Below are positions 1 through 64,000 of a DNA stretch of 64,000 nucleotides, in pieces. The number at the start of each line of letters is the position of its first letter. Positions within the stretch are counted from its first letter, which is position 1. Source of the stretch: an uncultured Treponema sp. (GTDB lineage: Bacteria; Spirochaetota; Spirochaetia; Treponematales; Treponemataceae); contig NZ_CAMCEC010000010.1 in assembly GCF_945873775.1 (NCBI RefSeq), positions 1 to 64,000 on the forward strand, in the 5' to 3' direction. The translations under genes and the position numbers were made by a program. The notes under the pieces are model-generated. The model saw nothing but the letters and a program-made list of their open reading frames with translations. It did not search any database and had not been told where the DNA came from.

Positions 1-48
1 GTGAAAATATTCCGCTTCGCTTCATATTTTCACGGGCTCACGAGCCCG
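1..48. repeat. two adjacent palindromes at window edge
   Basis: Bases 1-10 (GTGAAAATAT) are repeated inverted at 24-33, around a core TCCGCTTCGCTTC. A second palindrome, CGGGCTC-AC-GAGCCCG, follows at 33-48. Neither has a T-run on the plus strand. The 10-mer TCCGCTTCGC at 11-20 also occurs at 30413-30422, inside the palindromic insertion of the AlbA_2 gene, so a small dispersed repeat family is possible. The left context is cut off by the window. Confidence 0.5.
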
Positions 49-51
49 ATA

Positions 52-86
52 AAAAGAAAAAAAGCAGGCTTATTGCAGCCTGCTTT
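52..86 (-). terminator. rpmE terminator
   Basis: A perfect 10-bp stem, AAAGCAGGCT paired with AGCCTGCTTT around a six-base loop (61-86), is followed on the minus strand by a T-rich run. It lies 20 bases after the rpmE stop codon, as expected for an intrinsic terminator. Confidence 0.9.
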
Positions 87-105
87 AAAATGTAAAAGAA
101 CAAAC

Positions 106-321
106 TTATTTTGTTTCTGTAGCTTTTACACCGTAGCGCTTGTTAAAGCGGTCAATGCGTCCTGCTGTATCAACAAGTTTCTGCTTTCCAGTATAGAATG
201 GATGGCAGGCAGAGCAAATTTCAACATGAATATCTGACACTGTTGAGCGAGTTTCAATCACATTGCCACATACACAAGTGATTTTTGTAAGTTTGTAGTC
301 TGGGTGAATTCCCTTTTTCAT
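106..321 (-). CDS. rpmE: 50S ribosomal protein L31
   Basis: This is a 71-residue protein of the large ribosomal subunit. It starts MKKGIHPDY, the usual L31 N-terminus, and carries the zinc-binding pattern of the C+ form: C16 and C18 in CVC, then C36 and C39 in CSAC. Length and motif order match the family. The gene is monocistronic on the minus strand with its own terminator at 52-86. Its roughly 150-base upstream region includes a hairpin at 366-391. A Shine-Dalgarno (AGGAG) precedes the ATG. The C+ form suggests no separate zinc-free paralogue is needed here, but that cannot be checked in this window. Confidence 0.97.
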
Positions 322-365
322 AACAACTCCTGTTCTTGCCCGGCATTAAAGAAAGACCGGTCAGC

Positions 366-391
366 ACTACATACACTTAAAAAAGTAGTGT
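366..391 (-). promoter_or_regulatory. inverted repeat in rpmE leader
   Basis: CACTAC and GTAGTG pair across a 14-base AT-rich loop in the untranslated region upstream of rpmE. A plausible TTGTTG/TGATAC promoter lies just upstream on the minus strand. Ribosomal protein leaders often carry autoregulatory hairpins, so this is a candidate L31 leader. No conserved motif is recognised. Confidence 0.35.
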
Positions 392-490
392 TGTATCATT
401 CCCTTACCGTTATCCAACAAATTAACGCCACAAGATAATTTTATTGTTCAACTAGTATATAAAAACAGCATATTATGGTCAATATTCAAA

Positions 491-519
491 TTGAATTTTC
501 ATAAAAATTTTCCTATAAT
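491..519 (+). promoter_or_regulatory. promoter of HAD gene, leaderless start
   Basis: TTGAAT (491-496), a 17-base spacer and TATAAT (514-519) form a near-consensus sigma-70 promoter. The ATG of the next gene is at 526, seven bases after the -10 box, where transcription should begin. No Shine-Dalgarno fits between them, so the mRNA is predicted to be leaderless. Confidence 0.75.
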
Positions 520-525
520 TCTGAC

Positions 526-1179
526 ATGGAAGAAATAGAAGCATTTGTATTTGACATGGACGGAATCCTTCTTGACACAGAAACTATATGTGAAAAAACT
601 TGGATAAAAGCAGGAAAAGAATTTGGAATTCAAGATAAAAAATCCATGGAACTATTCAAAAAATGCATCGGAACAAACAAAAACGACACATTCAATATTC
701 TAAAATCTTCTCTTGGTGATGATTTTGCGGCTCAAAAATTTATGGAGCAAACTTCAGTTTTTTTCTCGGAAATTGAAAAATCAGAAGGAATTGCGCTTAT
801 GCCTTTTGCAAAACAAACGCTAGAATATTTAAAAGACAAAGGTTACAGACTTGCGCTTGCATCTTCAACAAGAGGCCTGGTCGTAAAAAGACAGCTAGAA
901 AACGCAGGATTGCTTTCATTTTTTGAGTCATTGTCAACAGGAGATCAAGTTTCCCATTCAAAGCCGGATCCAGAAATATACAGACTTGCCTGCAAAAGCT
1001 TAAATCTTCCGCCTGAAAAATGCGCGGCAGTAGAAGACAGCCCAAACGGAATAAAAAGCGCAAAATCAGCAGGACTTTTTACAATCATGGTTCCAGACAG
1101 AATAGAGCCAGATGAAGAGCTTCTAAAAAAAGTAAATTTTCTTTGCTCAAATTTAAGTGAACTTAAACTGAAATTTTAA
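526..1179 (+). CDS. HAD-superfamily phosphatase / phosphoglucomutase-like
   Basis: This is a 217-residue haloacid dehalogenase-like hydrolase of the beta-phosphoglucomutase/phosphatase subgroup. Motif I is FDMDGILLDTE near residue 9 (nucleophile Asp plus acid/base Asp). Motif II is LALASST near 107, motif III is the Lys of HSKPDPEIY near 145, and motif IV is VEDSPNGI near 168. A helical cap lies between motifs I and II, as in HAD subfamily I. The substrate is unknown; sugar phosphates are typical. It is cytoplasmic (no signal) and monocistronic. The start is set by the promoter at 491-519, which would place the mRNA 5' end at or next to the ATG. Confidence 0.85.
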   Translation: MEEIEAFVFDMDGILLDTETICEKTWIKAGKEFGIQDKKSMELFKKCIGTNKNDTFNILKSSLGDDFAAQKFMEQTSVFFSEIEKSEGIALMPFAKQTLEYLKDKGYRLALASSTRGLVVKRQLENAGLLSFFESLSTGDQVSHSKPDPEIYRLACKSLNLPPEKCAAVEDSPNGIKSAKSAGLFTIMVPDRIEPDEELLKKVNFLCSNLSELKLKF

Positions 1180-1252
1180 AATTCCGCGCCTCATAAATTA
1201 AAAAGAGAATTTATTGTAAAAACCATTGCCCAAAAGAACTAAAATGCAACCA

Positions 1253-1279
1253 TTGTAAACTATGTTTTTTTGAGATATA
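1253..1279 (+). promoter_or_regulatory. promoter of RNA methyltransferase, probably leaderless
   Basis: TATAAT at 1274-1279 ends eight bases before the ATG at 1288. TTGTAA at 1253-1258 could be the -35, though the spacer is short (15). There is no ribosome-binding site between the -10 box and the start, so a near-leaderless mRNA is inferred. Confidence 0.55.
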
Positions 1280-1287
1280 ATTTTGGA

Positions 1288-2508
1288 ATGTCAATGGAAG
1301 TAATCGCAGGAAAAATGGTCTTTGGCGGAGATTGCATAGCGGAAAACAGCGAAAAGAAAATTTTTATCCCATATACAATTCCCGGCGAAAAAGTCGAAAT
1401 TGAAATTGAAAAAGACTTTAAAGACTACAGTGTTGCGAAAAATCTAAATATAATAGAAAAATCCAGATACAGAACTGTCCCCTTTTGTCCTTACTACGGA
1501 AAATGCGGAGGATGCAACCTTCAGCACATAGAGCCAGAATTTCAAAGGCAGCTAAGAGTTCAAACTTTAAAAGACGCTTTTTTCCGCGAAGGAATTGAAG
1601 TTCCGCAGATCCAGATTGTCTCAGGTACAGACAAAGGTTACAGAGCAAGGTTTCAGCTGCACGACGGCGGATTAATGGGAAAAAGAAGCAATGAAATTAT
1701 TCCAATTGACCAGTGTCCTTGCGCCACAGAAGAAGTAAATAAATATTTAAAGGAAATTCCATTCACAGAGCGTCCAAAAGGAAGAATTCATATTTTCGGA
1801 AGCAAAAACATAGCTTCAATTCCCGACGGATTCGACAAAATCGTGGTTGCAGAACAATCAGAGAAAAAGCAAATTCCAATAAAAAATAACGGAAAAAAAC
1901 AAAAAAAGGCAAAAGCACGGTACGAAGGAACATTTTCAGAATCAAGAAGCGCCTGCACAGTAAAAATTCTTGACAAAAGCATAACTTTTGATGCTCTGGG
2001 ATTTTTTCAGTCCAACCTTGAAGTGCTAGAAAAGTCAATACCTCTTATAACGGGTGGAATTTCTGGAAAAAACGTGCTTGATATGTATTCCGGGGCTGGC
2101 ACATTTTCTGTTTTTCTTGCAGACAGTTTTGAAAATATTGTTTTGGTAGAACACAATAAAAGCGCAGTTGTTTATGCCGAGCAAAATCTCGCAGAAAAAA
2201 AACACAAAAGTTTTGGCGTAAGCGGAGATGTCTGGGTAAAATATCATGCTGAAACCTGTATAAAGGAATGCGGAAATTTTGATGCAATTGTAATAGACCC
2301 TCCAAGAAGCGGAATGGAAAAATCCGTGCAAAAATGGCTTCAAGATTCTAAAATTCCTCAGATAAGAAGCCTTTCGTGCGATCCTTCAACACACGCGAGG
2401 GATGCAAAAGCTCTTATAAATTCCGGGTACAGATTAGAAAAACTGTTTCTTTTGGATTTTTATCCGCAAACTGGACATATTGAAAGCCTTGGATATTTTG
2501 AAAAATGA
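1288..2508 (+). CDS. class I SAM RNA uracil-5-methyltransferase (TrmA/RumA family)
   Basis: About 406 residues. It methylates uridine at C5 in rRNA or tRNA using S-adenosylmethionine. An N-terminal TRAM-like segment precedes a four-Cys iron-sulphur pattern (CPYYGKCGGC, then a later Cys). The C-terminal methyltransferase domain has the SAM loop LDMYSGAGTFSVF, the DPPRSGM motif and the catalytic Cys in SLSCDPSTHARD. The family includes RlmD, RlmC and TrmA. The Fe-S cluster favours an rRNA (RlmD-like) target, but substrate is not certain. A TTG at 1270 lies upstream in frame; the ATG at 1288 is preferred because the TATAAT box overlaps the region before it. The stop overlaps the next gene by four bases. 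Confidence 0.88.
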   Translation: MSMEVIAGKMVFGGDCIAENSEKKIFIPYTIPGEKVEIEIEKDFKDYSVAKNLNIIEKSRYRTVPFCPYYGKCGGCNLQHIEPEFQRQLRVQTLKDAFFREGIEVPQIQIVSGTDKGYRARFQLHDGGLMGKRSNEIIPIDQCPCATEEVNKYLKEIPFTERPKGRIHIFGSKNIASIPDGFDKIVVAEQSEKKQIPIKNNGKKQKKAKARYEGTFSESRSACTVKILDKSITFDALGFFQSNLEVLEKSIPLITGGISGKNVLDMYSGAGTFSVFLADSFENIVLVEHNKSAVVYAEQNLAEKKHKSFGVSGDVWVKYHAETCIKECGNFDAIVIDPPRSGMEKSVQKWLQDSKIPQIRSLSCDPSTHARDAKALINSGYRLEKLFLLDFYPQTGHIESLGYFEK

Positions 2509-4238
2509 GAAAACTGTCTAAAAGAATATACATCATAATATTTTTTATAGCAAAAATAATGTTCTTATCTGCGCAAAATTCTTTTACATCGCAGGAAATT
2601 GATTTAACAACTGAAAATCCTTCTTTTGTGTCTGTGCTTGGCGGAAACATATTGTGCCAACCTATAAAAACAAGCTACGGTTACATTGCCGCAGGAGACG
2701 GAAAACAGATTTTGGGCTTTTCAAAACTTGGAAAATTATTATGGCAAAGAGCAGCTCCTGGAAGACTAAAGCCATTTGTTACAGAAGGTCCGGCGGATTT
2801 AATTTACGGAGCAACAACAGATTCCACTCTTTTTATGATGAATTCTTCAGGACTTGTCTTGTGGACACAAAAATCGGATTTCAGCATAGAAGAAGCACCC
2901 TTGTGCGGAAAAGACGGAAGAATTTTTATCCGCGGAATAAACGGAATTTCTTGCTACGGATTAAAAGGCGTAAAAAGGTGGCAGATTGAAACCGAAGAGC
3001 AAAATATTTCAATTCCGCTTGTAGCGCTAAATGACGGCACAATTTTAGCATTTCTTTCAAGAACTCACGATGGAAAATCAATTGCAAAAAGGATTTCCCC
3101 ATTCGGAATAGAAAAAGAAGAAATTATTTTTGCAGGCCAAGTTTTGCAGGCAGTTTCATGCAAAGAAGGCGTTGCGCTCGCATTTTCAGACGGAAGCATA
3201 GGACTTTGCTCTGTAAACGAAAATGGAGCTTTCTCAAAATGGACTTTTCTAAAAAAAGATTCTGGTTCGGCAAAACTTTCAGAAATTTCAGGAAAAATAG
3301 CGGCAATATACAGAGACTCAGTTTACTATTTAAATGAAAAAAATGGCGGAAAAATTTCAGAATTTAAAAATGAAGTGCAAAATTTTTTCTATTATGAGCA
3401 CACGTCTCAAGGCCTTGTAATTTGCGGCGCGCGTAACGGAGCTTGCTACAAGGAAGATGGAACAATTTCATGGAAAGCAAAATTCAGTCCGCAGAAAAAA
3501 TGGAATTTCGTTTTTGCTTCAGATTCCGGCTACCTTGTTTTCTGCATGAGCAACTGGGCTTTAGAAGCATTTCAAACCAGGCTGAATTTTTCAAAATCGC
3601 AAGATTCATTTATAGAAAAAAAAGTTTCACCATACAGCTATAAGTATTCCGGAATAAAGTCAAATGATTTTTCAGGGCGCGCAATAAATGAAAATCTTGC
3701 ATTTCAAATGAAAGAAAAATTTTCACAAGGAAATTTCGGGACGGAAGAAGAAAACTGGAATTCCTTAATTCAAAGCGAACTTGATTCTCTTTACGAAGAC
3801 TGGACAAAAACAGAAAATCTTTTTTACAACGAAAAGCCTTATTTCAAGCGAAACATTGATTACTGCCAAGAACTCATAGAACTGGAAAGCGAAAGCGGAA
3901 TTTACTTTGGAAAAATTTCTTCACTTCTAAAGAAAACAAGCGACCCTTCACTATTGCTTTGCCTTGTAAGAGCCGCCGGAAAAAGTTCTTTCGATCCGCA
4001 AGGAGAACTTCTTTCTTCTATTGAAATTATTTTAAAAACAAAAACAAGCAAAAACGACAAGAAGCTTTTGCAGGAAATCGCTGACTCAACATACGAAATC
4101 TGCCGTTTTATGGGACGGCCTTCATTTTTCAGAAAAGGCCAGGAAATTTTAAAATATATGCTTTATCCGCAGTATGACAAAGAAACAAAAGATTACGCTC
4201 TAAAAACTCTCGATAAAATTATTGAAGCCCAGCTTTAA
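2505..4238 (+). CDS. secreted PQQ-like beta-propeller protein
   Basis: 577 residues with an N-terminal signal sequence (hydrophobic stretch near residues 9-22, then SAQN), so export to the periplasm or outer surface is expected. The first 350 residues carry repeated blade-like units (for example GKQILGFSKLGKLLWQR and GLVLWTQKS) typical of PQQ/quinoprotein-like propellers. The last 200 residues are mostly helical with no recognised domain. The ATG overlaps the TGA of the methyltransferase gene, so the two are probably translationally coupled. Function is unknown. A similar secreted propeller protein lies at 22961-24913. Confidence 0.7.
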   Translation: MRKLSKRIYIIIFFIAKIMFLSAQNSFTSQEIDLTTENPSFVSVLGGNILCQPIKTSYGYIAAGDGKQILGFSKLGKLLWQRAAPGRLKPFVTEGPADLIYGATTDSTLFMMNSSGLVLWTQKSDFSIEEAPLCGKDGRIFIRGINGISCYGLKGVKRWQIETEEQNISIPLVALNDGTILAFLSRTHDGKSIAKRISPFGIEKEEIIFAGQVLQAVSCKEGVALAFSDGSIGLCSVNENGAFSKWTFLKKDSGSAKLSEISGKIAAIYRDSVYYLNEKNGGKISEFKNEVQNFFYYEHTSQGLVICGARNGACYKEDGTISWKAKFSPQKKWNFVFASDSGYLVFCMSNWALEAFQTRLNFSKSQDSFIEKKVSPYSYKYSGIKSNDFSGRAINENLAFQMKEKFSQGNFGTEEENWNSLIQSELDSLYEDWTKTENLFYNEKPYFKRNIDYCQELIELESESGIYFGKISSLLKKTSDPSLLLCLVRAAGKSSFDPQGELLSSIEIILKTKTSKNDKKLLQEIADSTYEICRFMGRPSFFRKGQEILKYMLYPQYDKETKDYALKTLDKIIEAQL

Positions 4239-4303
4239 CTTTAAATGTATTTTCGTAGAATTTTTTAAGAAACCATGATAAAATATTTTAGTCTGGAGGA
4301 AAT

Positions 4304-6004
4304 ATGAACAGAAAGTTTTTAGCCTCGCTGATTTTTGCGGCAGGCTCAGTATTTTTCGTTTCGGCGCAAAATGTAAACGAAAGGGAACTTAGAAGCGCAG
4401 GAGACGCAAGCACAATTGTCTTTGAAAACTACGAAGGTCCTCATTCTGTAATTGAAACAGCAGCCGCTATAAATTCAATTGGAGCAGGACTTGGAAATCA
4501 GCTTAAAAACGCAGGAACTCAATCAAGCGGAACATTCGGCGCAAATGGAAAATATACAGTTATTCATGCAGTTGATCCTTCCGAACAAGGAAAACTTGAC
4601 GCAGATATTATCCTTATAAATCCGAATGCAACAGTTGACCACATCAGAAACTTGCGAAGAATCATTGCATCTTATTTGAGCGCGGCTTACGGATATTCGC
4701 AGCAGGACGCTTCAACGGTCGCAACATTTGTTACTGTATACAATGCAGTTTATAGAAATCAGCTCGACACATTCAAATCAAAATACAAAAACATTGTAAT
4801 CAACAATCTCACAGCGCAAAAATGCGGACTTTCAATAAAATGGAACGAATGGCCAGGAAATTCGCAGATTGTAATTCCGCTTGGAGAATATGCAGAAGGC
4901 GGACTTTCTTCTGTAGACACTTCTGTTATCAGCGACAAAAAAGTCGTAGAATCCATGAAGGAAGACGATGACAAAGGCGTTGACGAGCGCAAAAATATGG
5001 TTGATATAAAAGAGCGCGAAGCTGAAAACGCAGAAACCAAAGCTCAGGAAGCTGCAAAAGAAGCGGCTCAAGACAAGCAGGCTTTAGACGAGCAGAAAAA
5101 AAATCAGGCTCAAGCTGAAAAAACAGCGCAGGCAAAACAAAACGAAGCAGACAAAGCAAAAAAAGATGCTGAAAACGCCCAGAAAGAAGCAGCCGCAGAT
5201 CCGCAGAACAAAGCAAAGCAGGATGAAGCAAAACAAGCTGAGCAAAAAGCTGAAAACGCTCAAAAAGAAGCTGACCAGGCAAAATCAAATGCTGAACAGG
5301 AACAGCAGAAAACTCAGCAGCAACAGCAGAAAGCCGATGAATCTGCAAAAAAAGCTGAAGAGCAGCAGCAGAAAGCCGACAAAAAACTTGATGAAGCTCA
5401 AAACGAAAGAATGGAAATTGCAAAAGATCAGCAGGAAATTCTTGAATCAGAACTTAAACAGCTTGAAGACGGCACTGTAATTGGTTTGAAAGTTGTAAAA
5501 GAAGCGGATTACTTAAGCACACTTGTAAAAGTAAACTCAAAAACTGGAAAAGTCGTAAAAGAATCGCCGGTAAAAGTTATCCGCGGAAGAACAATAATCG
5601 CAGTTCAGGATGCAGTTGTCGGAGTTGCGACAGGGGCCTCATTCCCGAAAACTTCCGGAGACTCAACATTCTACATGGCTATTTGCGGTGAAAATTCAGG
5701 AAAAGGCGCTATAAAACTTTGCCTGATTGACGCATTCAAAATGGAGATTCAAAAGGAATCAGAAGAAAATGTTTCTGAGCATTCAGTTCTTGTAAACAAC
5801 GGAAGCAATTTTTACTGTGTAATTCAGGATAAATCTGGCTGGGTTCTTGGCCGCTATGACAAATCCCTCAACTTGATTCAGAAAAGCGCGGTAAACATTT
5901 CAGAAAGCACTCCGATTACAATTACAGGAAAAGGAATTGTTGTTACAAATTCAAATAATATTCCTGTGCTTCTTTCAGTTTCTGATTTGTCAGTTATAGA
6001 ATAG
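4304..6004 (+). CDS. P83/100-family secreted protein
   Basis: 566 residues with a signal peptide (MNRKFLASLIFAAGSVFFVSAQ) and a strong Shine-Dalgarno GGAGGA at 4295-4300. Residues about 25-200 form the conserved N-terminal region (RELRSAGDASTIVFENYEGP) seen in treponemal and Borrelia P83/100 antigens. Residues about 230-385 are a long Ala/Gln/Lys/Glu coiled coil built from degenerate AEKAQ-type heptads. The C-terminal 180 residues look like beta-rich repeats. The protein is probably periplasmic or envelope-attached. Its role is not established. The coiled coil dominates similarity searches, so the N-terminal block is the better family evidence. Confidence 0.82.
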   Translation: MNRKFLASLIFAAGSVFFVSAQNVNERELRSAGDASTIVFENYEGPHSVIETAAAINSIGAGLGNQLKNAGTQSSGTFGANGKYTVIHAVDPSEQGKLDADIILINPNATVDHIRNLRRIIASYLSAAYGYSQQDASTVATFVTVYNAVYRNQLDTFKSKYKNIVINNLTAQKCGLSIKWNEWPGNSQIVIPLGEYAEGGLSSVDTSVISDKKVVESMKEDDDKGVDERKNMVDIKEREAENAETKAQEAAKEAAQDKQALDEQKKNQAQAEKTAQAKQNEADKAKKDAENAQKEAAADPQNKAKQDEAKQAEQKAENAQKEADQAKSNAEQEQQKTQQQQQKADESAKKAEEQQQKADKKLDEAQNERMEIAKDQQEILESELKQLEDGTVIGLKVVKEADYLSTLVKVNSKTGKVVKESPVKVIRGRTIIAVQDAVVGVATGASFPKTSGDSTFYMAICGENSGKGAIKLCLIDAFKMEIQKESEENVSEHSVLVNNGSNFYCVIQDKSGWVLGRYDKSLNLIQKSAVNISESTPITITGKGIVVTNSNNIPVLLSVSDLSVIE

Positions 6005-6014
6005 TAAAATTCAT

Positions 6015-6052
6015 AAAAAAGGCTGGCCAGAAAATTTGCATTTTTTGGTCAG
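6015..6052 (-). terminator. glgA terminator
   Basis: CTGGCCA (6023-6029) pairs with TGGTCAG (6046-6052) with one G-U pair, and an inner AAAAT/ATTTT stem extends it. On the minus strand the hairpin is followed by CCTTTTTT. It lies between the convergent P83/100 and glgA genes and serves glgA best. Confidence 0.7.
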
Positions 6053-6070
6053 ACATCTATTCAAAAAAAA

Positions 6071-7648
6071 TCAGCTAGCAAGAAGTTTTTTATAAAGCTC
6101 TTCATAAATCAGCGCAACTTTGTTCCAAGAATATTTTTCATGAATATATCTTGAAGCGTAAGAAATCATGCCCTTAAAAATATCGCGCCCAGCATAACGC
6201 ATTATATTCACCAAGGACGCAAGTTCAGTTTGCAAGGATTCAGAAGTATTGGGAAAATAAAGCCAGCCAGTTTCATCATCCACAATTTTACAAAGTCCGC
6301 CAGTAGCATGGGCAACAGGCAAAGTTCCAAACGTCTGCGCAATGAAATCTTCAAGTCCGCACGGCTCAAAATAACTTGGATGCAATGAAAAATCAACAGC
6401 GGCAACTGCAAGCCGGGCAATGGATTTGTTGTATCCTTTTATATAGACACATTTTCCGCGCCATTTTTCAGTAAAACGAATCAAAGAATTTTCAAGCTCA
6501 ACAGAACCTTGTCCTGCAAAAATAAATCTTACAGGTAAATCCGAACTGAACATTTTTTCGGCGGAATCAAGCATAACTTCAATTCCCTTTTGATGAACAA
6601 CCCTCCCGTGATATGCAATGTAAGTAAAATCAGATTTTTTTTCAGCGGAATCAATAAAGCCAAACTGCAAAGTTCCATCCGCAAAATTTTTGGAATCAAG
6701 GCTTTTCTTTGAAGCGAATTTTTCCAAAAAGAAATCTCGACATTTATATTTTCCTTCCAAGTCATTTTTTAAAGGATCAAACTCAAAAGGCAGAAGCGAC
6801 TTTTTTTTATCAGAAGGCTCATACTTTGAAAAATCAATTCCGTTTGTAATTCCAATCAGCTCAATTTCTTTTTTCTTAAATCCTTCTGAAAGCCCAGCTG
6901 TATCAGTTTTGCCAGAAATAATTTCATCCGCATACTCTGGAGAAACCGTAGTAAGGCAGGCATTTTCCGAAGCCAAAAGAAAAGGCTCTATGCACGAACC
7001 ATTTTTTCCTTTTTCAAGAATTTTTTGGGGAAGTCCTGAAAAACGCTCGGCTTCTTCAATATTTTTAAATTCATGATGATACCCAGGACCGGCATTATGA
7101 ATTGTCACAACAAATTTTGTTTTTGAAAAAAAATCGCTTACATTAGGCATAAAACGCGCAAAAACTGGAATCATTGCTGCAGGAGCATCTTGGCAATGCA
7201 CAATGTTTGGAATTTCATCATTAAGGCAATTTTTTGAATAGTACACAACAGACTTTTGAAAAAGCATATTCAGAAAACCTTTATCAACATGACCTTCTCC
7301 CTGCCGATGTTCAGGATTTTGCTTTTGCTCATCAAAAGTGTAAGTGTAAACAGCTTTTTTTTCAGAGAAAGAATTGTGCCGGATAAAAATTATTTCAACG
7401 CCATTGAAAATTCCGCGCGAGAAAAAAACTTCAGTAGAAATTCCGTTTATGTCAAAAGAAACAGAATCCCGCCAAGTTTCAGAAAAATTTTCAACACGGG
7501 ACAAATCGGTGCAGCCATAAAGCGGAATAAAAACACAAATTTTGTGTCCTAAATGCAAAAGGCTTTCAGCCAAAGAACAGGCAACATTTTTTACACCGCC
7601 CGCCTCCGCAATTCCTGCATATTCTCTTGAAACAAGCCAAATGTTCAA
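6071..7648 (-). CDS. glgA: glycogen/starch synthase-like glycosyltransferase (GT5)
   Basis: 525 residues. GlgA transfers glucose from ADP-glucose to a growing alpha-1,4-glucan. The N-terminal Rossmann domain begins MNIWLVSREYAGIAEAGGV. The C-terminal domain has YHGRVVHQKG, FIFAGQGS and the acceptor/nucleotide loop SYFEPCGLEDFIAQ with the catalytic Glu, then ATGGL. The usual KxGGL loop reads EAGGV here, so the Lys that contacts the nucleotide-sugar phosphate is Glu. A longer reading frame extends to 7705 inside aroH. The TTG at 7648 is preferred because AAAGGAA precedes it at good spacing and the protein then begins as the family does. It follows aroH by one base. Confidence 0.82.
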   Translation of the reverse strand: MNIWLVSREYAGIAEAGGVKNVACSLAESLLHLGHKICVFIPLYGCTDLSRVENFSETWRDSVSFDINGISTEVFFSRGIFNGVEIIFIRHNSFSEKKAVYTYTFDEQKQNPEHRQGEGHVDKGFLNMLFQKSVVYYSKNCLNDEIPNIVHCQDAPAAMIPVFARFMPNVSDFFSKTKFVVTIHNAGPGYHHEFKNIEEAERFSGLPQKILEKGKNGSCIEPFLLASENACLTTVSPEYADEIISGKTDTAGLSEGFKKKEIELIGITNGIDFSKYEPSDKKKSLLPFEFDPLKNDLEGKYKCRDFFLEKFASKKSLDSKNFADGTLQFGFIDSAEKKSDFTYIAYHGRVVHQKGIEVMLDSAEKMFSSDLPVRFIFAGQGSVELENSLIRFTEKWRGKCVYIKGYNKSIARLAVAAVDFSLHPSYFEPCGLEDFIAQTFGTLPVAHATGGLCKIVDDETGWLYFPNTSESLQTELASLVNIMRYAGRDIFKGMISYASRYIHEKYSWNKVALIYEELYKKLLAS

Positions 7649-7649
7649 T

Positions 7650-8030
7650 TTATTTTCCTTTTGAAAAATCAGGCCGAAGTTTTTCTGCGCCATTAATGTA
7701 AACATGAACAGGCTTTTTTTCAGCAGGAAGATAAGCTGTAACTAGAACTCTTACAACTTGAGGCAACATTCCATCTATAGAAGCTTCCTGAGAAACAAAA
7801 AGCGCAAGCAAAGATGTGTCAATTCCAACCTCGCTTTTTCTAAGAGCAGCGGCGGCATTCATGCAGTGCAAATCCTGCGTCATTGTAAAATGAACAGAAA
7901 TAATATCATCAGGCTGCAAATTATTTTCTTTAAAAATCAAGCGGCACATTTCACCGACATTTTCTTTTATTGACTCCGGAGTATTTTCTGCGCAGACAGC
8001 TCCGCGAATTCCAAAAATTCTTTTTTCCAT
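7650..8030 (-). CDS. aroH: chorismate mutase, AroH type
   Basis: 126 residues. It converts chorismate to prephenate for Phe/Tyr synthesis. The sequence follows the Bacillus AroH fold: FGIRGAVCAENTPESI at the N-terminus, the catalytic Arg in that segment, TMTQDLHCMNAAAALR mid-protein, and VHVYINGAEKLRPD near the end, where the second Arg and Tyr lie. Length is normal for the trimeric class. The ATG at 8030 is chosen over an upstream TTG at 8042 because GAGGAT sits four bases before it. It lies between a membrane protein gene (19 bases upstream) and glgA (1 base downstream), so it is cotranscribed with both. The functional link with glgA is unclear. Confidence 0.9.
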   Translation of the reverse strand: MEKRIFGIRGAVCAENTPESIKENVGEMCRLIFKENNLQPDDIISVHFTMTQDLHCMNAAAALRKSEVGIDTSLLALFVSQEASIDGMLPQVVRVLVTAYLPAEKKPVHVYINGAEKLRPDFSKGK

Positions 8031-8049
8031 TTTTATCCTCAAATTTTTT

Positions 8050-8880
8050 TTAGCGCATTGATTTTACAGCATTTATAATCTGGGCAGCATCTCCAGTTTT
8101 AAACATTTCCTCAAGTTGCGGAAATTTCTGAAGCATCGCTCCAAGTTTTTCAAGCTGCGCCAAAGTTCTGTCCTGCTCAACAAAAAATTCCGCCTGCGAT
8201 TCAGCCTTTTTCGCCATTTTAGAATTCAAAAGATCAAGATAAGACGCATAGTTCGCCTTCGCAAGATTGTAAAGCTCAACATCTGGAATTTTTGAATCAA
8301 GAAGCTCGACTGAAGAAATTAAAATTCCATCAAACTCAGAAGCCTTTTTTTCAATTACCTCTTGAATTTCTTTTTGGCTTAATGCGGAAGGTTTTACCAT
8401 GGAAGAAGATGAAACAAGATATTCCGCAACAAGTGAAGCCGCAAGTTTTGCCTTCGCATCGTAAAATCCTTTTAAATCTTCATTTGAAGTTATTTTATTT
8501 TCAGAAACCAGCTTGTAAATTCCTTCAGGAGAAAGGCTCATCGAAACTGAAATTTCAACATTGTATGAAAAGTCAACTTTTTTATCAGAAAAACGTGAAC
8601 TATAAAATGCCGCGCTCGGAAGTTCTCCAGAAACAGACTGATTTGTTTTGTAAACTGCAAGGTCAAAAATTTCCAGCGAAACATTTGTTGGAAGAAGCCG
8701 CTCCCATCTCCAAGTGAAAACTCCGGGAACGACAGCAGAATGATACAATCCGCCTGTTTTTGATTTCATTATAGCGCAAGTTCCAGGGCGCACATAAAAT
8801 TGAATCCATCCAATAAAAAAAACTACCGCTGAAAAAATCAACAAAACTATAAAATTAGCAAAAAACTTCTTTACTTTCAT
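8050..8880 (-). CDS. membrane-anchored SPFH/prohibitin-like protein
   Basis: 276 residues with one N-terminal transmembrane helix (about residues 9-30) and the rest outside the membrane. The segment after the helix (YVRPGTCAIMKSKTGG, then VPGVFTWRWERLLP) looks like the start of a band-7/SPFH domain, and a long helical, Ala/Lys/Glu-rich region follows (about 140-276). Such proteins form membrane scaffolds; no enzyme motif is visible. It is the first gene of a three-gene minus-strand operon with aroH and glgA. A purine-rich GTGGGG precedes the ATG. Family assignment is moderate. Confidence 0.55.
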   Translation of the reverse strand: MKVKKFFANFIVLLIFSAVVFFIGWIQFYVRPGTCAIMKSKTGGLYHSAVVPGVFTWRWERLLPTNVSLEIFDLAVYKTNQSVSGELPSAAFYSSRFSDKKVDFSYNVEISVSMSLSPEGIYKLVSENKITSNEDLKGFYDAKAKLAASLVAEYLVSSSSMVKPSALSQKEIQEVIEKKASEFDGILISSVELLDSKIPDVELYNLAKANYASYLDLLNSKMAKKAESQAEFFVEQDRTLAQLEKLGAMLQKFPQLEEMFKTGDAAQIINAVKSMR

Positions 8881-8955
8881 TTTGCCCCACTCGATAAATT
8901 ATGCTTTTTCTATTATACTGCTTTATATAAATATTTTAAAGCAAATTCACAGAAA

Positions 8956-9312
8956 ATGGATTCCTTAAACAGATTAAAAAAAATCAACCGCTCTTTTCTC
9001 TTTAAACTCACAGGACGCACTTCTCTTTTTTTATTTCTGTTTTCCGTTTTTCTTATAGTTCTTTATGTTAGCGGCTCTTACCAAGATTTTCTTGACAGCA
9101 CGCTGAATTTTATCTTGACTTCATGTTCAGCAACTATTTTAGGCCTTTTTGTTTTTTCCGCAGCCGGAATTCTTCAAAGCATTATTTTATTTTTCATATC
9201 CAAAAGAAAATCATACTGGATTTATTTTTTTGTATATATTCTTTCGTGCGTTTTTTCCGCGGGGATTTTTTTTCTTGCAAGAACAATTTCAATCATGGCA
9301 AAAGGAATTTAA
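8956..9312 (+). CDS. small three-helix membrane protein
   Basis: 118 residues, mostly hydrophobic. Three membrane segments are seen at about residues 20-38, 47-75 and 83-108, separated by short Lys/Arg-rich loops. No family is recognised. Its stop overlaps the end of the convergent thiN gene by four bases. The Shine-Dalgarno is weak (CAGAAA). The coding frame looks real because the hydrophobic pattern and basic loops are consistent over its length, but function is unknown. Confidence 0.55.
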   Translation: MDSLNRLKKINRSFLFKLTGRTSLFLFLFSVFLIVLYVSGSYQDFLDSTLNFILTSCSATILGLFVFSAAGILQSIILFFISKRKSYWIYFFVYILSCVFSAGIFFLARTISIMAKGI

Positions 9313-9995
9313 ATTTTTACTTCGCAATGATACGGAGCAAAAATCAAAAAAGCGCCTTTTGAAGCAAAAAGTTTCGCCGGATTTTTATGCAAAAAATTTT
9401 CTTTTGAAATTCTATTTGAAACGCTTGCCATTCCTTTTTTTCTAAAGCAGTTCCATTCAAATCCTTCTGCTTCAATAAAAGAATTGTCAAAATTATTGGT
9501 AAGGCGCGAAACTGAAATTCTGTCTTCAATCTGCAAATTAAAAACTTCCGCAGATTTTTTTTCAGCAAGAAAATAAACAGCCTGATTCACACAAAGCCAA
9601 ACGTCAGCATGAAAATCTTCAGAAAAGGAATCATAAATTGAAATAAGATGATCCAGGCAGCCGCCGTTTCCGCCAACAAGAACAACCGTTGCAGTTTTGC
9701 AAATTTTCCTTGCAGTAAAAAGCGCAAGCTCAGTATCTGTAAAATCCTTGTCGCTTGGAAAAAGCTCCCGCGTTGCAGTTTTATATTTTTCAAGCAAAGA
9801 AAAATTTTTCAAGCTGTCCATGTCGCCAAGAATCAAATCCGGCGCAAAATCTTCACCCAAAAACTCCGCGTACAAATCAAAAGTTTCAAGTCCAGAATCA
9901 GCGGCAATAACATAGTCAGGCTTGCATCTTTCAAAAAAAGGCTGCGAGGTTTCTGGAGACGGAGCTTCTCCCCCGGTAAAAATAAAAATGTTCAT
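9309..9995 (-). CDS. thiN: thiamine pyrophosphokinase
   Basis: 228 residues. It makes thiamine pyrophosphate from thiamine and ATP. Diagnostic motifs are AADSG (about residues 31-35), LGDMDS (about 57-62), PSDKDFTDTELAL (about 79-91) and VGGNGGCLDHL (about 103-113), which bind ATP-Mg and thiamine. The C-terminal beta-rich domain ends with NFLHKNPAKLFASKGAFLIF. No other thiamine genes are near and no thiamine riboswitch is seen upstream. It is divergent from cca and convergent with the small membrane protein gene. Confidence 0.92.
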   Translation of the reverse strand: MNIFIFTGGEAPSPETSQPFFERCKPDYVIAADSGLETFDLYAEFLGEDFAPDLILGDMDSLKNFSLLEKYKTATRELFPSDKDFTDTELALFTARKICKTATVVLVGGNGGCLDHLISIYDSFSEDFHADVWLCVNQAVYFLAEKKSAEVFNLQIEDRISVSRLTNNFDNSFIEAEGFEWNCFRKKGMASVSNRISKENFLHKNPAKLFASKGAFLIFAPYHCEVKI

Positions 9996-10035
9996 AGATA
10001 GAAATTCCGTTCAAAATTTGATATTGTATGTTACC

Positions 10036-11439
10036 ATGTTTTCATCAAAAAGTGTAAAAATTCCAGAGAAACTAATCAAAGTCAGCAAAATTTTTTCAGA
10101 CAACGGATTCAAGTCATATCTTGTTGGCGGAGCTGTCCGTGATATGCTGATGGGAAAAGCCTGCCACGACTACGACATTGCGACAAATGCGACTCCAGAG
10201 CAGGTAATGAAAATTTTCAGAAATGTAATACCGACTGGAATTGCGCATGGAACTGTAACAATTCACATTTTTGGACTTGAACTTGAAACAACAACTTTCA
10301 GAACAGAAACAGAATATTCAGACGGACGGCATCCTGACAAAGTCAAATACGCAGACACAATCGAAGAAGATCTTTCACGGCGCGACTTTACAATGAATGC
10401 AATTGCCGCAGAGCTTTCAACAGGAAAAATCACAGATCCATTTAACGGACAAAAAGACATTCAAGGCAAAATAATCAGGACAGTCGGAAATCCATTAGAG
10501 AGATTTTCAGAAGACGGACTTCGGCCTGTAAGAGCAATAAGATTTTCTGGGCAGCTCGGATTTGAAATTGAAGAAAAAACATTTGACGCAATCTCGCAAA
10601 AAGAAATTCTAAAAAAAGTTGAAGGCATTTCCACAGAAAGATTCCGCGACGAATTCTGCAAAATCCTTCAGACAGAAAAACCTAGCGTTGGGCTTAAACT
10701 ACTGGAACAGACAGGAATTCTAAAAATATTTATTCCGCAGTTTTCTGTTTGCAGAAATTGTCTCCAGCAGGACGAACGAGGATTCCATGAATTTGATGTT
10801 GCAGATCATATTTTATACGCCTGCGATGGCTGCCCAAAAGAAAATCTTACAGTCCGTCTTGCAGCTTTTTATCACGACATAGGAAAACCTGAATCCAAAA
10901 CAATCGAAACAGTCAACGGCAAAGAAAGAATTCATTTTCACGGACATGAGCAGATTTCAGCGGAAAAAGCAAAAGCGTCAATGGCTTCCCTAAAATTTTC
11001 AAATGATGAAATAAAAAAAGTAAGCCACCTTGTAAAAGAACACATGTTTCACTATGAAAGCAGCTGGACAGATTCGGCAGTGCGCAGATTTATAATAAGA
11101 GTTGGCGCGGAAAATCTTGATGACATTTTTCTTTTGCGGCTTGCGGACATTTACGGAATGCACAGAGTTCCGCTTCAGCAAAACAGTCCGTCCTGGAATC
11201 TTCTTGTTGAATTGAAAAAGCGGATTGAAAAACTTTTGAACGAAAATTCTGCGCTAAGCCTGAAAGATTTAAAAGTGAACGGAAAAGATTTAATGGCGGA
11301 AGGAATTCCAAGCGGAAAAATAATGGGAAAAATTCTAAACGAGCTTTTTGAAACTGTAACTGACTCTCCAGAAATGAACGACAAAGAAAAGCTAATCAGC
11401 CTTGCAAAAAAACTATTCAGCGAAAAATATTCTGCTTAG
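10036..11439 (+). CDS. cca: CCA tRNA nucleotidyltransferase with HD domain
   Basis: About 467 residues. It adds or repairs the 3' CCA of tRNAs. The head domain has YLVGGAVRDMLMG and the catalytic DYDIATNATPEQ; RRDFTMNAIA and the EDGLRPVRAIRFS motif follow. A central HD phosphohydrolase segment (FYHDIGKPES) is present, as in many Cca proteins. Both tRNA genes in this window lack an encoded CCA, so the enzyme would be essential. A longer frame starts at 9922 inside thiN; the ATG at 10036 is preferred because the family's N-terminus follows it. A weak -10-like TATTGT lies just upstream, and there is no clear Shine-Dalgarno. Confidence 0.93.
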   Translation: MFSSKSVKIPEKLIKVSKIFSDNGFKSYLVGGAVRDMLMGKACHDYDIATNATPEQVMKIFRNVIPTGIAHGTVTIHIFGLELETTTFRTETEYSDGRHPDKVKYADTIEEDLSRRDFTMNAIAAELSTGKITDPFNGQKDIQGKIIRTVGNPLERFSEDGLRPVRAIRFSGQLGFEIEEKTFDAISQKEILKKVEGISTERFRDEFCKILQTEKPSVGLKLLEQTGILKIFIPQFSVCRNCLQQDERGFHEFDVADHILYACDGCPKENLTVRLAAFYHDIGKPESKTIETVNGKERIHFHGHEQISAEKAKASMASLKFSNDEIKKVSHLVKEHMFHYESSWTDSAVRRFIIRVGAENLDDIFLLRLADIYGMHRVPLQQNSPSWNLLVELKKRIEKLLNENSALSLKDLKVNGKDLMAEGIPSGKIMGKILNELFETVTDSPEMNDKEKLISLAKKLFSEKYSA

Positions 11440-11443
11440 AATT

Positions 11444-12190
11444 TTACTCAATTCCAAGAGCTTTGCAAGCAACGCCAGCCGCAGCCTGCTCCGCCGACTT
11501 TTTATTTTTTCCGCTAGCAGGTCCATAAACAGCATCTCCGAGTTTTACAGAAACATAAAAAATTCTGTCATGGTCTGGTCCTGTTGTCTTTACAAGCGAA
11601 TAAGAAGGACAAGCGTTTGTTTTTTTCTGATAAAATTCCTGAAGCAAAGTTTTATAATCCTTGCTTCCGTGATCGCTTTGAACTTTTCTTATTTCAGGAA
11701 TAATCAGTTCAAGAACAAGCCTCTCCGCGCTTTCATATCCAGAATCAATATACAAAGCACCTATAACAGCCTCAACAGCATCTGCCAGAATAGCCTTTTT
11801 TGTTCTTCCGCCAGAAAGCTCCTCGCCTTTTCCAAGCACAAGATATTTGTCAATGTGCATTTTTTCAACAGCAATCGGCGCAAGAGACTGCTCGCTTACA
11901 ACATTCGCTTTTATTTTTGCAAGATCGCCTTCTTTGTTCTGCGACATATCATTATACAAAAATGCAGCAGTCGCAAGTCCAAGCACGCTGTCCCCAAGAA
12001 ATTCAAGACGCTCATTGTTATATCTCTTATAGGAAGTATTTTCGTTTGAATAAGATCTGTGATGAAACGCCAAATCCAGCAAAGAATAATTTTTAAAATG
12101 AAGCTTTAAATGCCTGCAAAATTCATCAAGCTCCTTTTTTCTTTCTCTTGTCAAACTTTTTTCTGGATAAAAAAGACCTTTAAAACCCAT
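11444..12190 (-). CDS. rnc: ribonuclease III
   Basis: 248 residues. It cleaves double-stranded RNA, including rRNA precursors. The nuclease domain has the signature NNERLEFLGDSVLGLA (about residues 58-73) with the catalytic Glu and Asp, and LADAVEAVIGALYID (about 131-145) with the second acidic pair. A double-stranded RNA-binding domain fills the C-terminal 75 residues (DYKTLLQEFYQK through SAEQAAAGVACKALG). It is convergent with cca, four bases apart, and lies downstream of acpP with the acpP terminator between them, so it probably has its own promoter. Confidence 0.95.
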   Translation of the reverse strand: MGFKGLFYPEKSLTRERKKELDEFCRHLKLHFKNYSLLDLAFHHRSYSNENTSYKRYNNERLEFLGDSVLGLATAAFLYNDMSQNKEGDLAKIKANVVSEQSLAPIAVEKMHIDKYLVLGKGEELSGGRTKKAILADAVEAVIGALYIDSGYESAERLVLELIIPEIRKVQSDHGSKDYKTLLQEFYQKKTNACPSYSLVKTTGPDHDRIFYVSVKLGDAVYGPASGKNKKSAEQAAAGVACKALGIE

Positions 12191-12292
12191 TTTATAATCC
12201 GAACAAAATTAAAAAAAAACACCGAAACAAAACAAACCAAATTCAAAGGCTTGAATCCACCGATTTTACATTTTGGCAAACAGCAAATAAAC

Positions 12293-12319
12293 AAAAAAAG
12301 CACAGCCATCAGACTGTGC
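12293..12319 (-). terminator. rpmF-acpP terminator
   Basis: GCACAG (12300-12305) and CTGTGC (12314-12319) form a stem followed on the minus strand by seven Ts. It sits 25 bases after the acpP stop. Confidence 0.85.
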
Positions 12320-12343
12320 CTCGCTAAAACTGAAAATCAGAAA

Positions 12344-12580
12344 TTACTGCTGCTGAGACTTGATGTAGTCGTAAGCATCTTTTACAGTTTCAAATTCATT
12401 AGCCTTGTCATCAGGAATAGAAACACCCATTTCCTCTTCAATAGCATAAACAAGCTCATAAGTGTCAAGGCTGTCTGCTCCAAGGTCGCCACGGAAAGAT
12501 GCATCCATTGTAACTTTTGACTCATCAATTCCGAGTTTTTCAGCGATAAGCTTCTGAATCTTTACAAACAATTCGTCCAT
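12344..12580 (-). CDS. acpP: acyl carrier protein
   Basis: 78 residues, strongly acidic. It carries fatty acyl chains on 4'-phosphopantetheine during lipid synthesis. The modified Ser lies in GADSLDTYELV (about residues 34-44), the classical DSL motif. It follows rpmF by 14 bases, a pairing common in bacteria, and ends in a terminator. coaD, encoded just upstream on the same strand, makes the precursor of its prosthetic group, though it has a separate promoter. Confidence 0.97.
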   Translation of the reverse strand: MDELFVKIQKLIAEKLGIDESKVTMDASFRGDLGADSLDTYELVYAIEEEMGVSIPDDKANEFETVKDAYDYIKSQQQ

Positions 12581-12594
12581 TTTAGTCTCCTGAT

Positions 12595-12783
12595 TTAGCC
12601 ATTAACTTCTGGAGTAAGAACCTGACGGCCCTTGTAGAAACCGCATTTCTTGCATACGTGGTGCGGAAGAACCAAGTTTCCGCAGTTTCCGCATGCTACA
12701 AGATTCGGTGTGTCAAGATGCATATTAACGCCACGTCTTCTCTTGGTTACAGCTTTTGAAGTTTTCGATCTAGGTACTGCCAT
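12595..12783 (-). CDS. rpmF: 50S ribosomal protein L32
   Basis: 62 residues with the usual start MAVPRSKTSKAVTKRRRG and a four-Cys zinc ribbon: CGNC at about 32-35 and CKKC at about 44-47. It is the first gene of the rpmF-acpP operon. GCGAGG precedes the ATG. Two promoters upstream (12830-12891) suit a highly expressed gene. Confidence 0.97.
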   Translation of the reverse strand: MAVPRSKTSKAVTKRRRGVNMHLDTPNLVACGNCGNLVLPHHVCKKCGFYKGRQVLTPEVNG

Positions 12784-12829
12784 AATATATCCTCGCTATA
12801 ATTTTTAGTCGTCTGTATAACGGTTTTTG

Positions 12830-12891
12830 ATATTACTACAGATTCCTATTTCTTGTCAAGAATTATACTTGCATTATGAAACATTTGTCAA
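12830..12891 (-). promoter_or_regulatory. tandem promoters of rpmF-acpP
   Basis: On the minus strand, TTGACA (12891-12886), 18 bases and TATAAT (12867-12862) form a consensus promoter. A second TTGACA (12859-12854), 18 bases and TAATAT (12835-12830) follow just downstream. Both point at rpmF. Confidence 0.8.
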
Positions 12892-12931
12892 TGAATTTCA
12901 TCATCTTTTTATGACATTTTGACGATTTTTG

Positions 12932-13429
12932 TTATTTTGAAACAGAATTCTGCTCAAAAAACTTCTTTCTCATCTCGATTTCAACAAGTTTTGGAACCAT
13001 TGTGCTTATGTCGCCGCCAAAACGGGCAACTTCCTTTATGCTGCTTGAGCGCACAAGAAAATATTTCTGCGCAGTCGGAATCAAAAGAGTTTCAACATCG
13101 CTGTTCAGGTGCTTGTTCATAAGGGAAAGATCAAACTCATGCGAAAAGTCCATGGCATTCCGCACTCCCCTAATCAGCACATTTGCGCCAGATTTTCTGC
13201 AGTAGTCGGCAACAAGTGTATTCCATATATGAACAGTAACATTTTTGTAGTTTTCAGTAAGCTTTATAAGCAAGTCGTAGCGTTCCTTGTCAGAAAAAAG
13301 ACATTTTTTGTCAGGATTTACAGAAATCAAAACATCAATCTTATCAAAAAGGCGGCTCGCTCTTTCTATTATATTCAAATGTCCGTAAGTCGGAGGATCA
13401 AAGGAACCCGGAAAAACAGCTGTAGTCAT
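12932..13429 (-). CDS. coaD: phosphopantetheine adenylyltransferase
   Basis: 165 residues. It adenylates 4'-phosphopantetheine to dephospho-CoA, the fourth step of CoA synthesis. Motifs are FPGSFDPPTYGHLNII near the N-terminus (HxGH-like TYGH), NVLIRGVRNAMDF near 85, and YFLVRSSSIKEVARFGGD near 123. Length is typical. The ATG at 13429 lies six bases after a TAAAAT -10 box, so the transcript should start at the start codon itself; no Shine-Dalgarno is present. Confidence 0.96.
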   Translation of the reverse strand: MTTAVFPGSFDPPTYGHLNIIERASRLFDKIDVLISVNPDKKCLFSDKERYDLLIKLTENYKNVTVHIWNTLVADYCRKSGANVLIRGVRNAMDFSHEFDLSLMNKHLNSDVETLLIPTAQKYFLVRSSSIKEVARFGGDISTMVPKLVEIEMRKKFFEQNSVSK

Positions 13430-13435
13430 GCAGAT

Positions 13436-13464
13436 ATTTTAGCAGATTTCATGATTTTTAACAA
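13436..13464 (-). promoter_or_regulatory. coaD promoter, leaderless start
   Basis: TTGTTA (13464-13459), exactly 17 bases and TAAAAT (13441-13436) lie on the minus strand. Only ATCTGC separates the -10 box from the coaD ATG, which places the expected transcription start at the A of ATG. Confidence 0.7.
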
Positions 13465-13511
13465 TGAAAACAAAATCAATAAAATACTGAAATTTTTTTC
13501 GCAAATGTGGC

Positions 13512-13540
13512 TTGCAATAAAATTACATTTATGATACATA
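13512..13540 (+). promoter_or_regulatory. promoter of OMP gene
   Basis: TTGCAA (13512-13517), 17 bases and TACATA (13535-13540) precede a roughly 40-base leader with a clear Shine-Dalgarno (TAGGAG) before the ATG at 13589. This is the conventional pattern and contrasts with the leaderless genes nearby. Confidence 0.6.
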
Positions 13541-13588
13541 ACATATCTTATAAATAAAAACTGTTATATTTATTAGGAGATTTCTTTT

Positions 13589-14260
13589 ATGAAAAAAATT
13601 ACAACACTTTTTGCCGCGCTCGCATTGTGCTTTTCAGTTTCAGCAAAAACTTGGACAAACTACGCAGGATTTGGTTGGAGAATTCCAACTTCGACAACTG
13701 TAAAATCAGACGACAGCAGCATGGACTTTGACATCAAATTCAAGAACCAGACAGGACTTTCACTTGACTACGCAGGAACACACGAAAGCGGATTTTCTAT
13801 GCGCGCCATTCTTGACATCAATTATTCAAATTCAAACCTCAAAGTTGGAGATGATGATGACGAACTGAAAGGCTTGAACGGACTTTTTCTTGTTGGAGCT
13901 GGATACGCGCCAATCTGCACAGACAAAATGTTCCTCGGAGTTTACGGTGTTCTTGGAGCAGATGTAACTGTGCTCTACCGCGACAAAACAAGTTATTCAT
14001 CTTATTCTAAAACTGAAAGTGAATACAGCTTGACACATACAGCCTCTGTTCTTGGAGCAAACGCAACATTCGTTTACACTCCAGCAAAGCATTTTTCACT
14101 TTTCGCATCAGTATGCGCAAACTATATGTTCCCAGCAAAAATACAAGCAGAAAAGACGCTAAAAGAAAATGGAACAAAAATTTTTGACAGCGATGAAAAG
14201 TATGACTACAAAGGAGCTTTTAAATTTGTTCCTACAGTAGGAATCTGCTGGAAATTCTAA
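13589..14260 (+). CDS. outer-membrane beta-barrel protein
   Basis: 223 residues with a signal peptide (MKKITTLFAALALCFSVSAK). The mature part has alternating aromatic and polar strands rich in Gly, Tyr and Phe (for example TGLSLDYAGTHESGFSMRA and MFLGVYGVLGADVTVLYR), and ends VGICWKF with a terminal Phe, typical of barrels inserted by BamA. The size suggests eight strands. No specific function can be assigned. It is monocistronic with a terminator at 14271-14307. Confidence 0.75.
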   Translation: MKKITTLFAALALCFSVSAKTWTNYAGFGWRIPTSTTVKSDDSSMDFDIKFKNQTGLSLDYAGTHESGFSMRAILDINYSNSNLKVGDDDDELKGLNGLFLVGAGYAPICTDKMFLGVYGVLGADVTVLYRDKTSYSSYSKTESEYSLTHTASVLGANATFVYTPAKHFSLFASVCANYMFPAKIQAEKTLKENGTKIFDSDEKYDYKGAFKFVPTVGICWKF

Positions 14261-14270
14261 CTTCCTGCGC

Positions 14271-14307
14271 AAAAAGGTGCCTGCAGCAATGCAAGCGCCT
14301 TTTTTTA
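14271..14307 (+). terminator. terminator after OMP gene
   Basis: AAAAAGGTGC pairs with GCGCCTTTTT (one G-U), with a short inner TGC/GCA stem, and ends in a seven-T run. It starts 10 bases after the stop codon. Confidence 0.85.
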
Positions 14308-14320
14308 ACAATACTTTTAA

Positions 14321-14349
14321 TTGACCAAACAAGACAAAGATATTAAAAT
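14321..14349 (+). promoter_or_regulatory. promoter of lipoprotein gene, leaderless start
   Basis: TTGACC (14321-14326), exactly 17 bases and TAAAAT (14344-14349) form a strong promoter. The ATG at 14357 is eight bases after the -10 box and is preceded only by TGCTCCC, which has no ribosome-binding site. The in-frame TTG at 14321 is in fact the -35 element. Confidence 0.8.
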
Positions 14350-14356
14350 TGCTCCC

Positions 14357-14959
14357 ATGGAAAAATTCTTTACAAAACTAAGCTTAATTTCAGTATTTGC
14401 ATTTTTATCCTGCGCCTCCGCACCTGTAGAAAAAGCTCCGCAGATAGAAGAGCAGCCAGCAAAACCAGTAGTAATAGAAGAACCAGAGCCAGCTCCAGTT
14501 CAGGAAATTGAAGAAGAGCCTGTAGTTGTTGAAAAAGTAGACGATGAATACACAAGATCAACAACAGCTGTTTCAGTTTCAAAGGAAGTTTTCAACGAAG
14601 ACAAGTCAAGAATTCTCAGTATAATCAAAGATCTTGATACTTATATGAAAAACCTGGACTACCGCGGCTGGATTTCATACCTTGACGCAGACAGCCTGAA
14701 CTATTGGTCAAAAAGGCAGAATCTTCAGAAAGCGGCGAACAGGCTTCCTAAAAAAGGCCTAAGGCTGAATACAATCGAAGACTATTTCAAATTTGTCTTT
14801 ATTCCAGCAAGAGCCGGGCACACAGTTGACGAAATCCGCTACGAAACAAAATCCCTCGTAAAAGCAGTTCAAGTTCAGGACAATACAGATGTTGTCTACT
14901 ATAACTTTCACAAAGTCAACGACCAATGGAAACTTGTGCTTCCAAAGAACGCGGACTAA
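14357..14959 (+). CDS. lipoprotein with NTF2-like C-terminal domain
   Basis: 200 residues. A lipoprotein signal ends in FLSCAS, with the Cys as the lipidated residue (about 18). A Pro/Glu/Val-rich linker follows (about 25-75). The C-terminal 125 residues are globular: a helix (IIKDLDTYMKNLDYRGWISYLD) then strands ending VVYYNFHKVNDQWKLVLP. This helix-plus-sheet layout resembles NTF2-like/SnoaL folds. Function is unknown. A longer frame from a TTG at 14321 is rejected because that TTG is the -35 box. The gene lies between two other envelope protein genes, each with its own promoter. Confidence 0.75.
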   Translation: MEKFFTKLSLISVFAFLSCASAPVEKAPQIEEQPAKPVVIEEPEPAPVQEIEEEPVVVEKVDDEYTRSTTAVSVSKEVFNEDKSRILSIIKDLDTYMKNLDYRGWISYLDADSLNYWSKRQNLQKAANRLPKKGLRLNTIEDYFKFVFIPARAGHTVDEIRYETKSLVKAVQVQDNTDVVYYNFHKVNDQWKLVLPKNAD

Positions 14960-14971
14960 GCTACATTTTTC

Positions 14972-15000
14972 TTGCTTTTTTGCGAAATATATTCTAAACT
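14972..15000 (+). promoter_or_regulatory. promoter of HEAT-repeat gene
   Basis: TTGCTT (14972-14977), 17 bases and TAAACT (14995-15000), then a 28-base leader with AAGGAGG before the ATG at 15029. Confidence 0.55.
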
Positions 15001-15028
15001 TGAAAAGATTCCATAAGGAGGAATAGTT

Positions 15029-15766
15029 ATGAAAGTATCAAAGCTGATTGCAGGCGCCTGTTGTATTTTTATTTGCCAGGCAGTTTTTGCACAGGAACAG
15101 CAAAATGAAAAAGACCAGACTTCAAGAAACGAAACGACTGTAGAAGATGAATACTTAAGCAGCGTACAAGATGTAATAATTGGAGAACTTGCCGCTTCCG
15201 ATGAATATGACAATAAGAATGTAGCATTGCAATACTTGGAGGAAGCTGTTGGATCAGGAAGAACTTCTCCAGACATGACAGCAGCCCTTTCCCGCCTTGC
15301 AGGTGAAGGAATAAAAACCCAGTCGCGTACAAACGGCCGCGTAATGAACAACTTCCCGGACATTCGTGCAAAAGCCTGCGATCTTCTTGGAGAAATTCCT
15401 ACAGTTGAATCAAAGAATATGCTTGTTTCAATTGCTACAGAAGACAAAGAGCCTATGGTTGTTACAGCTGCAATCCGCTCATTGGGAAATATCGGAATGA
15501 ATGACGATGACGATGTTGTAAACATGATTGAATTTGTGCATAAAAAATATGCCGCGCTCAATCCTACAAGTTCGCTTGCGCTCGAAGTTCTTAACGCTTA
15601 CGAAAAGCTTGCTCCTACAGTTCAGAATAAAAATGGAATGATTCAGTCCATTTCTTCAATTGGAACAAACTATAAATATGTAAGACCTGTAAGAGAAAAG
15701 GCATTTCAGCTTTTAAAGTCCATTCAGGCAAGCAATAATTCAAACAATAATAAAGAGGGAAAATAA
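15029..15766 (+). CDS. secreted HEAT-repeat protein
   Basis: 245 residues with a signal peptide ending VFAQE. The mature protein contains HEAT-like helical pairs, for example DIRAKACDLLGEIPTVESK, then EPMVVTAAIRSLGNIGMND and VREKAFQLLKSI, which usually form protein-binding superhelices. A strong Shine-Dalgarno (AAGGAGG) precedes the ATG. It is probably periplasmic. Its partner and role are unknown. A hairpin at 15772-15794 likely ends the transcript. Confidence 0.72.
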   Translation: MKVSKLIAGACCIFICQAVFAQEQQNEKDQTSRNETTVEDEYLSSVQDVIIGELAASDEYDNKNVALQYLEEAVGSGRTSPDMTAALSRLAGEGIKTQSRTNGRVMNNFPDIRAKACDLLGEIPTVESKNMLVSIATEDKEPMVVTAAIRSLGNIGMNDDDDVVNMIEFVHKKYAALNPTSSLALEVLNAYEKLAPTVQNKNGMIQSISSIGTNYKYVRPVREKAFQLLKSIQASNNSNNNKEGK

Positions 15767-15771
15767 AAAAC

Positions 15772-15800
15772 TGCGGGCGTTTCATTCGCCTGCAAATTTT
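15772..15800 (+). terminator. terminator after HEAT-repeat gene
   Basis: TGCGGGCG and CGCCTGCA form an eight-pair stem (one G-U) with a seven-base loop, followed by AATTTT. The T-run is short, so strength is uncertain. Confidence 0.6.
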
Positions 15801-15920
15801 ACATAAGCGGCTGAACATTAGACCACAGTCGCTTTGCCACAAAAACTCTTGATTTTATATTCGGATTTTTCTACACAATCAGTTTTGACTTTGGAAAGAA
15901 TTTTATTTCTAAAAAATGAC

Positions 15921-15994
15921 TGAGAGATACGGGATTCGAACCCACAACCTTCGGCTCCGGAGGCCGACGCTCTATCCAGTTGAGCTAATCTCCC
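15921..15994 (-). tRNA. tRNA-Arg (CCG)
   Basis: A 74-base cloverleaf. The acceptor stem is GGGAGAT/ATCTCTC, the D-arm is GCTC...GAGC, the anticodon loop CTCCGGA gives anticodon CCG (reads CGG), and the T-loop is TTCGAAT. The 3' CCA is not encoded. It is a lone tRNA gene. Confidence 0.93.
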
Positions 15995-16049
15995 GAAAAG
16001 CAAGAATAGATTATATTTTTGCTTTTAAAATGTCAACTGAAAAAACATT

Positions 16050-16640
16050 ATGGAACCAATAATATTAGCATCATCTTCTCCTAGGCGGCAAGAGATTTTA
16101 AAATTCCTAAACATTCCGTTTATTGTAAATCCTGCGGATATTGACGAAACAATTCCTGATGACATAAAGCCAGAGGAAGCCGCAGAATTTTTAGCAGCAA
16201 GAAAAATCGATGCGGTTGCAAGAAAAATTCCGGCGGAAAATGAAATCGGATGGATTTTGGCAGCGGACACAATAATTCTCCACAAAAATAAAATCTTCGG
16301 AAAGCCAAAAAATCAGGATGAGGCAAGAGAATTCCTAAATTCATTGCAAGGAACAACTCACAAAGTAATCACAGGAATCGCGCTTTTTAATGGAACCGCC
16401 CACTACATGACCACAAGAACAAGCGTAAACAAAGTAACTTTTGCCGCAATGTCAGAAGCCGAAATTGAATCCTATCTTGAAACAAGCGAATGGCACGGAG
16501 CCGCGGGCGCATATAGAATTCAGGGAAAAGCTTCTTGCTTTATAAAGAAAATCGAAGGAACTGAAAGCTCTGTTATGGGCTTGCCTATTTTTGAGCTATA
16601 TGATATGCTTAAAGAGCAAAATTATAAGTTTACAGTTTGA
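16050..16640 (+). CDS. maf: Maf-family nucleotide pyrophosphatase
   Basis: 196 residues. Maf/YhdE proteins hydrolyse dTTP, UTP or modified nucleotides to monophosphates. Motifs are ILASSSPRRQEIL at the N-terminus, ILAADTIILHKNKIFGKP near 70-88 with the catalytic Asp, and GAAGAYRIQGKASCFIKKIEG near 150-170. Length is typical. It lies between the divergent tRNA-Arg and rpsB, with no clear Shine-Dalgarno. Confidence 0.92.
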   Translation: MEPIILASSSPRRQEILKFLNIPFIVNPADIDETIPDDIKPEEAAEFLAARKIDAVARKIPAENEIGWILAADTIILHKNKIFGKPKNQDEAREFLNSLQGTTHKVITGIALFNGTAHYMTTRTSVNKVTFAAMSEAEIESYLETSEWHGAAGAYRIQGKASCFIKKIEGTESSVMGLPIFELYDMLKEQNYKFTV

Positions 16641-16776
16641 TAAACGATTTTGCCGGACATTTTTTCCCAAAGAAAATCTGTTACGAAATCATCCGGGCTG
16701 ATAAATCAGCTACGAGAAACAAAGCCGGTGGAAAATTTTCAGCATTAAGAAAAATTTTCCGGTGAAGGAGTTAATC
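16641..16776 (+). promoter_or_regulatory. rpsB leader with hairpin
   Basis: The 136 bases before rpsB contain CTGAT/ATCAG and a longer stem, GGAAAATTTT (16730-16739) with AAAATTTTCC (16751-16760). The longer stem is flanked by CCGGTG on both sides and ends just before the GGAG Shine-Dalgarno. The position suits ribosomal protein autoregulation (S2 binding its own leader), known in other bacteria, but no conserved S2 motif is recognised here. Confidence 0.4.
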
Positions 16777-17643
16777 ATGGCAGTTGTAACCATGAAAAGT
16801 CTTCTTGAGTCTGGAGTTCATTTCGGACATCAAGTAAAACGCTGGGATCCACGTATGAAGAAGTACATCTTCGCAGAACGCAACGGAATCCACATTATCG
16901 ATTTGCAGAAAACAATCACTGCAATCAAAGATAGCTACGATGTTGTACGCAAAGTTGCATCATCAGGAAAATCGGTTCTTTTCGTAGGAACAAAAAAACA
17001 GGCTCAGCAGGCTATTGCAAAAGAAGCAGAACGCTGCGGAATGTATTATGTAAACAACCGCTGGCTTGGTGGAACACTTACAAACTTTACGACAATCAAG
17101 AAATCACTTCTCCGTCTTAAGAAAATCGAAAAAATGGAAGTTGACGGAACTTTCGATAAGCTCACAAAGAAAGAAGTCGCCGCATACATGAAAGAGAAAG
17201 AAACTCTTACAAAGAACTACGGCGGAATGAAAGACATGAAGGAGCTTCCTGGCGCAGTATTTATCATTGACACACACAAAGAGCAGATTGCTGTTGCAGA
17301 AGCACGCCGCATGGGAATTCCTATCATTGCTATTGTTGATACAAACTGCAATCCAGAAGGAATCAACTACCCTATTCCTGGCAATGATGACGCAATCCGC
17401 GCTATCAGCCTCTTTACTTCTATTATTGCAAATGCTGTAATCGAAGCAGACAATGAGCAGGGACTTAAAATCATCGACACTCTTGGAGACGAAGACGACA
17501 TCACAACAGATGCAACAACCAAGAAAGAAGATGAAGAAATTGTTGACTATTCAAACTACACTCCTACAGAGCCAAAAGAAGAAGACACAGAAGCTGACAA
17601 AAGAGAAAGCGAGCTTTTGGACGAGGACAACTACACAAAATAA
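16777..17643 (+). CDS. rpsB: 30S ribosomal protein S2
   Basis: 288 residues. Family signatures are [20 protein letters not shown] near the start, [12 protein letters not shown] near 70, and [21 protein letters not shown] near 158. The last 40 residues are an acidic extension ([18 protein letters not shown]) beyond the usual core. The start at 16777 is fixed by AAGGAG upstream; a frame from 16762 is rejected for lack of a ribosome-binding site. tsf follows 19 bases later, the standard rpsB-tsf pairing. Confidence 0.97.
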
Positions 17644-17662
17644 AAATATCTCGGAGTAGAAA

Positions 17663-18499
17663 ATGGCAGATATTACAGCCGCTATGGTAAAAGACTTGCG
17701 CGAAACAACAGGCGCAGGAATGATGGACTGCAAAAAAGCTCTTGTTGATACAAACGGAGACTTTGACGCAGCAGTAAAACTCTTGAAAGAAAAAGGACTT
17801 GCCGCAGTTGCAAAGCGCGCAGAACGTGCAACTTCTGAAGGACGCATTTTTATCCGCCAGAACGGAAACAAAGTTGCTGTCGTTGAGCTTGTATGTGAAA
17901 CTGACTTTGTTGCAAAGAACGCGGAATTCATTGCTTGCGGTGAAAAAATTCTTGATGAAATTTTTGCAAAGGGATACACAGAAATCAACAAAGAGCTTTC
18001 TGATGTTCTTTTGGACTTTGCAACACGCACACGCGAAAATATGTCTTTGTCAAAGATTCAGGTTATCGATGTTCCTGAAAACTCAGTTGCAGGAATTTAC
18101 ATCCACTCTGACTTCAAGACAGCCGCAGTTACAGTTATCAAAGGTTCTACAGACGACAAAGTAAAGGAATTTGCACGCGACTGCTGTATGCACCTTGCTG
18201 CATTTACTCCTGCTTACAACAAACCAGAAGATGTTCCAACTGAATACATCAATGAGCAGAAAGAAATTTTTGCAAAACAGATGGAAGACGATCCAAAAAT
18301 GGCTTCAAAACCACAGAATGTAAAGGACGGAATTCTTCAGGGCAAAATCAACAAGCACCTTGCTGAAATCTGCTTTGTTGACCAGATGTTTGTAAAAGAC
18401 GACAAAAAGTCTGTAAAAGCAAAACTTGATGAAGTTGGAAAATCAGTGGGCGCAACTCTTGAATTTGCCAGCATAAATCTTTTGCTCTTAGGAAAATAA
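17663..18499 (+). CDS. tsf: elongation factor Ts
   Basis: 278 residues. It is the guanine-nucleotide exchange factor for EF-Tu. The N-terminal UBA-like domain has VKDLRETTGAGMMDCKKAL, then the EF-Tu-contacting VELVCETDFVAKNAEF near 75-90. Length and order match the family. CTCGGAG precedes the ATG. It is followed by a hairpin terminator, so frr and the genes beyond may be partly separate. Confidence 0.97.
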   Translation: MADITAAMVKDLRETTGAGMMDCKKALVDTNGDFDAAVKLLKEKGLAAVAKRAERATSEGRIFIRQNGNKVAVVELVCETDFVAKNAEFIACGEKILDEIFAKGYTEINKELSDVLLDFATRTRENMSLSKIQVIDVPENSVAGIYIHSDFKTAAVTVIKGSTDDKVKEFARDCCMHLAAFTPAYNKPEDVPTEYINEQKEIFAKQMEDDPKMASKPQNVKDGILQGKINKHLAEICFVDQMFVKDDKKSVKAKLDEVGKSVGATLEFASINLLLLGK

Positions 18500-18506
18500 A
18501 ATATTG

Positions 18507-18550
18507 CGGCAGGCATTTTCAAAGCAAAGTGCTTGCCGTAGTTCTTTTTA
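18507..18550 (+). terminator. hairpin between tsf and frr
   Basis: CGGCAGGCA (18507-18515) pairs with TGCTTGCCG (18530-18538), then TAGTTCTTTTTA. It is probably a partial terminator or attenuator that lowers read-through into frr. Confidence 0.6.
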
Positions 18551-18590
18551 ATGAATTAAAAAACTACAGACTTAATTATTTGGAGAAATT

Positions 18591-19130
18591 ATGGCAGACA
18601 ACGAAAGCCGAATGGAAAAAACGGTCAATTCACTGAAAGAAGAATACAAATCAATCAGAACAGGAAGAGCCAGCGCAGCAATTTTTGACAAAGTACGTGT
18701 TGACTATTATGGAACACCTACTCCGCTGAATCAAGTTGGAAACATTTCAATTCCAGAAGCCCGCACAATTGTAATTTCTCCTTTTGACAAGTCAATCATG
18801 GGCGACATTGAAAAAGCAATTCAGAAAGCAGAGCTTGGACTAAACCCAAACAATGACGGAAAAGTAATCCGCATTGCAATTCCGCCTCTTACAGCAGACA
18901 GAAGAAAAGAACTTGTAAAACAGGCAAAAGCTACAGCTGAAAATTACCGCACAACAATCAGAAATATCCGCCGCGACGGAAACGAAGATTTGAAAAAGCA
19001 GCAGAAAGCAGGCGAACTTACAGAAGATCAGCTCAAGACAGAAACTGAAAAACTTCAGAAGCTCACTGATAAATATATTGAAGAAATCAACGGAATTTAC
19101 GAAGCCAAAGAAAAGGAAATAATGGAATAA
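18591..19130 (+). CDS. frr: ribosome recycling factor
   Basis: 179 residues, slightly short of the 185 usual. With EF-G it splits post-termination ribosomes. Core signatures are KEEYKSIRTGRASAAIFDKV, GNISIPEARTIVISPFDKS, and IRIAIPPLTADRRKELVKQAK. The C-terminal part is a long helix. The Shine-Dalgarno is TGGAGA. uppS begins six bases after the stop. Confidence 0.97.
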   Translation: MADNESRMEKTVNSLKEEYKSIRTGRASAAIFDKVRVDYYGTPTPLNQVGNISIPEARTIVISPFDKSIMGDIEKAIQKAELGLNPNNDGKVIRIAIPPLTADRRKELVKQAKATAENYRTTIRNIRRDGNEDLKKQQKAGELTEDQLKTETEKLQKLTDKYIEEINGIYEAKEKEIME

Positions 19131-19135
19131 ATTCC

Positions 19136-19849
19136 ATGTCTGATTCATTCAATAAAGACGCATTGCCGGTTCATGTAGGAATAATTATGGACGGCAATGG
19201 TCGCTGGGCAAAAAAACGAAATCTACTCAGAACCAACGGCCACACAGAAGGCTTAAAAAGAGCAAAGGAAATTGCAAAAGCGGCTTCTGACATTGGCTTA
19301 AAATTTCTTACATTTTACGTTTTTTCAACAGAAAACTGGAAACGCACAGAGCAAGAAGTTGGATTTTTGATGAATCTAATACATTCCTATCTTTTAAAGG
19401 AATTCGATTTTTGCAAATACAACAATGTTAGAGTCCGTATGCTCGGCGATAAGTCAAGGTTGCCGGAAAATGTAAAAAAAGATATTGATACAATCGAAAA
19501 GGACACAGAAAATCTTACAGGACTTACAATTTGCCTTGCAATAAACTATGGCGGACGGGACGAAATTATCCGTGGCGTAAAAAAACTCATTGCGGAAGGA
19601 AAAACTGAATCTGATATTTCAGAAGAATCTATTTCAAGAAGCTTTGATGTTCCAGAACTTCCTGATGTAGATTTGCTTATAAGAACTGGCGGAGAAAAAA
19701 GACTGAGCAATTTTCTGATGTGGCATTCAGCTTATGCGGAGCTGCTTTTTTCAGATACGCTTTGGCCTGATTATTATAAGGAAGAATTTTTTAAGGACAT
19801 AGGAGAGTTTCAAAAAAGAACTAGAAGATTTGGAGCTGTTCCAGTATGA
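19136..19849 (+). CDS. uppS: undecaprenyl diphosphate synthase (isoprenyl transferase)
   Basis: 237 residues. It extends farnesyl diphosphate to the C55 carrier used for peptidoglycan and glycans. Signatures are VGIIMDGNGRWAKKR (catalytic Asp, diphosphate-binding), FYVFSTENWKR, INYGGRDEIIRG and DLLIRTGGEKRLSNFLMW. Its stop overlaps the cdsA start (ATGA). It is in the common frr-uppS-cdsA-dxr-rseP order. Confidence 0.96.
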   Translation: MSDSFNKDALPVHVGIIMDGNGRWAKKRNLLRTNGHTEGLKRAKEIAKAASDIGLKFLTFYVFSTENWKRTEQEVGFLMNLIHSYLLKEFDFCKYNNVRVRMLGDKSRLPENVKKDIDTIEKDTENLTGLTICLAINYGGRDEIIRGVKKLIAEGKTESDISEESISRSFDVPELPDVDLLIRTGGEKRLSNFLMWHSAYAELLFSDTLWPDYYKEEFFKDIGEFQKRTRRFGAVPV

Positions 19850-20727
19850 ATAAAGTTGCTTCCCGTTTGTTGATTTTTTTTATAGGAATTCCTATTGTCA
19901 TAGCCTTTATAGTTGCGCCCTTTTGCAATCACATTTTGCTTCATATTTTGGTTTGTGTAATTTCCGCATTAGGAGCATCAGAACTTTATGATATTTTTTC
20001 TGCAAAATACAAGCTTTTGAATAAGAAACTTATTATAGCGGAAAGCATTTTCATTCCTATTGTGGCGGCTCTTTATGCTATTTTGCCGTCTTTGGGAATC
20101 AGTTTTTATTCCGGACAGGAAATTATAACATTCGCATATATCGTAACAATTTTAATTTCATTTACGGTCGAAGTTTTTTCATCAAAAGAATTTGAAGAGT
20201 CAAACGCGCGGCTCGCCTCCTCTATTTTTATAATAACATACACAGGATTTTTGCTTACATTTATTTCAAGAATGACAACTTGGACTCTTGACGGAAAAAA
20301 TATAACAGTTCCAGTTGTTTGCGTCTTTATCCTGATGGTTTTTATGTGCGACAGCATAGCATGGTTTTTGGGCGTTTTATTCGGAAAAAGCAACCGCGGA
20401 ATTGTAAAAGCAAGTCCAAACAAAAGCTGCATCGGATTCATCGGCGGATTCATCGGTTCTGTAGGAGCTGGAATTTTAGGCTATTACTTGTGGCCGCAAA
20501 TTTTTTCAGGCTCAATTCTTAAGATTGTCTTTACAGGACTTTGCATGGCTCTTTCTTCAATTGTCGGCGACTTGACAGAATCTGTATTAAAACGCTCATC
20601 TGGAATAAAAGATTCCGGCAAAATAATTCCTGGGCGCGGAGGAATTTTGGATTCAATTGACTCCATCGTTGTTTCCGCTCCTATTTTCTATCTTTTAGTT
20701 TCAATTTTATTCGGACCATTCAACTGA
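19846..20727 (+). CDS. cdsA: phosphatidate cytidylyltransferase
   Basis: 293 residues with about eight membrane helices. It makes CDP-diacylglycerol from phosphatidate and CTP. The family signature lies in VGDLTESVLKRSSGIKDSGK then IPGRGGILDSIDS near residues 243-273, containing the metal-binding Asp residues. The start overlaps the uppS stop and the stop overlaps the dxr ATG by one base, so translation is coupled. Confidence 0.95.
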   Translation: MNKVASRLLIFFIGIPIVIAFIVAPFCNHILLHILVCVISALGASELYDIFSAKYKLLNKKLIIAESIFIPIVAALYAILPSLGISFYSGQEIITFAYIVTILISFTVEVFSSKEFEESNARLASSIFIITYTGFLLTFISRMTTWTLDGKNITVPVVCVFILMVFMCDSIAWFLGVLFGKSNRGIVKASPNKSCIGFIGGFIGSVGAGILGYYLWPQIFSGSILKIVFTGLCMALSSIVGDLTESVLKRSSGIKDSGKIIPGRGGILDSIDSIVVSAPIFYLLVSILFGPFN

Positions 20728-21842
20728 TGAAAAAAAGAATTCTTGTTTTAGGCTGCACCGGATCAATCGGAAGCCAGACTCTTGACATTGCACGCAAAAT
20801 GAGCGGCAGTTTTGAAGTATGCGGAATTTCAGCTGGAAAAAATGAAGAAAAAGTAAAAGAATTATGCCGCGAATTCAACTGCAAAGGAACTGTTTTTTCA
20901 AAAGATGGAATCGAAGGTCTTGAAAAACTCATAAAAGAAAGCAAAGCCGATATTGCAGTAAACGGAATAGCTGGAGCTGCCGGGCTCAAACCTTCAGCTC
21001 TTGTTTTGGAAAATGGAATCGACTTGGCACTTGCAAACAAAGAAACAGTTGTAATGGCGTGGAATCTTGTAAAGGAAACTGCCCTAAAAAACGGAGCAAG
21101 AATAATTCCAGTAGACAGCGAGCACTCGGCAATATTCAACTTAGTGCAGAAAATAGGCTCGAAAAATATAAGCGAAATAATAATAACCGCAAGTGGCGGA
21201 CCGTTTAGAAATCTTTCAGATGAAGAGCTAAAGACAGTTTCAATTGAAGACGCATTAAAGCATCCGACTTGGTCAATGGGACCCAAAATTACAATCGACA
21301 GCGCAACTCTTGCAAACAAAGGCCTTGAAGTTATTGAAGCGTGCAGGCTTTTTGACGTTCCGCCTGAAAAAGTAAGCGTAGTTGTTCATCCGCAAAGTCT
21401 GATTCATTCGCTTGTAAGGACAAAAGACGGAATGCTGTATGCGCAAATTTCAAATCCCGATATGCGCCATCCAATATTCGGGGCTTTAGTCTGGCCGGAA
21501 ATTTCAGAAAATTACCTTGAAAAATTTGACCTTGCCTCTTGCAAAGAGATGACATTTTCCGCACCACGATTTGACTCGTTTCCACTTTTAAAGACAGCGT
21601 TCAGTTGCGCAAAAAAAGGTGCTGGCTACACAATTGCATTCAACGCAGCAAACGAAATTGCAGTTCAGGCTTTTCTTGAAAAAAAATGCGGATTCACTGA
21701 TATTGCAAAAATTGTAATCAATACACTTGAGCTTGACTGGAACACGCAGCCGGCTTCAATTGAACAGATTTTAAGCATTGACCAAAAAGTCCGCCTTGAA
21801 GCAGAACATCAGCTTTCTTTGCTGGCAGGAGGAATTCATTGA
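20727..21842 (+). CDS. dxr: 1-deoxy-D-xylulose 5-phosphate reductoisomerase
   Basis: 371 residues. It converts DXP to methylerythritol phosphate with NADPH, the committed step of the MEP isoprenoid pathway that feeds uppS. The NADPH loop is VLGCTGSIGSQTLDI at residues 6-20. Catalytic and metal residues lie in PVDSEHSAIFNL and ASGGPFRN. TLANKGLEVIEA and the C-terminal AANEIAVQAFL are conserved. Length is a little shorter than the usual 380-400. rseP overlaps its stop. Confidence 0.96.
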   Translation: MKKRILVLGCTGSIGSQTLDIARKMSGSFEVCGISAGKNEEKVKELCREFNCKGTVFSKDGIEGLEKLIKESKADIAVNGIAGAAGLKPSALVLENGIDLALANKETVVMAWNLVKETALKNGARIIPVDSEHSAIFNLVQKIGSKNISEIIITASGGPFRNLSDEELKTVSIEDALKHPTWSMGPKITIDSATLANKGLEVIEACRLFDVPPEKVSVVVHPQSLIHSLVRTKDGMLYAQISNPDMRHPIFGALVWPEISENYLEKFDLASCKEMTFSAPRFDSFPLLKTAFSCAKKGAGYTIAFNAANEIAVQAFLEKKCGFTDIAKIVINTLELDWNTQPASIEQILSIDQKVRLEAEHQLSLLAGGIH

Positions 21843-22951
21843 CATTTCTCTTGGGAATTCTAGGACTTGGTTTTCTTGTATTTTTCCATGAACTAGGGCA
21901 TTTTATAGCCGCAAGAATTTTCGGAGTAAAAGTTGAAGCCTTTTCAATTGGAATGGGACCGGTTTTAATTCATCACACTTGGAAAGAAACTGACTACAGA
22001 ATTTCACTTATTCCTTTGGGCGGATACTGCGCAATGAAAGGTGAAAAGGATTTCCAAGATGCAATGGAAAAAAATCTCAAGGAAATTCAAGGCGAAAAAG
22101 ATTCGTTTTACGGCATTCATCCTTTAAAAAGGCTCGCAATAGCGTTTGCAGGTCCATTTGCGAATTTTCTGTTTGGATTTCTTGCATTTTTTACAATCGC
22201 CATTATCGGCTACACATACTACAGCGCAGGCACAAAAGTTTCCATGGCGGACGAAATCTATCCTGAACTTTCATCTCCTGCCCACAATGCCGGAATGAAA
22301 ACCGGAGACAAAATTTTAAGCCTGAACGGAACTGCAGTAAATGACTTCAGCGAAATCGCATCATTTATTTCAACGCATCCAGATGAAAACATAAAAATTG
22401 AAGTTGAACGCGAAAGTGAAATTCTTTTCTTTGATGTGAAAACAGAACTAGACAAAGAAACTGGAGCTGGAAAACTCGGAATTGTTTCAGATCCAGAATC
22501 AGTTGTTGCGCACGAATATCCAAAGCACGGATTTTTCGGCGCATGCAAAGAAGGATTCACACAAAGCGCAAAAATTATCGCATTAACTGGAAAAAGCATA
22601 AAAATTTTATTCAAAGGCGTCAATCTTACAAATGCTGTTTCAGGACCGGTAAGAATAACTTCAATTTTGGGAACAACCGTAAAGCACGGATTTGCAGCGG
22701 GATTCAAAGAAGGCGTAGTTTCAACACTGGAATTTCTTGCGCTCATTAGCATTTCACTTTTTTTAACAAACCTGCTTCCAATTCCAGTTTTGGACGGTGG
22801 CTTGATTCTTTTTGCGCTCATAGAATTTTTCGCTCGTAAAAAAATGAATCCGAAAATTTTATATTACATTCAGTTTGTCGGAATTTTTTTTATAGCTCTT
22901 CTTTTTATATTTGCCATGACAGGCGACATAATTTATTTCCTAAAAAAATAG
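21839..22951 (+). CDS. rseP: site-2 protease, RseP/RasP-type zinc metalloprotease
   Basis: 370 residues. It is a membrane-embedded zinc protease cutting transmembrane substrates (anti-sigma factors, signal peptides). The active-site HELGH is near residue 17 in the first helix. A PDZ domain spans about 120-200 (GMKTGDKILSLNGTAV). The third motif NLLPIPVLDGG is near 315. Translation starts at a TTG that overlaps the dxr stop (TTGA), with AGGAGG upstream. Substrates are not known here. Confidence 0.93.
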   Translation: MTFLLGILGLGFLVFFHELGHFIAARIFGVKVEAFSIGMGPVLIHHTWKETDYRISLIPLGGYCAMKGEKDFQDAMEKNLKEIQGEKDSFYGIHPLKRLAIAFAGPFANFLFGFLAFFTIAIIGYTYYSAGTKVSMADEIYPELSSPAHNAGMKTGDKILSLNGTAVNDFSEIASFISTHPDENIKIEVERESEILFFDVKTELDKETGAGKLGIVSDPESVVAHEYPKHGFFGACKEGFTQSAKIIALTGKSIKILFKGVNLTNAVSGPVRITSILGTTVKHGFAAGFKEGVVSTLEFLALISISLFLTNLLPIPVLDGGLILFALIEFFARKKMNPKILYYIQFVGIFFIALLFIFAMTGDIIYFLKK

Positions 22952-22960
22952 AGGTTTTCC

Positions 22961-24913
22961 ATGAAAAAACTCATAAATATTGTTCTGCTATTTTTATCGT
23001 TCAGCCTTTATTCACAGACAATAGCTTCAACTCAGTCGCATGAAGGAAAAGTCAATGCCCTGCTCTCTTCGGAAACAGAATCTTCTTCTGACGACTCATT
23101 TTATTCAGTTGGAAACGACGGATTCATTATAAAATGGACTTCGGACGGAATGGGAGACCATTACCAAGTTTCCGACCTGCAAGTGCGGCTTGTTGCAAAA
23201 AATCCAGTTTACGGAGACATCGCGGTTTATGAAACAGACGGAGTTTCAAATCATAGGCTGACCGTAATAGATTCAAAAACTTACACAAAAAAGTTTTCCA
23301 AGAAATTTGCAAACTCAATAGTTTCAATTTCGTTTTCAGCAAAGGGAAAATATCTTTTTGCCGGAACAACGGCGGTAAACGGAACTTTTGTTCTAAATGC
23401 GAGAACTGGAACTGTAATAAAAAAAGCAACCGATGTTTCAGGAATTGTTCCGCTCATTCTTACAGGCGATTCAGAAAAAACTGCTGTCATGTACTCAAAG
23501 TCAGGAACGCTTTATTATTACGATTTGATTGGAATGAAAGTCAAGGCGAAATTTTCCGCGCCAAGTTCTTTAAATCAGCTTACACTTTTTGGCACAGGAA
23601 ACTTCAAAAACAGATTTATTGCCGGAGAAAAAAACAACACAATATTTATACTTGATGCGACGTCTGGAAAAACTCTTGCGCAGTACCAGGCAAACTCGCC
23701 GCTCATTTTCGCTTCTAAATCTAGCCACGAAGACAAACAGGGACTTTATTTTATAGCTGACGGCGGAAAAAATTTTTCGTTGCAACTTGTAGATCAAGAA
23801 TCATTGAAAAAAATTCTTACTGGAAAATCGGCAGTTTCACCGCTTATTATAAAGAATTTCACAGGACTTAAGAGCCGCGATAAATTCACCTGCGCTGCAA
23901 AAAACGCAGAAACTGTAATGCTCGGAACACAAAACGGCGCGCTCTATTCTATGACAGACATTCCAGAATCAGAATTGTACAGCATTTTTGCAATCACAGA
24001 AAATATGTACCAGAAAATCTATGACATTGATTCTGATGAAAGTCTTTTCTATCTTTTGACACAAAACGCAATTTTTAAAACTTCCTATGACACAAAAGCC
24101 ATGTACAGACTAGGCTCAAGTTTTTCTCACACAAATATTCTAAAATACAATGACTCTCTTATTTTGTGGTCAAAAAATACACAGCGTCCAGTTCAGCAGA
24201 TGTCCTTGGATGGAAGCGAAAATACAAAAACTTTATTCACGCCATCTGCTCAGCTTAGAAACTTGAGAGTGTTCAAAAATAAAATTGTATACATTCTTGG
24301 CACTTCCATTGTCGCAATCTATGATATGGAAACAGGAGCAAATTCAACTGTATACACAGGAACTTCGGTTCAAGATGCGGTTCTTGTAAATGAAAATCTA
24401 GTTGTCGTTGCAAAAACTTCTACAGGAAAAGGAGATTCCGCAATAGTTTCTGTAAACACCCAGACAAAAGAAACTGTTCCGCTCAAATTCAATGGAGATG
24501 TTGCATTCTCATTAAGCTATGATGAAAACAAGGAAACCTCTCCTATATACGGAATCGCAATTGATTCGATAAACGGCACATCAAAGACACTTGTATTTTC
24601 TTACTATCCAAAGTCTGGAATCCAAAATTCGCTGTTTACGTTGCAGGCAGAAGATTCCACTGCATTTACAGAACTTGAATATCCGTTCGTGTTCACGAAC
24701 ATCGGCAAAAACCAAGTGCGCTCATACAATATTTCAGCAGGAAAGACAACCATATTCCGCCGCTCCGCTTCTATGCCGCTAAAAGCCGCCGCATCAAAAG
24801 ACAGAGTCGCAGTTCTTAACTACAACGGAAGCATTTCCTGGTACAATCCAAGCTCGCAGATTCTTCTTGCAGACTGGTACTTAACAACAGACGGAGACTG
24901 GATAGAATTTTAA
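22961..24913 (+). CDS. secreted WD40/propeller-like protein
   Basis: 650 residues with a signal peptide (hydrophobic 5-16, then YSQT). The mature protein has many short strands with blade-like repeats (SYSVGNDGFIIKWTSDG-type, GKYLFAGTTAVNG, MLGTQNGALYSM), pointing to a beta-propeller, possibly two. It ends LADWYLTTDGDWIEF. Function is unknown; it may act as an envelope scaffold. It follows rseP by nine bases with a GAGG Shine-Dalgarno and so is probably the last gene of that operon. Confidence 0.68.
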   Translation: MKKLINIVLLFLSFSLYSQTIASTQSHEGKVNALLSSETESSSDDSFYSVGNDGFIIKWTSDGMGDHYQVSDLQVRLVAKNPVYGDIAVYETDGVSNHRLTVIDSKTYTKKFSKKFANSIVSISFSAKGKYLFAGTTAVNGTFVLNARTGTVIKKATDVSGIVPLILTGDSEKTAVMYSKSGTLYYYDLIGMKVKAKFSAPSSLNQLTLFGTGNFKNRFIAGEKNNTIFILDATSGKTLAQYQANSPLIFASKSSHEDKQGLYFIADGGKNFSLQLVDQESLKKILTGKSAVSPLIIKNFTGLKSRDKFTCAAKNAETVMLGTQNGALYSMTDIPESELYSIFAITENMYQKIYDIDSDESLFYLLTQNAIFKTSYDTKAMYRLGSSFSHTNILKYNDSLILWSKNTQRPVQQMSLDGSENTKTLFTPSAQLRNLRVFKNKIVYILGTSIVAIYDMETGANSTVYTGTSVQDAVLVNENLVVVAKTSTGKGDSAIVSVNTQTKETVPLKFNGDVAFSLSYDENKETSPIYGIAIDSINGTSKTLVFSYYPKSGIQNSLFTLQAEDSTAFTELEYPFVFTNIGKNQVRSYNISAGKTTIFRRSASMPLKAAASKDRVAVLNYNGSISWYNPSSQILLADWYLTTDGDWIEF

Positions 24914-24920
24914 TTTTCAC

Positions 24921-24964
24921 TCAAAAAAAATCCGCGCAACGCAAACAAATGCAATGCACGGATT
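24921..24964 (-). terminator. terminator after ABC-F gene
   Basis: AATCCGCGCA pairs with TGCACGGATT (one mismatch), and on the minus strand eight Ts follow. It lies just after the ABC-F stop and between convergent genes. Confidence 0.75.
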
Positions 24965-24990
24965 CATATTCATACATATTCACGCTGAAA

Positions 24991-26631
24991 TTAAATTCTT
25001 ATCTTTTTATTCAAGCCGGCGTAATATTCTTTTCTTAGCTGCTTAACCTGATCGTCCTTGAGATAATCGTCAAAATTCATCATGCGGTCGATTATTCCCT
25101 TTGGAGTAATTTCGATTATTCTGTTTGCAATTGTCGAAATGAATTCGTGGTCGTGGCTTGAAAACATTACAACGCCCGGGAACTTTACAAGACCTTCATT
25201 CAAGCTTTCAATTGACTCAAGATCCAAGTGGTTTGTAGGGTCATCAAGAATCAAAACATTTGCGCCGCTAAGCATCATTTTTGAAAGCATACAGCGCACT
25301 TTTTCGCCTCCGGAAAGAACCTTTACTTTTTTAAGTCCGTCATCACCGGAAAAAAGCATACGTCCCAAAAATCCACGGACATAAGCATCATCCTGATCAG
25401 GAGAATATTGCTTGAGCCAGTCAGTTATTGTAAGCTCGTTGTTAAAATACGCTGAATTGTCGCGTCCCATGTAGCTATGGCTTGTAGTCTGCCCCCAACT
25501 GTAAGTTCCGCTGTCTGGCTTTTTTGTTTCTGAAACAATATCGAAGAATGAAGTTATTGAGTTATGCTCCATTCCAACAAAAGCAACTTTTTCGCCAGGA
25601 TGAATTGTAATGCTGAAATCATTGAGCAGAACATTTCCATCGTCGTCCTTTGAATTCAGTTTTTCAGCGGTAAGGACAAAGTTTCCAATTTCGCGTTCAG
25701 GCTGAAATCCAACATAAGGAAATTTTCGGCTTGTAACAGGAATGTCTTCAAGCTCCATTTTTTCAAGCATTTTTTTGCGGCTCGAAGCCTGGCCTGACTT
25801 TGAAACATTGCTTGCAAAACGCTGGATAAACTGCTTTAAGTCCGCCATTTTGTCCTCGCGTTTTTTCTGCTGATCCTTCGCCTGCTTTTGAAGAATCTGG
25901 CTCATCTGATACCAAAAATCATAGTTTCCAGTAAACTGGGTAATTTTTCCGTAGTCAATATCGCAAGTAAATGTGCAGACTGCATTCAAAAAGTGGCGAT
26001 CATGCGAAACAACAATAACACAGTTTTCAAATTCCAAAAGGAATTCTTCAAGCCAAATAATAGACTCAAGATCAAGACCGTTTGTAGGCTCATCGAGAAT
26101 AAGATAGTCAGGATTTCCAAAAAGCGCCTGAGCAAGAAGAACACGCACCTTTTGGCTTTCGTCCAGTTCGCTCATCATTCTGTCGTGGAATTCTTCTTCA
26201 AGACCAAGGCCGGAAAGCATCTGTTCAATCTGATTTTCAGCCTCGTAGCCTCCAAGCTCGCCAAATTCCGCCTGCATATCCGCAACTTTCATTCCGTCTT
26301 CATCAGAAAAATCTTCTTTTGCATAAATTGCATCAATGTCTTTTTCAAGCTGATAAAGTTTCGGATAGCCCATTTTTACTGTTTCTTTTACCGAATATCC
26401 GTCATATTTAAAGTGATCCTGGCTCAAAACCGACATACGCTCGCCGGGAGTAATTGTAATTGTTCCCGTGTCATGCTCGATTTCACCGGAAAGAATTTTT
26501 AAGAAAGTTGACTTGCCTGCTCCGTTCGCACCGATAATTCCGTAGCAGTTTCCTTTCATAAATTTTATGTTCACGTCTTTGAACAAAGGTTTTTCACTGA
26601 ATTTTAGGCTTACGTCTGTTACTGTAATCAA
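24991..26631 (-). CDS. ABC-F ATPase (YbiT/YkpA-like)
   Basis: 546 residues with two ATP-binding cassettes and no membrane domain, so it is a soluble ABC-F protein of the type that acts on ribosomes. Cassette 1 has an intact Walker A (GANGAGKST), Walker B (YLILDEPTNGLD) and H-loop, but its signature is degenerate: SELDESQK in place of LSGGQ. Cassette 2 has an intact signature (LSGGEK) and Walker B, but Walker A reads GMEHNSITS without GK. Only one composite ATP site can therefore be complete. A linker rich in Lys/Gln lies between (about 235-290). The start is a TTG with GGAGA upstream. The degenerate pattern also occurs in related proteins, as far as I recall. Confidence 0.85.
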   Translation of the reverse strand: MITVTDVSLKFSEKPLFKDVNIKFMKGNCYGIIGANGAGKSTFLKILSGEIEHDTGTITITPGERMSVLSQDHFKYDGYSVKETVKMGYPKLYQLEKDIDAIYAKEDFSDEDGMKVADMQAEFGELGGYEAENQIEQMLSGLGLEEEFHDRMMSELDESQKVRVLLAQALFGNPDYLILDEPTNGLDLESIIWLEEFLLEFENCVIVVSHDRHFLNAVCTFTCDIDYGKITQFTGNYDFWYQMSQILQKQAKDQQKKREDKMADLKQFIQRFASNVSKSGQASSRKKMLEKMELEDIPVTSRKFPYVGFQPEREIGNFVLTAEKLNSKDDDGNVLLNDFSITIHPGEKVAFVGMEHNSITSFFDIVSETKKPDSGTYSWGQTTSHSYMGRDNSAYFNNELTITDWLKQYSPDQDDAYVRGFLGRMLFSGDDGLKKVKVLSGGEKVRCMLSKMMLSGANVLILDDPTNHLDLESIESLNEGLVKFPGVVMFSSHDHEFISTIANRIIEITPKGIIDRMMNFDDYLKDDQVKQLRKEYYAGLNKKIRI

Positions 26632-26646
26632 TTTTTTTTCTCCGAT

Positions 26647-28251
26647 TTATTTTTTTCCAAAGAAGGATTTTATTCTAGCAAACACGCTTTTTTTCTGAGG
26701 CGATTTTTTAGATTCCACAGGCTTTGAAGAATAATTCTTTTTGCCCGAAGAATTTTTTTGCGTTGAAGGATTTTTCTTTGCGCCGTTTTGTTTTTTTGCA
26801 GAAACTTTCTGCTTGTTAGAAGATGAACCAGAAGCAAAAGAGGCATATTTTTCCTTGTAAATTTTCATGCGTTCTTCTGTTGACATTTTGGCAAGCTTAT
26901 CTTCATCAATATAAACACGCCTGTCGCGCTTGTATTCTTTTTTAGCTTCTTCGTTGCGTGAAGAATAACGTCCGCTTCCTTTTTTTGAAGAGCGACTTCT
27001 GCCTGAGCTGCCATTTTTTCTATTGTATTCAGCTGCACGGCGGCGGCCAAATTCGCTTTTATCATTGTAATCTTCGTGGTAGCTGTCAAGCTTTATATAT
27101 ACGCCTGCGCTTTTATCTTCTGCAAACATGGATTCATCTGCGACACAGCTAGGAATATTTTTTTCTATATAACGCTCGATTGGCGGCAAAGAATAAACGT
27201 CCTGCTCGCTGCAAAATGTAAATGCCTTTCCTGATTTTCCGGCGCGAGCAGTTCTTCCAATTCGATGCACGTAGTTTTCAGCCTCATTCGGCAAATCGTA
27301 GTTTATAACCATTGCAAGGTCGTTCACATCAATTCCGCGGGCAGCAACATCTGTAGCAACAAGACATTTTATAGCTCCAGCTTTAAATTTATCCATTATG
27401 GCAAGACGCTTTTTCTGCGGAAGATCTCCAATTATGAATTCGCTTTCAAATCCGTTCATTCTAAGGCGTTTTGCAACAATTTCGCAGCTTTTTTTTGTGT
27501 TGCAGAAAACAATCAGGCTTTCAGGTTTTTCACGCGAAATAATTCCAAGCAAAAGTTTCATCTTGTCATCACTTGAAACATGGAAAAGTTCCTGAGCAAT
27601 TTCGTCAACAGTTATATTTTCCGCGGCAATCGTAATTTCCGCCGGATTGCGCGTATATTCCCAGGCAAGATTTTTTACATAAGAATTCAAAGTCGCGCTA
27701 AAAAGCATTGTCTGCCTCTGCTCGCTTGAAGGCAAAACTTTTATAAGCGTTCTTAAATCCGGGTAAAATCCCATGTCAAACATTCTGTCGGCTTCGTCAA
27801 TCACAAGAAAAGCAACAGAACTCAAGTCCATCTGGTTTCCGTGGTTCAAGTCGATTACACGGCCAGGAGTTCCAATCATGATGTCTACGCCTTTTTTTAA
27901 AGACGCAACCTGCTTGTCATAACCAACGCCGCCATAAAAACTCGCGCATTTAAGAGAAGTGAACTTTGCAAGTTTCTGAGCTTCTTCCTGAACTTGAACA
28001 GCAAGCTCTCTTGTAGGAACCATGATTAAAGCCTTTTTTCCAGCCGACTCTCCGCATGTCAAAAGCTCCTGAATAACGCTTGTTAAATACGCCGCAGTTT
28101 TTCCAGTTCCTGTCTGCGACTGAACATACAAATCCCTTCCTTCCAAAGAAGACTTTAAAACCTGCTCCTGAACCGGCGTACAATCCACGTAGCCTGCACC
28201 TTCAATTCCCTGCAAAAGGCTCTCGTGTAAAGAAAATTCTGTAAATTTCAT
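26647..28251 (-). CDS. DEAD-box RNA helicase with basic tail
   Basis: 534 residues. ATP-dependent RNA remodelling enzyme. Motifs in order: Q motif in DCTPVQEQVL, Walker A SQTGTGKT near 45, PTRELAVQ, DEAD in FLVIDEADRMFDMG near 150, SAT, and HRIGRTARAG near 331. The last 150 residues are Lys/Ser/Arg-rich (GRSRSSKKGSGRYSSR), a likely RNA-binding tail. AGGA precedes the ATG. The ABC-F gene follows 15 bases later on the same strand, so both may act on ribosomes. Confidence 0.93.
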   Translation of the reverse strand: MKFTEFSLHESLLQGIEGAGYVDCTPVQEQVLKSSLEGRDLYVQSQTGTGKTAAYLTSVIQELLTCGESAGKKALIMVPTRELAVQVQEEAQKLAKFTSLKCASFYGGVGYDKQVASLKKGVDIMIGTPGRVIDLNHGNQMDLSSVAFLVIDEADRMFDMGFYPDLRTLIKVLPSSEQRQTMLFSATLNSYVKNLAWEYTRNPAEITIAAENITVDEIAQELFHVSSDDKMKLLLGIISREKPESLIVFCNTKKSCEIVAKRLRMNGFESEFIIGDLPQKKRLAIMDKFKAGAIKCLVATDVAARGIDVNDLAMVINYDLPNEAENYVHRIGRTARAGKSGKAFTFCSEQDVYSLPPIERYIEKNIPSCVADESMFAEDKSAGVYIKLDSYHEDYNDKSEFGRRRAAEYNRKNGSSGRSRSSKKGSGRYSSRNEEAKKEYKRDRRVYIDEDKLAKMSTEERMKIYKEKYASFASGSSSNKQKVSAKKQNGAKKNPSTQKNSSGKKNYSSKPVESKKSPQKKSVFARIKSFFGKK

Positions 28252-28384
28252 TGCTAAATCCTAAAAATATAATTGCATATTTTCGATAAAAGTAAATTTC
28301 TTTCTATATTATAAATATTTAAATAAGTATACAAGTTTTTTCAGATAGTATCAATTGAAATAAGATAAATGAATTTTTATTCAC

Positions 28385-28414
28385 ACAAAAAATCCCGAGG
28401 AAAATTCCCCGGGA
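28385..28414 (-). terminator. terminator at left edge of island
   Basis: TCCCGAGG pairs with CCCCGGGA (one mismatch) around AAAATT, followed by six Ts on the minus strand. It ends the pseudogene transcript at 28437. Confidence 0.7.
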
Positions 28415-28436
28415 AAAACATTGTTCACTTCTAAAT

Positions 28437-28691
28437 TTAGATTTTATTATCTGCCATTTTCGGAACCGCAAACTTTACGTTCAACTGTTCTGCAATTTCT
28501 TCTGCAGATGATTAATGAATCGGATTCGCCAGCCATACAGTCTGTTTTCCAAGGGATTTATCTGCCGTTTTATTTTTTCCAGAGCAGCCGGCAAGGGTCA
28601 TCATAAATATTGAAATCCCTTTTTCTGACATTTGAGCAAATAATGGTAATGCAAAAATCAAGAGACAAAAATTAATAACAAATCGCTTCAT
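28437..28691 (-). pseudogene. lipoprotein remnant interrupted by in-frame TAA
   Basis: Read from an ATG at 28691 it encodes MKRFVINFCLLIFALPLFAQ, a type I signal peptide, then MSEKGISIFMMTLAGCSGK, which looks like a lipoprotein signal with LAGC. After ANPIH an in-frame TAA (28514-28512) occurs. The same frame then continues SSAEEIAEQLNVKFAVPKMADN to a second stop at 28437. This looks like one degraded gene in which two signal sequences have been joined. The second half resembles the start of small lipoproteins of unknown function; no firm family. Confidence 0.55.
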
Positions 28692-28714
28692 ATAACCCCT
28701 CTATAAGTCAATCA

Positions 28715-29193
28715 TCAAAAGTCTCCCATCCAAGTGGCGTCTGCTTTTTCGTATTTTTCTTTTCTTGGAAGATAATCCTTTTCAATCTGGCGTTTTGCTT
28801 TCTTCAGTTTTTTTTACGTCTTTTGAATCTTCGTCATCAAGGCCATTTATTTCGGCGAGTTTTCTATTGATCCGCTCGGCAACGGCTTTGATTTCCTCAC
28901 TTGTTACTGGAGTATCTACCTGTAAGTTTTCTTCTACAACCCGATGGATATAATAGTAGCGTTCCTGAAGATTTTTTTACTTTGCTGAAAATTGCTATAT
29001 GATGAGAAAAAGGAACTTTGAAAAAATCTTCTACAGGAAAGTCTGCAAGATTGATTCCTGAAATCTTAAAATCCGAAATTGGAATTATTGCTGTTAATTC
29101 GGTAGACGCTGCTAATGAATTTGAAGATTGTAAAATTGCTGTTTTTATTGCTTCTACTGCTGTGATTAGTTCTTGATTCATTTTATTCTCCAT
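28715..29193 (-). pseudogene. DUF1016/YhcG-like gene with deletion and two frameshifts
   Basis: The start MNQELITAVEAIKTAIL (ATG at 29181) and the later segment FPVEDFFKVPFSHHIAIFSKVK match the layout of DUF1016 (PDDEXK-type YhcG) proteins, with most of the middle missing. At a seven-A tract (28972-28978) the frame shifts; removing one A continues NLQERYYYIHRVVEENLQVD, as the family expects. At an eight-A tract (28808-28815) a second +1 shift breaks the frame; removing one A continues KLKKAKRQIEKDYLPRKEK to a TGA at 28715. The tail may derive from another gene. Both breaks are single-A gains, so sequencing error is possible. Confidence 0.6.
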
Positions 29194-30523
29194 TCTCTAC
29201 AATCTCCCAGTGTCCAGACTTGTCCGAACCGATACGCTGAATCGCGCCGATTTCCACTAATTTTGCCAAAGCTCGTGTTACCGTGGCCCGTGACATTCCG
29301 ATTTTTTCAGCAATCTTTTCTTTTGATAAATTAGGATTATCAGCAATAACGGCAAGAACCAATTTTACAGGCTCATTTGCCTTGAACATCATCATAATAT
29401 CATTGGGATGAACCGTATATTCAGGCTCGGCAATTCCGTATTCCTTACAAAGATTGCAAATCTTTTCTATGCCACGGCCCCAGCTTTCTATAAAGCCCGC
29501 TCTAAAGAATGTATTTGCAATATCCGGGTTATGGGGAAGCGAACGATGTTTTTGCATTAAAGTGTCGGCTGTCCAATTGGCAGGAAAAACACAGTCATTG
29601 CTGATATAAAGCTTATCCTTGTAAACACTGATTTGCACAGGCACGCCAACAGAAAAATCCTGATGAATGAGCGCGTTGAACACCGCTTCTCGCACGGCAT
29701 CTTTAGGGAATGGATAATGCTCAATTCGAGTTATGTTGTCATAAGAGATTTCTGCAGTCAGATATTTTGTATAAAGCAAATCTATAACGCGGTCTGCCTG
29801 AATCATAAGAGAACCATGAACTTCATCCTGATAGCGCAAGTCTGCGTCAGTTTCAAAAAAACCGATTTTTACAAATGAACCTGTTATCCATTTTTCCGGA
29901 TTTCGATGAAATAGCAAAACCGCTGCACGCTTAAGCAAAGTCCCGTCAAGAAGATTCAATTTCTCAAGCAAATCCTGATTTGAGAGTTTCAAGTCATCCT
30001 TACTCATTCTTCCGCTACGGATTGCTTCACGGTGAAAAATATCAAAGCTTTCTTTATCAAGGTCTTCAACGCTCACATTTTCAAGCGGAACAGAATCCCA
30101 ATTTTTGCCAGTCTTACGCAGAAGAAAATTAGTCAGCGCAGAACCTTGCAAAAGTTGTTTTGTGCTTCCAGTTCTATAATGATACTCACCCTTGTAATTC
30201 ACAGGATAAGGATTTTCTTCAACAGTGATTTTTATAACATCAAGTCCGTTCTCAGTAATCAAATCCACATCAACAATCAATCCAAGAGCATCACGAACTT
30301 TATTCGGAATATCTTCCATAAGCCTCTTTGAATCACCAACGCCACAAACAGAGCCGTCATCACGCTTACCAATATAAAGCACACCACCCTGCGCATTTGG
30401 AAAACGTCGCAATCCGCTTCGCGTCTTGCTAAACGAGTTTTGACAAGCAAAACTCGCGCAAATCCATTTGAGATATTCATCACGCCAACTTTCTTTGTAT
30501 TCGATTAACTGGGATTCGGACAT
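29183..30523 (-). CDS. AlbA_2-domain ATP-binding protein (RecG-like/Schlafen-type)
   Basis: 446 residues. The N-terminal AlbA_2 domain (EYKESWRDEYLKWIC, then NAQGGVLYIGKRDDG) binds nucleic acid in related proteins. A central GHKL-like region holds REAVFNALIHQDFSVG and ESWGRGIEKI, and a C-terminal winged helix (KIGMSRATVTRALAKL) ends the protein. It may be a regulator or defence accessory. Residues 27-42 (CQNSFSKTRSGLRRFP) split the ASFA-NAQGG motif and come from a palindromic 48-base insertion that keeps the frame. A good Shine-Dalgarno (AAGGAG) precedes the ATG. It sits between two copies of the DUF1016 gene start. Confidence 0.82.
   Translation of the reverse strand: MSESQLIEYKESWRDEYLKWICASFACQNSFSKTRSGLRRFPNAQGGVLYIGKRDDGSVCGVGDSKRLMEDIPNKVRDALGLIVDVDLITENGLDVIKITVEENPYPVNYKGEYHYRTGSTKQLLQGSALTNFLLRKTGKNWDSVPLENVSVEDLDKESFDIFHREAIRSGRMSKDDLKLSNQDLLEKLNLLDGTLLKRAAVLLFHRNPEKWITGSFVKIGFFETDADLRYQDEVHGSLMIQADRVIDLLYTKYLTAEISYDNITRIEHYPFPKDAVREAVFNALIHQDFSVGVPVQISVYKDKLYISNDCVFPANWTADTLMQKHRSLPHNPDIANTFFRAGFIESWGRGIEKICNLCKEYGIAEPEYTVHPNDIMMMFKANEPVKLVLAVIADNPNLSKEKIAEKIGMSRATVTRALAKLVEIGAIQRIGSDKSGHWEIVENGE
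30398..30456. repeat. palindromic in-frame insertion in AlbA_2 gene
   Basis: CGAGTTTTG (30434-30442), a five-base loop and CAAAACTCG (30448-30456) form a perfect nine-pair hairpin. Next to it is TCCGCTTCGC (30413-30422), also present at 11-20. The block encodes 16 extra residues (27-42) in a normally continuous motif. It resembles in principle the palindromic elements that insert in frame in Rickettsia genes. The precise ends are uncertain. Confidence 0.6.
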
Positions 30524-30540
30524 TAATTTCTCCTTTTTTG

Positions 30541-30628
30541 GGGCGTTCCCTACCTTTCGGCAGGTCGGGCTTTTCGCACTTCCGCTATCGCTCCATTCCT
30601 ACGCTCACTCTGTTCGCTTCGGAACGCC
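30541..30628. repeat. GC-rich element with inverted ends
   Basis: GGCGTTCC (30542-30549) and GGAACGCC (30621-30628) are perfect inverted ends around a C-rich core with TACCTTTCGGCAGGTCGG. It is clearly more GC-rich than the flanks and has no coding frame. It probably belongs to a dispersed non-coding repeat. It lies directly upstream of the AlbA_2 gene. Confidence 0.55.
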
Positions 30629-30666
30629 TTTGGCGGTGCTACAATCCCTAACGTTATATAACCTTT

Positions 30667-30729
30667 TTACCTATCCTTTAAAATTGCTGTTTTTATTGCT
30701 TCTACGGCTGTTATAAGTTCTTGGTTCAT
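30667..30729 (-). pseudogene. duplicated 5' end of the DUF1016 gene
   Basis: A Shine-Dalgarno (GAGGAATAA) and ATG at 30729 start a 20-codon frame, MNQELITAVEAIKTAILKDR, then a stop. Its first 17 residues are identical to the start of the broken gene at 29181. The DNA differs at several third positions, so the copies have diverged. It marks an old duplication or insertion event. Confidence 0.7.
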
Positions 30730-30771
30730 TTATTCCTCTTTATATTTTATAAAGCTTTTCTAAAATAGTAT

Positions 30772-33700
30772 TTAAAAAAATGATACATTAACAGATATAT
30801 TGATTATATTATAATCTTCATTTTGAACATAACTCATACTTAATACGATTGTCTCATATTTTGTATTATTTAAATCCATTTCCGTTGCCATATACTTTGC
30901 ATTTTCTCTTGGAATATAACCTAAAATACATTCATTATATGCAACAAAAATAGCAAAAGGATCATATTTATTGTCTTTATCTCTTATTAGTGTAAGTTTA
31001 TCTCCAATAGCAACATGTTTAGAATTCTTTTTCCATTGTTCATCGTATTTTGTTCCAACAATACTGACTGTAAAATTTCTTTGATCATATGTGTTGTTTT
31101 TTGGTGTTAAATTAAATGAAACATCCAAAATATTTTCTTTTTCAAATGAAGATAAATGCATTTTATCTATTTCAAATTTTGTTAAATTAGCAAGCCATGT
31201 AATAAAATCTTTATCAGTTGTTTTATGACTTTCATTTGCCAAATAAATTGCTGTTTCCCGATTTTTAATGCCACATTCTCTAGCGACACATGACATTCGA
31301 TTATTTAATCCATATTTCAAAAATGTTGGTATAGAACGTATTTTCTCAGGAATATCAAAATAGTCCTTTTCAAAAAGGTAAGCAATCAGAATAATAAATG
31401 CATTACAAATCCAAGGAAAAAGATAAAAAAGACCTCTTGCTAATAAAACATAGAAATATTTAAAATCAGTTTTAATTTCCAAATTCCATAAAGAGTAAAT
31501 CTCGCCAACACTTCCATTATTAATCCATAAATTAATAATATTTTTATAATTATGCCAAGAATAATCTGTAATTAAAGACATCAATTTATCATCGTTTAAT
31601 ACATTTAATTCATTTTCAGTAATTAAATTTAAGAAAATATCAATAAATTTGCTAATATCGTCAGTTTCGATAATGTCATTTATCAATTCTTTTTGTTCAT
31701 TTATAAATTTAATAATAATTTCATTATCATGTAAATTTAAACCATTTTTTCCAAATTCTTTTAATTCTTCCAGATTTGCATCCTGTTCTTTCAATGAAGA
31801 AATTGCTTTATGAAAAGATGCATGGATTTTTGAAATATCTTCCTCATTTGATTGAATCTTAAATAAACCGTTATCAATAATATTATTGATAAATTCTTCA
31901 TCATTCTCGAATACTTCTTCGGTTATCATATCTAAAAGGAAAGTTTCTAATATATCCAAAACTAATGAATCTAAAACAGATTCAGAAAGTCTTAATTCTA
32001 AAGCATAGGATAATAGACTTTGTGATTTTTCTATATTATTTTTATTAACAAAATCATTATAATGGTTCATATCCGCTGAAGAATTAACAACAAAAATTAC
32101 GTTTCCTTCGGTTTCTTTTTCAGCTCGTCCGGAGCGGCCTATAATATTCCAAAAATCACGATATAGAATATTATCCAGACCATTCCCAGGTGTATACCCA
32201 ATGGAAATGTCATAAAATATTATATTCTTTATAGGAAAATTTACACCTTGACCAACGGTATTCGTGCACAACAAGATTTTCAATTTTTGGCTTTTATAAT
32301 CTTTTTCAACGGCAGCCCGAACTTGTTCTGGCATATCCCCATAATGTACTCCGATTCCATACAAAATTGATTCTGTAATAGGATGATTTTCTCCATACCA
32401 TTCCTTACTATAGAAATATGATTCTTTATTTGTGTCTGGAATTAAATGTTCTACACCATCAGGATTTTTTTTGAATATTAATTTGTATCTTGCCATTACA
32501 GATTCTATACGTTGTACCTGTCCACAGAAGATTAATGTATTTCCTGATTCTGAAAATTTAATTCCTAAAACAGCAGCTGTTTCTGGTTTTTTATTTACAG
32601 AATTAATTCCATATTCATTACCAATTAAAAAATATGGGACAAATGCATTTTGTTCTGCACCAACAACTTCATCATCTGTTTTTACATTTGAAAATTGAAT
32701 TTGTCCATTCTTTTTTCCATCTTGTCCTGTCGTCCATTCAAAATATCCAATATTCTTCCGAGTAGGTTCCCATTCTTCTTGGACACTGGAATCATTAAAT
32801 AATTTGGAGCGTAAAACATTATCTTTATTATTAGAAAGCCATTGTGCATATTCAGAAGCATTTATTGGAGGCATAACTGCTGAAATAAAAAGTGTTTTTA
32901 TTTCAGGATATTTTATTTTTAATTTTATGAGTAATAATTCTGTTAATGCAGCTCTTGAATTTAAATCACCTACTATATGCCCTTCGTCAACAACAACTGC
33001 ACCGATATTATCAAAAACCTCAGGTGACATTCTCAAAATATAATCTGCTTTTTCTGGAGTGAGAATAAAAACATCTGTATCATCAAATACAGAATCAAAC
33101 ATTGGCTCATATTCATAGCTGCCAGTTGACGAAGAAACTTTATATCCAAGATATGAAAAATATTTTCCTAACTCTGACACCTTTTCAGATGCTAAAGCTC
33201 TAAAAGGTGATATATATAATATTTTTTTCTTATAGTTTATAAGATATTTTAATACAAATAATTCTGCTATAAATGTTTTACCAGCGCTTGTAGGCATTTG
33301 TACAACAAAGCTTTCATCTTTTGACAATAATCCATCATCAATAGCACGTATTTGGGATGTCCAAAATTCAAATATTGATTTTTTATCGGTAACTTCTTTT
33401 ATCTTGTTGTAAGATTCATAATAATCATTTGCTAAAAGTTTTATATACTTATTCCAAATAATATTTCCATCGGTAATATCTTTTAATTTTAAATATATAG
33501 AACGATTTTCATACATTTTTATTCGAATCTTAAACAATAGAATTAATTGGGAAATATAAATATTACCTGCATTCAAATATAATTCGTAAGACTCATTGAA
33601 AAGAGGAAAATAATTATTTTCCTCTAAATTAAGTATTTGATTTGTCCATAATTCAAATGCGCATAAAAGAGTTGAAAAAGGTTCTGAATTTGACGAGTCA

Positions 33701-34203
33701 TGTTTTTTTGATAAGATTAACTGTCTAATTAATGGAATCTTTTTTAATAAAGCATTTTGAATTATTTGAATGATATAATTATCTTCTGTAAGATCTATAT
33801 CTAAATCTGAACTTAATTGATACTCATTAATTTTTTTTGCAATGCAATATGCATTTGCCTGATATCCAGAAATATCATAACAAAGAGCAGATAGAATCCT
33901 TAAAAAATCAACATCAAACTGACTAGAACTTTCTTCAATCTCAGATATATTTTCCAAATTATTTGCAATTTTATATAACGATTTTAAAGCTATTTTCGAA
34001 TTTGTATCATTTTCTAAAATAAAACAACTCGAAGAAATAGCAATCAAACTTTTTCGCCATAAGTAATCAAGTTTATAGTTTTTGTTAAAATCTGCTTTTA
34101 ACTTATCTGCAAGTAATTGTTTTGAATAATTTTTGAATTTACTGTCATTTTCTAGACTAGATAATCTAGATTCAGATTTAAGGATAAACTCTTCTTTTGT
34201 CAT
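30772..34203 (-). CDS. Ski2-like helicase with C-terminal HIRAN domain (HamB-like)
   Basis: 1143 residues. Helicase motifs: Walker A PTSAGKT at 304-310, DEGH at 406-409, SAVMPP near 441, CTNTVGQGVNFP near 646 and GRSGRA at 689-694, which place it in superfamily 2 near Ski2. A roughly 280-residue helical N-terminal region precedes them. From about 1044 the tail (GDKLTLIRDKDNKYDPFAIF, then ILGYIPRENAKYM) fits a HIRAN domain, which binds DNA ends in HLTF-type proteins. Pairing with the PD-(D/E)xK-like protein encoded just upstream (ATGA overlap) fits the Hachiman HamA-HamB or AbpAB layout. The gene is visibly AT-richer than the chromosome around it, suggesting transfer. Confidence 0.72.
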   Translation of the reverse strand: MTKEEFILKSESRLSSLENDSKFKNYSKQLLADKLKADFNKNYKLDYLWRKSLIAISSSCFILENDTNSKIALKSLYKIANNLENISEIEESSSQFDVDFLRILSALCYDISGYQANAYCIAKKINEYQLSSDLDIDLTEDNYIIQIIQNALLKKIPLIRQLILSKKHDSSNSEPFSTLLCAFELWTNQILNLEENNYFPLFNESYELYLNAGNIYISQLILLFKIRIKMYENRSIYLKLKDITDGNIIWNKYIKLLANDYYESYNKIKEVTDKKSIFEFWTSQIRAIDDGLLSKDESFVVQMPTSAGKTFIAELFVLKYLINYKKKILYISPFRALASEKVSELGKYFSYLGYKVSSSTGSYEYEPMFDSVFDDTDVFILTPEKADYILRMSPEVFDNIGAVVVDEGHIVGDLNSRAALTELLLIKLKIKYPEIKTLFISAVMPPINASEYAQWLSNNKDNVLRSKLFNDSSVQEEWEPTRKNIGYFEWTTGQDGKKNGQIQFSNVKTDDEVVGAEQNAFVPYFLIGNEYGINSVNKKPETAAVLGIKFSESGNTLIFCGQVQRIESVMARYKLIFKKNPDGVEHLIPDTNKESYFYSKEWYGENHPITESILYGIGVHYGDMPEQVRAAVEKDYKSQKLKILLCTNTVGQGVNFPIKNIIFYDISIGYTPGNGLDNILYRDFWNIIGRSGRAEKETEGNVIFVVNSSADMNHYNDFVNKNNIEKSQSLLSYALELRLSESVLDSLVLDILETFLLDMITEEVFENDEEFINNIIDNGLFKIQSNEEDISKIHASFHKAISSLKEQDANLEELKEFGKNGLNLHDNEIIIKFINEQKELINDIIETDDISKFIDIFLNLITENELNVLNDDKLMSLITDYSWHNYKNIINLWINNGSVGEIYSLWNLEIKTDFKYFYVLLARGLFYLFPWICNAFIILIAYLFEKDYFDIPEKIRSIPTFLKYGLNNRMSCVARECGIKNRETAIYLANESHKTTDKDFITWLANLTKFEIDKMHLSSFEKENILDVSFNLTPKNNTYDQRNFTVSIVGTKYDEQWKKNSKHVAIGDKLTLIRDKDNKYDPFAIFVAYNECILGYIPRENAKYMATEMDLNNTKYETIVLSMSYVQNEDYNIINISVNVSFF

Positions 34204-35066
34204 AGTGAATTTTCCTCTATAAATACAGCACCATGTTCAACAATCGTATTCCAGGTTTCTGTCATTAATTGTTTTATTGAATCAATAAAAATAAAAGTAA
34301 CTTTTAATGGATTAATTGTTTTAGGATAACTATTGAGAGCTGTTAATAATGATTTATAATCTTTTGACAAATTCTTAGAATCAGTAATAATAAATACCTC
34401 ATATGATTTATTTACAGATTTTACCCCGTCAACTAAATCTGAAAATAAATCACTTATATCTTCATCACCTGTGGCATGATAAAATCTACTCATATAGTCT
34501 AAAATTGATTCTTTATCAGAAAGCATATCTTTTTCTAACGACTTATAAGCAATCACACTTATATATTCTTTTTCAATAATCTCATCATCACCAATCTTCT
34601 TTCTTGAAACTTCTTCTTTATTTAAGCAGTTTTCTCTAGTTTTAACTTCATAATAACAAATTTCACTTGGTTCTTCTAAAGAATCAAATGAAACAATATC
34701 TGTTCCAAAAACAGATTTATCTTTATTAAATTTCCATTGTAATTTATTAAACGTTTTTTTATTGTCAACAAATTGTATTACTAATGAAGCAAAGATTTCA
34801 CCAAAATCTCCATATCTAGTTGCTAAATCAAAATTTGTAATTTCATCAGGAATAACTTTTTTACGAATATAATCTTCCAAACCTGCTCTATCAAGATTTC
34901 TTCTTTTTCTTTGTAAATAACTTGGTTCACGATATTCACGAATAATAGATTTCTGTAATTCATTAATTAATGTATCATCTTTATCACAGTCCTCAGTTAT
35001 GCGAATAAATTGGAAATCATATGTTTGAGAATCATTTTCTTTAATTGAAAAATATCGCTCTATCAT
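34200..35066 (-). CDS. HamA-like (DUF1837-type) predicted nuclease
   Basis: 288 residues. The pattern GDFGEIF (E90), GTDI (D123) and YYEVKTRE (E140, K142) is that of a PD-(D/E)xK nuclease, and the order fits DUF1837 HamA/AbpA proteins. In Hachiman systems HamA is the nuclease and HamB the helicase; together they clear or halt phage-infected cells. Residues 200-280 are helical and may contact the partner. The start overlaps nothing; GGAAAAAA precedes the ATG, 14 bases after the upstream methyltransferase gene. The stop overlaps the helicase ATG. Family assignment rests on motif order and partner, not a search. Confidence 0.62.
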   Translation of the reverse strand: MIERYFSIKENDSQTYDFQFIRITEDCDKDDTLINELQKSIIREYREPSYLQRKRRNLDRAGLEDYIRKKVIPDEITNFDLATRYGDFGEIFASLVIQFVDNKKTFNKLQWKFNKDKSVFGTDIVSFDSLEEPSEICYYEVKTRENCLNKEEVSRKKIGDDEIIEKEYISVIAYKSLEKDMLSDKESILDYMSRFYHATGDEDISDLFSDLVDGVKSVNKSYEVFIITDSKNLSKDYKSLLTALNSYPKTINPLKVTFIFIDSIKQLMTETWNTIVEHGAVFIEENSL

Positions 35067-35080
35067 ATAAGTTTTTTTCC

Positions 35081-38000
35081 TTACATCTCCTTCACCTTGC
35101 TCTCAATAAACTCGATTTCATCTTTTGAAAGATTGTATTTCTTATACAGCTGTTTGTCGATTTCGGGAATAGATTTGCTCCAGTCAATATCGCTGTTTGC
35201 AGTGAAATCTTGAAGAGGCACATTAAGCCAAGTTTCACGAGGATTATCTTGTGTTACTTTGAGTGTTCCAAGCATTGCACGGGCGAATTTTGTTTTTATA
35301 TACTTCATGCAATTTTCGGCTTCTTCTTGTGAATTAAATTTTCCAACACTTAAAAATGTTGTAGTAGAGCCGACTATCGGCTCGCCGACTATCGGGGTCG
35401 ATAGAACTTCGCCTATCGCCCCCGTTCCATTTGCCTTAGGAATAAATACTTTATAAGAATCAAAATTGTCGGGCACTTTTACATAAGATTTTTTTATCCA
35501 TTTTAGAATACGATTATTTTTCTCCCGACCAAAAATCTTCGCATAGTCATAATCATCATTAGGTTTTTCTTCATAAAACAATTCTGGGAATGTATCAAAA
35601 ACATTTGACCCGATATCATATTTATGACCTTTACTCTGACGATTTTCAGCCCATGGATTTTCCTCATAAAGTTTATCAGTCAAACGATATAAATCACGAC
35701 CATATACTAATTCCGAGAACGTTGCAAAATCTTTTGCTTTTACTTTTTCTAATATTGTTCGTAATTCATCATAAGCAACAAAAGTTCCAATCTTTTCAAA
35801 AGTCTTATTTTTATCCCAATAAGTAACTGCAACACCGCCTTTTATATCTACTGTTGGGAAAACATCTCCACTGTTTGCCCAATATTGAACAACTTTGTAA
35901 TGTTCATCATTAAGCATTTTTTCATTCCAGTCTTTCGGAGTTTTACCGGCATTGAACAAAAATCTTGCAGGATGAATAAAGCTTACCTTTTCACCAAGCT
36001 TGCAGGCGGCATCAATAAAAAGATGATAAATTGGATCTGAACCGTTTGCGTCTCCTGTTGCCATAATCTGATATGGTGGATTACCTACTATTGCATCAAA
36101 TTTCATATCTTCATTTCCATCCTTTTTCCAGTAATTTGTTTTGCTCACTTTGCTTATAAAGTTTTCTGGTTTGTTTTTCAGCTGATTTACGAGGTCTTCA
36201 AAATAATGAGCATTTACTTTTGTTCCTGTGAATCCGGCCAAAGTTCTTTGCGCAATTCTTTTTGCCATAGGTGTTTTACAAATTAAGAAAATGTTTTCTG
36301 CAAGAACTTTCTTCCATAAATCAATTTCCATTTCTCGTGTAGGCTTAGGGCCTAGCTCAAGTTTTGCCCGAGTGCGATAGACACTATAAGCACAATATAA
36401 GGCATACAAACCGCTTTTTGAGTTTATTTCCAAAATATGTGTATTCTTTTTAAAAACTTCATCAGTAATTTCATTTTGTTTTATTAATTCTGGTTCAAGT
36501 ATTTGCTCATTATAATCTTTATCATAGAAACACCAGCCTCCAAGACTTTGTGCAAGGTGCATATTTACAACACGCCAAGGAGTAAGAACAGTTTCTTTAT
36601 CTGGGTTTCGGAATGTAGCAAAAATTGAACTTATACGCTCAATTCTTTCTTCTATACTAAGTTTATCCGCAGCGCGAGCCATTTCCCGGATTTTTATACC
36701 AGACTCACGGAACACATCTGAATCATAATATTTTTTGAACTGTCCAAAGATTTCTTTAGTTACACCTTTTGGCATAAACTCTTCCCATGAAAGGTCATCA
36801 ACTAAATCACAAAAATTATCAAGAGTAATTGTTTCTTCTGTTCCATCAAGATTTTTTTGCAAATCAGCTCCGTACATCAAAAGCGGCATTCTGATAGAAA
36901 TTCCTCGTAAGATGGAAATTGCAGTATCACGATTTTTCTTGATTTCTTTTTCGCGAGCTAATGCTTCCTGCTGCTTTGGAGTAAGTTCTTTAACAGGTTT
37001 TTCTCTGATTTCAGGCAGCTGTAATAATTCATATTGTTCATCAGTTAAACCTTGTGCGTTAATGTTTATATCACCTGTACTTCCTTGAGCTTTTGTTGAA
37101 CCAATTATTTCTTTAAGTTTAGAAAACTCTTCAAGAGCAAGTTTATCCATGTGAAGAAGTTCATCATTATAAAGATAACTGTCTTCAAAACCATTTTTTA
37201 CAACCCGCTCAATATAAGCCTTTTTAAGCTGACCAAGCATTTTTTCGGTATTATAGACCTTCATCTGACTGCCTTCAAAACCAATGATTGGACAGAAGTT
37301 TAAGAACTCGCCCAATATCTCACGGTCATTGTTCGTTGTTTTACCGGCTTTGCTGCTGATTTTTGCAGTTTCCGCAATTACTTTTAGAGTACGGTCTGGA
37401 GCAAAGTCGAATACAAAACATTCTTCTTTCTGCTTTCCTCCAATTATAGCTGGTGTCTGAACACGAAAAATTGTCTGCATATAAGTACTTGCCGCAGTAT
37501 TGAAGCTACCAGACAGCATAAAACAAGCAGTCCAAGGTTTTACGCTTACGCCGGTAGTGAGTCGTCCACAAGAAAGAGTAATTGAATATGAATCTTCTGG
37601 ATTTGGACCAATTGCTTTTTCTACTTTCTTTAAAGCTTCTTTTTCTTCCTCTTCTTCGTCTCCGTCACCTGCTACATTTGCAATTGCAAATTGACCAAAA
37701 ACAGGATGCTCTTGTAAAAGTTTACTTAAAGCTTTAGCTTCTTTTACTCCTGGAATCATCCAAAGTGAATGACGAAAATTCTGTCTGTATTCTTCTGTTG
37801 AATATGGATAATTTGAATCAGTATCTTCTTTTGTTAATAAATCAAGAAACTGTTTTATATTTGCTTCGTGTATAAAGTATCCCTCTTTATCAACTCTAAA
37901 GAATTCACGGAAGTTAAATGCAATGTCGGCATCTGCATATTCAGGATAAAGCTTTCCCAAGTTATATGTATAAATACTGAGTTTTGGCAGTACTGAATAT

Positions 38001-39106
38001 GGATTCGGGTCTCCCTGATGGATTTTTTCCCATTCGGCTTTTGCCCGTTGTTCCATCACATAATCCCAGGTATAGATTTCATCTTCTTTAAAATCATCCA
38101 TAAGATTGAATGGAGTACCAGAGAGATGAAGGACTCTCGTGTTTTCTTTGCGGCATTTTGATAGAACAGCTTTACCAAGTTCAGTTTGCGTTCCTTCATG
38201 AGCTTCATCAATTATGATTAAATCCCATGCTATATTGAAAATTTCTTCATTCTTAGCAAACTTTCCTCCAACAAGTTCAGAACCTCTCATATCCTGAATT
38301 GAGGCAAAGTAAATGAAGTGGAAGTCCTTCATTCCGTTATCGTCAGCCTTATGAATCATTTCATGGAAGTTTTCTTCTTCTGTTGGATCACCCCCATTCT
38401 TCTTAGAAAAATAATAGAAATCATCACGGTCATAAAATATTTTTCCATAATCTTCAAACCAACCAGAATCAACTACAGGTCGATGTGTCAAAATGAGAGT
38501 GCGATTGTAATTCATGCGCTTAACAACTTCTAATGTAGAAAGTGTTTTTCCAAATCTCATTTTAGCATTCCATAGCATCTGATGACTTCCACCAGATTTT
38601 TTGAATTGTTTAATTGTCTTTTCAATAGCTTCCGTCTGTTCTGGTCTGAAAATTACAGGACTTCTATCTGTAGTTATTTCACTTGCATTGAGAGATGTTC
38701 TTCCTTCTTTTGCAGCTGCAATTGCTTTCTTTACAGTTTCAAGATCTGTGTAAAACCATTCATTTGCTTTATGTTCTGTATCAAATATTTTTCTTTTAAT
38801 ACCAGAGCGTACAAGAATGTCATGAATATCATGATCTTGAAAAACTATAAGATTTTTTCCTTTCATATAAGCCGTTGCTTCGGTATATAGAAGTTCAAAA
38901 GACACTCCGGCTGTTTGTGTCTGATGGCGGATTCTATCTTTTGCAGCAGCATTTAATTCTTTGCAATTTGGCTCAAAAGCAAAATAAGCCATTCCTGCAT
39001 TACAAGAGGCTTCGCCAATTTTAAGAATACCTTCATGGGCTGTATCGTTAATGCGATAAACATAAATCAATTTTTGCTCAAATGCTTGATTAAAAATCTG
39101 TGCCAT
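35081..39106 (-). CDS. GIY-YIG-like / SF2 helicase / Eco57I-type adenine methyltransferase fusion
   Basis: 1341 residues, one polypeptide with three parts. Residues 1-125 look like a T5orf172/GIY-YIG nuclease (LIYVYRIN...ILKIGEAS, then DRIRHQTQTAGVSFELLY). Residues about 150-620 are a helicase: AKMRFGKT (181-188), DEAH (300-303), SGTP (329-332) and RLTTGVSV. Residues about 880-1200 are an N6-adenine methyltransferase with IVGNPPYQ (NPPY at 1009-1012). The C-terminal part is probably target recognition. It is likely a single-chain restriction-modification enzyme. The start at 39106 follows GAGGGGGC; an upstream frame to 39214 would run into the RhuM gene. Its partner is probably the 'subunit M' gene. 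Confidence 0.8.
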   Translation of the reverse strand: MAQIFNQAFEQKLIYVYRINDTAHEGILKIGEASCNAGMAYFAFEPNCKELNAAAKDRIRHQTQTAGVSFELLYTEATAYMKGKNLIVFQDHDIHDILVRSGIKRKIFDTEHKANEWFYTDLETVKKAIAAAKEGRTSLNASEITTDRSPVIFRPEQTEAIEKTIKQFKKSGGSHQMLWNAKMRFGKTLSTLEVVKRMNYNRTLILTHRPVVDSGWFEDYGKIFYDRDDFYYFSKKNGGDPTEEENFHEMIHKADDNGMKDFHFIYFASIQDMRGSELVGGKFAKNEEIFNIAWDLIIIDEAHEGTQTELGKAVLSKCRKENTRVLHLSGTPFNLMDDFKEDEIYTWDYVMEQRAKAEWEKIHQGDPNPYSVLPKLSIYTYNLGKLYPEYADADIAFNFREFFRVDKEGYFIHEANIKQFLDLLTKEDTDSNYPYSTEEYRQNFRHSLWMIPGVKEAKALSKLLQEHPVFGQFAIANVAGDGDEEEEEKEALKKVEKAIGPNPEDSYSITLSCGRLTTGVSVKPWTACFMLSGSFNTAASTYMQTIFRVQTPAIIGGKQKEECFVFDFAPDRTLKVIAETAKISSKAGKTTNNDREILGEFLNFCPIIGFEGSQMKVYNTEKMLGQLKKAYIERVVKNGFEDSYLYNDELLHMDKLALEEFSKLKEIIGSTKAQGSTGDININAQGLTDEQYELLQLPEIREKPVKELTPKQQEALAREKEIKKNRDTAISILRGISIRMPLLMYGADLQKNLDGTEETITLDNFCDLVDDLSWEEFMPKGVTKEIFGQFKKYYDSDVFRESGIKIREMARAADKLSIEERIERISSIFATFRNPDKETVLTPWRVVNMHLAQSLGGWCFYDKDYNEQILEPELIKQNEITDEVFKKNTHILEINSKSGLYALYCAYSVYRTRAKLELGPKPTREMEIDLWKKVLAENIFLICKTPMAKRIAQRTLAGFTGTKVNAHYFEDLVNQLKNKPENFISKVSKTNYWKKDGNEDMKFDAIVGNPPYQIMATGDANGSDPIYHLFIDAACKLGEKVSFIHPARFLFNAGKTPKDWNEKMLNDEHYKVVQYWANSGDVFPTVDIKGGVAVTYWDKNKTFEKIGTFVAYDELRTILEKVKAKDFATFSELVYGRDLYRLTDKLYEENPWAENRQSKGHKYDIGSNVFDTFPELFYEEKPNDDYDYAKIFGREKNNRILKWIKKSYVKVPDNFDSYKVFIPKANGTGAIGEVLSTPIVGEPIVGSTTTFLSVGKFNSQEEAENCMKYIKTKFARAMLGTLKVTQDNPRETWLNVPLQDFTANSDIDWSKSIPEIDKQLYKKYNLSKDEIEFIESKVKEM

Positions 39107-39107
39107 T

Positions 39108-40148
39108 TTACAAAGCCCCCTCATCTTCAACAAATCTATCAAAGTCGCTCTTGTATAATCTGTCCTGCACAATTCGGTATTTTTCAAATTCTGTTTCGGC
39201 GTGAAGCTTTGCAATTTCTGCCGTTACTTTTCCTGCATCCTGCAAAAGTCCGTATTCAAACATCTCTATAAACTTATTCAATCGTTTTTCCCAGTCAGCC
39301 ATTGTAAGCGGAATATGACGGTTTGCCATGTTTTCGGCAAAATCAAGGTAAGCGGAAACCATGCGGTTCAATTGTCCTAATTCTTTTTCTGTAAGATAGT
39401 TTTTTGCAACTGTTACATCGCTTTTTTTTATCTTTCCATTTGGGGCATCCTGCCATGTCGTAAGCCCCATATGTTCTTTTCTTGCATCAGCCCGCTCTAC
39501 AATCAATTCTGCTGCTGTGTGCCCATGAACGGCAAAATGCATTTTGTTCTGAACGGTGGCATAAAAACGTTTTGTAGCGGCGGCATCTTTGTCATAGTCA
39601 ATTGCAGTAGCATAAATGTCAGTAATTTTCTGATAAAACTTGCGCTCACTGGAACGAATCTCACGGATTCGTTCCAACTGTTCCTCAAAATACTTTTTTG
39701 TAAGAATTGAGCCATCATTTTTAAGACGCTCATCATCCATTGCAAAGCCTTTGATGGTATATTCTTTTGCAATATTATTGACCCATTTGCGGAACTGCAC
39801 GGCTCTTTCAGAATTCACCTTAAAGCCAACAGCGATTATCATCTGAAGGTTATAGTGCTTTACTTCACGAGAAACTTCACGACCGCCCTCATTTTGAACT
39901 ATTAAAAAATTTTTAATAGTTGCCTCTGGAGTTAATTCATTGTCATCATAAATTTTTTTTATGTGATAATTTATACCTGCTACATCGATTTCATACAAAA
40001 CAGCAAGCATTTTTTGCGTAATCCAGATATTTTCATCTTCGTAGCGCACTTCTACGCTGTTTTTGTCGTCACCACTTGCAGCAACAAAAGTCAAATATTC
40101 TGCGGCTGAACTACGGATTGTAACTTCTTTTATTGTTTTTCTTGCCAT
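39108..40148 (-). CDS. RhuM-family protein
   Basis: 346 residues. The family signature is clear: VRYEDENIWITQKMLAVLYE, INYHIKKIYDDNEL, then NLQMIIAVGFKVNSERAVQFRKW, and a C-terminal half with FYQKITDIYATAIDYD and MHFAVHGHTAAELI. The N-terminal part is helix-turn-helix-like and resembles KilA-N/Bro-type domains of phages. The family was named after a virulence protein in Salmonella islands; biochemical role is unknown. The start overlaps the stop of the subunit M gene (TAATG), so it is translationally coupled inside the defence operon. Confidence 0.88.
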   Translation of the reverse strand: MARKTIKEVTIRSSAAEYLTFVAASGDDKNSVEVRYEDENIWITQKMLAVLYEIDVAGINYHIKKIYDDNELTPEATIKNFLIVQNEGGREVSREVKHYNLQMIIAVGFKVNSERAVQFRKWVNNIAKEYTIKGFAMDDERLKNDGSILTKKYFEEQLERIREIRSSERKFYQKITDIYATAIDYDKDAAATKRFYATVQNKMHFAVHGHTAAELIVERADARKEHMGLTTWQDAPNGKIKKSDVTVAKNYLTEKELGQLNRMVSAYLDFAENMANRHIPLTMADWEKRLNKFIEMFEYGLLQDAGKVTAEIAKLHAETEFEKYRIVQDRLYKSDFDRFVEDEGAL

Positions 40149-41134
40149 TATTTCCCGCCTCCAAATACCATATCCACAAAGCGAATATTTCTATGAGTTT
40201 CCCAGTCTTTAATAATGCAGTAAATGCCATTGTGTTTTCGATTGTCACCTTTTATACATCCAACACAAGGCTTTGCAATTATTCTTCGTTCAAACAAATC
40301 TTCATCTATAATTTCTTTTGTACAGCAAGAATTTGGAATTACATATTTGAGGCCATCCATTTGCCATATATTCCATGCAATTACTTTTGCAAAACCAACC
40401 AAATCTTGAGTTTCGAGTTTTTCATTAAATTTTGCTTTATAGTGTTCAGCAATAGTAAATAAAAGATTTTCCCTTGCAATAAGAACATTATCACCTTGCC
40501 AGTCAAAACCATAAACATTTTGAACTGCACTATAAGCCCACTTTATCCATTCTTCTCTTGTTTCAGTATTTTCACTAACAATTCTAAGTTTTCTGTCTAA
40601 TATTCCAATTCTATTTGAAACTTCTATATAGTCCCCAGTTACTGCATCATAGCGGCTTGTTATATATGGAGCCTCACCGCAAGTCATTTCAAGTCTTTTA
40701 GAAAGAACATAATTTTGCCAGCTTTTTTTTTCAGAATCAGAGAATATAATTTTTTCTTTCGTTATTTCCCAAGAGTTCTCTTTTTCTAAATTAAAAACAT
40801 CTTTTCGCCCAAACCATTCTTCATCAACCTTATTGTTTTGCATATTGCAAATCCAACTTGGTGTAAAAACTTCAGCTTTCTGGCGCACTCTCTGCTGCTG
40901 CTCTGTTTTTGATTTTTCAATTCGAGGCTTTATAATTCCGCCATGACGTGAGGTAATTAATTCTATTTTGATTTCTTTCTCAGCAGAATAAGAAAAACCA
41001 TATTTGGAATAATTATCAGTTGCCCATATGATGTTATTGCCTGTTGTTTTATCTTTTAAGAGAATTGCCAATAATTCCGGATCTATTTTGAGAAGGTCAT
41101 TTTCTTTTATATCAATACTTTTTTCAGGCAACAT
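40148..41134 (-). CDS. restriction 'subunit M'-like protein
   Basis: 328 residues. It is of the kind usually labelled restriction endonuclease subunit M. Features are RQKAEVFTPSWICNMQNNKV (EVFTP at 88-92, as in adenine methylases that read EVFTP/FFTP), EMTCGEAPYITSRYDAVTG and RIGILDRKLRIVSENT. The catalytic NPPY motif and SAM loop are absent, so it is not a complete methylase; it may complete the site of the downstream fusion protein. Cys pairs near the end (CVGC) may bind metal. AAGGAA precedes the ATG, three bases after the controller gene. Confidence 0.7.
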   Translation of the reverse strand: MLPEKSIDIKENDLLKIDPELLAILLKDKTTGNNIIWATDNYSKYGFSYSAEKEIKIELITSRHGGIIKPRIEKSKTEQQQRVRQKAEVFTPSWICNMQNNKVDEEWFGRKDVFNLEKENSWEITKEKIIFSDSEKKSWQNYVLSKRLEMTCGEAPYITSRYDAVTGDYIEVSNRIGILDRKLRIVSENTETREEWIKWAYSAVQNVYGFDWQGDNVLIARENLLFTIAEHYKAKFNEKLETQDLVGFAKVIAWNIWQMDGLKYVIPNSCCTKEIIDEDLFERRIIAKPCVGCIKGDNRKHNGIYCIIKDWETHRNIRFVDMVFGGGK

Positions 41135-41137
41135 TTT

Positions 41138-41356
41138 TTAGCTATTTCCTTCCACATTATTAATTACACATATATCGCCCACATCACAATTCAGAGCTTT
41201 ACAAATGCGCTGGATACTATCCATTGAAATAAATTCACCTTTAGTCAGTTTTGCAAGAATGTTTGTAGATATTCCTGCCATTTCAATAAGGTCTGTTTTA
41301 TTCTTGTGTCCCATTTCTTTATAACGAGACCAAAGCTTTGTATAGTCTACTTGCAT
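41138..41356 (-). CDS. HTH controller protein of the defence operon
   Basis: 72 residues with one XRE/Cro-type helix-turn-helix (KTDLIEMAGISTNILAKLTKG, then SMDSIQRICKALNCDVGDIC). Such proteins act as controllers of restriction-modification operons. A longer frame to 41467 is rejected; the ATG at 41356 matches family length and lies 10 bases after the TATAAT box. A palindrome (41374-41385) sits directly upstream of the -10, so the protein likely represses or tunes its own operon. Confidence 0.85.
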   Translation of the reverse strand: MQVDYTKLWSRYKEMGHKNKTDLIEMAGISTNILAKLTKGEFISMDSIQRICKALNCDVGDICVINNVEGNS

Positions 41357-41366
41357 AATATAGATA

Positions 41367-41385
41367 ATTATATCACAACTTTGTG
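41367..41385 (-). promoter_or_regulatory. operon promoter -10 with controller operator
   Basis: TATAAT (41372-41367) is preceded by TGA, giving an extended -10 (TGATATAAT), and ends 10 bases before the controller ATG. CACAACTTTGTG (41374-41385) is a 12-base palindrome (CACAA-CT-TTGTG) abutting the -10 box. A controller dimer bound there would block or shape initiation. The divergent gene at 41471 has a second, weaker ACAC...GTGT pair at 41454-41465. Confidence 0.6.
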
Positions 41386-41470
41386 TTTTAAGTGTGTAAA
41401 ATATCACGATTTCGCAAAATATTTTTATTCCCGTTATTTGTAGAAGTTTATCACACAACGGTGTCATAGA

Positions 41471-41815
41471 ATGACCTATGATTTTTCTGGTTGGGCTGCT
41501 TTGGGGTTAGCAGCAATTGCACTAGGTGTAGGAATTGCACTGGCTGCAACTTCTGGAAATAAAGATGGATTCTATCCCCTTAATACTGATGAAAAAAAAT
41601 TTTATGCTGCTCCACAGTACATGGAAGAGCTTACAGTAATGGACTTGGCAAAGGATATTTCCGATGCTTGTACATTAAACGTAACTGACGTTGAAGCTGT
41701 TCTTACATCTTTGGTAAGAAAATTGCCTCAGTATCTTAATAATGGTTTCAAAATTCAGTTAGGTAACTTTGGTCGCGTAAAACTTTCATTTTCATCCAAA
41801 GGCTTCGAAACATGA
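41471..41815 (+). pseudogene. truncated HU-related DNA-binding protein
   Basis: 114 residues. From KKFYAAPQYMEELTVMDLAKD to KIQLGNFGRVKLSFSSKG the sequence follows the long HU-related family found in Bacteroidetes and treponemes. The C-terminal DNA-clamping arm is missing, cut by TGA at 41813. The first 40 residues are a hydrophobic segment (WAALGLAAIALGVGIALAA) that is foreign to the family. No Shine-Dalgarno is present. It overlaps the truncated lipoprotein gene on the other strand, so this is best read as a recombination remnant, though expression cannot be excluded. Confidence 0.6.
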
Positions 41816-41869
41816 AATAAAGAATAAACATAGTAGAATCAAAGAAAAAATTTTTATAGTTTTTCTCAT
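41792..41869 (-). pseudogene. truncated lipoprotein gene (signal only)
   Basis: GGAGG precedes an ATG at 41869. The frame encodes MRKTIKIFSLILLCLFFISC, a complete lipoprotein signal with a Cys at residue 20, then five residues and a stop at 41792. The rest of the gene is gone. Its end lies inside the HU-related fragment, so the two share a breakpoint near 41800. Confidence 0.6.
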
Positions 41870-42100
41870 TTGCTTGTCCTCCGGATTATTTTAATCCAGG
41901 CTCATCAATTATTTCAATCAAAAAACTCAATGACCTGAATCCATCATTACAAAACAAAATGAAGTTTTATAGCCTCCTTGCTCTATATGTCCTAACGGAG
42001 TGAAGAATTATAAAGTTTTTTTTAAAGCATATAATAACTAAAATATTAAAAATATAAGATTTTTATTGATTGAAAAAAAAGAAAAGCGTTTAAAATAAAA
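41870..42100. other. intergenic stretch right of the island
   Basis: An AT-rich stretch holding the Shine-Dalgarno of the truncated lipoprotein on its left and the tail of the 5S rRNA transcript on its right. Between them I see no gene, tRNA end or recognisable repeat. A run TTTTTTTTAAAGC near 42016 and short A-tracts are the only structure. Confidence 0.5.
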
Positions 42101-42210
42101 ACACGGCAGCTTCCTACTTTCCCGCGTTAGCAGTATCATCGGCGTAGAAGAGCTTGACTTCCGTGTTCGGTATGGGAACGGGTATTACCTCTTCACTTTG
42201 GCTACCGTAG
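42101..42210 (-). rRNA. rrf: 5S ribosomal RNA
   Basis: About 110 bases. The 5' end TACGGTAGC pairs with the 3' end GCTGCCGTG as helix I. The conserved CCCGTTCCCATACCGAAC and GGAAGTCAAGC core is present, and CGCGGGAAAGTAGG forms the later helices. No 23S or 16S gene lies within 135 bases upstream. It has its own promoter. A T-rich tail (GTTTTTATTTT) follows. Confidence 0.95.
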
Positions 42211-42215
42211 TTAAG

Positions 42216-42244
42216 AAAATATACTTTCCAAAAAAAAATGTCAA
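42216..42244 (-). promoter_or_regulatory. promoter of the solitary 5S rRNA
   Basis: TTGACA (42244-42239), 17 bases including nine Ts, and TATTTT (42221-42216) lie on the minus strand. The predicted start is at about 42209, the 5' end of the 5S. Confidence 0.7.
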
Positions 42245-42347
42245 TATGAATTTGCAAAAATATCAATTTTTTTAGAAAATATTGAATTTTTCAGTATGAA
42301 AACAGCTAGATTGCATGTAACGCTCCGACAATGACACAAAAAATTCA

Positions 42348-42950
42348 TTAAAGCGGCTTAAAATCTGAGGCTGGATGCTTGCATATAGGACAAATAAAAT
42401 CGTCCGGCAAAGTTTCGCCTTCGTAAATATATCCACAGACAGTGCAAATAAAGCCTTTTTTCTTTTCCGCGGAAGCTGGTTTTGGCTTTATGTTATTCTG
42501 ATAAAATGAATAAGTCGCTGAAGGAACTTGCGACAGAACTTCGCCATCTGTAACATCGGCAATAAAAAGCGTGTGCGTTCCCAAATCCATGGTAGAAACA
42601 ACTTTTGCGCTCAAAAATGCGTTTGTTTCTTCCGCAATATAAACAAGGCCGTTTGCAGATCTTTTAAAAGAAATTGATTCAAGTTTGTCTGTATTTCTGC
42701 CGCTTTGAAAGCCCCAATGCTTGTAAGTTTCAAATTTGGAATTTTCTGCCAGAACGGAAACATTGAATTCTTTTGTTTTAAGAATCATGTCATGCGTATA
42801 ATTCGCTTTGTTTACTGTCAAAGAAATTCTGTTTGGCTGGGAAGTAACCTGCCCCACAGTATTCACAATGCAGCCATTGTCCTTTGCGCCGTCTTTTGCA
42901 GTCAAAATAAAAAGTCCGTAAGACAAATTGAACATAGCCTTGTTATCCAT
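42348..42950 (-). CDS. hrb: high-molecular-weight rubredoxin (flavin reductase + rubredoxin)
   Basis: 200 residues. The first 150 form a flavin-reductase FMN-binding domain (GCIVNTVGQVTSQPNRISLTV, FNVSVLAENSKFETYKHWGF). The last 40 are a rubredoxin with CTVCGYIYEG and CPICKHPASDFKPL, whose four Cys bind iron. In anaerobes this fusion passes electrons from NAD(P)H to flavodiiron proteins that reduce O2 or NO. The fit with an anaerobic spirochaete is good. It lies downstream of the metal ATPase cluster, about 60 bases away. Confidence 0.92.
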   Translation of the reverse strand: MDNKAMFNLSYGLFILTAKDGAKDNGCIVNTVGQVTSQPNRISLTVNKANYTHDMILKTKEFNVSVLAENSKFETYKHWGFQSGRNTDKLESISFKRSANGLVYIAEETNAFLSAKVVSTMDLGTHTLFIADVTDGEVLSQVPSATYSFYQNNIKPKPASAEKKKGFICTVCGYIYEGETLPDDFICPICKHPASDFKPL

Positions 42951-43013
42951 AAAGAACCTCCGTTAAGAAAGAGAATTACTTTAAATATAATAAAAGCTAT
43001 GAAATATGCAAAG

Positions 43014-43316
43014 TTATTTCAGTTTTTTTTCAATTTCCTGAATTTTTTCAAGGATAACGGGCTTGTTTTTTTTGTTATAAGATTCTGCGAGTTTTCCAAG
43101 CGCAAGAAGCTCATCTTTTAAGGCAAGAAGTTTTTCCATGGGCAGATTTTCTGGAATATATTCAACAAGCACGCTGCCAGTTCTTTCATTGCGCTCAACT
43201 TTTTTTACGGCAGAATGGCTTCCGACAGCAGAATACAATGCGGAAAATATATCATCATCTTTAAAAACATCATTGCGTAAACGGATTCTTCCTGGGAAAA
43301 AACTTGAAACAATCAT
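43014..43316 (-). CDS. HMA_2-like small protein
   Basis: 100 residues. Its start, FFPGRIRLRNDVFKDDDIFSALYSAV, parallels the N-terminus of the ATPase encoded just upstream (SLPGRVRLRYERHILS), and VERNERTGSVLVEY fits the strand-loop-strand of an HMA-like fold without the CxxC metal site. It is probably a partner or regulator of the ATPase, 3 bases downstream of it. The C-terminus is a Lys-rich helix. Confidence 0.6.
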   Translation of the reverse strand: MIVSSFFPGRIRLRNDVFKDDDIFSALYSAVGSHSAVKKVERNERTGSVLVEYIPENLPMEKLLALKDELLALGKLAESYNKKNKPVILEKIQEIEKKLK

Positions 43317-43319
43317 TTT

Positions 43320-45392
43320 TTAGTCCAAGGAACTCATTGCATTCACGCTGATTGCAACTGTGGAGCTGTTATGAAGCAAGGCAGCCATTTGCGGTGTTAT
43401 GGAACCAGCAAGTCCGCCGGCAATGAGCGCAGAATTTATTCCGATTATAGCTCGGTTGTTTCCGTGAATTCTTGAAATCAAGTTTCGGCTTATTTTCCGC
43501 AAAACTGGAAGAGAATCCAAGCCGTCGTCAGGAAGAAGAATATCCGCAGTCTCGCTTGCAATTGAGCTTGCCTTTCCCATTGCAATTCCAACATTTGCCG
43601 CAGAAAGAGCCGGAGAATCATTGATTCCGTCTCCAACCATAACAACTTTGTGCCCTTCTTTCTTAAGCTTTTCAATCCAGGATACTTTTGTGTCTGGAAG
43701 AGCTTCAGCAACAAAATCTGTTACGCCAGTTTTTTCCGCAACTTCTTTTGCAGTATGCTTATTGTCGCCTGTAATCATAATCACATTCTTAAAGCCAGAG
43801 TCTTTCAATTTTTTTATTACAGCGCAAGATTCTTTTCTGATTGGATCTTCAATTACGATTATAGCGGCAAGTTCTCCGTCAATTGCAAAATAAAGCTGGG
43901 AACAGCCGGTTATTGTATTTATGCAGTCATCGGCTTCTTTTGTAAGCGGAATTTTTTCGTCATCAAAGATAAAATGCGCGCTTCCTATGCGGAGCTTTTT
44001 TCCGTCAAGGCTGGAAGCAATTCCATGCGCAAGAATATATTCGACCTTTGTATGCTCTTCCTTGTGGTTCAATCCCCTGGACGCAGCTTCATTTACAACA
44101 GCACGCGCCAAAGAATGCGGGAAATGCTCTTCAAGGCAAGCAGCAAGTTTTAAAACTTCATTTTCATTTCTATTGCCAAAAACAACAATTTTTTTTACAA
44201 CAGGATTCGATTCTGTCAGCGTTCCTGTCTTATCAAACACAATTGTGTCCGCCTCTGCGAATTCCTCAAGAAATTTTCCGCCTTTTGCAAGAATTCCGTT
44301 ACGAGCGCAATCTCTCATGGCAGAAAGAACTGAAATCGGCGCGGAAAGCTTCATGGCGCAGGAATAATCCACAAGCAATGTTGAAGCCGCCTTTGTAAAG
44401 TTACGTGTAAAGAAATACGCAAGACCCGCAATTAAAAAATTGTATTTTACAAGATTGTCAGCAACACGTTCCGCTTTTTCCTGACTTGCAGCCTTAAGTG
44501 AATTTGATCGGTCAATCATATTTGCAATTTTGCTTACTTTGGTTTCGCCTCCGCAAGCCTTCACTTTTATCTTTATTTCGCCTTCTTCAATAATTGTGGA
44601 AGCAAAAACAGACGAGCCTTTTTCACGCTGAACAGGCAGAGCTTCTCCAGTCATTGAAGCCTGGTTTACCATTCCAACGCCGTCAACAACAGTTCCGTCA
44701 ACAGGAATTACAGAGCCAGCGCGAACAATAACGATGTCGCCCGCCTTTAAAAGCTGTGTGGAAATTTCTTTTTCTTCTCCATCCTGAACGATTGTAACGG
44801 TTTCATCAGTTATAAGAAGCGACTGAGTCAAATTGTCATGGGACTTTCGCTTTGTGTAATCTTCGAGAGTATTGCCGATATTCAAAAGGAAATTTATAGT
44901 TCCAGCAGTATCAATGTCGCCAGTCAAATATGAAAGAGAAATTGCAGCCGCATCAAGAGTTTCCGCGCAGAACGGCTTTCCTCTTGCCACACTTGCCAAG
45001 CCTTTTTGAACACGCGGAATAATTGAAACTAGAGAAATTATTTTTCTCAATGGAAGCGGAAGAAGTTTTTTTAGAAAATGCTCAACTGTAAGGGACAGCA
45101 ACGATTCCAAAAGACTTTCCTGCACAGAAGGCACAGAAACGCTCGAAAGCAGATTTTCGTCATCAAGATACTTTCCGTCAAGAGCCTTTATATACGAAAG
45201 AACCGTTTCCAATGAAGTATCTTTGTATTCAATAAGGATGCTGCCTGAAACTGTATTAACAGAAACAGAAATTATTCCTTCTTGGAGTCCAACAAGCATC
45301 TGCACAAGCATTGCCTGACGCAAAGACAGAATATGACGCTCATACCTAAGCCTTACTCTGCCTGGAAGACTGTGCGAAATCTGAAAATCCAT
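43320..45392 (-). CDS. P1B-type metal-transporting ATPase
   Basis: 690 residues. An N-terminal HMA_2-like domain (1-75) lacks CxxC. Catalytic parts: MTGEALP, DKTGTLTES (phosphorylated Asp near 390), HFPHSLAR (in place of the usual SEHPL), and GDGINDSPAL. The membrane metal motif is SCA (YSCAMKLSAP) where copper ATPases have CPC. This suits another subgroup, perhaps Mn, Fe or Zn export, but the ion is unknown. It is the centre of a cluster with a DUF6110 remnant upstream and an HMA_2 gene downstream. Confidence 0.85.
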   Translation of the reverse strand: MDFQISHSLPGRVRLRYERHILSLRQAMLVQMLVGLQEGIISVSVNTVSGSILIEYKDTSLETVLSYIKALDGKYLDDENLLSSVSVPSVQESLLESLLSLTVEHFLKKLLPLPLRKIISLVSIIPRVQKGLASVARGKPFCAETLDAAAISLSYLTGDIDTAGTINFLLNIGNTLEDYTKRKSHDNLTQSLLITDETVTIVQDGEEKEISTQLLKAGDIVIVRAGSVIPVDGTVVDGVGMVNQASMTGEALPVQREKGSSVFASTIIEEGEIKIKVKACGGETKVSKIANMIDRSNSLKAASQEKAERVADNLVKYNFLIAGLAYFFTRNFTKAASTLLVDYSCAMKLSAPISVLSAMRDCARNGILAKGGKFLEEFAEADTIVFDKTGTLTESNPVVKKIVVFGNRNENEVLKLAACLEEHFPHSLARAVVNEAASRGLNHKEEHTKVEYILAHGIASSLDGKKLRIGSAHFIFDDEKIPLTKEADDCINTITGCSQLYFAIDGELAAIIVIEDPIRKESCAVIKKLKDSGFKNVIMITGDNKHTAKEVAEKTGVTDFVAEALPDTKVSWIEKLKKEGHKVVMVGDGINDSPALSAANVGIAMGKASSIASETADILLPDDGLDSLPVLRKISRNLISRIHGNNRAIIGINSALIAGGLAGSITPQMAALLHNSSTVAISVNAMSSLD

Positions 45393-45440
45393 TGCAATCC
45401 CTTTTTAAAAAGATATTTTTAAATAATTTAAGACTGATTT

Positions 45441-45662
45441 TTAAGCATTAGCTTTTGATGCGTTTTTATTGTAAGCGGCCTCTGCCTTTATATCTTCCGC
45501 GTCTTCTTTTACAGTTTCAACAAAAGAAGCAGCTTCATCTTTTAGCTGCATTCCCGCGCTGATAACTTTAGATCAGACTTTTTTGAATCCAGCTGTTTTT
45601 ACCAAAGCAAGAGTTACTCCGCCAACCGCAACACCAATAGCAAATGCACCTAATTTTGTCAT
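45441..45662 (-). pseudogene. DUF6110-like gene with in-frame TGA
   Basis: GAGG precedes an ATG at 45662. The 73-codon frame reads MTKLGAFAIGVAVGGVTLAL, then AGFKKV, a TGA at codon 30 (45575-45573), then SKVISAGMQLKDEAASFVETV and an acidic tail. The layout (glycine-rich membrane segment, then KKV and a helical tail) matches DUF6110 proteins, which commonly sit beside such ATPases. The stop replaces an aromatic position, so a TGG-to-TGA change is the simplest reading. A short hairpin CTGAT/ATCAG overlaps the TGA. Confidence 0.62.
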
Positions 45663-45864
45663 AAAAACACCTCGCAAGTATTATATTTTCTTTCATTATA
45701 TAAACTGAATAAATTTTTTCAAGTCTACATTGCAGCCAATAAAATAATCATTTTCAAAATAAAAGCAACTTTTTCACAAAATTTTAATAAAAAAGCATAA
45801 ATTAATGCAAATTAAACAAAAAAATTGTATATTTAAATTAAAACTTTTTACCGGAGGATTTTTT

Positions 45865-46872
45865 ATGGAAAACAAGGAATTGAAAATTGCGTTTTATGAT
45901 GCCTGCAGCTATGACAAGGAATCTTTTTCAGAAGAAAACAAGAACTTTCTATTCAATATTGATTTTTTTGACTTTCATCTGACAGAAAAAACAGCATTGA
46001 CAGCATCAGGCTATGACATTGTATGCACATTTGTAAACGACACCATAAACAGAACCGTTATTTCCATACTGAAAAAATGCGGTGTAAAAATGATTGCATT
46101 GAGATGCGCAGGCTTTAACAATGTGGATCTTGAAGCTGCAAAAGAATTCGGCATAAAAGTCGCAAGAGTTCCAGCGTACTCGCCTCATTCTGTAGCAGAA
46201 CACGCTCTTTCGCTTTTGCTTTCCCTTACAAGAAAAATTCCTCAGGCATATTTAAGAACTCGCTCTGGAAATTTCACATTGAATGGACTCACAGGCCGGG
46301 ATTTGTGCGGACTTACAGCCGGAATCATTGGAACTGGAAAAATCGGAAAAGTAATGGCAGAATGTCTTTCTGGAATCGGAATGAAAATCGTAATGTACGA
46401 TGCTTATCCAGACAATGACTGGGCTGAAAAAAAAGGATTTACATATATTCCGCTCATTGAATTGTTCCAAAAAAGCGATGTTATAAGCCTGCACTGCCCT
46501 TTAACAGACGACACAAAGCATCTTGTAAACGAAAAATCGCTTTCCATGATGAAAAACGATGCAGTCATAATAAATACAGGACGCGGCGCTTTAATCGACA
46601 CTCATGCGCTTGTAAAAGCTTTAAAGAAAAGAACAATTGGAGGAGCGGCGCTTGACGTTTATGAAGAAGAAAGCCGATATTTCTTTGCAGACTGGTCTGC
46701 AGACGTTATAAAAGACGACATGCTTGCCCGGCTTTTAACTTTCCCGAATGTAATTATAACTGGACATCAGGCATTTCTTACAAAAAATGCGCTTAAAGCA
46801 ATCGCAGATACAACGCTTCAAAATATTCTGGATTTTACAGAAGGAAAAGAACTTAAAAACGAAGTCAAATAA
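45865..46872 (+). CDS. ldhA: D-lactate dehydrogenase (2-hydroxyacid dehydrogenase family)
   Basis: 335 residues. It reduces pyruvate to D-lactate with NADH. The cofactor motif is GIIGTGKIGKVMAE near 150-163, the catalytic Arg is in INTGRGALID, and the catalytic His is in ITGHQAFLT. ALRCAGFNNVDL matches the substrate-side loop of D-LDHs. The start at 45865 is set by CCGGAGG; a longer frame begins at 45805 without a ribosome-binding site. It is monocistronic with a terminator at 46902-46929, consistent with a fermentative lifestyle. Confidence 0.9.
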   Translation: MENKELKIAFYDACSYDKESFSEENKNFLFNIDFFDFHLTEKTALTASGYDIVCTFVNDTINRTVISILKKCGVKMIALRCAGFNNVDLEAAKEFGIKVARVPAYSPHSVAEHALSLLLSLTRKIPQAYLRTRSGNFTLNGLTGRDLCGLTAGIIGTGKIGKVMAECLSGIGMKIVMYDAYPDNDWAEKKGFTYIPLIELFQKSDVISLHCPLTDDTKHLVNEKSLSMMKNDAVIINTGRGALIDTHALVKALKKRTIGGAALDVYEEESRYFFADWSADVIKDDMLARLLTFPNVIITGHQAFLTKNALKAIADTTLQNILDFTEGKELKNEVK

Positions 46873-46901
46873 AAACTAATAGATTTTCATTATTTTTAAT
46901 G

Positions 46902-46929
46902 CCTTCTTTTTTAAGAAGGTATTTTTTTT
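46902..46929 (+). terminator. ldhA terminator
   Basis: CCTTCTT pairs with AAGAAGG around TTTT, followed by TA and eight Ts. Confidence 0.88.
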
Positions 46930-46975
46930 CACTTTTAGGAATTTCAAACTAAAGGAATATTTTCTCTAGTAAAAA

Positions 46976-47005
46976 TTGACTATTCTATAGAACACATTGT
47001 ATAAC
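46976..47005 (+). promoter_or_regulatory. promoter of transporter gene
   Basis: TTGACT (46976-46981), 18 bases and TATAAC (47000-47005). A further TGATATAAT nearer the gene could be a second, extended -10 site. The leader ends with TAGAGG before the ATG at 47058. Confidence 0.55.
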
Positions 47006-47057
47006 TCATCTGAAAGTGATATAATCAATAGAATATATTTTTTATAGAGGTAAAAAA

Positions 47058-48260
47058 ATGCTTACTTATCTTGCCGGGCTGTGCTCCTCCACACTGTCGG
47101 TTATTTTCATTGTCTTTATTATTGGCGCGCTAGGCTTTATGCTCGGCGGAATCAATGTAAAAGGAATTTCGCTGGGAACAGCAGGTGTTCTTATTGTTGC
47201 CCTTGCCTATGGTATTTTAATCCATTATTTTCCAGAATTTTCAATTGAAGCAAAGAAAATCACTTTATGGAGCAATTCAATAAAGTCAAGCTTCAGCTTA
47301 ATTTCAAATATCGGAACGGCTCTCTTTGTTACAGCGGTCGGACTTATTGCAGGTCCGAAGTTTTTCCGCACATTCAACAAAAAATCAATTGCATATCTTT
47401 TGCTTGGAGTAATAATAATTGCAATCGGCGGAATTACAGCGGCAATTTTTGTCAAACTCGACAGCACACTTTCTCCAGAAATGGCGGCAGGACTTTTGAC
47501 AGGCGGACTTACAAGCACACCGGGATTTTCGGCGGCAAAAGAAGTTCCAAATGTAAATCAGGATGCAATCAGCGCAGGATACGGAATTGCATATCTTTAC
47601 GGAGTTCTTGGAGTTGTTCTTTTTGTTCAGCTTGTTCCAAAAATTTTAAAAGTTGACATGGCAAAGGAAAGAGAATCATTTGTCGCGGCAAATTCTGTAG
47701 TAATTCCTGAGCCAAAGGCAAAGCTTACTCAGCTGGAAGAATTTGGATTTTTCCCATTTTTCCTTGCAGTTGCATTTGGCTGCATAATCGGCGCAATTGA
47801 AATTCCAAAAATCAACTTCTCACTCGGAAATTCCGGCGGAACTCTTGTCGCAGGGCTTATAATCGGCCATTTCGGAAGAATCGGAAAACTTGACTGCAGA
47901 ATCAGCAAGCAGACATTGAACTTCATGCGTGAACTTGGACTTGTCTTGTTCCTTATTGGAGCTGGAGTTCCGGGCGGCGTAAACTTTGTTTCAAATGTAA
48001 AATTCTCATACTTTATTTACGGCGCAGTTATGACAACAGTTCCAATGGTTGTAGGATATATAATCGCACACTATGTATTCAAGCTGAGCCTCTTCAACAA
48101 CCTTGGTTCTATAACAGGCGGAATGACAAGCACACCAGCGTTGGGCTCATTAATTGCAACTGCCGGAACCGATGAAGTTTCTTCTGCTTATGCGGCAACT
48201 TATCCGCTCGCACTTGTTTCTGTTGTTCTGACAGCAAAAATAATTGTAATGATTCTATAA
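47058..48260 (+). CDS. Asp/Ala-exchanger (AspT/YidE)-fold membrane transporter
   Basis: 400 residues, about ten membrane helices in two homologous halves. Each half has the hallmark GGxTSTP loop: GGLTSTPGFSAAKE near 155 and GGMTSTPALGSL near 354. The cytoplasmic TrkA_C domains that split the halves in AspT and YidE are missing; only a short linker (KVDMAKERESFVAANS) is present. The substrate is unknown, perhaps a carboxylate or amino acid. It has its own promoter and a strong terminator. Confidence 0.78.
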   Translation: MLTYLAGLCSSTLSVIFIVFIIGALGFMLGGINVKGISLGTAGVLIVALAYGILIHYFPEFSIEAKKITLWSNSIKSSFSLISNIGTALFVTAVGLIAGPKFFRTFNKKSIAYLLLGVIIIAIGGITAAIFVKLDSTLSPEMAAGLLTGGLTSTPGFSAAKEVPNVNQDAISAGYGIAYLYGVLGVVLFVQLVPKILKVDMAKERESFVAANSVVIPEPKAKLTQLEEFGFFPFFLAVAFGCIIGAIEIPKINFSLGNSGGTLVAGLIIGHFGRIGKLDCRISKQTLNFMRELGLVLFLIGAGVPGGVNFVSNVKFSYFIYGAVMTTVPMVVGYIIAHYVFKLSLFNNLGSITGGMTSTPALGSLIATAGTDEVSSAYAATYPLALVSVVLTAKIIVMIL

Positions 48261-48309
48261 AGAACTAAAAAATTTTAGGCATTATAATTGCTGCTTAACA
48301 TAAATTTTT

Positions 48310-48347
48310 TATTCCCCGGTGCACTGCACATCGGGGAATATTTTTTA
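48310..48347 (+). terminator. transporter terminator
   Basis: ATTCCCCG and CGGGGAAT pair, with an inner TGCA stem, followed by a T-run. Confidence 0.88.
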
Positions 48348-48480
48348 TCAAAAAAATTCTATTATTTGGCTTGCCTTAAATAAAAAACTGGTTATTGTCT
48401 TGAAAAGTATTAACTTTCGCATAAATTACGGAAACAAGATTGCCTGTGCAAGTCCGACAATAAATCATGCTCGATAATAA

Positions 48481-48511
48481 AAAAAAAGACCTTGAAATTA
48501 TCAAGGTCTTT
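48481..48511 (-). terminator. tRNA-Glu terminator
   Basis: AAAGACCTT pairs perfectly with AAGGTCTTT, and a T-run follows on the minus strand directly after the tRNA. Confidence 0.9.
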
Positions 48512-48513
48512 AG

Positions 48514-48585
48514 CATCTCCCACGGGAATTGAACCCATGTTGTCGGGATGAAAACCCGATGTCCTAACCACTAGACGAGGGAGAC
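48514..48585 (-). tRNA. tRNA-Glu (TTC)
   Basis: A 72-base cloverleaf with acceptor GTCTCCC/GGGAGAT, anticodon stem TCGGG/CCCGA and loop TTTTCAT giving anticodon TTC. The T-loop is TTCAATT. No CCA is encoded. A terminator follows. Confidence 0.94.
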
Positions 48586-48678
48586 ATATACAAGAGCTAT
48601 TGCTCATTGCGATAATCAGAATATATCATACATCAGCATTATATGTCAATAGCAAAATATTAAAAAACTCAATTTTTT

Positions 48679-49932
48679 TTACATTTGCATATCAAATTTT
48701 TTTATAAGCTTTAACTTTAAGGTATTTAAATCTTCATCTTCAAGACCAAGCTTTAATGCGTTGTTTACATCTTCCATTGCCTTTGTGTAGTTTCCAAGAT
48801 TAAAAAGAGCCAAAGCTCTTCTGTAATAAACATGGCTCTGAAAAGCGTCAATTGCAAGCGAACGGTCAAAACATTCAACAGCTTCTTTTTCTTTTCCCTG
48901 AACAGAATATACAATGCCTTCATAGTAAATCGACCTAAAGCACTTCGGATCATGTTCAACGCTTTTCTTAAAGTCGTTCAAGGCCTCCTCATAAAGGCTT
49001 TGTGCAAAATACGCCATTCCCCTATGCTTGTAAATTACACTCAAAACCATTGCAGGAGGAACTGGCTCTGAATTGATTATCTGCGTATAAATTTCAACTG
49101 CCTTTTTAAAATTTCCTGTATTGTGCTCGTGCAACGCTGTAAGAACCAAATCATCTATGCTGCCTTTGGAAAACGGACTTTCAATGGAAGAAGAGTCTGC
49201 TGCCTGATGATGAGATTGTCCAAGCATTTCTTCTGAAAACTCATCAGCTTTTTCATAAAAAGAACTGCGTCTTGCTCCAAGCTCAGTTTGAAGTTTTTTC
49301 TGATAATCCCTGATTTCCTGAAAAATAATATCCGCCAAAGTAAGACTTGCATTTATGGAAGCCAGTTTTCGGCGCAAAGGCTTGTCAAAAGGATTGAATT
49401 CAGACTTATAAATAAGCTCGTGCTCTACTTCTGCCCAAGCATCCTGCAAAATTGTGCGAACCTGAATTTCACATACAAGATTTTTTCTAAGCTCAGGGGA
49501 AATTCCTGATTCTGGCAAGCAGCTTTCCGGTATTGAAATAAGAATATGAACCGACTCATATCCAAACTCTTTAAATGACTGCTCTGCGCCTTTACGTTCA
49601 ATCTCTTTTACATCAAAAGATTCCACAACCTGCTTTTCAACAAGGGCAAGATCTTCAACAAAAGCGCAAATTACACGAATGCCAATCATATCAGTGAGAG
49701 TAACAAGCTCATTGCTTTCCGAAGATTCTTTAGCCTTTTGCCTTAGGATTTTTTTATAATAACTTGGAAAAGATTTTATTCTAGCTTTATAAGTAGGATT
49801 TGAAGGCAAATTAATTTTCTGCTTTAACAGATTTTCAATTTTCTCCAGAATTTCATTGAATGCAGGTCTATAGCTTTCATAGCGTTTTTCAATTTCGAGT
49901 TTGTTTGGCAGTGTAAAATTTTTTTCAGGCAT
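48679..49932 (-). CDS. RelA/SpoT-type (p)ppGpp synthetase domain with TPR tail
   Basis: About 417 residues. The N-terminal 220 residues are a RelA/SpoT synthetase domain: YKARIKSFPSYYKK, DMIGIRVICAFVEDL, FGYESVHI, CEIQVRTILQDAWAEVEHEL. No hydrolase or TGS domain is present, so it is a small alarmone-synthetase type. The C-terminal 150 residues are tetratricopeptide repeats (HRGMAYFAQSLYEEALNDFKKS and similar). The start at 49932 (MPEKN) is favoured because a TATATT box ends six bases upstream; a TTG at 49962 gives a longer frame. Confidence 0.82.
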   Translation of the reverse strand: MPEKNFTLPNKLEIEKRYESYRPAFNEILEKIENLLKQKINLPSNPTYKARIKSFPSYYKKILRQKAKESSESNELVTLTDMIGIRVICAFVEDLALVEKQVVESFDVKEIERKGAEQSFKEFGYESVHILISIPESCLPESGISPELRKNLVCEIQVRTILQDAWAEVEHELIYKSEFNPFDKPLRRKLASINASLTLADIIFQEIRDYQKKLQTELGARRSSFYEKADEFSEEMLGQSHHQAADSSSIESPFSKGSIDDLVLTALHEHNTGNFKKAVEIYTQIINSEPVPPAMVLSVIYKHRGMAYFAQSLYEEALNDFKKSVEHDPKCFRSIYYEGIVYSVQGKEKEAVECFDRSLAIDAFQSHVYYRRALALFNLGNYTKAMEDVNNALKLGLEDEDLNTLKLKLIKKFDMQM

Positions 49933-49938
49933 AAGCAA

Positions 49939-49944
49939 AATATA
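49939..49944 (-). promoter_or_regulatory. -10 box of RelA/SpoT-TPR gene
   Basis: TATATT (49944-49939) lies six bases before the preferred ATG at 49932, so the mRNA would begin at the start codon. A convincing -35 box is not seen at 17 bases. Confidence 0.45.
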
Positions 49945-50005
49945 ATAATGAGCCAGTTTCAAAATCTTATTATTATTTGAAATTGACTTACGAAAATCTT
50001 ATTTC

Positions 50006-50038
50006 ATAAAAAAAGACCGTCCCGTAAGGACGGTCTTT
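50006..50038 (-). terminator. flaA terminator
   Basis: AAAGACCGTCC pairs perfectly with GGACGGTCTTT around CGTAA, followed by a T-run on the minus strand. Confidence 0.92.
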
Positions 50039-50059
50039 GACGCAACACAAGTTCAAAAA

Positions 50060-51145
50060 TTACTGAACAGTAGCTGATGAATCCTGTGTTGAAGACTGTG
50101 CGTTAGAATCAGAGTTTTCTTCAAGAGAAGAAGTAAATTCTGCTTCTGTAGCCATCTTAGACTTCTCGAGATAGCGGTTAACCTGCTTGTTTCCAAAGCG
50201 AGCCATCTCACCATTCTGGCGGTCTCTTTCTTTCTTTGTAATAATACCCCAAAGGTCTTCGTCATCGATGTCGCGATCAGAAGTAAGGATAGCGAGGTCA
50301 TAAATAACCTTTACATCTTTGAAGTAACCAATGAAGTTGTCTCCGATGTGAGAAGCATCACGTGCAACCTGGAATCCAGAGAATTTTACAAATGGAATTC
50401 CGCGTGGATAGATTGGGTAAACTCTGATTTCACGAGTACGAACTTCTGAAATATAATCTGGGTTGTTCCAAATAAGAGTTTTCCATCCGTCAAAATAGAG
50501 ATTTCCCATAAGATAGCGGCGTTCTACTCCGTCATTGTCTTTAAGAAGAACATAAAGAGCGTGTGGATAGTTCATACCCATTGTTGTAACAGCAATTGAT
50601 TTCAATGTGCCAACGTTTCTTACAACACCGTATCCGTCTTCAAAAAGATATTTTCCTTTCTGCTCATCTGTTGGCTGCTGGCGTTCACCGTTCTCATCAG
50701 CATCAGAGAGTGGTTCATAAGCAGGAATATCGAATGCAGGAACGATTTTTGCATTTGCATTGTTTGCCCAAGTTGGGAAAATAACACGAACGCCCATTAC
50801 ATTCTTTCCAGCGAAAGGAACATCTGCTGATTCTTTTACAGGAGCAGCAACTACCTGAGAAAGTGCAACAGAAACCGGGTTCTTGGCAGAAGAATTAAGA
50901 ACAACTTCCCATTCAGGAAGAGCCAGTGAAGTCTTCATAAGTGTTTTCTGATCACTTGTGAAAGTTGCGCCGGCAGCAACAGAATAATCCATTACAGTTC
51001 TGCTGTTCTGTGTTGGATTTCCGTTTTCGTCTGCTACAGTGTCTGCATCGAGCTGTGTGAAATCAATAAGAACTGATTCTCTTGCAACAGCAACTGAACC
51101 TGCCAAAATCATTGCAGCAACGGTTAAAAATAAAGTCCTCTTCAT
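50060..51145 (-). CDS. flaA: flagellar filament outer-layer protein FlaA
   Basis: 361 residues with a signal peptide (MKRTLFLTVAAMILAGSVAVA). FlaA forms the sheath around the periplasmic flagellar core in spirochaetes. Conserved segments are DFTQLDADT near the N-terminus, MGVRVIFPTWANNANAKIVP, LYVLLKDNDGVERRYLMGNLYFDGW and REIRVYPIYPRGIPFVKFSGF. The C-terminal 35 residues are Ser/Asp/Glu-rich. A Shine-Dalgarno (AGGAG) and a strong promoter precede it, fitting an abundant structural protein. Confidence 0.95.
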   Translation of the reverse strand: MKRTLFLTVAAMILAGSVAVARESVLIDFTQLDADTVADENGNPTQNSRTVMDYSVAAGATFTSDQKTLMKTSLALPEWEVVLNSSAKNPVSVALSQVVAAPVKESADVPFAGKNVMGVRVIFPTWANNANAKIVPAFDIPAYEPLSDADENGERQQPTDEQKGKYLFEDGYGVVRNVGTLKSIAVTTMGMNYPHALYVLLKDNDGVERRYLMGNLYFDGWKTLIWNNPDYISEVRTREIRVYPIYPRGIPFVKFSGFQVARDASHIGDNFIGYFKDVKVIYDLAILTSDRDIDDEDLWGIITKKERDRQNGEMARFGNKQVNRYLEKSKMATEAEFTSSLEENSDSNAQSSTQDSSATVQ

Positions 51146-51189
51146 TAGAAGCTCCTTTTAATACATATATGATGTAGCCTTGTTATAAT

Positions 51190-51218
51190 AGTATCTATTA
51201 AGAAAACATTTTTGTCAA
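51190..51218 (-). promoter_or_regulatory. flaA promoter
   Basis: TTGACA (51218-51213), 17 bases and GATACT (51195-51190) on the minus strand, so flaA is likely read by the main sigma factor. Confidence 0.65.
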
Positions 51219-51273
51219 CTTCTTTTATTTTTTTTTGGTTAAAACACAGTAAAATAAAACAGGCAAACAAAAG

Positions 51274-51738
51274 CTAATTTTCCGTAAACGCTGGCTTTCC
51301 ATCGATATATATATAAATTTTATTGATATTTGTGAAATTCTTCACAATATTTTTTCTTAGCAACGAAACATTTTTTTTCATATTAAATGTTTCTGAATTG
51401 ACAAAAAGAGCCTGCTTTGAAAGTCCAACGTAAAGCTCTTTTCCATTTGAAAAACAGAATTCAGTTCTTGTTCCCGGAGAAAAAAGAAACTTAAAGCGGT
51501 TTGTCATAGGCCCAAGCAAAAGGTCGTCAACAAAAGCTCTTATCTCTTCATCTCCGCTCTTTTTTTCTGAATATCTAGTTTCTGTGCAGATCCGGCTTGA
51601 GTCATAGGATTCAAAATAAAAAATCTGCCTGCAATGGTACTTGTAAAAATAAAAAGCCGCGCCAGAAACAATCAGCGAGCCAAAGAAAACGCCTGCAAAA
51701 ACAAACGCGAAAATATTTACTTTTGATTTTCTATTCAA
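51274..51738 (-). CDS. GerMN-domain membrane protein
   Basis: 154 residues with one N-terminal membrane helix (about 8-30). The rest matches a GerMN domain: EIRAFVDDLLLGPMT, the FLFSPGTR loop, ELYVGLS and INKIYIYIDGKPAF. The domain is typically extracytoplasmic and tied to cell-wall or spore biology. It lies three bases after an amidase gene, so a peptidoglycan role is likely. Confidence 0.72.
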   Translation of the reverse strand: MNRKSKVNIFAFVFAGVFFGSLIVSGAAFYFYKYHCRQIFYFESYDSSRICTETRYSEKKSGDEEIRAFVDDLLLGPMTNRFKFLFSPGTRTEFCFSNGKELYVGLSKQALFVNSETFNMKKNVSLLRKNIVKNFTNINKIYIYIDGKPAFTEN

Positions 51739-51740
51739 TT

Positions 51741-52772
51741 TTAGTTTCCTGTAAATCCGCGGGTCCGCTCAAAATTCGTCACAAATTCTTGAAGCCCATT
51801 ATATATTCCAAGCGACAGTTTCTGCAAGTACTTGTCATCGTTCAAAAGCAAGCCTTCTTTTTTGTTCGTAAGGAAGCCAAGTTCTATAAGGACGCTCGGC
51901 ATTTTTGAATTCCTGACAACAAACCACTCTTCTTCCTTTATTCCGCGGGAATTGCTCAATGTTCCGACCTGAGCTGAAATTCCGTTCATTATAAATTTCG
52001 CCATCAGAATCGATTCAGTTGTGTATTCCTCTTCTGTCATGCTGTTTAAAATCGGCAGAATTGAAGCGTCCTCATTTACTGATTTTGAATTCAAAACCTG
52101 GCGACGGTATCCCGGAGAAAGATACCAGACTTCATAGCCAGTAACTTTTTCGCTAAGGCTGGAATTTACGTGGACAGAAACATAGAGAATCGCTTCGTTT
52201 TCCTTTAGTTTTACTGAATTTGCAATTTCTGTGCGTTGAGAAAGTGTAAGGAAAACATCCGTGCTGCGCGTCATCAAAATATTTTTTTCTGGATAAGCTT
52301 TTTTAAGATAATCACGGAGCCTTAGCCCGACTTTTAAGTTTATATCTTTTTCAACAACCTTGATTTTCTTTCCGTCTGAAACATGGATTGAACTTGCGCC
52401 AGGATCTTTTCCGCCATGTCCCGGATCAATGAGAATAGCGCCAATCTTATAAGGGGCTTCTGAACTCTGCAATTTAAAGAAATTTTCAGCTAGGTTAAAA
52501 AATGACTGGGAAGAAACAAGTTTTCCGTTTTCAAATGAAGGAGCGTCTTCCTGCACAAGAGTTTTGTAATCCTGAAGAAAAAAAGAATCGCCTGCCCTGA
52601 ACGAAATTCTGTGTCCGTTTTTTTCAAGAAGACCGCAAGAAGTCAGAGGATCCCAGTAAAAGGAAATTCCTGATTTCTGCACATTCTGAAGAAAATCGAC
52701 TTTTGCACTTTGAGAAAAAATTGAAAATGGAAAAATTAAAAGCAGAAAAAAAGCAAAAGTTTTTATCTTCAT
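51741..52772 (-). CDS. N-acetylmuramoyl-L-alanine amidase (Amidase_3)
   Basis: 343 residues with a signal peptide (KTFAFFLLLIFPFSIFSQ). The zinc-dependent amidase domain spans about 115-340: LIDPGHGGKDPGAS (first His), KDINLKVGLRLRDYL (Glu), SVHVNSS (His) and VLIELGFLTNKKEG (catalytic Glu). It cuts the amide between muramic acid and the stem peptide. Residues 25-110 may be a wall-binding segment. The start overlaps the ATP-grasp gene stop. Confidence 0.9.
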   Translation of the reverse strand: MKIKTFAFFLLLIFPFSIFSQSAKVDFLQNVQKSGISFYWDPLTSCGLLEKNGHRISFRAGDSFFLQDYKTLVQEDAPSFENGKLVSSQSFFNLAENFFKLQSSEAPYKIGAILIDPGHGGKDPGASSIHVSDGKKIKVVEKDINLKVGLRLRDYLKKAYPEKNILMTRSTDVFLTLSQRTEIANSVKLKENEAILYVSVHVNSSLSEKVTGYEVWYLSPGYRRQVLNSKSVNEDASILPILNSMTEEEYTTESILMAKFIMNGISAQVGTLSNSRGIKEEEWFVVRNSKMPSVLIELGFLTNKKEGLLLNDDKYLQKLSLGIYNGLQEFVTNFERTRGFTGN

Positions 52773-54337
52773 TTTTCCTCCAGCTGAACAGAATCAGAAT
52801 AATACAAAATTCCTTGAATGCCGGCGCGCAAAAGACAGCACCAGAATTTTTTGGAATCAAGGCGCGGATGCTCAGGTGAAATTTTGTCAAAAAGAAAAAG
52901 AGTGTCTTTTATCGTTCTGAAATTCCAGTCGCGTTTTTCCATGATTTTTTTTATGCTTTCTGGAACACAATTTTGCGCAGGCTGATTTTTTTCAATGAAT
53001 GGAATCTGCTCAAGTTCAGCTAAAAACTTTTCGTCTTTTACATTGAAATCAAATGCGCTGAACGGAAATCCTTTTTCTTGCGGAAGTTCAACACCAGAAA
53101 GAAAATTTTCACTCTGCGGATTTTTTGGCTCCAAGCGAAGCACAATCTGGGCAACAGCGGATTCAGCTCCTTTTTTTGACAGTTCGCGTTCTTTTGACGA
53201 AGATATTACGTTTCCGCATTTTTCAACATTGTTCCGCGGAAAATCAACCGAGCTTCCCTCTTTTACTCTGAAAAAAATATTTTTTACAAAAGGAGAAGCC
53301 CAGGCTTTTTCTTCGCCATAAATTTTTTTTATCTTTCCAGGAATTGAAATAAACGCTCTTTCATGGCTGAATTTTGTAGAAGAAATTTCTATAATGCCAG
53401 AGAAATCAGAAGGATTCCCCAATGCGATTTTCATTGCTTCTTTTGTAAGCTCAAATCCTGATGAATAAGGAAAAGTCCAGCCCGACATATATCCGCCAGA
53501 AAGCCTTGCCGCAATTTCACCAATCATCGGACCTTGCTTTGTATACTTTACGTCTCCCTTTGCGACTCCGTTTGTAAGCCCTAGAGCATGAACCGCATCT
53601 GTAAAAACTTTTACAATTTCCTGTTTTTTATTTTCTGAAATTTCAGAAGGCATTGAATGTCCAAGCTCAACAAAATATGGCTCAAAAAAAATATGGCGGT
53701 CTGCAAACCCGGCGATGATAACTTTTCCGTTTACAACAAGCGCATCAATCGAAAATTCAGGACCTTCCATAAAATCTTCAACAATAGCTTTTTTTGTGCG
53801 GGAAAAATCAACAGCGTCTTTCAATGCAGGAAGAAATTCATCTTTATTTCTAACAAGCCGGCAACCCCGCGCTCCCATATTGTCTACAGGCTTTACGACT
53901 TTTGGAAAATGAATTTCAGGAGCTTCATTTTTCTGAAATAAATCTATATAGTTTTCATCAGCTTCAAAAAAATCAGGAGAAGGAATTTTATTTTTCTTAA
54001 AGCATTCACGCATAAGAATTTTATTGCTGGCATTCATAGCAGATTCAAAACTGTGAGAAACAAATCCGCATTTTTGGCAAGCAAGAGAAACTGGAGCTGA
54101 AAAATCTGTTCCGGCTGTAAAAACCGCGCAAAGATTTTTTCCCAGAGATAAAGCAAAATCTACAATTGCGTTTGTATCTTTTAAATCTATTTTTTCAAAG
54201 CGATCTGCAAACGGAACACAAACCGCATCTGGATTCGCATCTATTACAAGTGCTTTGTAGCCAAGTTCTTTTGCTGCCTCTATTGAAGGACGCTGCATTA
54301 ATCCCGCGCCTAAAATCAAAATATAACGGTCATTCAT
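52769..54337 (-). CDS. ATP-grasp ligase
   Basis: 522 residues. The N-terminal preATP-grasp fold (ILILGAGLMQRPSIEAAKELG) and ATP-grasp core (FPKVVKPVDNMGARGCRLV, VEDFMEGPEFSIDALV, GEIAARLSGGYMSG) resemble carbamoyl-phosphate/PurK-like ligases that join a carboxylate to an amine. The C-terminal 150 residues have no recognised domain. In this cluster of sugar and envelope genes it could ligate an amino acid to a nucleotide-sugar, but that is inference. Confidence 0.82.
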   Translation of the reverse strand: MNDRYILILGAGLMQRPSIEAAKELGYKALVIDANPDAVCVPFADRFEKIDLKDTNAIVDFALSLGKNLCAVFTAGTDFSAPVSLACQKCGFVSHSFESAMNASNKILMRECFKKNKIPSPDFFEADENYIDLFQKNEAPEIHFPKVVKPVDNMGARGCRLVRNKDEFLPALKDAVDFSRTKKAIVEDFMEGPEFSIDALVVNGKVIIAGFADRHIFFEPYFVELGHSMPSEISENKKQEIVKVFTDAVHALGLTNGVAKGDVKYTKQGPMIGEIAARLSGGYMSGWTFPYSSGFELTKEAMKIALGNPSDFSGIIEISSTKFSHERAFISIPGKIKKIYGEEKAWASPFVKNIFFRVKEGSSVDFPRNNVEKCGNVISSSKERELSKKGAESAVAQIVLRLEPKNPQSENFLSGVELPQEKGFPFSAFDFNVKDEKFLAELEQIPFIEKNQPAQNCVPESIKKIMEKRDWNFRTIKDTLFLFDKISPEHPRLDSKKFWCCLLRAGIQGILYYSDSVQLEEK

Positions 54338-54372
54338 TTACTTATTATTTTCGACATAAAAGCAAACTGATT

Positions 54373-56907
54373 TTAGGATTTAATTTTCTTGCAGTAAACC
54401 TCAAATGTATCGCCCAAATTTAAAAGTTTGCACAAGTCGGTTAAAACTTTCATTGGCAAAGAATTTGAAGTCCATTTCATTTTTTTTGCAAGCGGAAAAC
54501 GTTCTGGATGAATTCCAGTTGAAACAACTTTTACAACTTTAAATCCATATTTTCTCAAAATTTTTTTTGCGTATTTTATTTCCCAAATTGTATAATGGTC
54601 AGCTGGACTTTTTTCATAGAAATCATCAGTAGAATATTTTCCGCTCACTCCAGAAGCAGACGGAGTGCTGAAAGCAAACATTCCGCCGTCTTTTACAATT
54701 TCAGAAACTTTTTTCAGCACAGAATCGAGATTTTTAAAATGCTCTATAACGTACCACATTGTAACCGCATCAAATTTTTCAATTCCGAATTCTGAAACAA
54801 AATCCGCGTCTGGAAAACTTACACAGCTAGCCGGAAAATTCAAAGTCTGCTGAACATACTCGACTGCGCTTTGAGAAATGTCCGCGCCAAAAACTTGCCA
54901 GCCAGAATCGTTTGCAGCAGAAAGGAAAGGACCCATTGCGCATCCAATGTCCAAGACAGAAGGAATGTTTTTTGAAATTCTATTTGTAAGCCTATAGAAA
55001 AAATCAATAATTGAAATTCGCCTTAAGCAAACTGACTTAATTGAATCAAAATCATCAAGATAAGTTTTTCCATATTGCTTTTTGTAATCCTCAAAAAAAT
55101 ACGCATGGTTATATTCAGTCTGAACTTCTGATAAAGTCCAAGACATATAAATCATTCCGCAGCTTGAGCATCTTCTGTAAGTTCTGTTTTTGTTTCTCGC
55201 AACAATTTTGTTTTTAAAGCCTTCACCAGTTTTGCAGACAGGACATTCAAAATGGCTTCCGAGTGAAAGTTTTTTTGCAAAGGAAGCAAGATTTTCAGAA
55301 GTTTCAACTTTATTTTTTATTAAAAGATTTTCAGGCTGAATCAAAAGATTCTTGAACATTTTCTGATTTATCTTTTTTGGAGCAAGACACTTAAATCCAT
55401 TTGCAACTGAAAGACGAATATGCAAAGGTGTTGTTCCCAAAAGAATTACAGCGCAACCTGCGCCAGCGGCTTCAAAGGCAGTAAAGCCAAAGTGAGTAAC
55501 AACAAGATCATATTTAAAAAGCTCTTCTTTTAAATTTTCAATTGGAGAAGAAACTGTTATATATTTTTTTAACTCTTCTGAAATATTTTTTTCTGTTTCA
55601 AAAACTTTTTCTTTTGAAGGCGCAACTGCCACAACACGAACATTATTTTTTGCAAGCGCAACAGCAGATTTTAAAATAAGATTCGCAGGATCTTCTCCGC
55701 CAACACAAATCAGCGCATTGTTTATTTTTGCAGGAAAAGAAGAATGTTTTTTTTCAGGCAAAGGAATAAAAGATGGATTGTAGTAATTTACATTTCGATT
55801 CGATTTCAAAGAAGGAATTATATCAAAAAGATATTCTGCATAGCCATTGTCGCAGTTTCCTTCATCAATGCTTGCAACTGGAATTCTTGATGCTATAGAA
55901 CGAATAAAATTATTATCAGCTGAAAATAAATCTGTAATTGCAAGACAATATTCAGATAAATCTGAAATATTATTTACAATCTGAAAATCATCAAGTCCAT
56001 TTTTCCGAGCCTCTTCAAGCAAATCCAAACGTTGGGTTAAATCAGCGTCATCTGGAATATAAATATCCCATCCGTTTGCAATTGCAAGTTCAAGGCATCT
56101 TCTTAAATGTCCGGTTCCATGTCCTTTCTTTACAGATGGAATTAAAAGAACAGGATTTTTCACAGCAGAAAATGAAAGCGCAGCTAAAATTTCATTTGTA
56201 GAATAAGGCTCTGATGGGTTTTTCTTGCCGGAAATTTTCTTTACAATTCTTAATGCTCTTTTATAATCAGAAAAAGTATCAACTGTAGTTCTATAATCTG
56301 GATAATAAAATTCCTGCGGAGCTTTTACAAATGCGCAAATATATTTTTCAGAATGATTATAAAGCGCAGGGCCTACATGCTCGTGGTCATAAGGCAATTC
56401 CGTTTCTGATGCAGCTTCGAGCAAAGAGTCCGCATTGAACACTTCAACTCCAGAACCATGAGGAAGTCCTGAAAATGTAATGTAGTCAACAGGAGAAATT
56501 TTTTCTCTCAAAAAATATTCATTAACAAGTTTTTGCGCTGCTTCATAAAATAAAAAAGGATTGTCTGCTGTCGCTCTTAAAACAACATCGGCTTTGGAAA
56601 TTTTTATAGCATTGCAAAATCTGTCAAGCACATCAGATTGTGAGCCAGCGTAAAAATCCCAGCCGCATTTTTTTGCTATAGGCTCTAGCTCTTCTCTGCT
56701 TTCCTCATCAACGGCAAGAAAATATTTTGAAGCCTCAATTTTTTTCATTGAAGCTAAAGTCCATTCAAGAATTGTTTTTCCGCCAAGAGGTAAAAGAGCT
56801 TTCCGAGGAAGCCTTGTGGAAGACAAACGGCACTGGACAATCACAACAACACGTTTTTTTCCAGCAACAATTTTTTTAATTCCTTCTTTTATTTTTTTTA
56901 AATTCAT
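54373..56907 (-). CDS. triple-domain sugar enzyme: cytidylyltransferase / PseG-like / methyltransferase
   Basis: 844 residues. Residues about 15-250 are an SpsF/NeuA-like nucleotidyltransferase (VIVQCRLSSTRLPRKALLPLG, then TADNPFLF). Residues about 255-520 resemble PseG/UDP-sugar glycosidase-type GT-B proteins (GHGTGHLRRCLELA, then THFGFTAFEAAGAGCAVILLG). From about 550 a zinc-ribbon-like CPVCKTGEG, CSSC leads to a class I methyltransferase (VLDIGCAMGPFLSAA, YVIEHFKNLDSVL). Together these would activate, convert and methylate a sugar, as in nonulosonic-acid flagellin glycosylation. GGTAAAA precedes the ATG. Specific chemistry is not certain. Confidence 0.72.
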   Translation of the reverse strand: MNLKKIKEGIKKIVAGKKRVVVIVQCRLSSTRLPRKALLPLGGKTILEWTLASMKKIEASKYFLAVDEESREELEPIAKKCGWDFYAGSQSDVLDRFCNAIKISKADVVLRATADNPFLFYEAAQKLVNEYFLREKISPVDYITFSGLPHGSGVEVFNADSLLEAASETELPYDHEHVGPALYNHSEKYICAFVKAPQEFYYPDYRTTVDTFSDYKRALRIVKKISGKKNPSEPYSTNEILAALSFSAVKNPVLLIPSVKKGHGTGHLRRCLELAIANGWDIYIPDDADLTQRLDLLEEARKNGLDDFQIVNNISDLSEYCLAITDLFSADNNFIRSIASRIPVASIDEGNCDNGYAEYLFDIIPSLKSNRNVNYYNPSFIPLPEKKHSSFPAKINNALICVGGEDPANLILKSAVALAKNNVRVVAVAPSKEKVFETEKNISEELKKYITVSSPIENLKEELFKYDLVVTHFGFTAFEAAGAGCAVILLGTTPLHIRLSVANGFKCLAPKKINQKMFKNLLIQPENLLIKNKVETSENLASFAKKLSLGSHFECPVCKTGEGFKNKIVARNKNRTYRRCSSCGMIYMSWTLSEVQTEYNHAYFFEDYKKQYGKTYLDDFDSIKSVCLRRISIIDFFYRLTNRISKNIPSVLDIGCAMGPFLSAANDSGWQVFGADISQSAVEYVQQTLNFPASCVSFPDADFVSEFGIEKFDAVTMWYVIEHFKNLDSVLKKVSEIVKDGGMFAFSTPSASGVSGKYSTDDFYEKSPADHYTIWEIKYAKKILRKYGFKVVKVVSTGIHPERFPLAKKMKWTSNSLPMKVLTDLCKLLNLGDTFEVYCKKIKS

Positions 56908-56921
56908 CTTTTACCTCGGAA

Positions 56922-57875
56922 TTACTTTCCCCAGTTTTCAATAAGAGCAACAGCGTCTGTTTTAAATCTATACTGATTTTCTTTTGTCCATCGCATGGCA
57001 TCTTTAAATTGTCGCATTGACTCAACAAATCCACAAGAACTTTTTAATTTAAAAGCAAAATATGAAAGCCACGATATTTTTGCATGATCGGATAAAAAAA
57101 CAGGCAAAAGATTTTTCAAGTAAAATCTAAGATACGAAATATCTACCGTTAGGTTTTCTTCGGGAATTGCACCTGTGTATTTAAACTCAAATCCTGTGGA
57201 TAAATTTATTTTTTCTCCCCAGAGCCATGATCTAAAAAAGAAATCAATTTTTTGCCAGTATTCAGAAGAAATCGTATAGTCAATTCCGCCAAGAAGAATA
57301 AATTTTTCACGGTTATAAAAACCTGCATAATCAGCCGGATACAAAGTTGGCTGCCCGTCTAAAAAAACGGAATCTGCTTCAACTTCAAAAACAGATTTTC
57401 TTGCTGAAGGAAAAAGCGCAACAGGAAGTTTTGTAGAACTGTCAGAAAAAAGCCTTGGAGCAATGCAAAACTGATTTTTCTTCATAAACTTAAAAACCAT
57501 AGAAGCATCAAAAGAAAATTTTTCAAGACACATTTCTTCTTGAACAACTAAAACATACTGAGTTTCAGCTTCAGAAAAAGCAATGTTCAAAAGCTCGCCT
57601 TGCGATACATTTTCCAATGCAACTAAAAATTTTACAGTAGGAAAATGCCTTGCAAATGAATCTACGGCTTTCCGTTCATTTTCAGGATTCACGCTTATAA
57701 TTTTTTCAAATCCTTTTTGCAATAAATTTTCAAGCACTCTAGTTCTATAATGCCTCCCCGACCTGCTAAGAACGACACAGGTGATAGGCATAAGAATTTG
57801 CTTGGGATTTTCTGTTCCGCCGATAACTGTATAAGAAACTTTATGCTGATTAAAAATTGAAGGTATAGTATTCAT
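56922..57875 (-). CDS. glycosyltransferase-like protein
   Basis: 317 residues. It starts with a GT2-like Rossmann segment: PITCVVLSRSGRHYRTRVLENLLQKG, IISVNPENE, and TQYVLVVQEEMCL, similar to the DxD-type entry strand but with EE in place of DxD. The C-terminal part has aromatic segments (WQKIDFFFRSWLWGEK). A sugar transfer role is suggested. The start at 57875 follows AAGGA; a 12-residue longer frame is possible. The start overlaps the spiro-SPASM gene's end by 26 bases. Confidence 0.55.
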   Translation of the reverse strand: MNTIPSIFNQHKVSYTVIGGTENPKQILMPITCVVLSRSGRHYRTRVLENLLQKGFEKIISVNPENERKAVDSFARHFPTVKFLVALENVSQGELLNIAFSEAETQYVLVVQEEMCLEKFSFDASMVFKFMKKNQFCIAPRLFSDSSTKLPVALFPSARKSVFEVEADSVFLDGQPTLYPADYAGFYNREKFILLGGIDYTISSEYWQKIDFFFRSWLWGEKINLSTGFEFKYTGAIPEENLTVDISYLRFYLKNLLPVFLSDHAKISWLSYFAFKLKSSCGFVESMRQFKDAMRWTKENQYRFKTDAVALIENWGK

Positions 57876-59469
57876 CGCAATCCTTGCATTTTTCTCCATA
57901 TTTTTTTTCAAGCTGATTTAGAACTTCAACAAAATATTTTTTCCAGATTTTCTCTATGCCTTCGTCAAAAACATTTCCTATCGAAGAAAGCAAAAACTGT
58001 CTGCAAAGAGGAACATCTCCTGTACAAAGAATTGTCATGTCTCGCTTTAAATGCCAGCAGACATTTCTTTCAAGCGGAGACAAATCGGCTGGTTTTCTTA
58101 AAGGCAAAAGTTTGCAAAAATCATTGTACTTTTGAATTATGAGTTTTCCGCCGGAAGGAGAATCTTTTGAATGCCAAAATCTATAGAATTTTTCAAGTTC
58201 ATCTTCGTTTTCATTCATTCTTGTAAACTGCGGATAAACAGAAGCCGGGAAAAATTTATTTAAAGCAAGAATTGAATTCACAGCCGCATTGAAGTTTCCA
58301 TTTGAAAAAATTTTGTTGTACATATCTTCGCTAAAAGAATCAATTGAAACTATCCAAGTTACATTTTCAGCTCCATTTTTTCTTTTTCCAGCACGCTCTG
58401 AAATTTCAAAAATTTTTGAAGCAAGCTGCTCTGTAACTAAAACGCCATCCGTTTCTACAAGAACTGAAAGATTCTTATGGCGCAAAATTATTTCAACGAA
58501 TTCTGCGAAATTTTTATTAAGCAACGGTTCTCCCCAGGCACTCAAGCCAATCACGGCATCTTCTGAAAAACTGGAAATCTGCTCAACAAGAAAATTAAAT
58601 TTTTCCAAGCTCATATCTTTTGGATTTGGATTTTCTTTTTCAAATGGGAAAAAGCCGAACTTATTTTTAAAAGCTTCTGGATAAGGATTGTAAAATGGAT
58701 TTGCAAGACAGTTTTCTGAAATCTGAATATTGTAAAATGCCGGCAAAGTCATCTGCACATCAGCGCAATTTTCAGCAAGCTCAGAAAGATTTTTGGCAGT
58801 AAGAGGAATTTCATTTTTCAACGCATTCGCATAAAGTTTCTGGCAAACAACAAAATTTCTTTTTTGCGAGCATGAAAAATCAAAACGCAGCATTCTGAAA
58901 TCTTTTGGCGCAATCACGGATTCAATTTCAAAAGAATTTATGTCAGCCTTCATAACATTGAAAATGCATTCATTTGAAACAGGCAATTCTCCAAGTTCCT
59001 TATGAGTTTCAGAGGCAAAGACAGAAAGAATTTTTAAAGTTCCAGAATTTATAACTTCCGGTGAAAAGCCATAAGGATAGCCATCAGCAAAAGTGTATTC
59101 AGAAATATATTTTCTGTGGCTTTCAAGAATTTCATTTGTAAGTTCTTTATCAAGAAAAGGTCTGTCTGCTGAAGAATAAACAACGTCATCTGCGGAAAAA
59201 CTCGAAACCTGCGTGAACATTTCTTCTATTATAATTGCAGTATTCCAAAAATTTTTTGAAACAACTTTTATTTTTTCTTTGCCAAACGAAGACACAAAAG
59301 ATTCCACGATATTTTTATTTTCTTCAGCGCAAGCAACAACAATTCCGCACAAATCTGAAACATCAGCTGCCCAGTCAAGGCATCTTTCAAAAGCTGATTT
59401 TTCAGAAAAAACTTTTTCAAAAGCATGAGCCGAATTTTCATCTATATATAAAAAAACTAAATTCTTCAT
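57850..59469 (-). CDS. spiro-SPASM protein with nucleotidyltransferase-like N-terminus
   Basis: About 539 residues. The N-terminal 200 residues look like a sugar nucleotidyltransferase (FLYIDENSAHAFEKVF, SSADRPFLDKELTNEIL). The middle is radical-SAM-like, but the CxxxCxxC motif is reduced to one Cys in SENCLANPFYNPYP. The C-terminal SPASM-like segment keeps Cys residues (CWHLKRDMTILCTG, CRQF, CKDCDEYY). A spirochaete-specific family with SPASM but no radical-SAM cluster is known. The start at 59469 is favoured by a GATAAT box six bases upstream; 59472 and 59541 are alternatives. Confidence 0.75.
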   Translation of the reverse strand: MKNLVFLYIDENSAHAFEKVFSEKSAFERCLDWAADVSDLCGIVVACAEENKNIVESFVSSFGKEKIKVVSKNFWNTAIIIEEMFTQVSSFSADDVVYSSADRPFLDKELTNEILESHRKYISEYTFADGYPYGFSPEVINSGTLKILSVFASETHKELGELPVSNECIFNVMKADINSFEIESVIAPKDFRMLRFDFSCSQKRNFVVCQKLYANALKNEIPLTAKNLSELAENCADVQMTLPAFYNIQISENCLANPFYNPYPEAFKNKFGFFPFEKENPNPKDMSLEKFNFLVEQISSFSEDAVIGLSAWGEPLLNKNFAEFVEIILRHKNLSVLVETDGVLVTEQLASKIFEISERAGKRKNGAENVTWIVSIDSFSEDMYNKIFSNGNFNAAVNSILALNKFFPASVYPQFTRMNENEDELEKFYRFWHSKDSPSGGKLIIQKYNDFCKLLPLRKPADLSPLERNVCWHLKRDMTILCTGDVPLCRQFLLSSIGNVFDEGIEKIWKKYFVEVLNQLEKKYGEKCKDCDEYYTFNF

Positions 59470-59475
59470 CATTTC

Positions 59476-59481
59476 ATTATC
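59476..59481 (-). promoter_or_regulatory. -10 box of spiro-SPASM gene
   Basis: GATAAT (59481-59476) ends six bases before the second ATG (59469), giving a likely leaderless start. The -35 is weak. It lies back to back with the xseA promoter. Confidence 0.4.
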
Positions 59482-59491
59482 GGAAAATATC

Positions 59492-59520
59492 TTGTCTAAA
59501 TTAAACGGAATGTTTACAAT
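59492..59520 (+). promoter_or_regulatory. xseA promoter, near-leaderless
   Basis: TTGTCT (59492-59497), exactly 17 bases and TACAAT (59515-59520). The ATG at 59530 is nine bases further on, so the mRNA leader is about three bases. The GGAG before the ATG would lie outside the transcript. Confidence 0.7.
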
Positions 59521-59529
59521 CGGAGCAAA

Positions 59530-60744
59530 ATGGAAATACAAAACGAATCAAAAAAAGACAACGCCCTAACAGTTTCGCAGCTGACAGAACTCATAAAAAC
59601 AATGCTTGAAGGCTCTTTTCAAAATATAATTTTAAAAGGAGAAATTTCAAACTACAAGCCAAGTTCTTCCGGACATCTTTATTTTTCGCTTAAAGATTCA
59701 GACAGCCAGATTTCAGCGGTAATGTTCAGAGGCGCGGCATCTGCATTGAATTTCATTCCAAAAGACGGAATGCTGGTTCAAGTAAGGGGAAAAATAACTG
59801 TCTACGGTCCGCGCGGAAATTACCAAATTCAAGTTTCATCAATGATTGAAGCCGGAGCCGGAAATATAATGGAAATGATTGAAATGCGGAAAAGGAAACT
59901 TGCCGCAGAAGGACTTTTTGATTCAGCAAGAAAACGCTCAATTCCATTTTTCCCAAAAACAGTTGGAGTTGTTACAAGCCCGAATGGAGCCGCTCTGCGT
60001 GATATTTTAAATATAAGGCGACGCAGAAATGACAAAGTAAGTGTCATTGTTTTTCCTGCAATAGTGCAAGGTGAAAATGCCGCAGACACAATCGAGTACA
60101 TGATAAAAGCTGCAAACACATATAATATGTGCGATGTTTTGATTGTAGGAAGAGGCGGAGGTTCTTTAGAAGATTTGCTTCCGTTCAGCGAAGAAAAAGT
60201 TGTCCGTGCAATTGCAAACTCAAAGATTCCTATAATCTCCGCTGTCGGACATGAAATTGACTGGGCACTAAGCGACTTTGCGGCAGATGTAAGAGCTCCA
60301 ACACCAAGCGCGGCGGCAGAAATTGCAATTCCAAGAAAATCAGATATAGAAAACAGCATTGAAAATTTCAAATCAATTCTGCTTTCAGAAATTCAAAACA
60401 AAACAAATTCTTTGCGGCTTATGTTAAGAAATTTCGATCCTGAAAATATGCGGACTAGATTGCAAAACATTGAGCAAAAATATTCAGAAAGATTTGACAA
60501 AGCGTTTGATTCAATGAAAGACGCAATGGCAAACATAATAAAAGACAGAAGAATAAAAATAAAACTCTGCCTGCAAAATTTGGAAAACTGCAATCCGCAG
60601 AACATTTTTGACAGAGGATATTCTATGGTTTGCGATGAAAATGGAAAGATAATAAGAAAGTCATCAGAACTTTCCAACGGCGCAAAAATAAAAATCAGAC
60701 CGGCGGAAGGATTGATTTTCGCAACTGTTGATAAAATAAATTAA
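59530..60744 (+). CDS. xseA: exodeoxyribonuclease VII large subunit
   Basis: 404 residues. With XseB it degrades single-stranded DNA in both directions. The N-terminal OB fold has ILKGEISNYKPSSSGHLYFSLKD. The catalytic domain has VGVVTSPNGAALRDIL, VLIVGRGGGSLEDLLPF and ISAVGHEIDWALSDFAADVRAPTPSAAAE, in segments below. A coiled region ends with FDRGYSMV. It leads xseA-xseB-mutL. Confidence 0.95.
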   Translation: MEIQNESKKDNALTVSQLTELIKTMLEGSFQNIILKGEISNYKPSSSGHLYFSLKDSDSQISAVMFRGAASALNFIPKDGMLVQVRGKITVYGPRGNYQIQVSSMIEAGAGNIMEMIEMRKRKLAAEGLFDSARKRSIPFFPKTVGVVTSPNGAALRDILNIRRRRNDKVSVIVFPAIVQGENAADTIEYMIKAANTYNMCDVLIVGRGGGSLEDLLPFSEEKVVRAIANSKIPIISAVGHEIDWALSDFAADVRAPTPSAAAEIAIPRKSDIENSIENFKSILLSEIQNKTNSLRLMLRNFDPENMRTRLQNIEQKYSERFDKAFDSMKDAMANIIKDRRIKIKLCLQNLENCNPQNIFDRGYSMVCDENGKIIRKSSELSNGAKIKIRPAEGLIFATVDKIN

Positions 60745-60755
60745 CGGAGAATAAA

Positions 60756-61052
60756 ATGACAAACTTTGAAGAAAAACTAAAAAGACTTGAAGAACTTTCT
60801 GCTTCCATAAAAAAAAGCGACATCAGTCTGGAAGATGCGCTCAAAGATTTTGAAGAAGGAATAAAGCTTGCAAAATCCATGGAAAAATCACTTGACGAAA
60901 TGGAAAGCAAAATTCAAATATTAATGAACAATCCTGATATTTCAGAAGACGAAAAATCCGCAGACGGTAAAAAGCAAAAAACAAAAACTGAAAACAGCCC
61001 TGTGCTAGGTCTCTTTGACGAATCTTCTGAAATAACTGGAACAAGAGCATGA
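60756..61052 (+). CDS. xseB: exodeoxyribonuclease VII small subunit
   Basis: 98 residues. The core FEEKLKRLEELSASIKKSD, then LEDALKDFEEGIKLAKSMEK, is the two-helix XseB fold. The last 35 residues are a Lys/Glu/Ser tail beyond the usual length of about 80. ACGGAGA precedes the ATG. The stop overlaps the mutL start (ATGA). Confidence 0.92.
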   Translation: MTNFEEKLKRLEELSASIKKSDISLEDALKDFEEGIKLAKSMEKSLDEMESKIQILMNNPDISEDEKSADGKKQKTKTENSPVLGLFDESSEITGTRA

Positions 61053-62887
61053 CAGAACAAAGACGCGTAAAAATTCTCAATGCGGAAGTTGCAAGAAAAA
61101 TTGCCGCTGGTGAAGTCATAGACAAACCTTGCGCCATTGTACGCGAATTTATGGACAATGCAGTTGACAGCGGAGCAACAAGAATCAGAGTTGAAATTTC
61201 TAGCGGCGGAATTGAAAAAATCAGAGTCATAGACAATGGATGCGGAATGTCAAAAGAAGATTTGATTCAATGCGCGCATCCTCATGCAACAAGCAAAATT
61301 TCAAAAGAAACAGATTTGCTCAGCCTTTCAACTTTGGGATTCAGAGGAGAAGCGCTTTCTTCAATTGCAGCAGTAAGCCGTTTGGAAATAAAAAGCGGCG
61401 GCTGGAAAATGAACGCTTCTGTAACGGAAGATCACATTATCGAGCCTTGCGCTTCAACAGAAGGGACAATAGCGCAGTCATCAGGTCTTTTTGAAAATTT
61501 TCCTGCAAGAAGACAATTTTTAAAAAGACCGGCTTCAGAAGGAATTCAGTGCAGGACAATTTTTGAAGAAAAAATTCTTCCACGTCCAGACATTGCTTTT
61601 ACTTTTGTAAATGACGGCGAAGAAAAACTTTCACTTCCCGCTGGACAATCCTTAAAAGAAAGATTTGTTCAGACAAATGAATTTTTTGAAAGCAGCGATT
61701 TATTTTATGAGTTGAAGCATGAAGACTCTGAAAAAAATTTTTCATTTACGCTGATTATTGGAGAGCCTTCTGTTGCAAGAACTTCCCGAAAAGATATTTT
61801 CATTTACGTGAACGGAAGAAAAATACAAGAATATTCTCTCGTGCAAGCCATCATTTACGGAACGCAAGGATATTTTCCAAACGGAACATTTCCAGTCGCC
61901 TGCCTTTTTGTAGAAATGAACCCAGCTCTTGTAGACTTCAACATTCATCCTTCGAAACGTGAAGCTAGATTCAAAGACATAAATGCGCTTCATCATGCAG
62001 TAAGCTCAACAACAAGAAATTTCTTCAAGCAGTATACTGTAAAATCAATGCTCACCCAAAATGCAGAAGATAAAACAGAAGCTGAACTTTCAAATGAATT
62101 TTCCTTTAATTCCACCAGTATTGAAAAAAATAATTTTGTTAAAGAAACCTTCTCTCATCAAAATAACATTCCCAAAATAAATTCAATTTATTCTGATGTA
62201 AAGCGCGGAATTCCTAGGACAAATTTTTCATCAAGTGGAGCAAGACAATCCTTTTTTAAAACAAAAACTTCGCAAGATTTTTTTCACCCGATGAAACCAA
62301 ATTATATTCCAGAAATCAGCAGCGAAAATTTTTCAGAATATGAAAAAGGATTTCATTTTGCAGGCTGTGTTCTTGGAACTTTTATCATTGCAGAAAAAAA
62401 TGAAACGCTTTACATAATCGATCAGCACGCCGCCCACGAAAGAATGATTTATAATCAAATCATGGCAGAGGCAGGACAAAAGCAGTCACTTCTAGTTCCA
62501 TACATTGTGCAGACAGATTCCTCCGCTGATGACAATTTTATCCGCGCAATAAAAGACAAACTTGAAGAAGCCGGATTTTCATGCAAAGACTGCGGAAATG
62601 GAAAATGGGAATTTTCAACAGTACCGATAAGATGGAAAGGCACAGAAGCTGATTTGAAAAAAGATGTGCTTGACCGGCGGGTAAATCCTGCAGACATGAT
62701 AAATGCAGCCGCCGCATCCACAGCGTGCAGGAGCGCAGTTATGGACGGAACAGTTTTAGATGAAGAGACTGCAAAAGAAATTGCAAAGGGAGCTCTTGAA
62801 CTTCCAGATCCACACTGTCCTCACGGACGCCCCGTATACACAACGATTACAAGACAGCAACTTTTTGCACTTGTAAAGCGGACATAA
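61049..62887 (+). CDS. mutL: DNA mismatch repair protein MutL
   Basis: 612 residues. The N-terminal GHKL ATPase shows VARKIAAGEVIDKPCAIVRE, VIDNGCGMS, TSKI and TLGFRGEALSSIAAV. PSKREARF and the dimerisation region follow. The C-terminal endonuclease-type domain has DQHAAHERMIYN, STACRSAV and HCPHGRPVY, so it is the nicking type seen in bacteria without MutH. The DQHA(X)2E(X)4E motif ends in Asn instead of Glu. Translation is coupled to xseB by the ATGA overlap. Confidence 0.94.
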   Translation: MTEQRRVKILNAEVARKIAAGEVIDKPCAIVREFMDNAVDSGATRIRVEISSGGIEKIRVIDNGCGMSKEDLIQCAHPHATSKISKETDLLSLSTLGFRGEALSSIAAVSRLEIKSGGWKMNASVTEDHIIEPCASTEGTIAQSSGLFENFPARRQFLKRPASEGIQCRTIFEEKILPRPDIAFTFVNDGEEKLSLPAGQSLKERFVQTNEFFESSDLFYELKHEDSEKNFSFTLIIGEPSVARTSRKDIFIYVNGRKIQEYSLVQAIIYGTQGYFPNGTFPVACLFVEMNPALVDFNIHPSKREARFKDINALHHAVSSTTRNFFKQYTVKSMLTQNAEDKTEAELSNEFSFNSTSIEKNNFVKETFSHQNNIPKINSIYSDVKRGIPRTNFSSSGARQSFFKTKTSQDFFHPMKPNYIPEISSENFSEYEKGFHFAGCVLGTFIIAEKNETLYIIDQHAAHERMIYNQIMAEAGQKQSLLVPYIVQTDSSADDNFIRAIKDKLEEAGFSCKDCGNGKWEFSTVPIRWKGTEADLKKDVLDRRVNPADMINAAAASTACRSAVMDGTVLDEETAKEIAKGALELPDPHCPHGRPVYTTITRQQLFALVKRT

Positions 62888-62907
62888 AATCCGCTCAGCA
62901 AAACAAG

Positions 62908-64000
62908 TTACTGCAATTCTGCAAGCAATCCATTTACTTCTGAAGTTTTAAAATCAGGAGCTTTGGATTGCAAGTAAAGCAAATATTTTTCCGCGCCATT
63001 CCCATCGCCTTGAGCAAGACAAACTTTTGCAAGTTCAAAAAATAAAGGCCATTCAGTCTGCTGTTTTTTTACAAGCTCTTCATAAATCAGTCTTGCATTT
63101 TTATAATCTTTTGCAGATGTATATGACTTTGCAAGATTTTCTTTTACGGTTAGATTTTCAGGTTCTATATCCAAAGCATTTTTATAAAACCTAACAGAGT
63201 TTTCAAAATCACCAGTATCTCTGTAGGCGCTTCCAAGATTGTTGTTCACTTCAAAATTCTTGGAATCATTTTTGTAAGCTTTTAGCAAAAGCGCAATCGC
63301 AGCATCAGGTTGATTTTTCGTAAGAAGAATCATTCCTAAATTTGTATTTGCTTTAACATGATTTGAATCAAGATTTAAGGTTTCCTGATAAAGTTTGATT
63401 GCTTCATTTTCATTTCCTAATTCTTGATTTAAAAGTCCCAGATTATATGAAATATTTGACTTTACTTCAGACGAAGTTTTTTCTTTGTTATCATAAGCTT
63501 TTTTTGCAAAATCAAATGCCTCGTTCTTTTTGTCTTGTGCAAACATCACAGTAGAAAGGTTGTAATAAGTAAGCGCATTTTTTTCCACAGTAGAATCCGG
63601 ACAAGAAAGTGCCTTTAAAAAATTTTGTTCTGCAAGACTATAATTTTTTAATTCTGAATAGCAAGAACCAAGTTCCTGATAAGTTTGCGCTCTTGACGGA
63701 TTTATTTTTACAGCTTCTGAATATGATTTTACAGCCTCTGAATAATTTTTCTCTTCAGCCAAAATATGTCCTGCGCCCATAAACGCATTTTCATAATCAG
63801 GCTTTATTTTTATTGCATTTCTATACGAAGCAAGAGCCTCTTTATTTTTTCCAAGCTTTTCACAAACAAATCCAGAATTATAATGAGCAGGCGCAAAGTT
63901 TCCATTTATTTTTATTGAAGTTTGAAAAGCTGCAAGCGACTCATTATATTTTTTCTGCATCGCAAGAACTCTTCCAAGCTGATAAAAGTAAGTGCTGTTA
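62908..64000 (-). CDS. TPR-repeat protein, partial
   Basis: The frame is open to the window edge (NSTYFYQLGRVLAMQKKYN), so the true start lies to the right. At least 364 residues are visible, made of about ten tetratricopeptide units such as AHYNSGFVCEKLGKNKEAL and AQTYQELGSCYSELKNYSL. TPRs bind other proteins; no enzymatic domain or signal is visible in this part. It is convergent with mutL. Confidence 0.85.
   Translation of the reverse strand, partial: NSTYFYQLGRVLAMQKKYNESLAAFQTSIKINGNFAPAHYNSGFVCEKLGKNKEALASYRNAIKIKPDYENAFMGAGHILAEEKNYSEAVKSYSEAVKINPSRAQTYQELGSCYSELKNYSLAEQNFLKALSCPDSTVEKNALTYYNLSTVMFAQDKKNEAFDFAKKAYDNKEKTSSEVKSNISYNLGLLNQELGNENEAIKLYQETLNLDSNHVKANTNLGMILLTKNQPDAAIALLLKAYKNDSKNFEVNNNLGSAYRDTGDFENSVRFYKNALDIEPENLTVKENLAKSYTSAKDYKNARLIYEELVKKQQTEWPLFFELAKVCLAQGDGNGAEKYLLYLQSKAPDFKTSEVNGLLAELQ

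Follow-up and report, generated by a model that had tools for sequence, protein, structure and literature searches.

A mobile two-hairpin repeat of Treponema in an AlbA_2 gene and at gene ends

The insert in an AlbA_2 gene of an uncultured Treponema sp. belongs to a mobile repeat family of this genus whose members have two hairpins and are recognised more by structure than by sequence. The gene lies in the window, the 64,000-nt stretch of DNA analysed here, which is part of contig 10 of a 2.59 Mb genome. In the explanation that we consider best, and regard as probable, the habitat of the repeat is the 3′ end of genes, where it comes with a foreign synonymous gene tail and is joined through its terminal GAC behind a G, and the AlbA_2 copy is an interior landing.

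The AlbA_2 copy and the repeat family

The host gene, the inserted element and its parts are located in the window as follows.

29183-30523, minus strand: host gene, a Schlafen AlbA_2/HATPase_c_4/winged-helix protein of 446 aa, with 17 inserted residues at about 23-39
30406-30456, minus strand: inserted element CGAGTTTTGCTTGTCAAAACTCGTTTAGCAAGACGCGAAGCGGATTGCGAC, 51 bp, with boundaries taken from 13 empty-site homologues
30434-30456, minus strand: hairpin 1, CGAGTTTTG-CTTGT-CAAAACTCG, with nine perfect pairs and the loop CTTGT
30430-30433, minus strand: linker TTTA; in the family, GTAA in 86 of 120 copies and TTAA in 26 of 120
30409-30429, minus strand: hairpin 2, with base GCAA...TTGC and inner part GACGCGAAGCGGA, based on the family pairing counts
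30406-30408, minus strand: terminal GAC, the precise right end, joined to the target at every junction examined
30405/30457, minus strand: insertion point, native TGC G/GT TTT GCA, where a Gly codon is split behind its first G

Pfam models SLFN_AlbA_2 and HATPase_c_4 matched the host gene. The first-pass annotation had described a perfect nine-pair hairpin and a reading frame unbroken by the insertion, and we found both, the hairpin at 30434-30456 and the frame open for 446 aa. The insert is exactly 51 bp (17 codons) between TTTGCG and GTTTTGCAAATGC, with no native base lost. In 13 empty copies, some of which are paralogues in one genome, ATTTGCG is directly followed by GTTTTGCAAATGC with minor variation, and none of them carries the inserted residues. 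Six filled copies, including the window, read ATTTGCG, 51 bp and GTTTTGCAAATGC, and one of these six (G018) has a rearranged left flank. These alleles corrected the previous description of 48 inserted bases and 16 residues splitting an ASFA-NAQGG motif: ASFA is encoded by the element, and the native motif is WIC-GFANAQGG. The insertion is clean, without imported flank and without target duplication. Its tolerance is explained by the length of 51, which is divisible by three; the window copy also contains no in-frame stop, so that the frame stays open.

In a structure model with moderate overall confidence (pLDDT 75.8), the inserted residues were part of a low-confidence loop (residues 22-45, pLDDT values below 50) between the first helix of the AlbA_2 domain (15-23) and the next strand (47-51). 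We propose that the insert may be a floppy loop that is tolerated rather than selected for. AlbA_2 was full length in the window copy only; the other carriers were truncated, frameshifted or approximately 100 residues short, and were mostly damaged (341, 272, 77, 41 and 27 aa), one of them with a stop codon within the insert. This damage argues that the insertion was not harmless, and counts against our best explanation.

The carriers shared 93-94% DNA identity with the window gene (87% in G065), whereas identity between the same genomes was 69-74% for pta and 77-82% for gpmI, indicating that the AlbA_2 gene moved horizontally between species. Synonymous sites in the flanks of the insert differed by 18-30% between carriers, with few nonsynonymous changes, and the 51-nt insert itself differed by 0-1 base. 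A near-invariant insert within diverged flanks suggests that the insert is younger than the divergence of the alleles, or constrained.

Other repeats were observed around this gene. In L080 and at 2860-2950 of L079, AlbA_2 carries a different insert after YKESW (CTCCTAAATTTAGAAGAAGTG..AAACATCCGATTATGTT) with a copy of the hairpin element directly behind it, possibly forming a longer composite repeat. The start of a YhcG-like gene is present twice in the window (29131-29190 and 30679-30738, 88% over 60 nt), one of the two copies being in the gap upstream of AlbA_2; this duplication suggests the loss or relocation of a former AlbA_2-YhcG unit. A 98-aa ORF on the minus strand (28897-29193) resembles a YhcG-like gene cut short relative to the full-length one in L079. 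The YhcG/DUF1016-like nuclease gene adjoining AlbA_2 in G089 (L079, ~1940-2010) contains two in-frame palindromes, AATTCGTCCGTTATGACGGACGAATT and AATTCGTCAGACGCGTCTGACGAATT. Between AlbA_2 and the HIRAN helicase, positions 30540-30655 of the window hold an intergenic cluster of GGCGTTCC.../CGGAACGCC palindromes, and similar pieces flank elements in L015 and L030.

The family anatomy, CGAG(stem)CTCG-[G/T]TAA-GC(stem)GC-GAC, was derived from matches with unrelated flanks. The window copy scored 47.3 bits against the family model (E 9.2e-12 within the window). Pairs 8-10 of hairpin 1 were formed in 114 of 120, 108 of 117 and 69 of 80 copies, compared with 42-54% expected. In hairpin 2, of which the finder demanded pairs 1-4 and left pair 5 onward free, pair 4 was formed in all 120 copies and pair 5 in 107 of 120 (~45-48% expected). 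The stem positions left free by the finder paired far above expectation with several pair types, indicating that the structure is conserved and the sequence drifts. Hairpin energy alone was not above chance (101 nt, z = -0.16) and was therefore left out as evidence. The element was judged to be real from comparative evidence, that is, dispersed copies and zero matches to the reversed pattern.

Of 200 Treponema genomes, 91 contained the element pattern, and the reversed control pattern gave 0; an earlier count had found dispersed copies in 53 of 146 same-genus genomes. The pattern was also present in five genomes from four other genera of the same family, and was absent from the sampled genomes of other families in the order. 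In a scan of 84,980 species, the matches listed were nearly all from Treponema/Spirochaetales records, and included one Clostridiales and one Acidimicrobiales bin. A long-repeat search within the window found no second copy, and no family of Rfam 15 was matched, only two chance-level miRNA matches far below the gathering score being returned. Isolate genomes carry the element at gene ends, namely T. saccharophilum DSM 2985 at gpmI (L096/L185) and T. zioleckii kT3 (L217); metagenome misassembly was thus ruled out. In L101, L204, L312 and L314, the element or a degenerate copy lies in the middle of a larger TGTCATT..AATGACA-type palindrome, like one repeat inserted in another.

A search of the present genome (G000) with the family model revealed other copies, about six being clear: six strong copies and several weak ones were found, with locations in the window, in a dimer on contig 29, behind ilvD on contig 3 and at two intergenic sites on contig 8. 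The first-pass annotation had also linked the AlbA_2 element to the palindrome at the window start (1-33) through a common core, TCCGCTTCGC. The family model did not match that palindrome, also when its filters were switched off, and the ten shared bases are therefore probably due to chance.

Gene ends and duplicated gene tails

Site preference was examined in 95 full copies with enough flank. Thirty-five of them (37%) started at most 20 nt past a stop codon, in the same orientation as an ORF of at least 100 codons, compared with 2% of random positions. ORFs of at least 120 codons contained 37% of the copies versus 86% of random positions, and this depletion marks the in-gene copies as exceptions. 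In-frame copies were found in AlbA_2 (51 nt), HsdS (45 nt), a flavodoxin gene (L187, 45 nt) and a KilA-N gene (L149), the last holding a head-to-head dimer; the in-frame insertion in AlbA_2 rests on the empty-site comparison, and for the other three genes it denotes an in-frame position within the ORF. The HsdS copy occurs in two species in reverse orientation, in the linker between the specificity domains, and the first-half repeat of the same HsdS is without the element. On contig 29 of the present genome, a head-to-head dimer (24700-24809; L304/L305) interrupts a flavodoxin-like gene that is also hit in L148, L181 and L187.

Many gene-end copies were directly followed by a repetition of the final codons of the host gene, mostly with synonymous differences. 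The gene-end unit consists of the rewritten last host codons, a stop, 2-20 nt and the element, with the native tail of the same gene immediately after it. With a filter of 70% amino-acid identity, 22 cases of stop-anchored tail duplication were found in 12 genes, the same gene in different species being counted repeatedly; their codons were identical in 95, synonymous in 88 and nonsynonymous in 12 instances. At the protein level, 30 of 85 copies showed tail duplication at a score of at least 30, compared with 1.7 expected from permuted pairing. The duplicated segments varied in length (about 15-45 nt). In the transketolase gene of L091, FTAKNLAKLLKK-stop is followed by 3 nt, the element and FTAKNLAKLLKK-stop again, with 10 of 12 codons synonymously different, and in the own genome ilvD has a second DKGAILQ-stop tail. 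The genes with duplicated tails were identified by NCBIfam/Pfam as tkt, ppdK, tagaturonate reductase, purH, pta, gpmI, pgk, asnB, an MsbA-like transporter and ilvD, together with groEL (Pfam) and hsdS (named by sequence). Tandem accretion of elements was found at groEL and purH; the groEL region is absent from G070. Within the duplicated gpmI tail of L276 and L278/L281, a second palindrome family was observed 3′ of the gene (for example GCGGGTTTAT..ATAAACCCGC followed by GAGTCAAGGC..GCCTTGAC).

The joining position was nearly constant. The duplicated segment began behind a G in 21 of 22 sites, and the base preceding the element was G in 104 of 112, a rule to which the AlbA_2 site conforms. The base after the terminal GAC belongs to the target and is variable.

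Comparison of sister genomes indicated which tail is native. Close relatives were 98-100% identical in the gene body, but the final 54-75 nt ahead of the element had been silently rewritten. The pta genes of G070 (with the element) and G024 (without) are identical up to SRGC, after which the last 18 codons show 12 synonymous and 0 nonsynonymous changes; in G070 these are followed by a stop, a spacer, the element, another tail, the native last bases and the native downstream sequence. The last imported bases after the element are non-native, which indicates that the donor already had the duplication, at least in that case. In pta of G123, the upstream tail is that of another lineage (70 of 75 bases shared with G168), and the copy behind the element and everything beyond it match the close relative G069 at 98%. 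In purH of G024 and G070, the body is 98% identical, the last ~75 nt are rewritten and two tandem elements are present. These comparisons show that the tail before the element is the imported one and the tail behind it the resident one. Plain target-site duplication does not account for most gene-end insertions, since synonymous differences separate the copies and, in sister genomes, the foreign tail is the upstream one; it remains suitable for a few insertions whose copies are identical, for example L094 and L217.

Among 24 genes compared in syntenic blocks, a tail drop of more than 0.1 was seen in only 6, four of them being pta or purH; codon conservation that generally falls off at every gene end is therefore not a full explanation. 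Element-free close pairs sometimes also showed rewritten pta tails, and tail rewriting and the element are thus not in one-to-one correspondence; such tails may be traces of old element losses through tail-tail recombination. Abrupt synonymous divergence limited to the last ~54-75 nt was observed for pta in L243/L246, L227/L228 and L238/L252 and for purH in L196/L186. In some of these pairs the divergence is present though the element is now absent.

Mode of movement

In the explanation that we prefer, element-bearing DNA would arrive from another strain or species. Its left side would be settled by homology in the last 50-80 nt of the gene, giving a foreign yet synonymous tail, and its right end (GAC) would be joined precisely behind a G in the resident gene tail. 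As the foreign tail is synonymous, insertion and repair of the host protein would coincide. Later, recombination of one tail with the other may remove the element and leave the rewritten tail alone. The need for a functional C-terminus would filter the survivors, and in-frame interior insertions such as that in AlbA_2 would be a rare tolerated alternative. There, the same element landed in the gene interior and was probably carried later between species with or within that gene.

No RAYT (Y1_Tnp) was found in the present genome. Across genomes, neither the presence of a RAYT (Y1 transposase) nor that of a reverse transcriptase was associated with the copy number of the element, the latter being absent in many high-copy genomes, and among proteins near copies no family recurred except the target genes. 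RAYT, reverse transcriptase and a recurrent neighbour protein were therefore rejected as drivers. A reverse transcriptase gene resembling the diversity-generating retroelement type was observed at 9195-9728 of contig 20 of G135, less than 1 kb from an element at 8299-8364 (L303); this proximity is probably a coincidence.

The lack of an enzyme in these searches would suit a passive 3′-UTR hairpin (REP- or terminator-like) spread by ordinary homologous recombination of neighbouring genes with no site-specific step, as would the position past stop codons and the arrival of foreign tails with the element. We consider this unlikely, since the right junction lies at the exact element end, behind G in 21 of 22 sites, the imported tracts are only ~54-78 nt, far below usual recombination tracts, and the AlbA_2 insertion brought no imported flank.

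The first-pass annotation had suggested a protein-invading repeat family of treponemes. The part of this idea that holds is that treponemes have a dispersed palindromic element, which can occupy in-frame positions in proteins; a family specialised in in-frame protein invasion, like Rickettsia palindromic elements, appears improbable. It would account for the clean in-frame AlbA_2 insertion, for the in-frame copies in HsdS, flavodoxin and KilA-N genes, and for in-frame monomers of 51, 45 and 45 nt. However, the copies are strongly depleted in ORFs and strongly enriched past stop codons, the element lengths (39-66 nt across the family) are generally no multiple of three, some reading frames of element copies carry stop codons, and one AlbA_2 carrier has a stop within the insert.

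A miniature relative of the integrase-driven islands that attach at gene 3′ ends and bring a replacement gene end would produce the same topology, namely a gene with a replaced end, the element and the displaced old end, and could undergo tandem accretion as seen at groEL and purH. This origin is quite improbable: the target genes are many and unrelated, the copies have no common core, and the rewritten tract reaches upstream of the duplicated segment, which strand exchange inside a repeat would not yield. Reverse transcription of a hairpin-ending mRNA primed at a nick behind G would fit the precise 3′ junction with its variable 5′ extent, the structure-defined element and the reverse transcriptase gene near the G135 copy, but it is highly improbable, as the tails are foreign alleles rather than copies of the resident gene and many high-copy genomes are without reverse transcriptase.

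Returning to the joining of an imported gene tail behind a G, we tentatively propose, at somewhat less than even confidence, a new kind of small mobile element. It would be a two-hairpin DNA unit, joined after a G by a putative activity, and would pass between orthologues in different species together with a short synonymous tail replacement, so that essential genes are invaded undamaged and old insertions leave silently rewritten tails. How small palindromic repeats without a transposase, which are common in bacteria, move is an old open question. Here, empty and filled sites, an exact target base and imported tails occur in one genus, and several carriers are isolates, which makes the question testable. 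If true, this proposal would explain why conserved genes such as pta, purH and gpmI diverge abruptly at synonymous sites near their 3′ ends, a pattern by which gene trees and tests for recombination can be misled.

Relation to known systems

The resemblance to Rickettsia palindromic elements (RPEs) pointed out in the first-pass annotation holds for behaviour only. Both are short palindromic repeats able to lie in frame within proteins unrelated to each other, and the empty and filled AlbA_2 alleles provide an in-frame ORF insertion with homologues lacking it, as in RPEs. The usual site of the Treponema element is past a stop codon with a tail copy, and the substantial in-gene share of RPEs is not seen (37% of copies in ORFs of at least 120 codons versus 86% of random positions). 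We know of no dedicated transposase for RPEs and, comparing them by behaviour and not by sequence, of no RPE counterpart to the silently rewritten duplications of gene tails.

Integrase islands that occupy gene 3′ ends, such as e14 in icd, provide a new gene end in place of the old one, which they displace. A replaced or displaced gene end is common to both systems, but the islands measure kilobases and the Treponema element is 50 bp with many targets. To our knowledge, within the coverage of open-access text, gene-tail replacement is otherwise known for large integrase islands only. MITEs are defined by features that differ from those found here: the ends CGAG.. and ..CGAC are not mutual inverted repeats, and there is no target-site duplication of fixed length, none being present in AlbA_2 and the gene-tail duplications being variable. 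Integron attC sites are characterised by a GTTRRRY core within one folded site and by an integrase; GTTAAGC, a sequence of this core form, is present in the minority of elements with the TTAA linker (26 of 120).

The Treponema element shares with CGTC-tagged REPs a small palindromic form without known transposase, a frequent location at gene 3′ ends, head-to-head dimers and an occasional position within ORFs. These REPs, to which RPE-4, RPE-6 and Neisseria dRS3 belong, have been reported for Spirochaetes (Di Nocera 2013, PMC3733652). They consist of a single 8-9 bp stem starting with AT, a loop of 4-5, a CCA tail and the tag CGTC (or TGTC/CCTC), and in-gene palindromic repeats are already known among RPEs and intragenic GTAG and CGTC REPs (PMC3733652). 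The text of that paper contains neither 'duplication' nor 'target site' (PMC3733652). In contrast, the Treponema element has two hairpins, with CGAG and GC bases, its stem starts with GC, and it has no CCA tail. Its end is GTC/GAC, and the CGTC of the AlbA_2 copy is completed by a target base. With the GTAG REPs, which are associated with RAYT (IS200/IS605-like) transposases, it shares the nature of a short, structure-defined repeat 3′ of genes, but there is no GTAG tag (the linker is GTAA in 86 of 120) and no RAYT in G000. The tested defining features of CGTC and GTAG REPs are thus lacking in the Treponema family, and there is a chance that its association with gene tails is new among small palindromic repeats and perhaps marks a distinct class of mobile unit.
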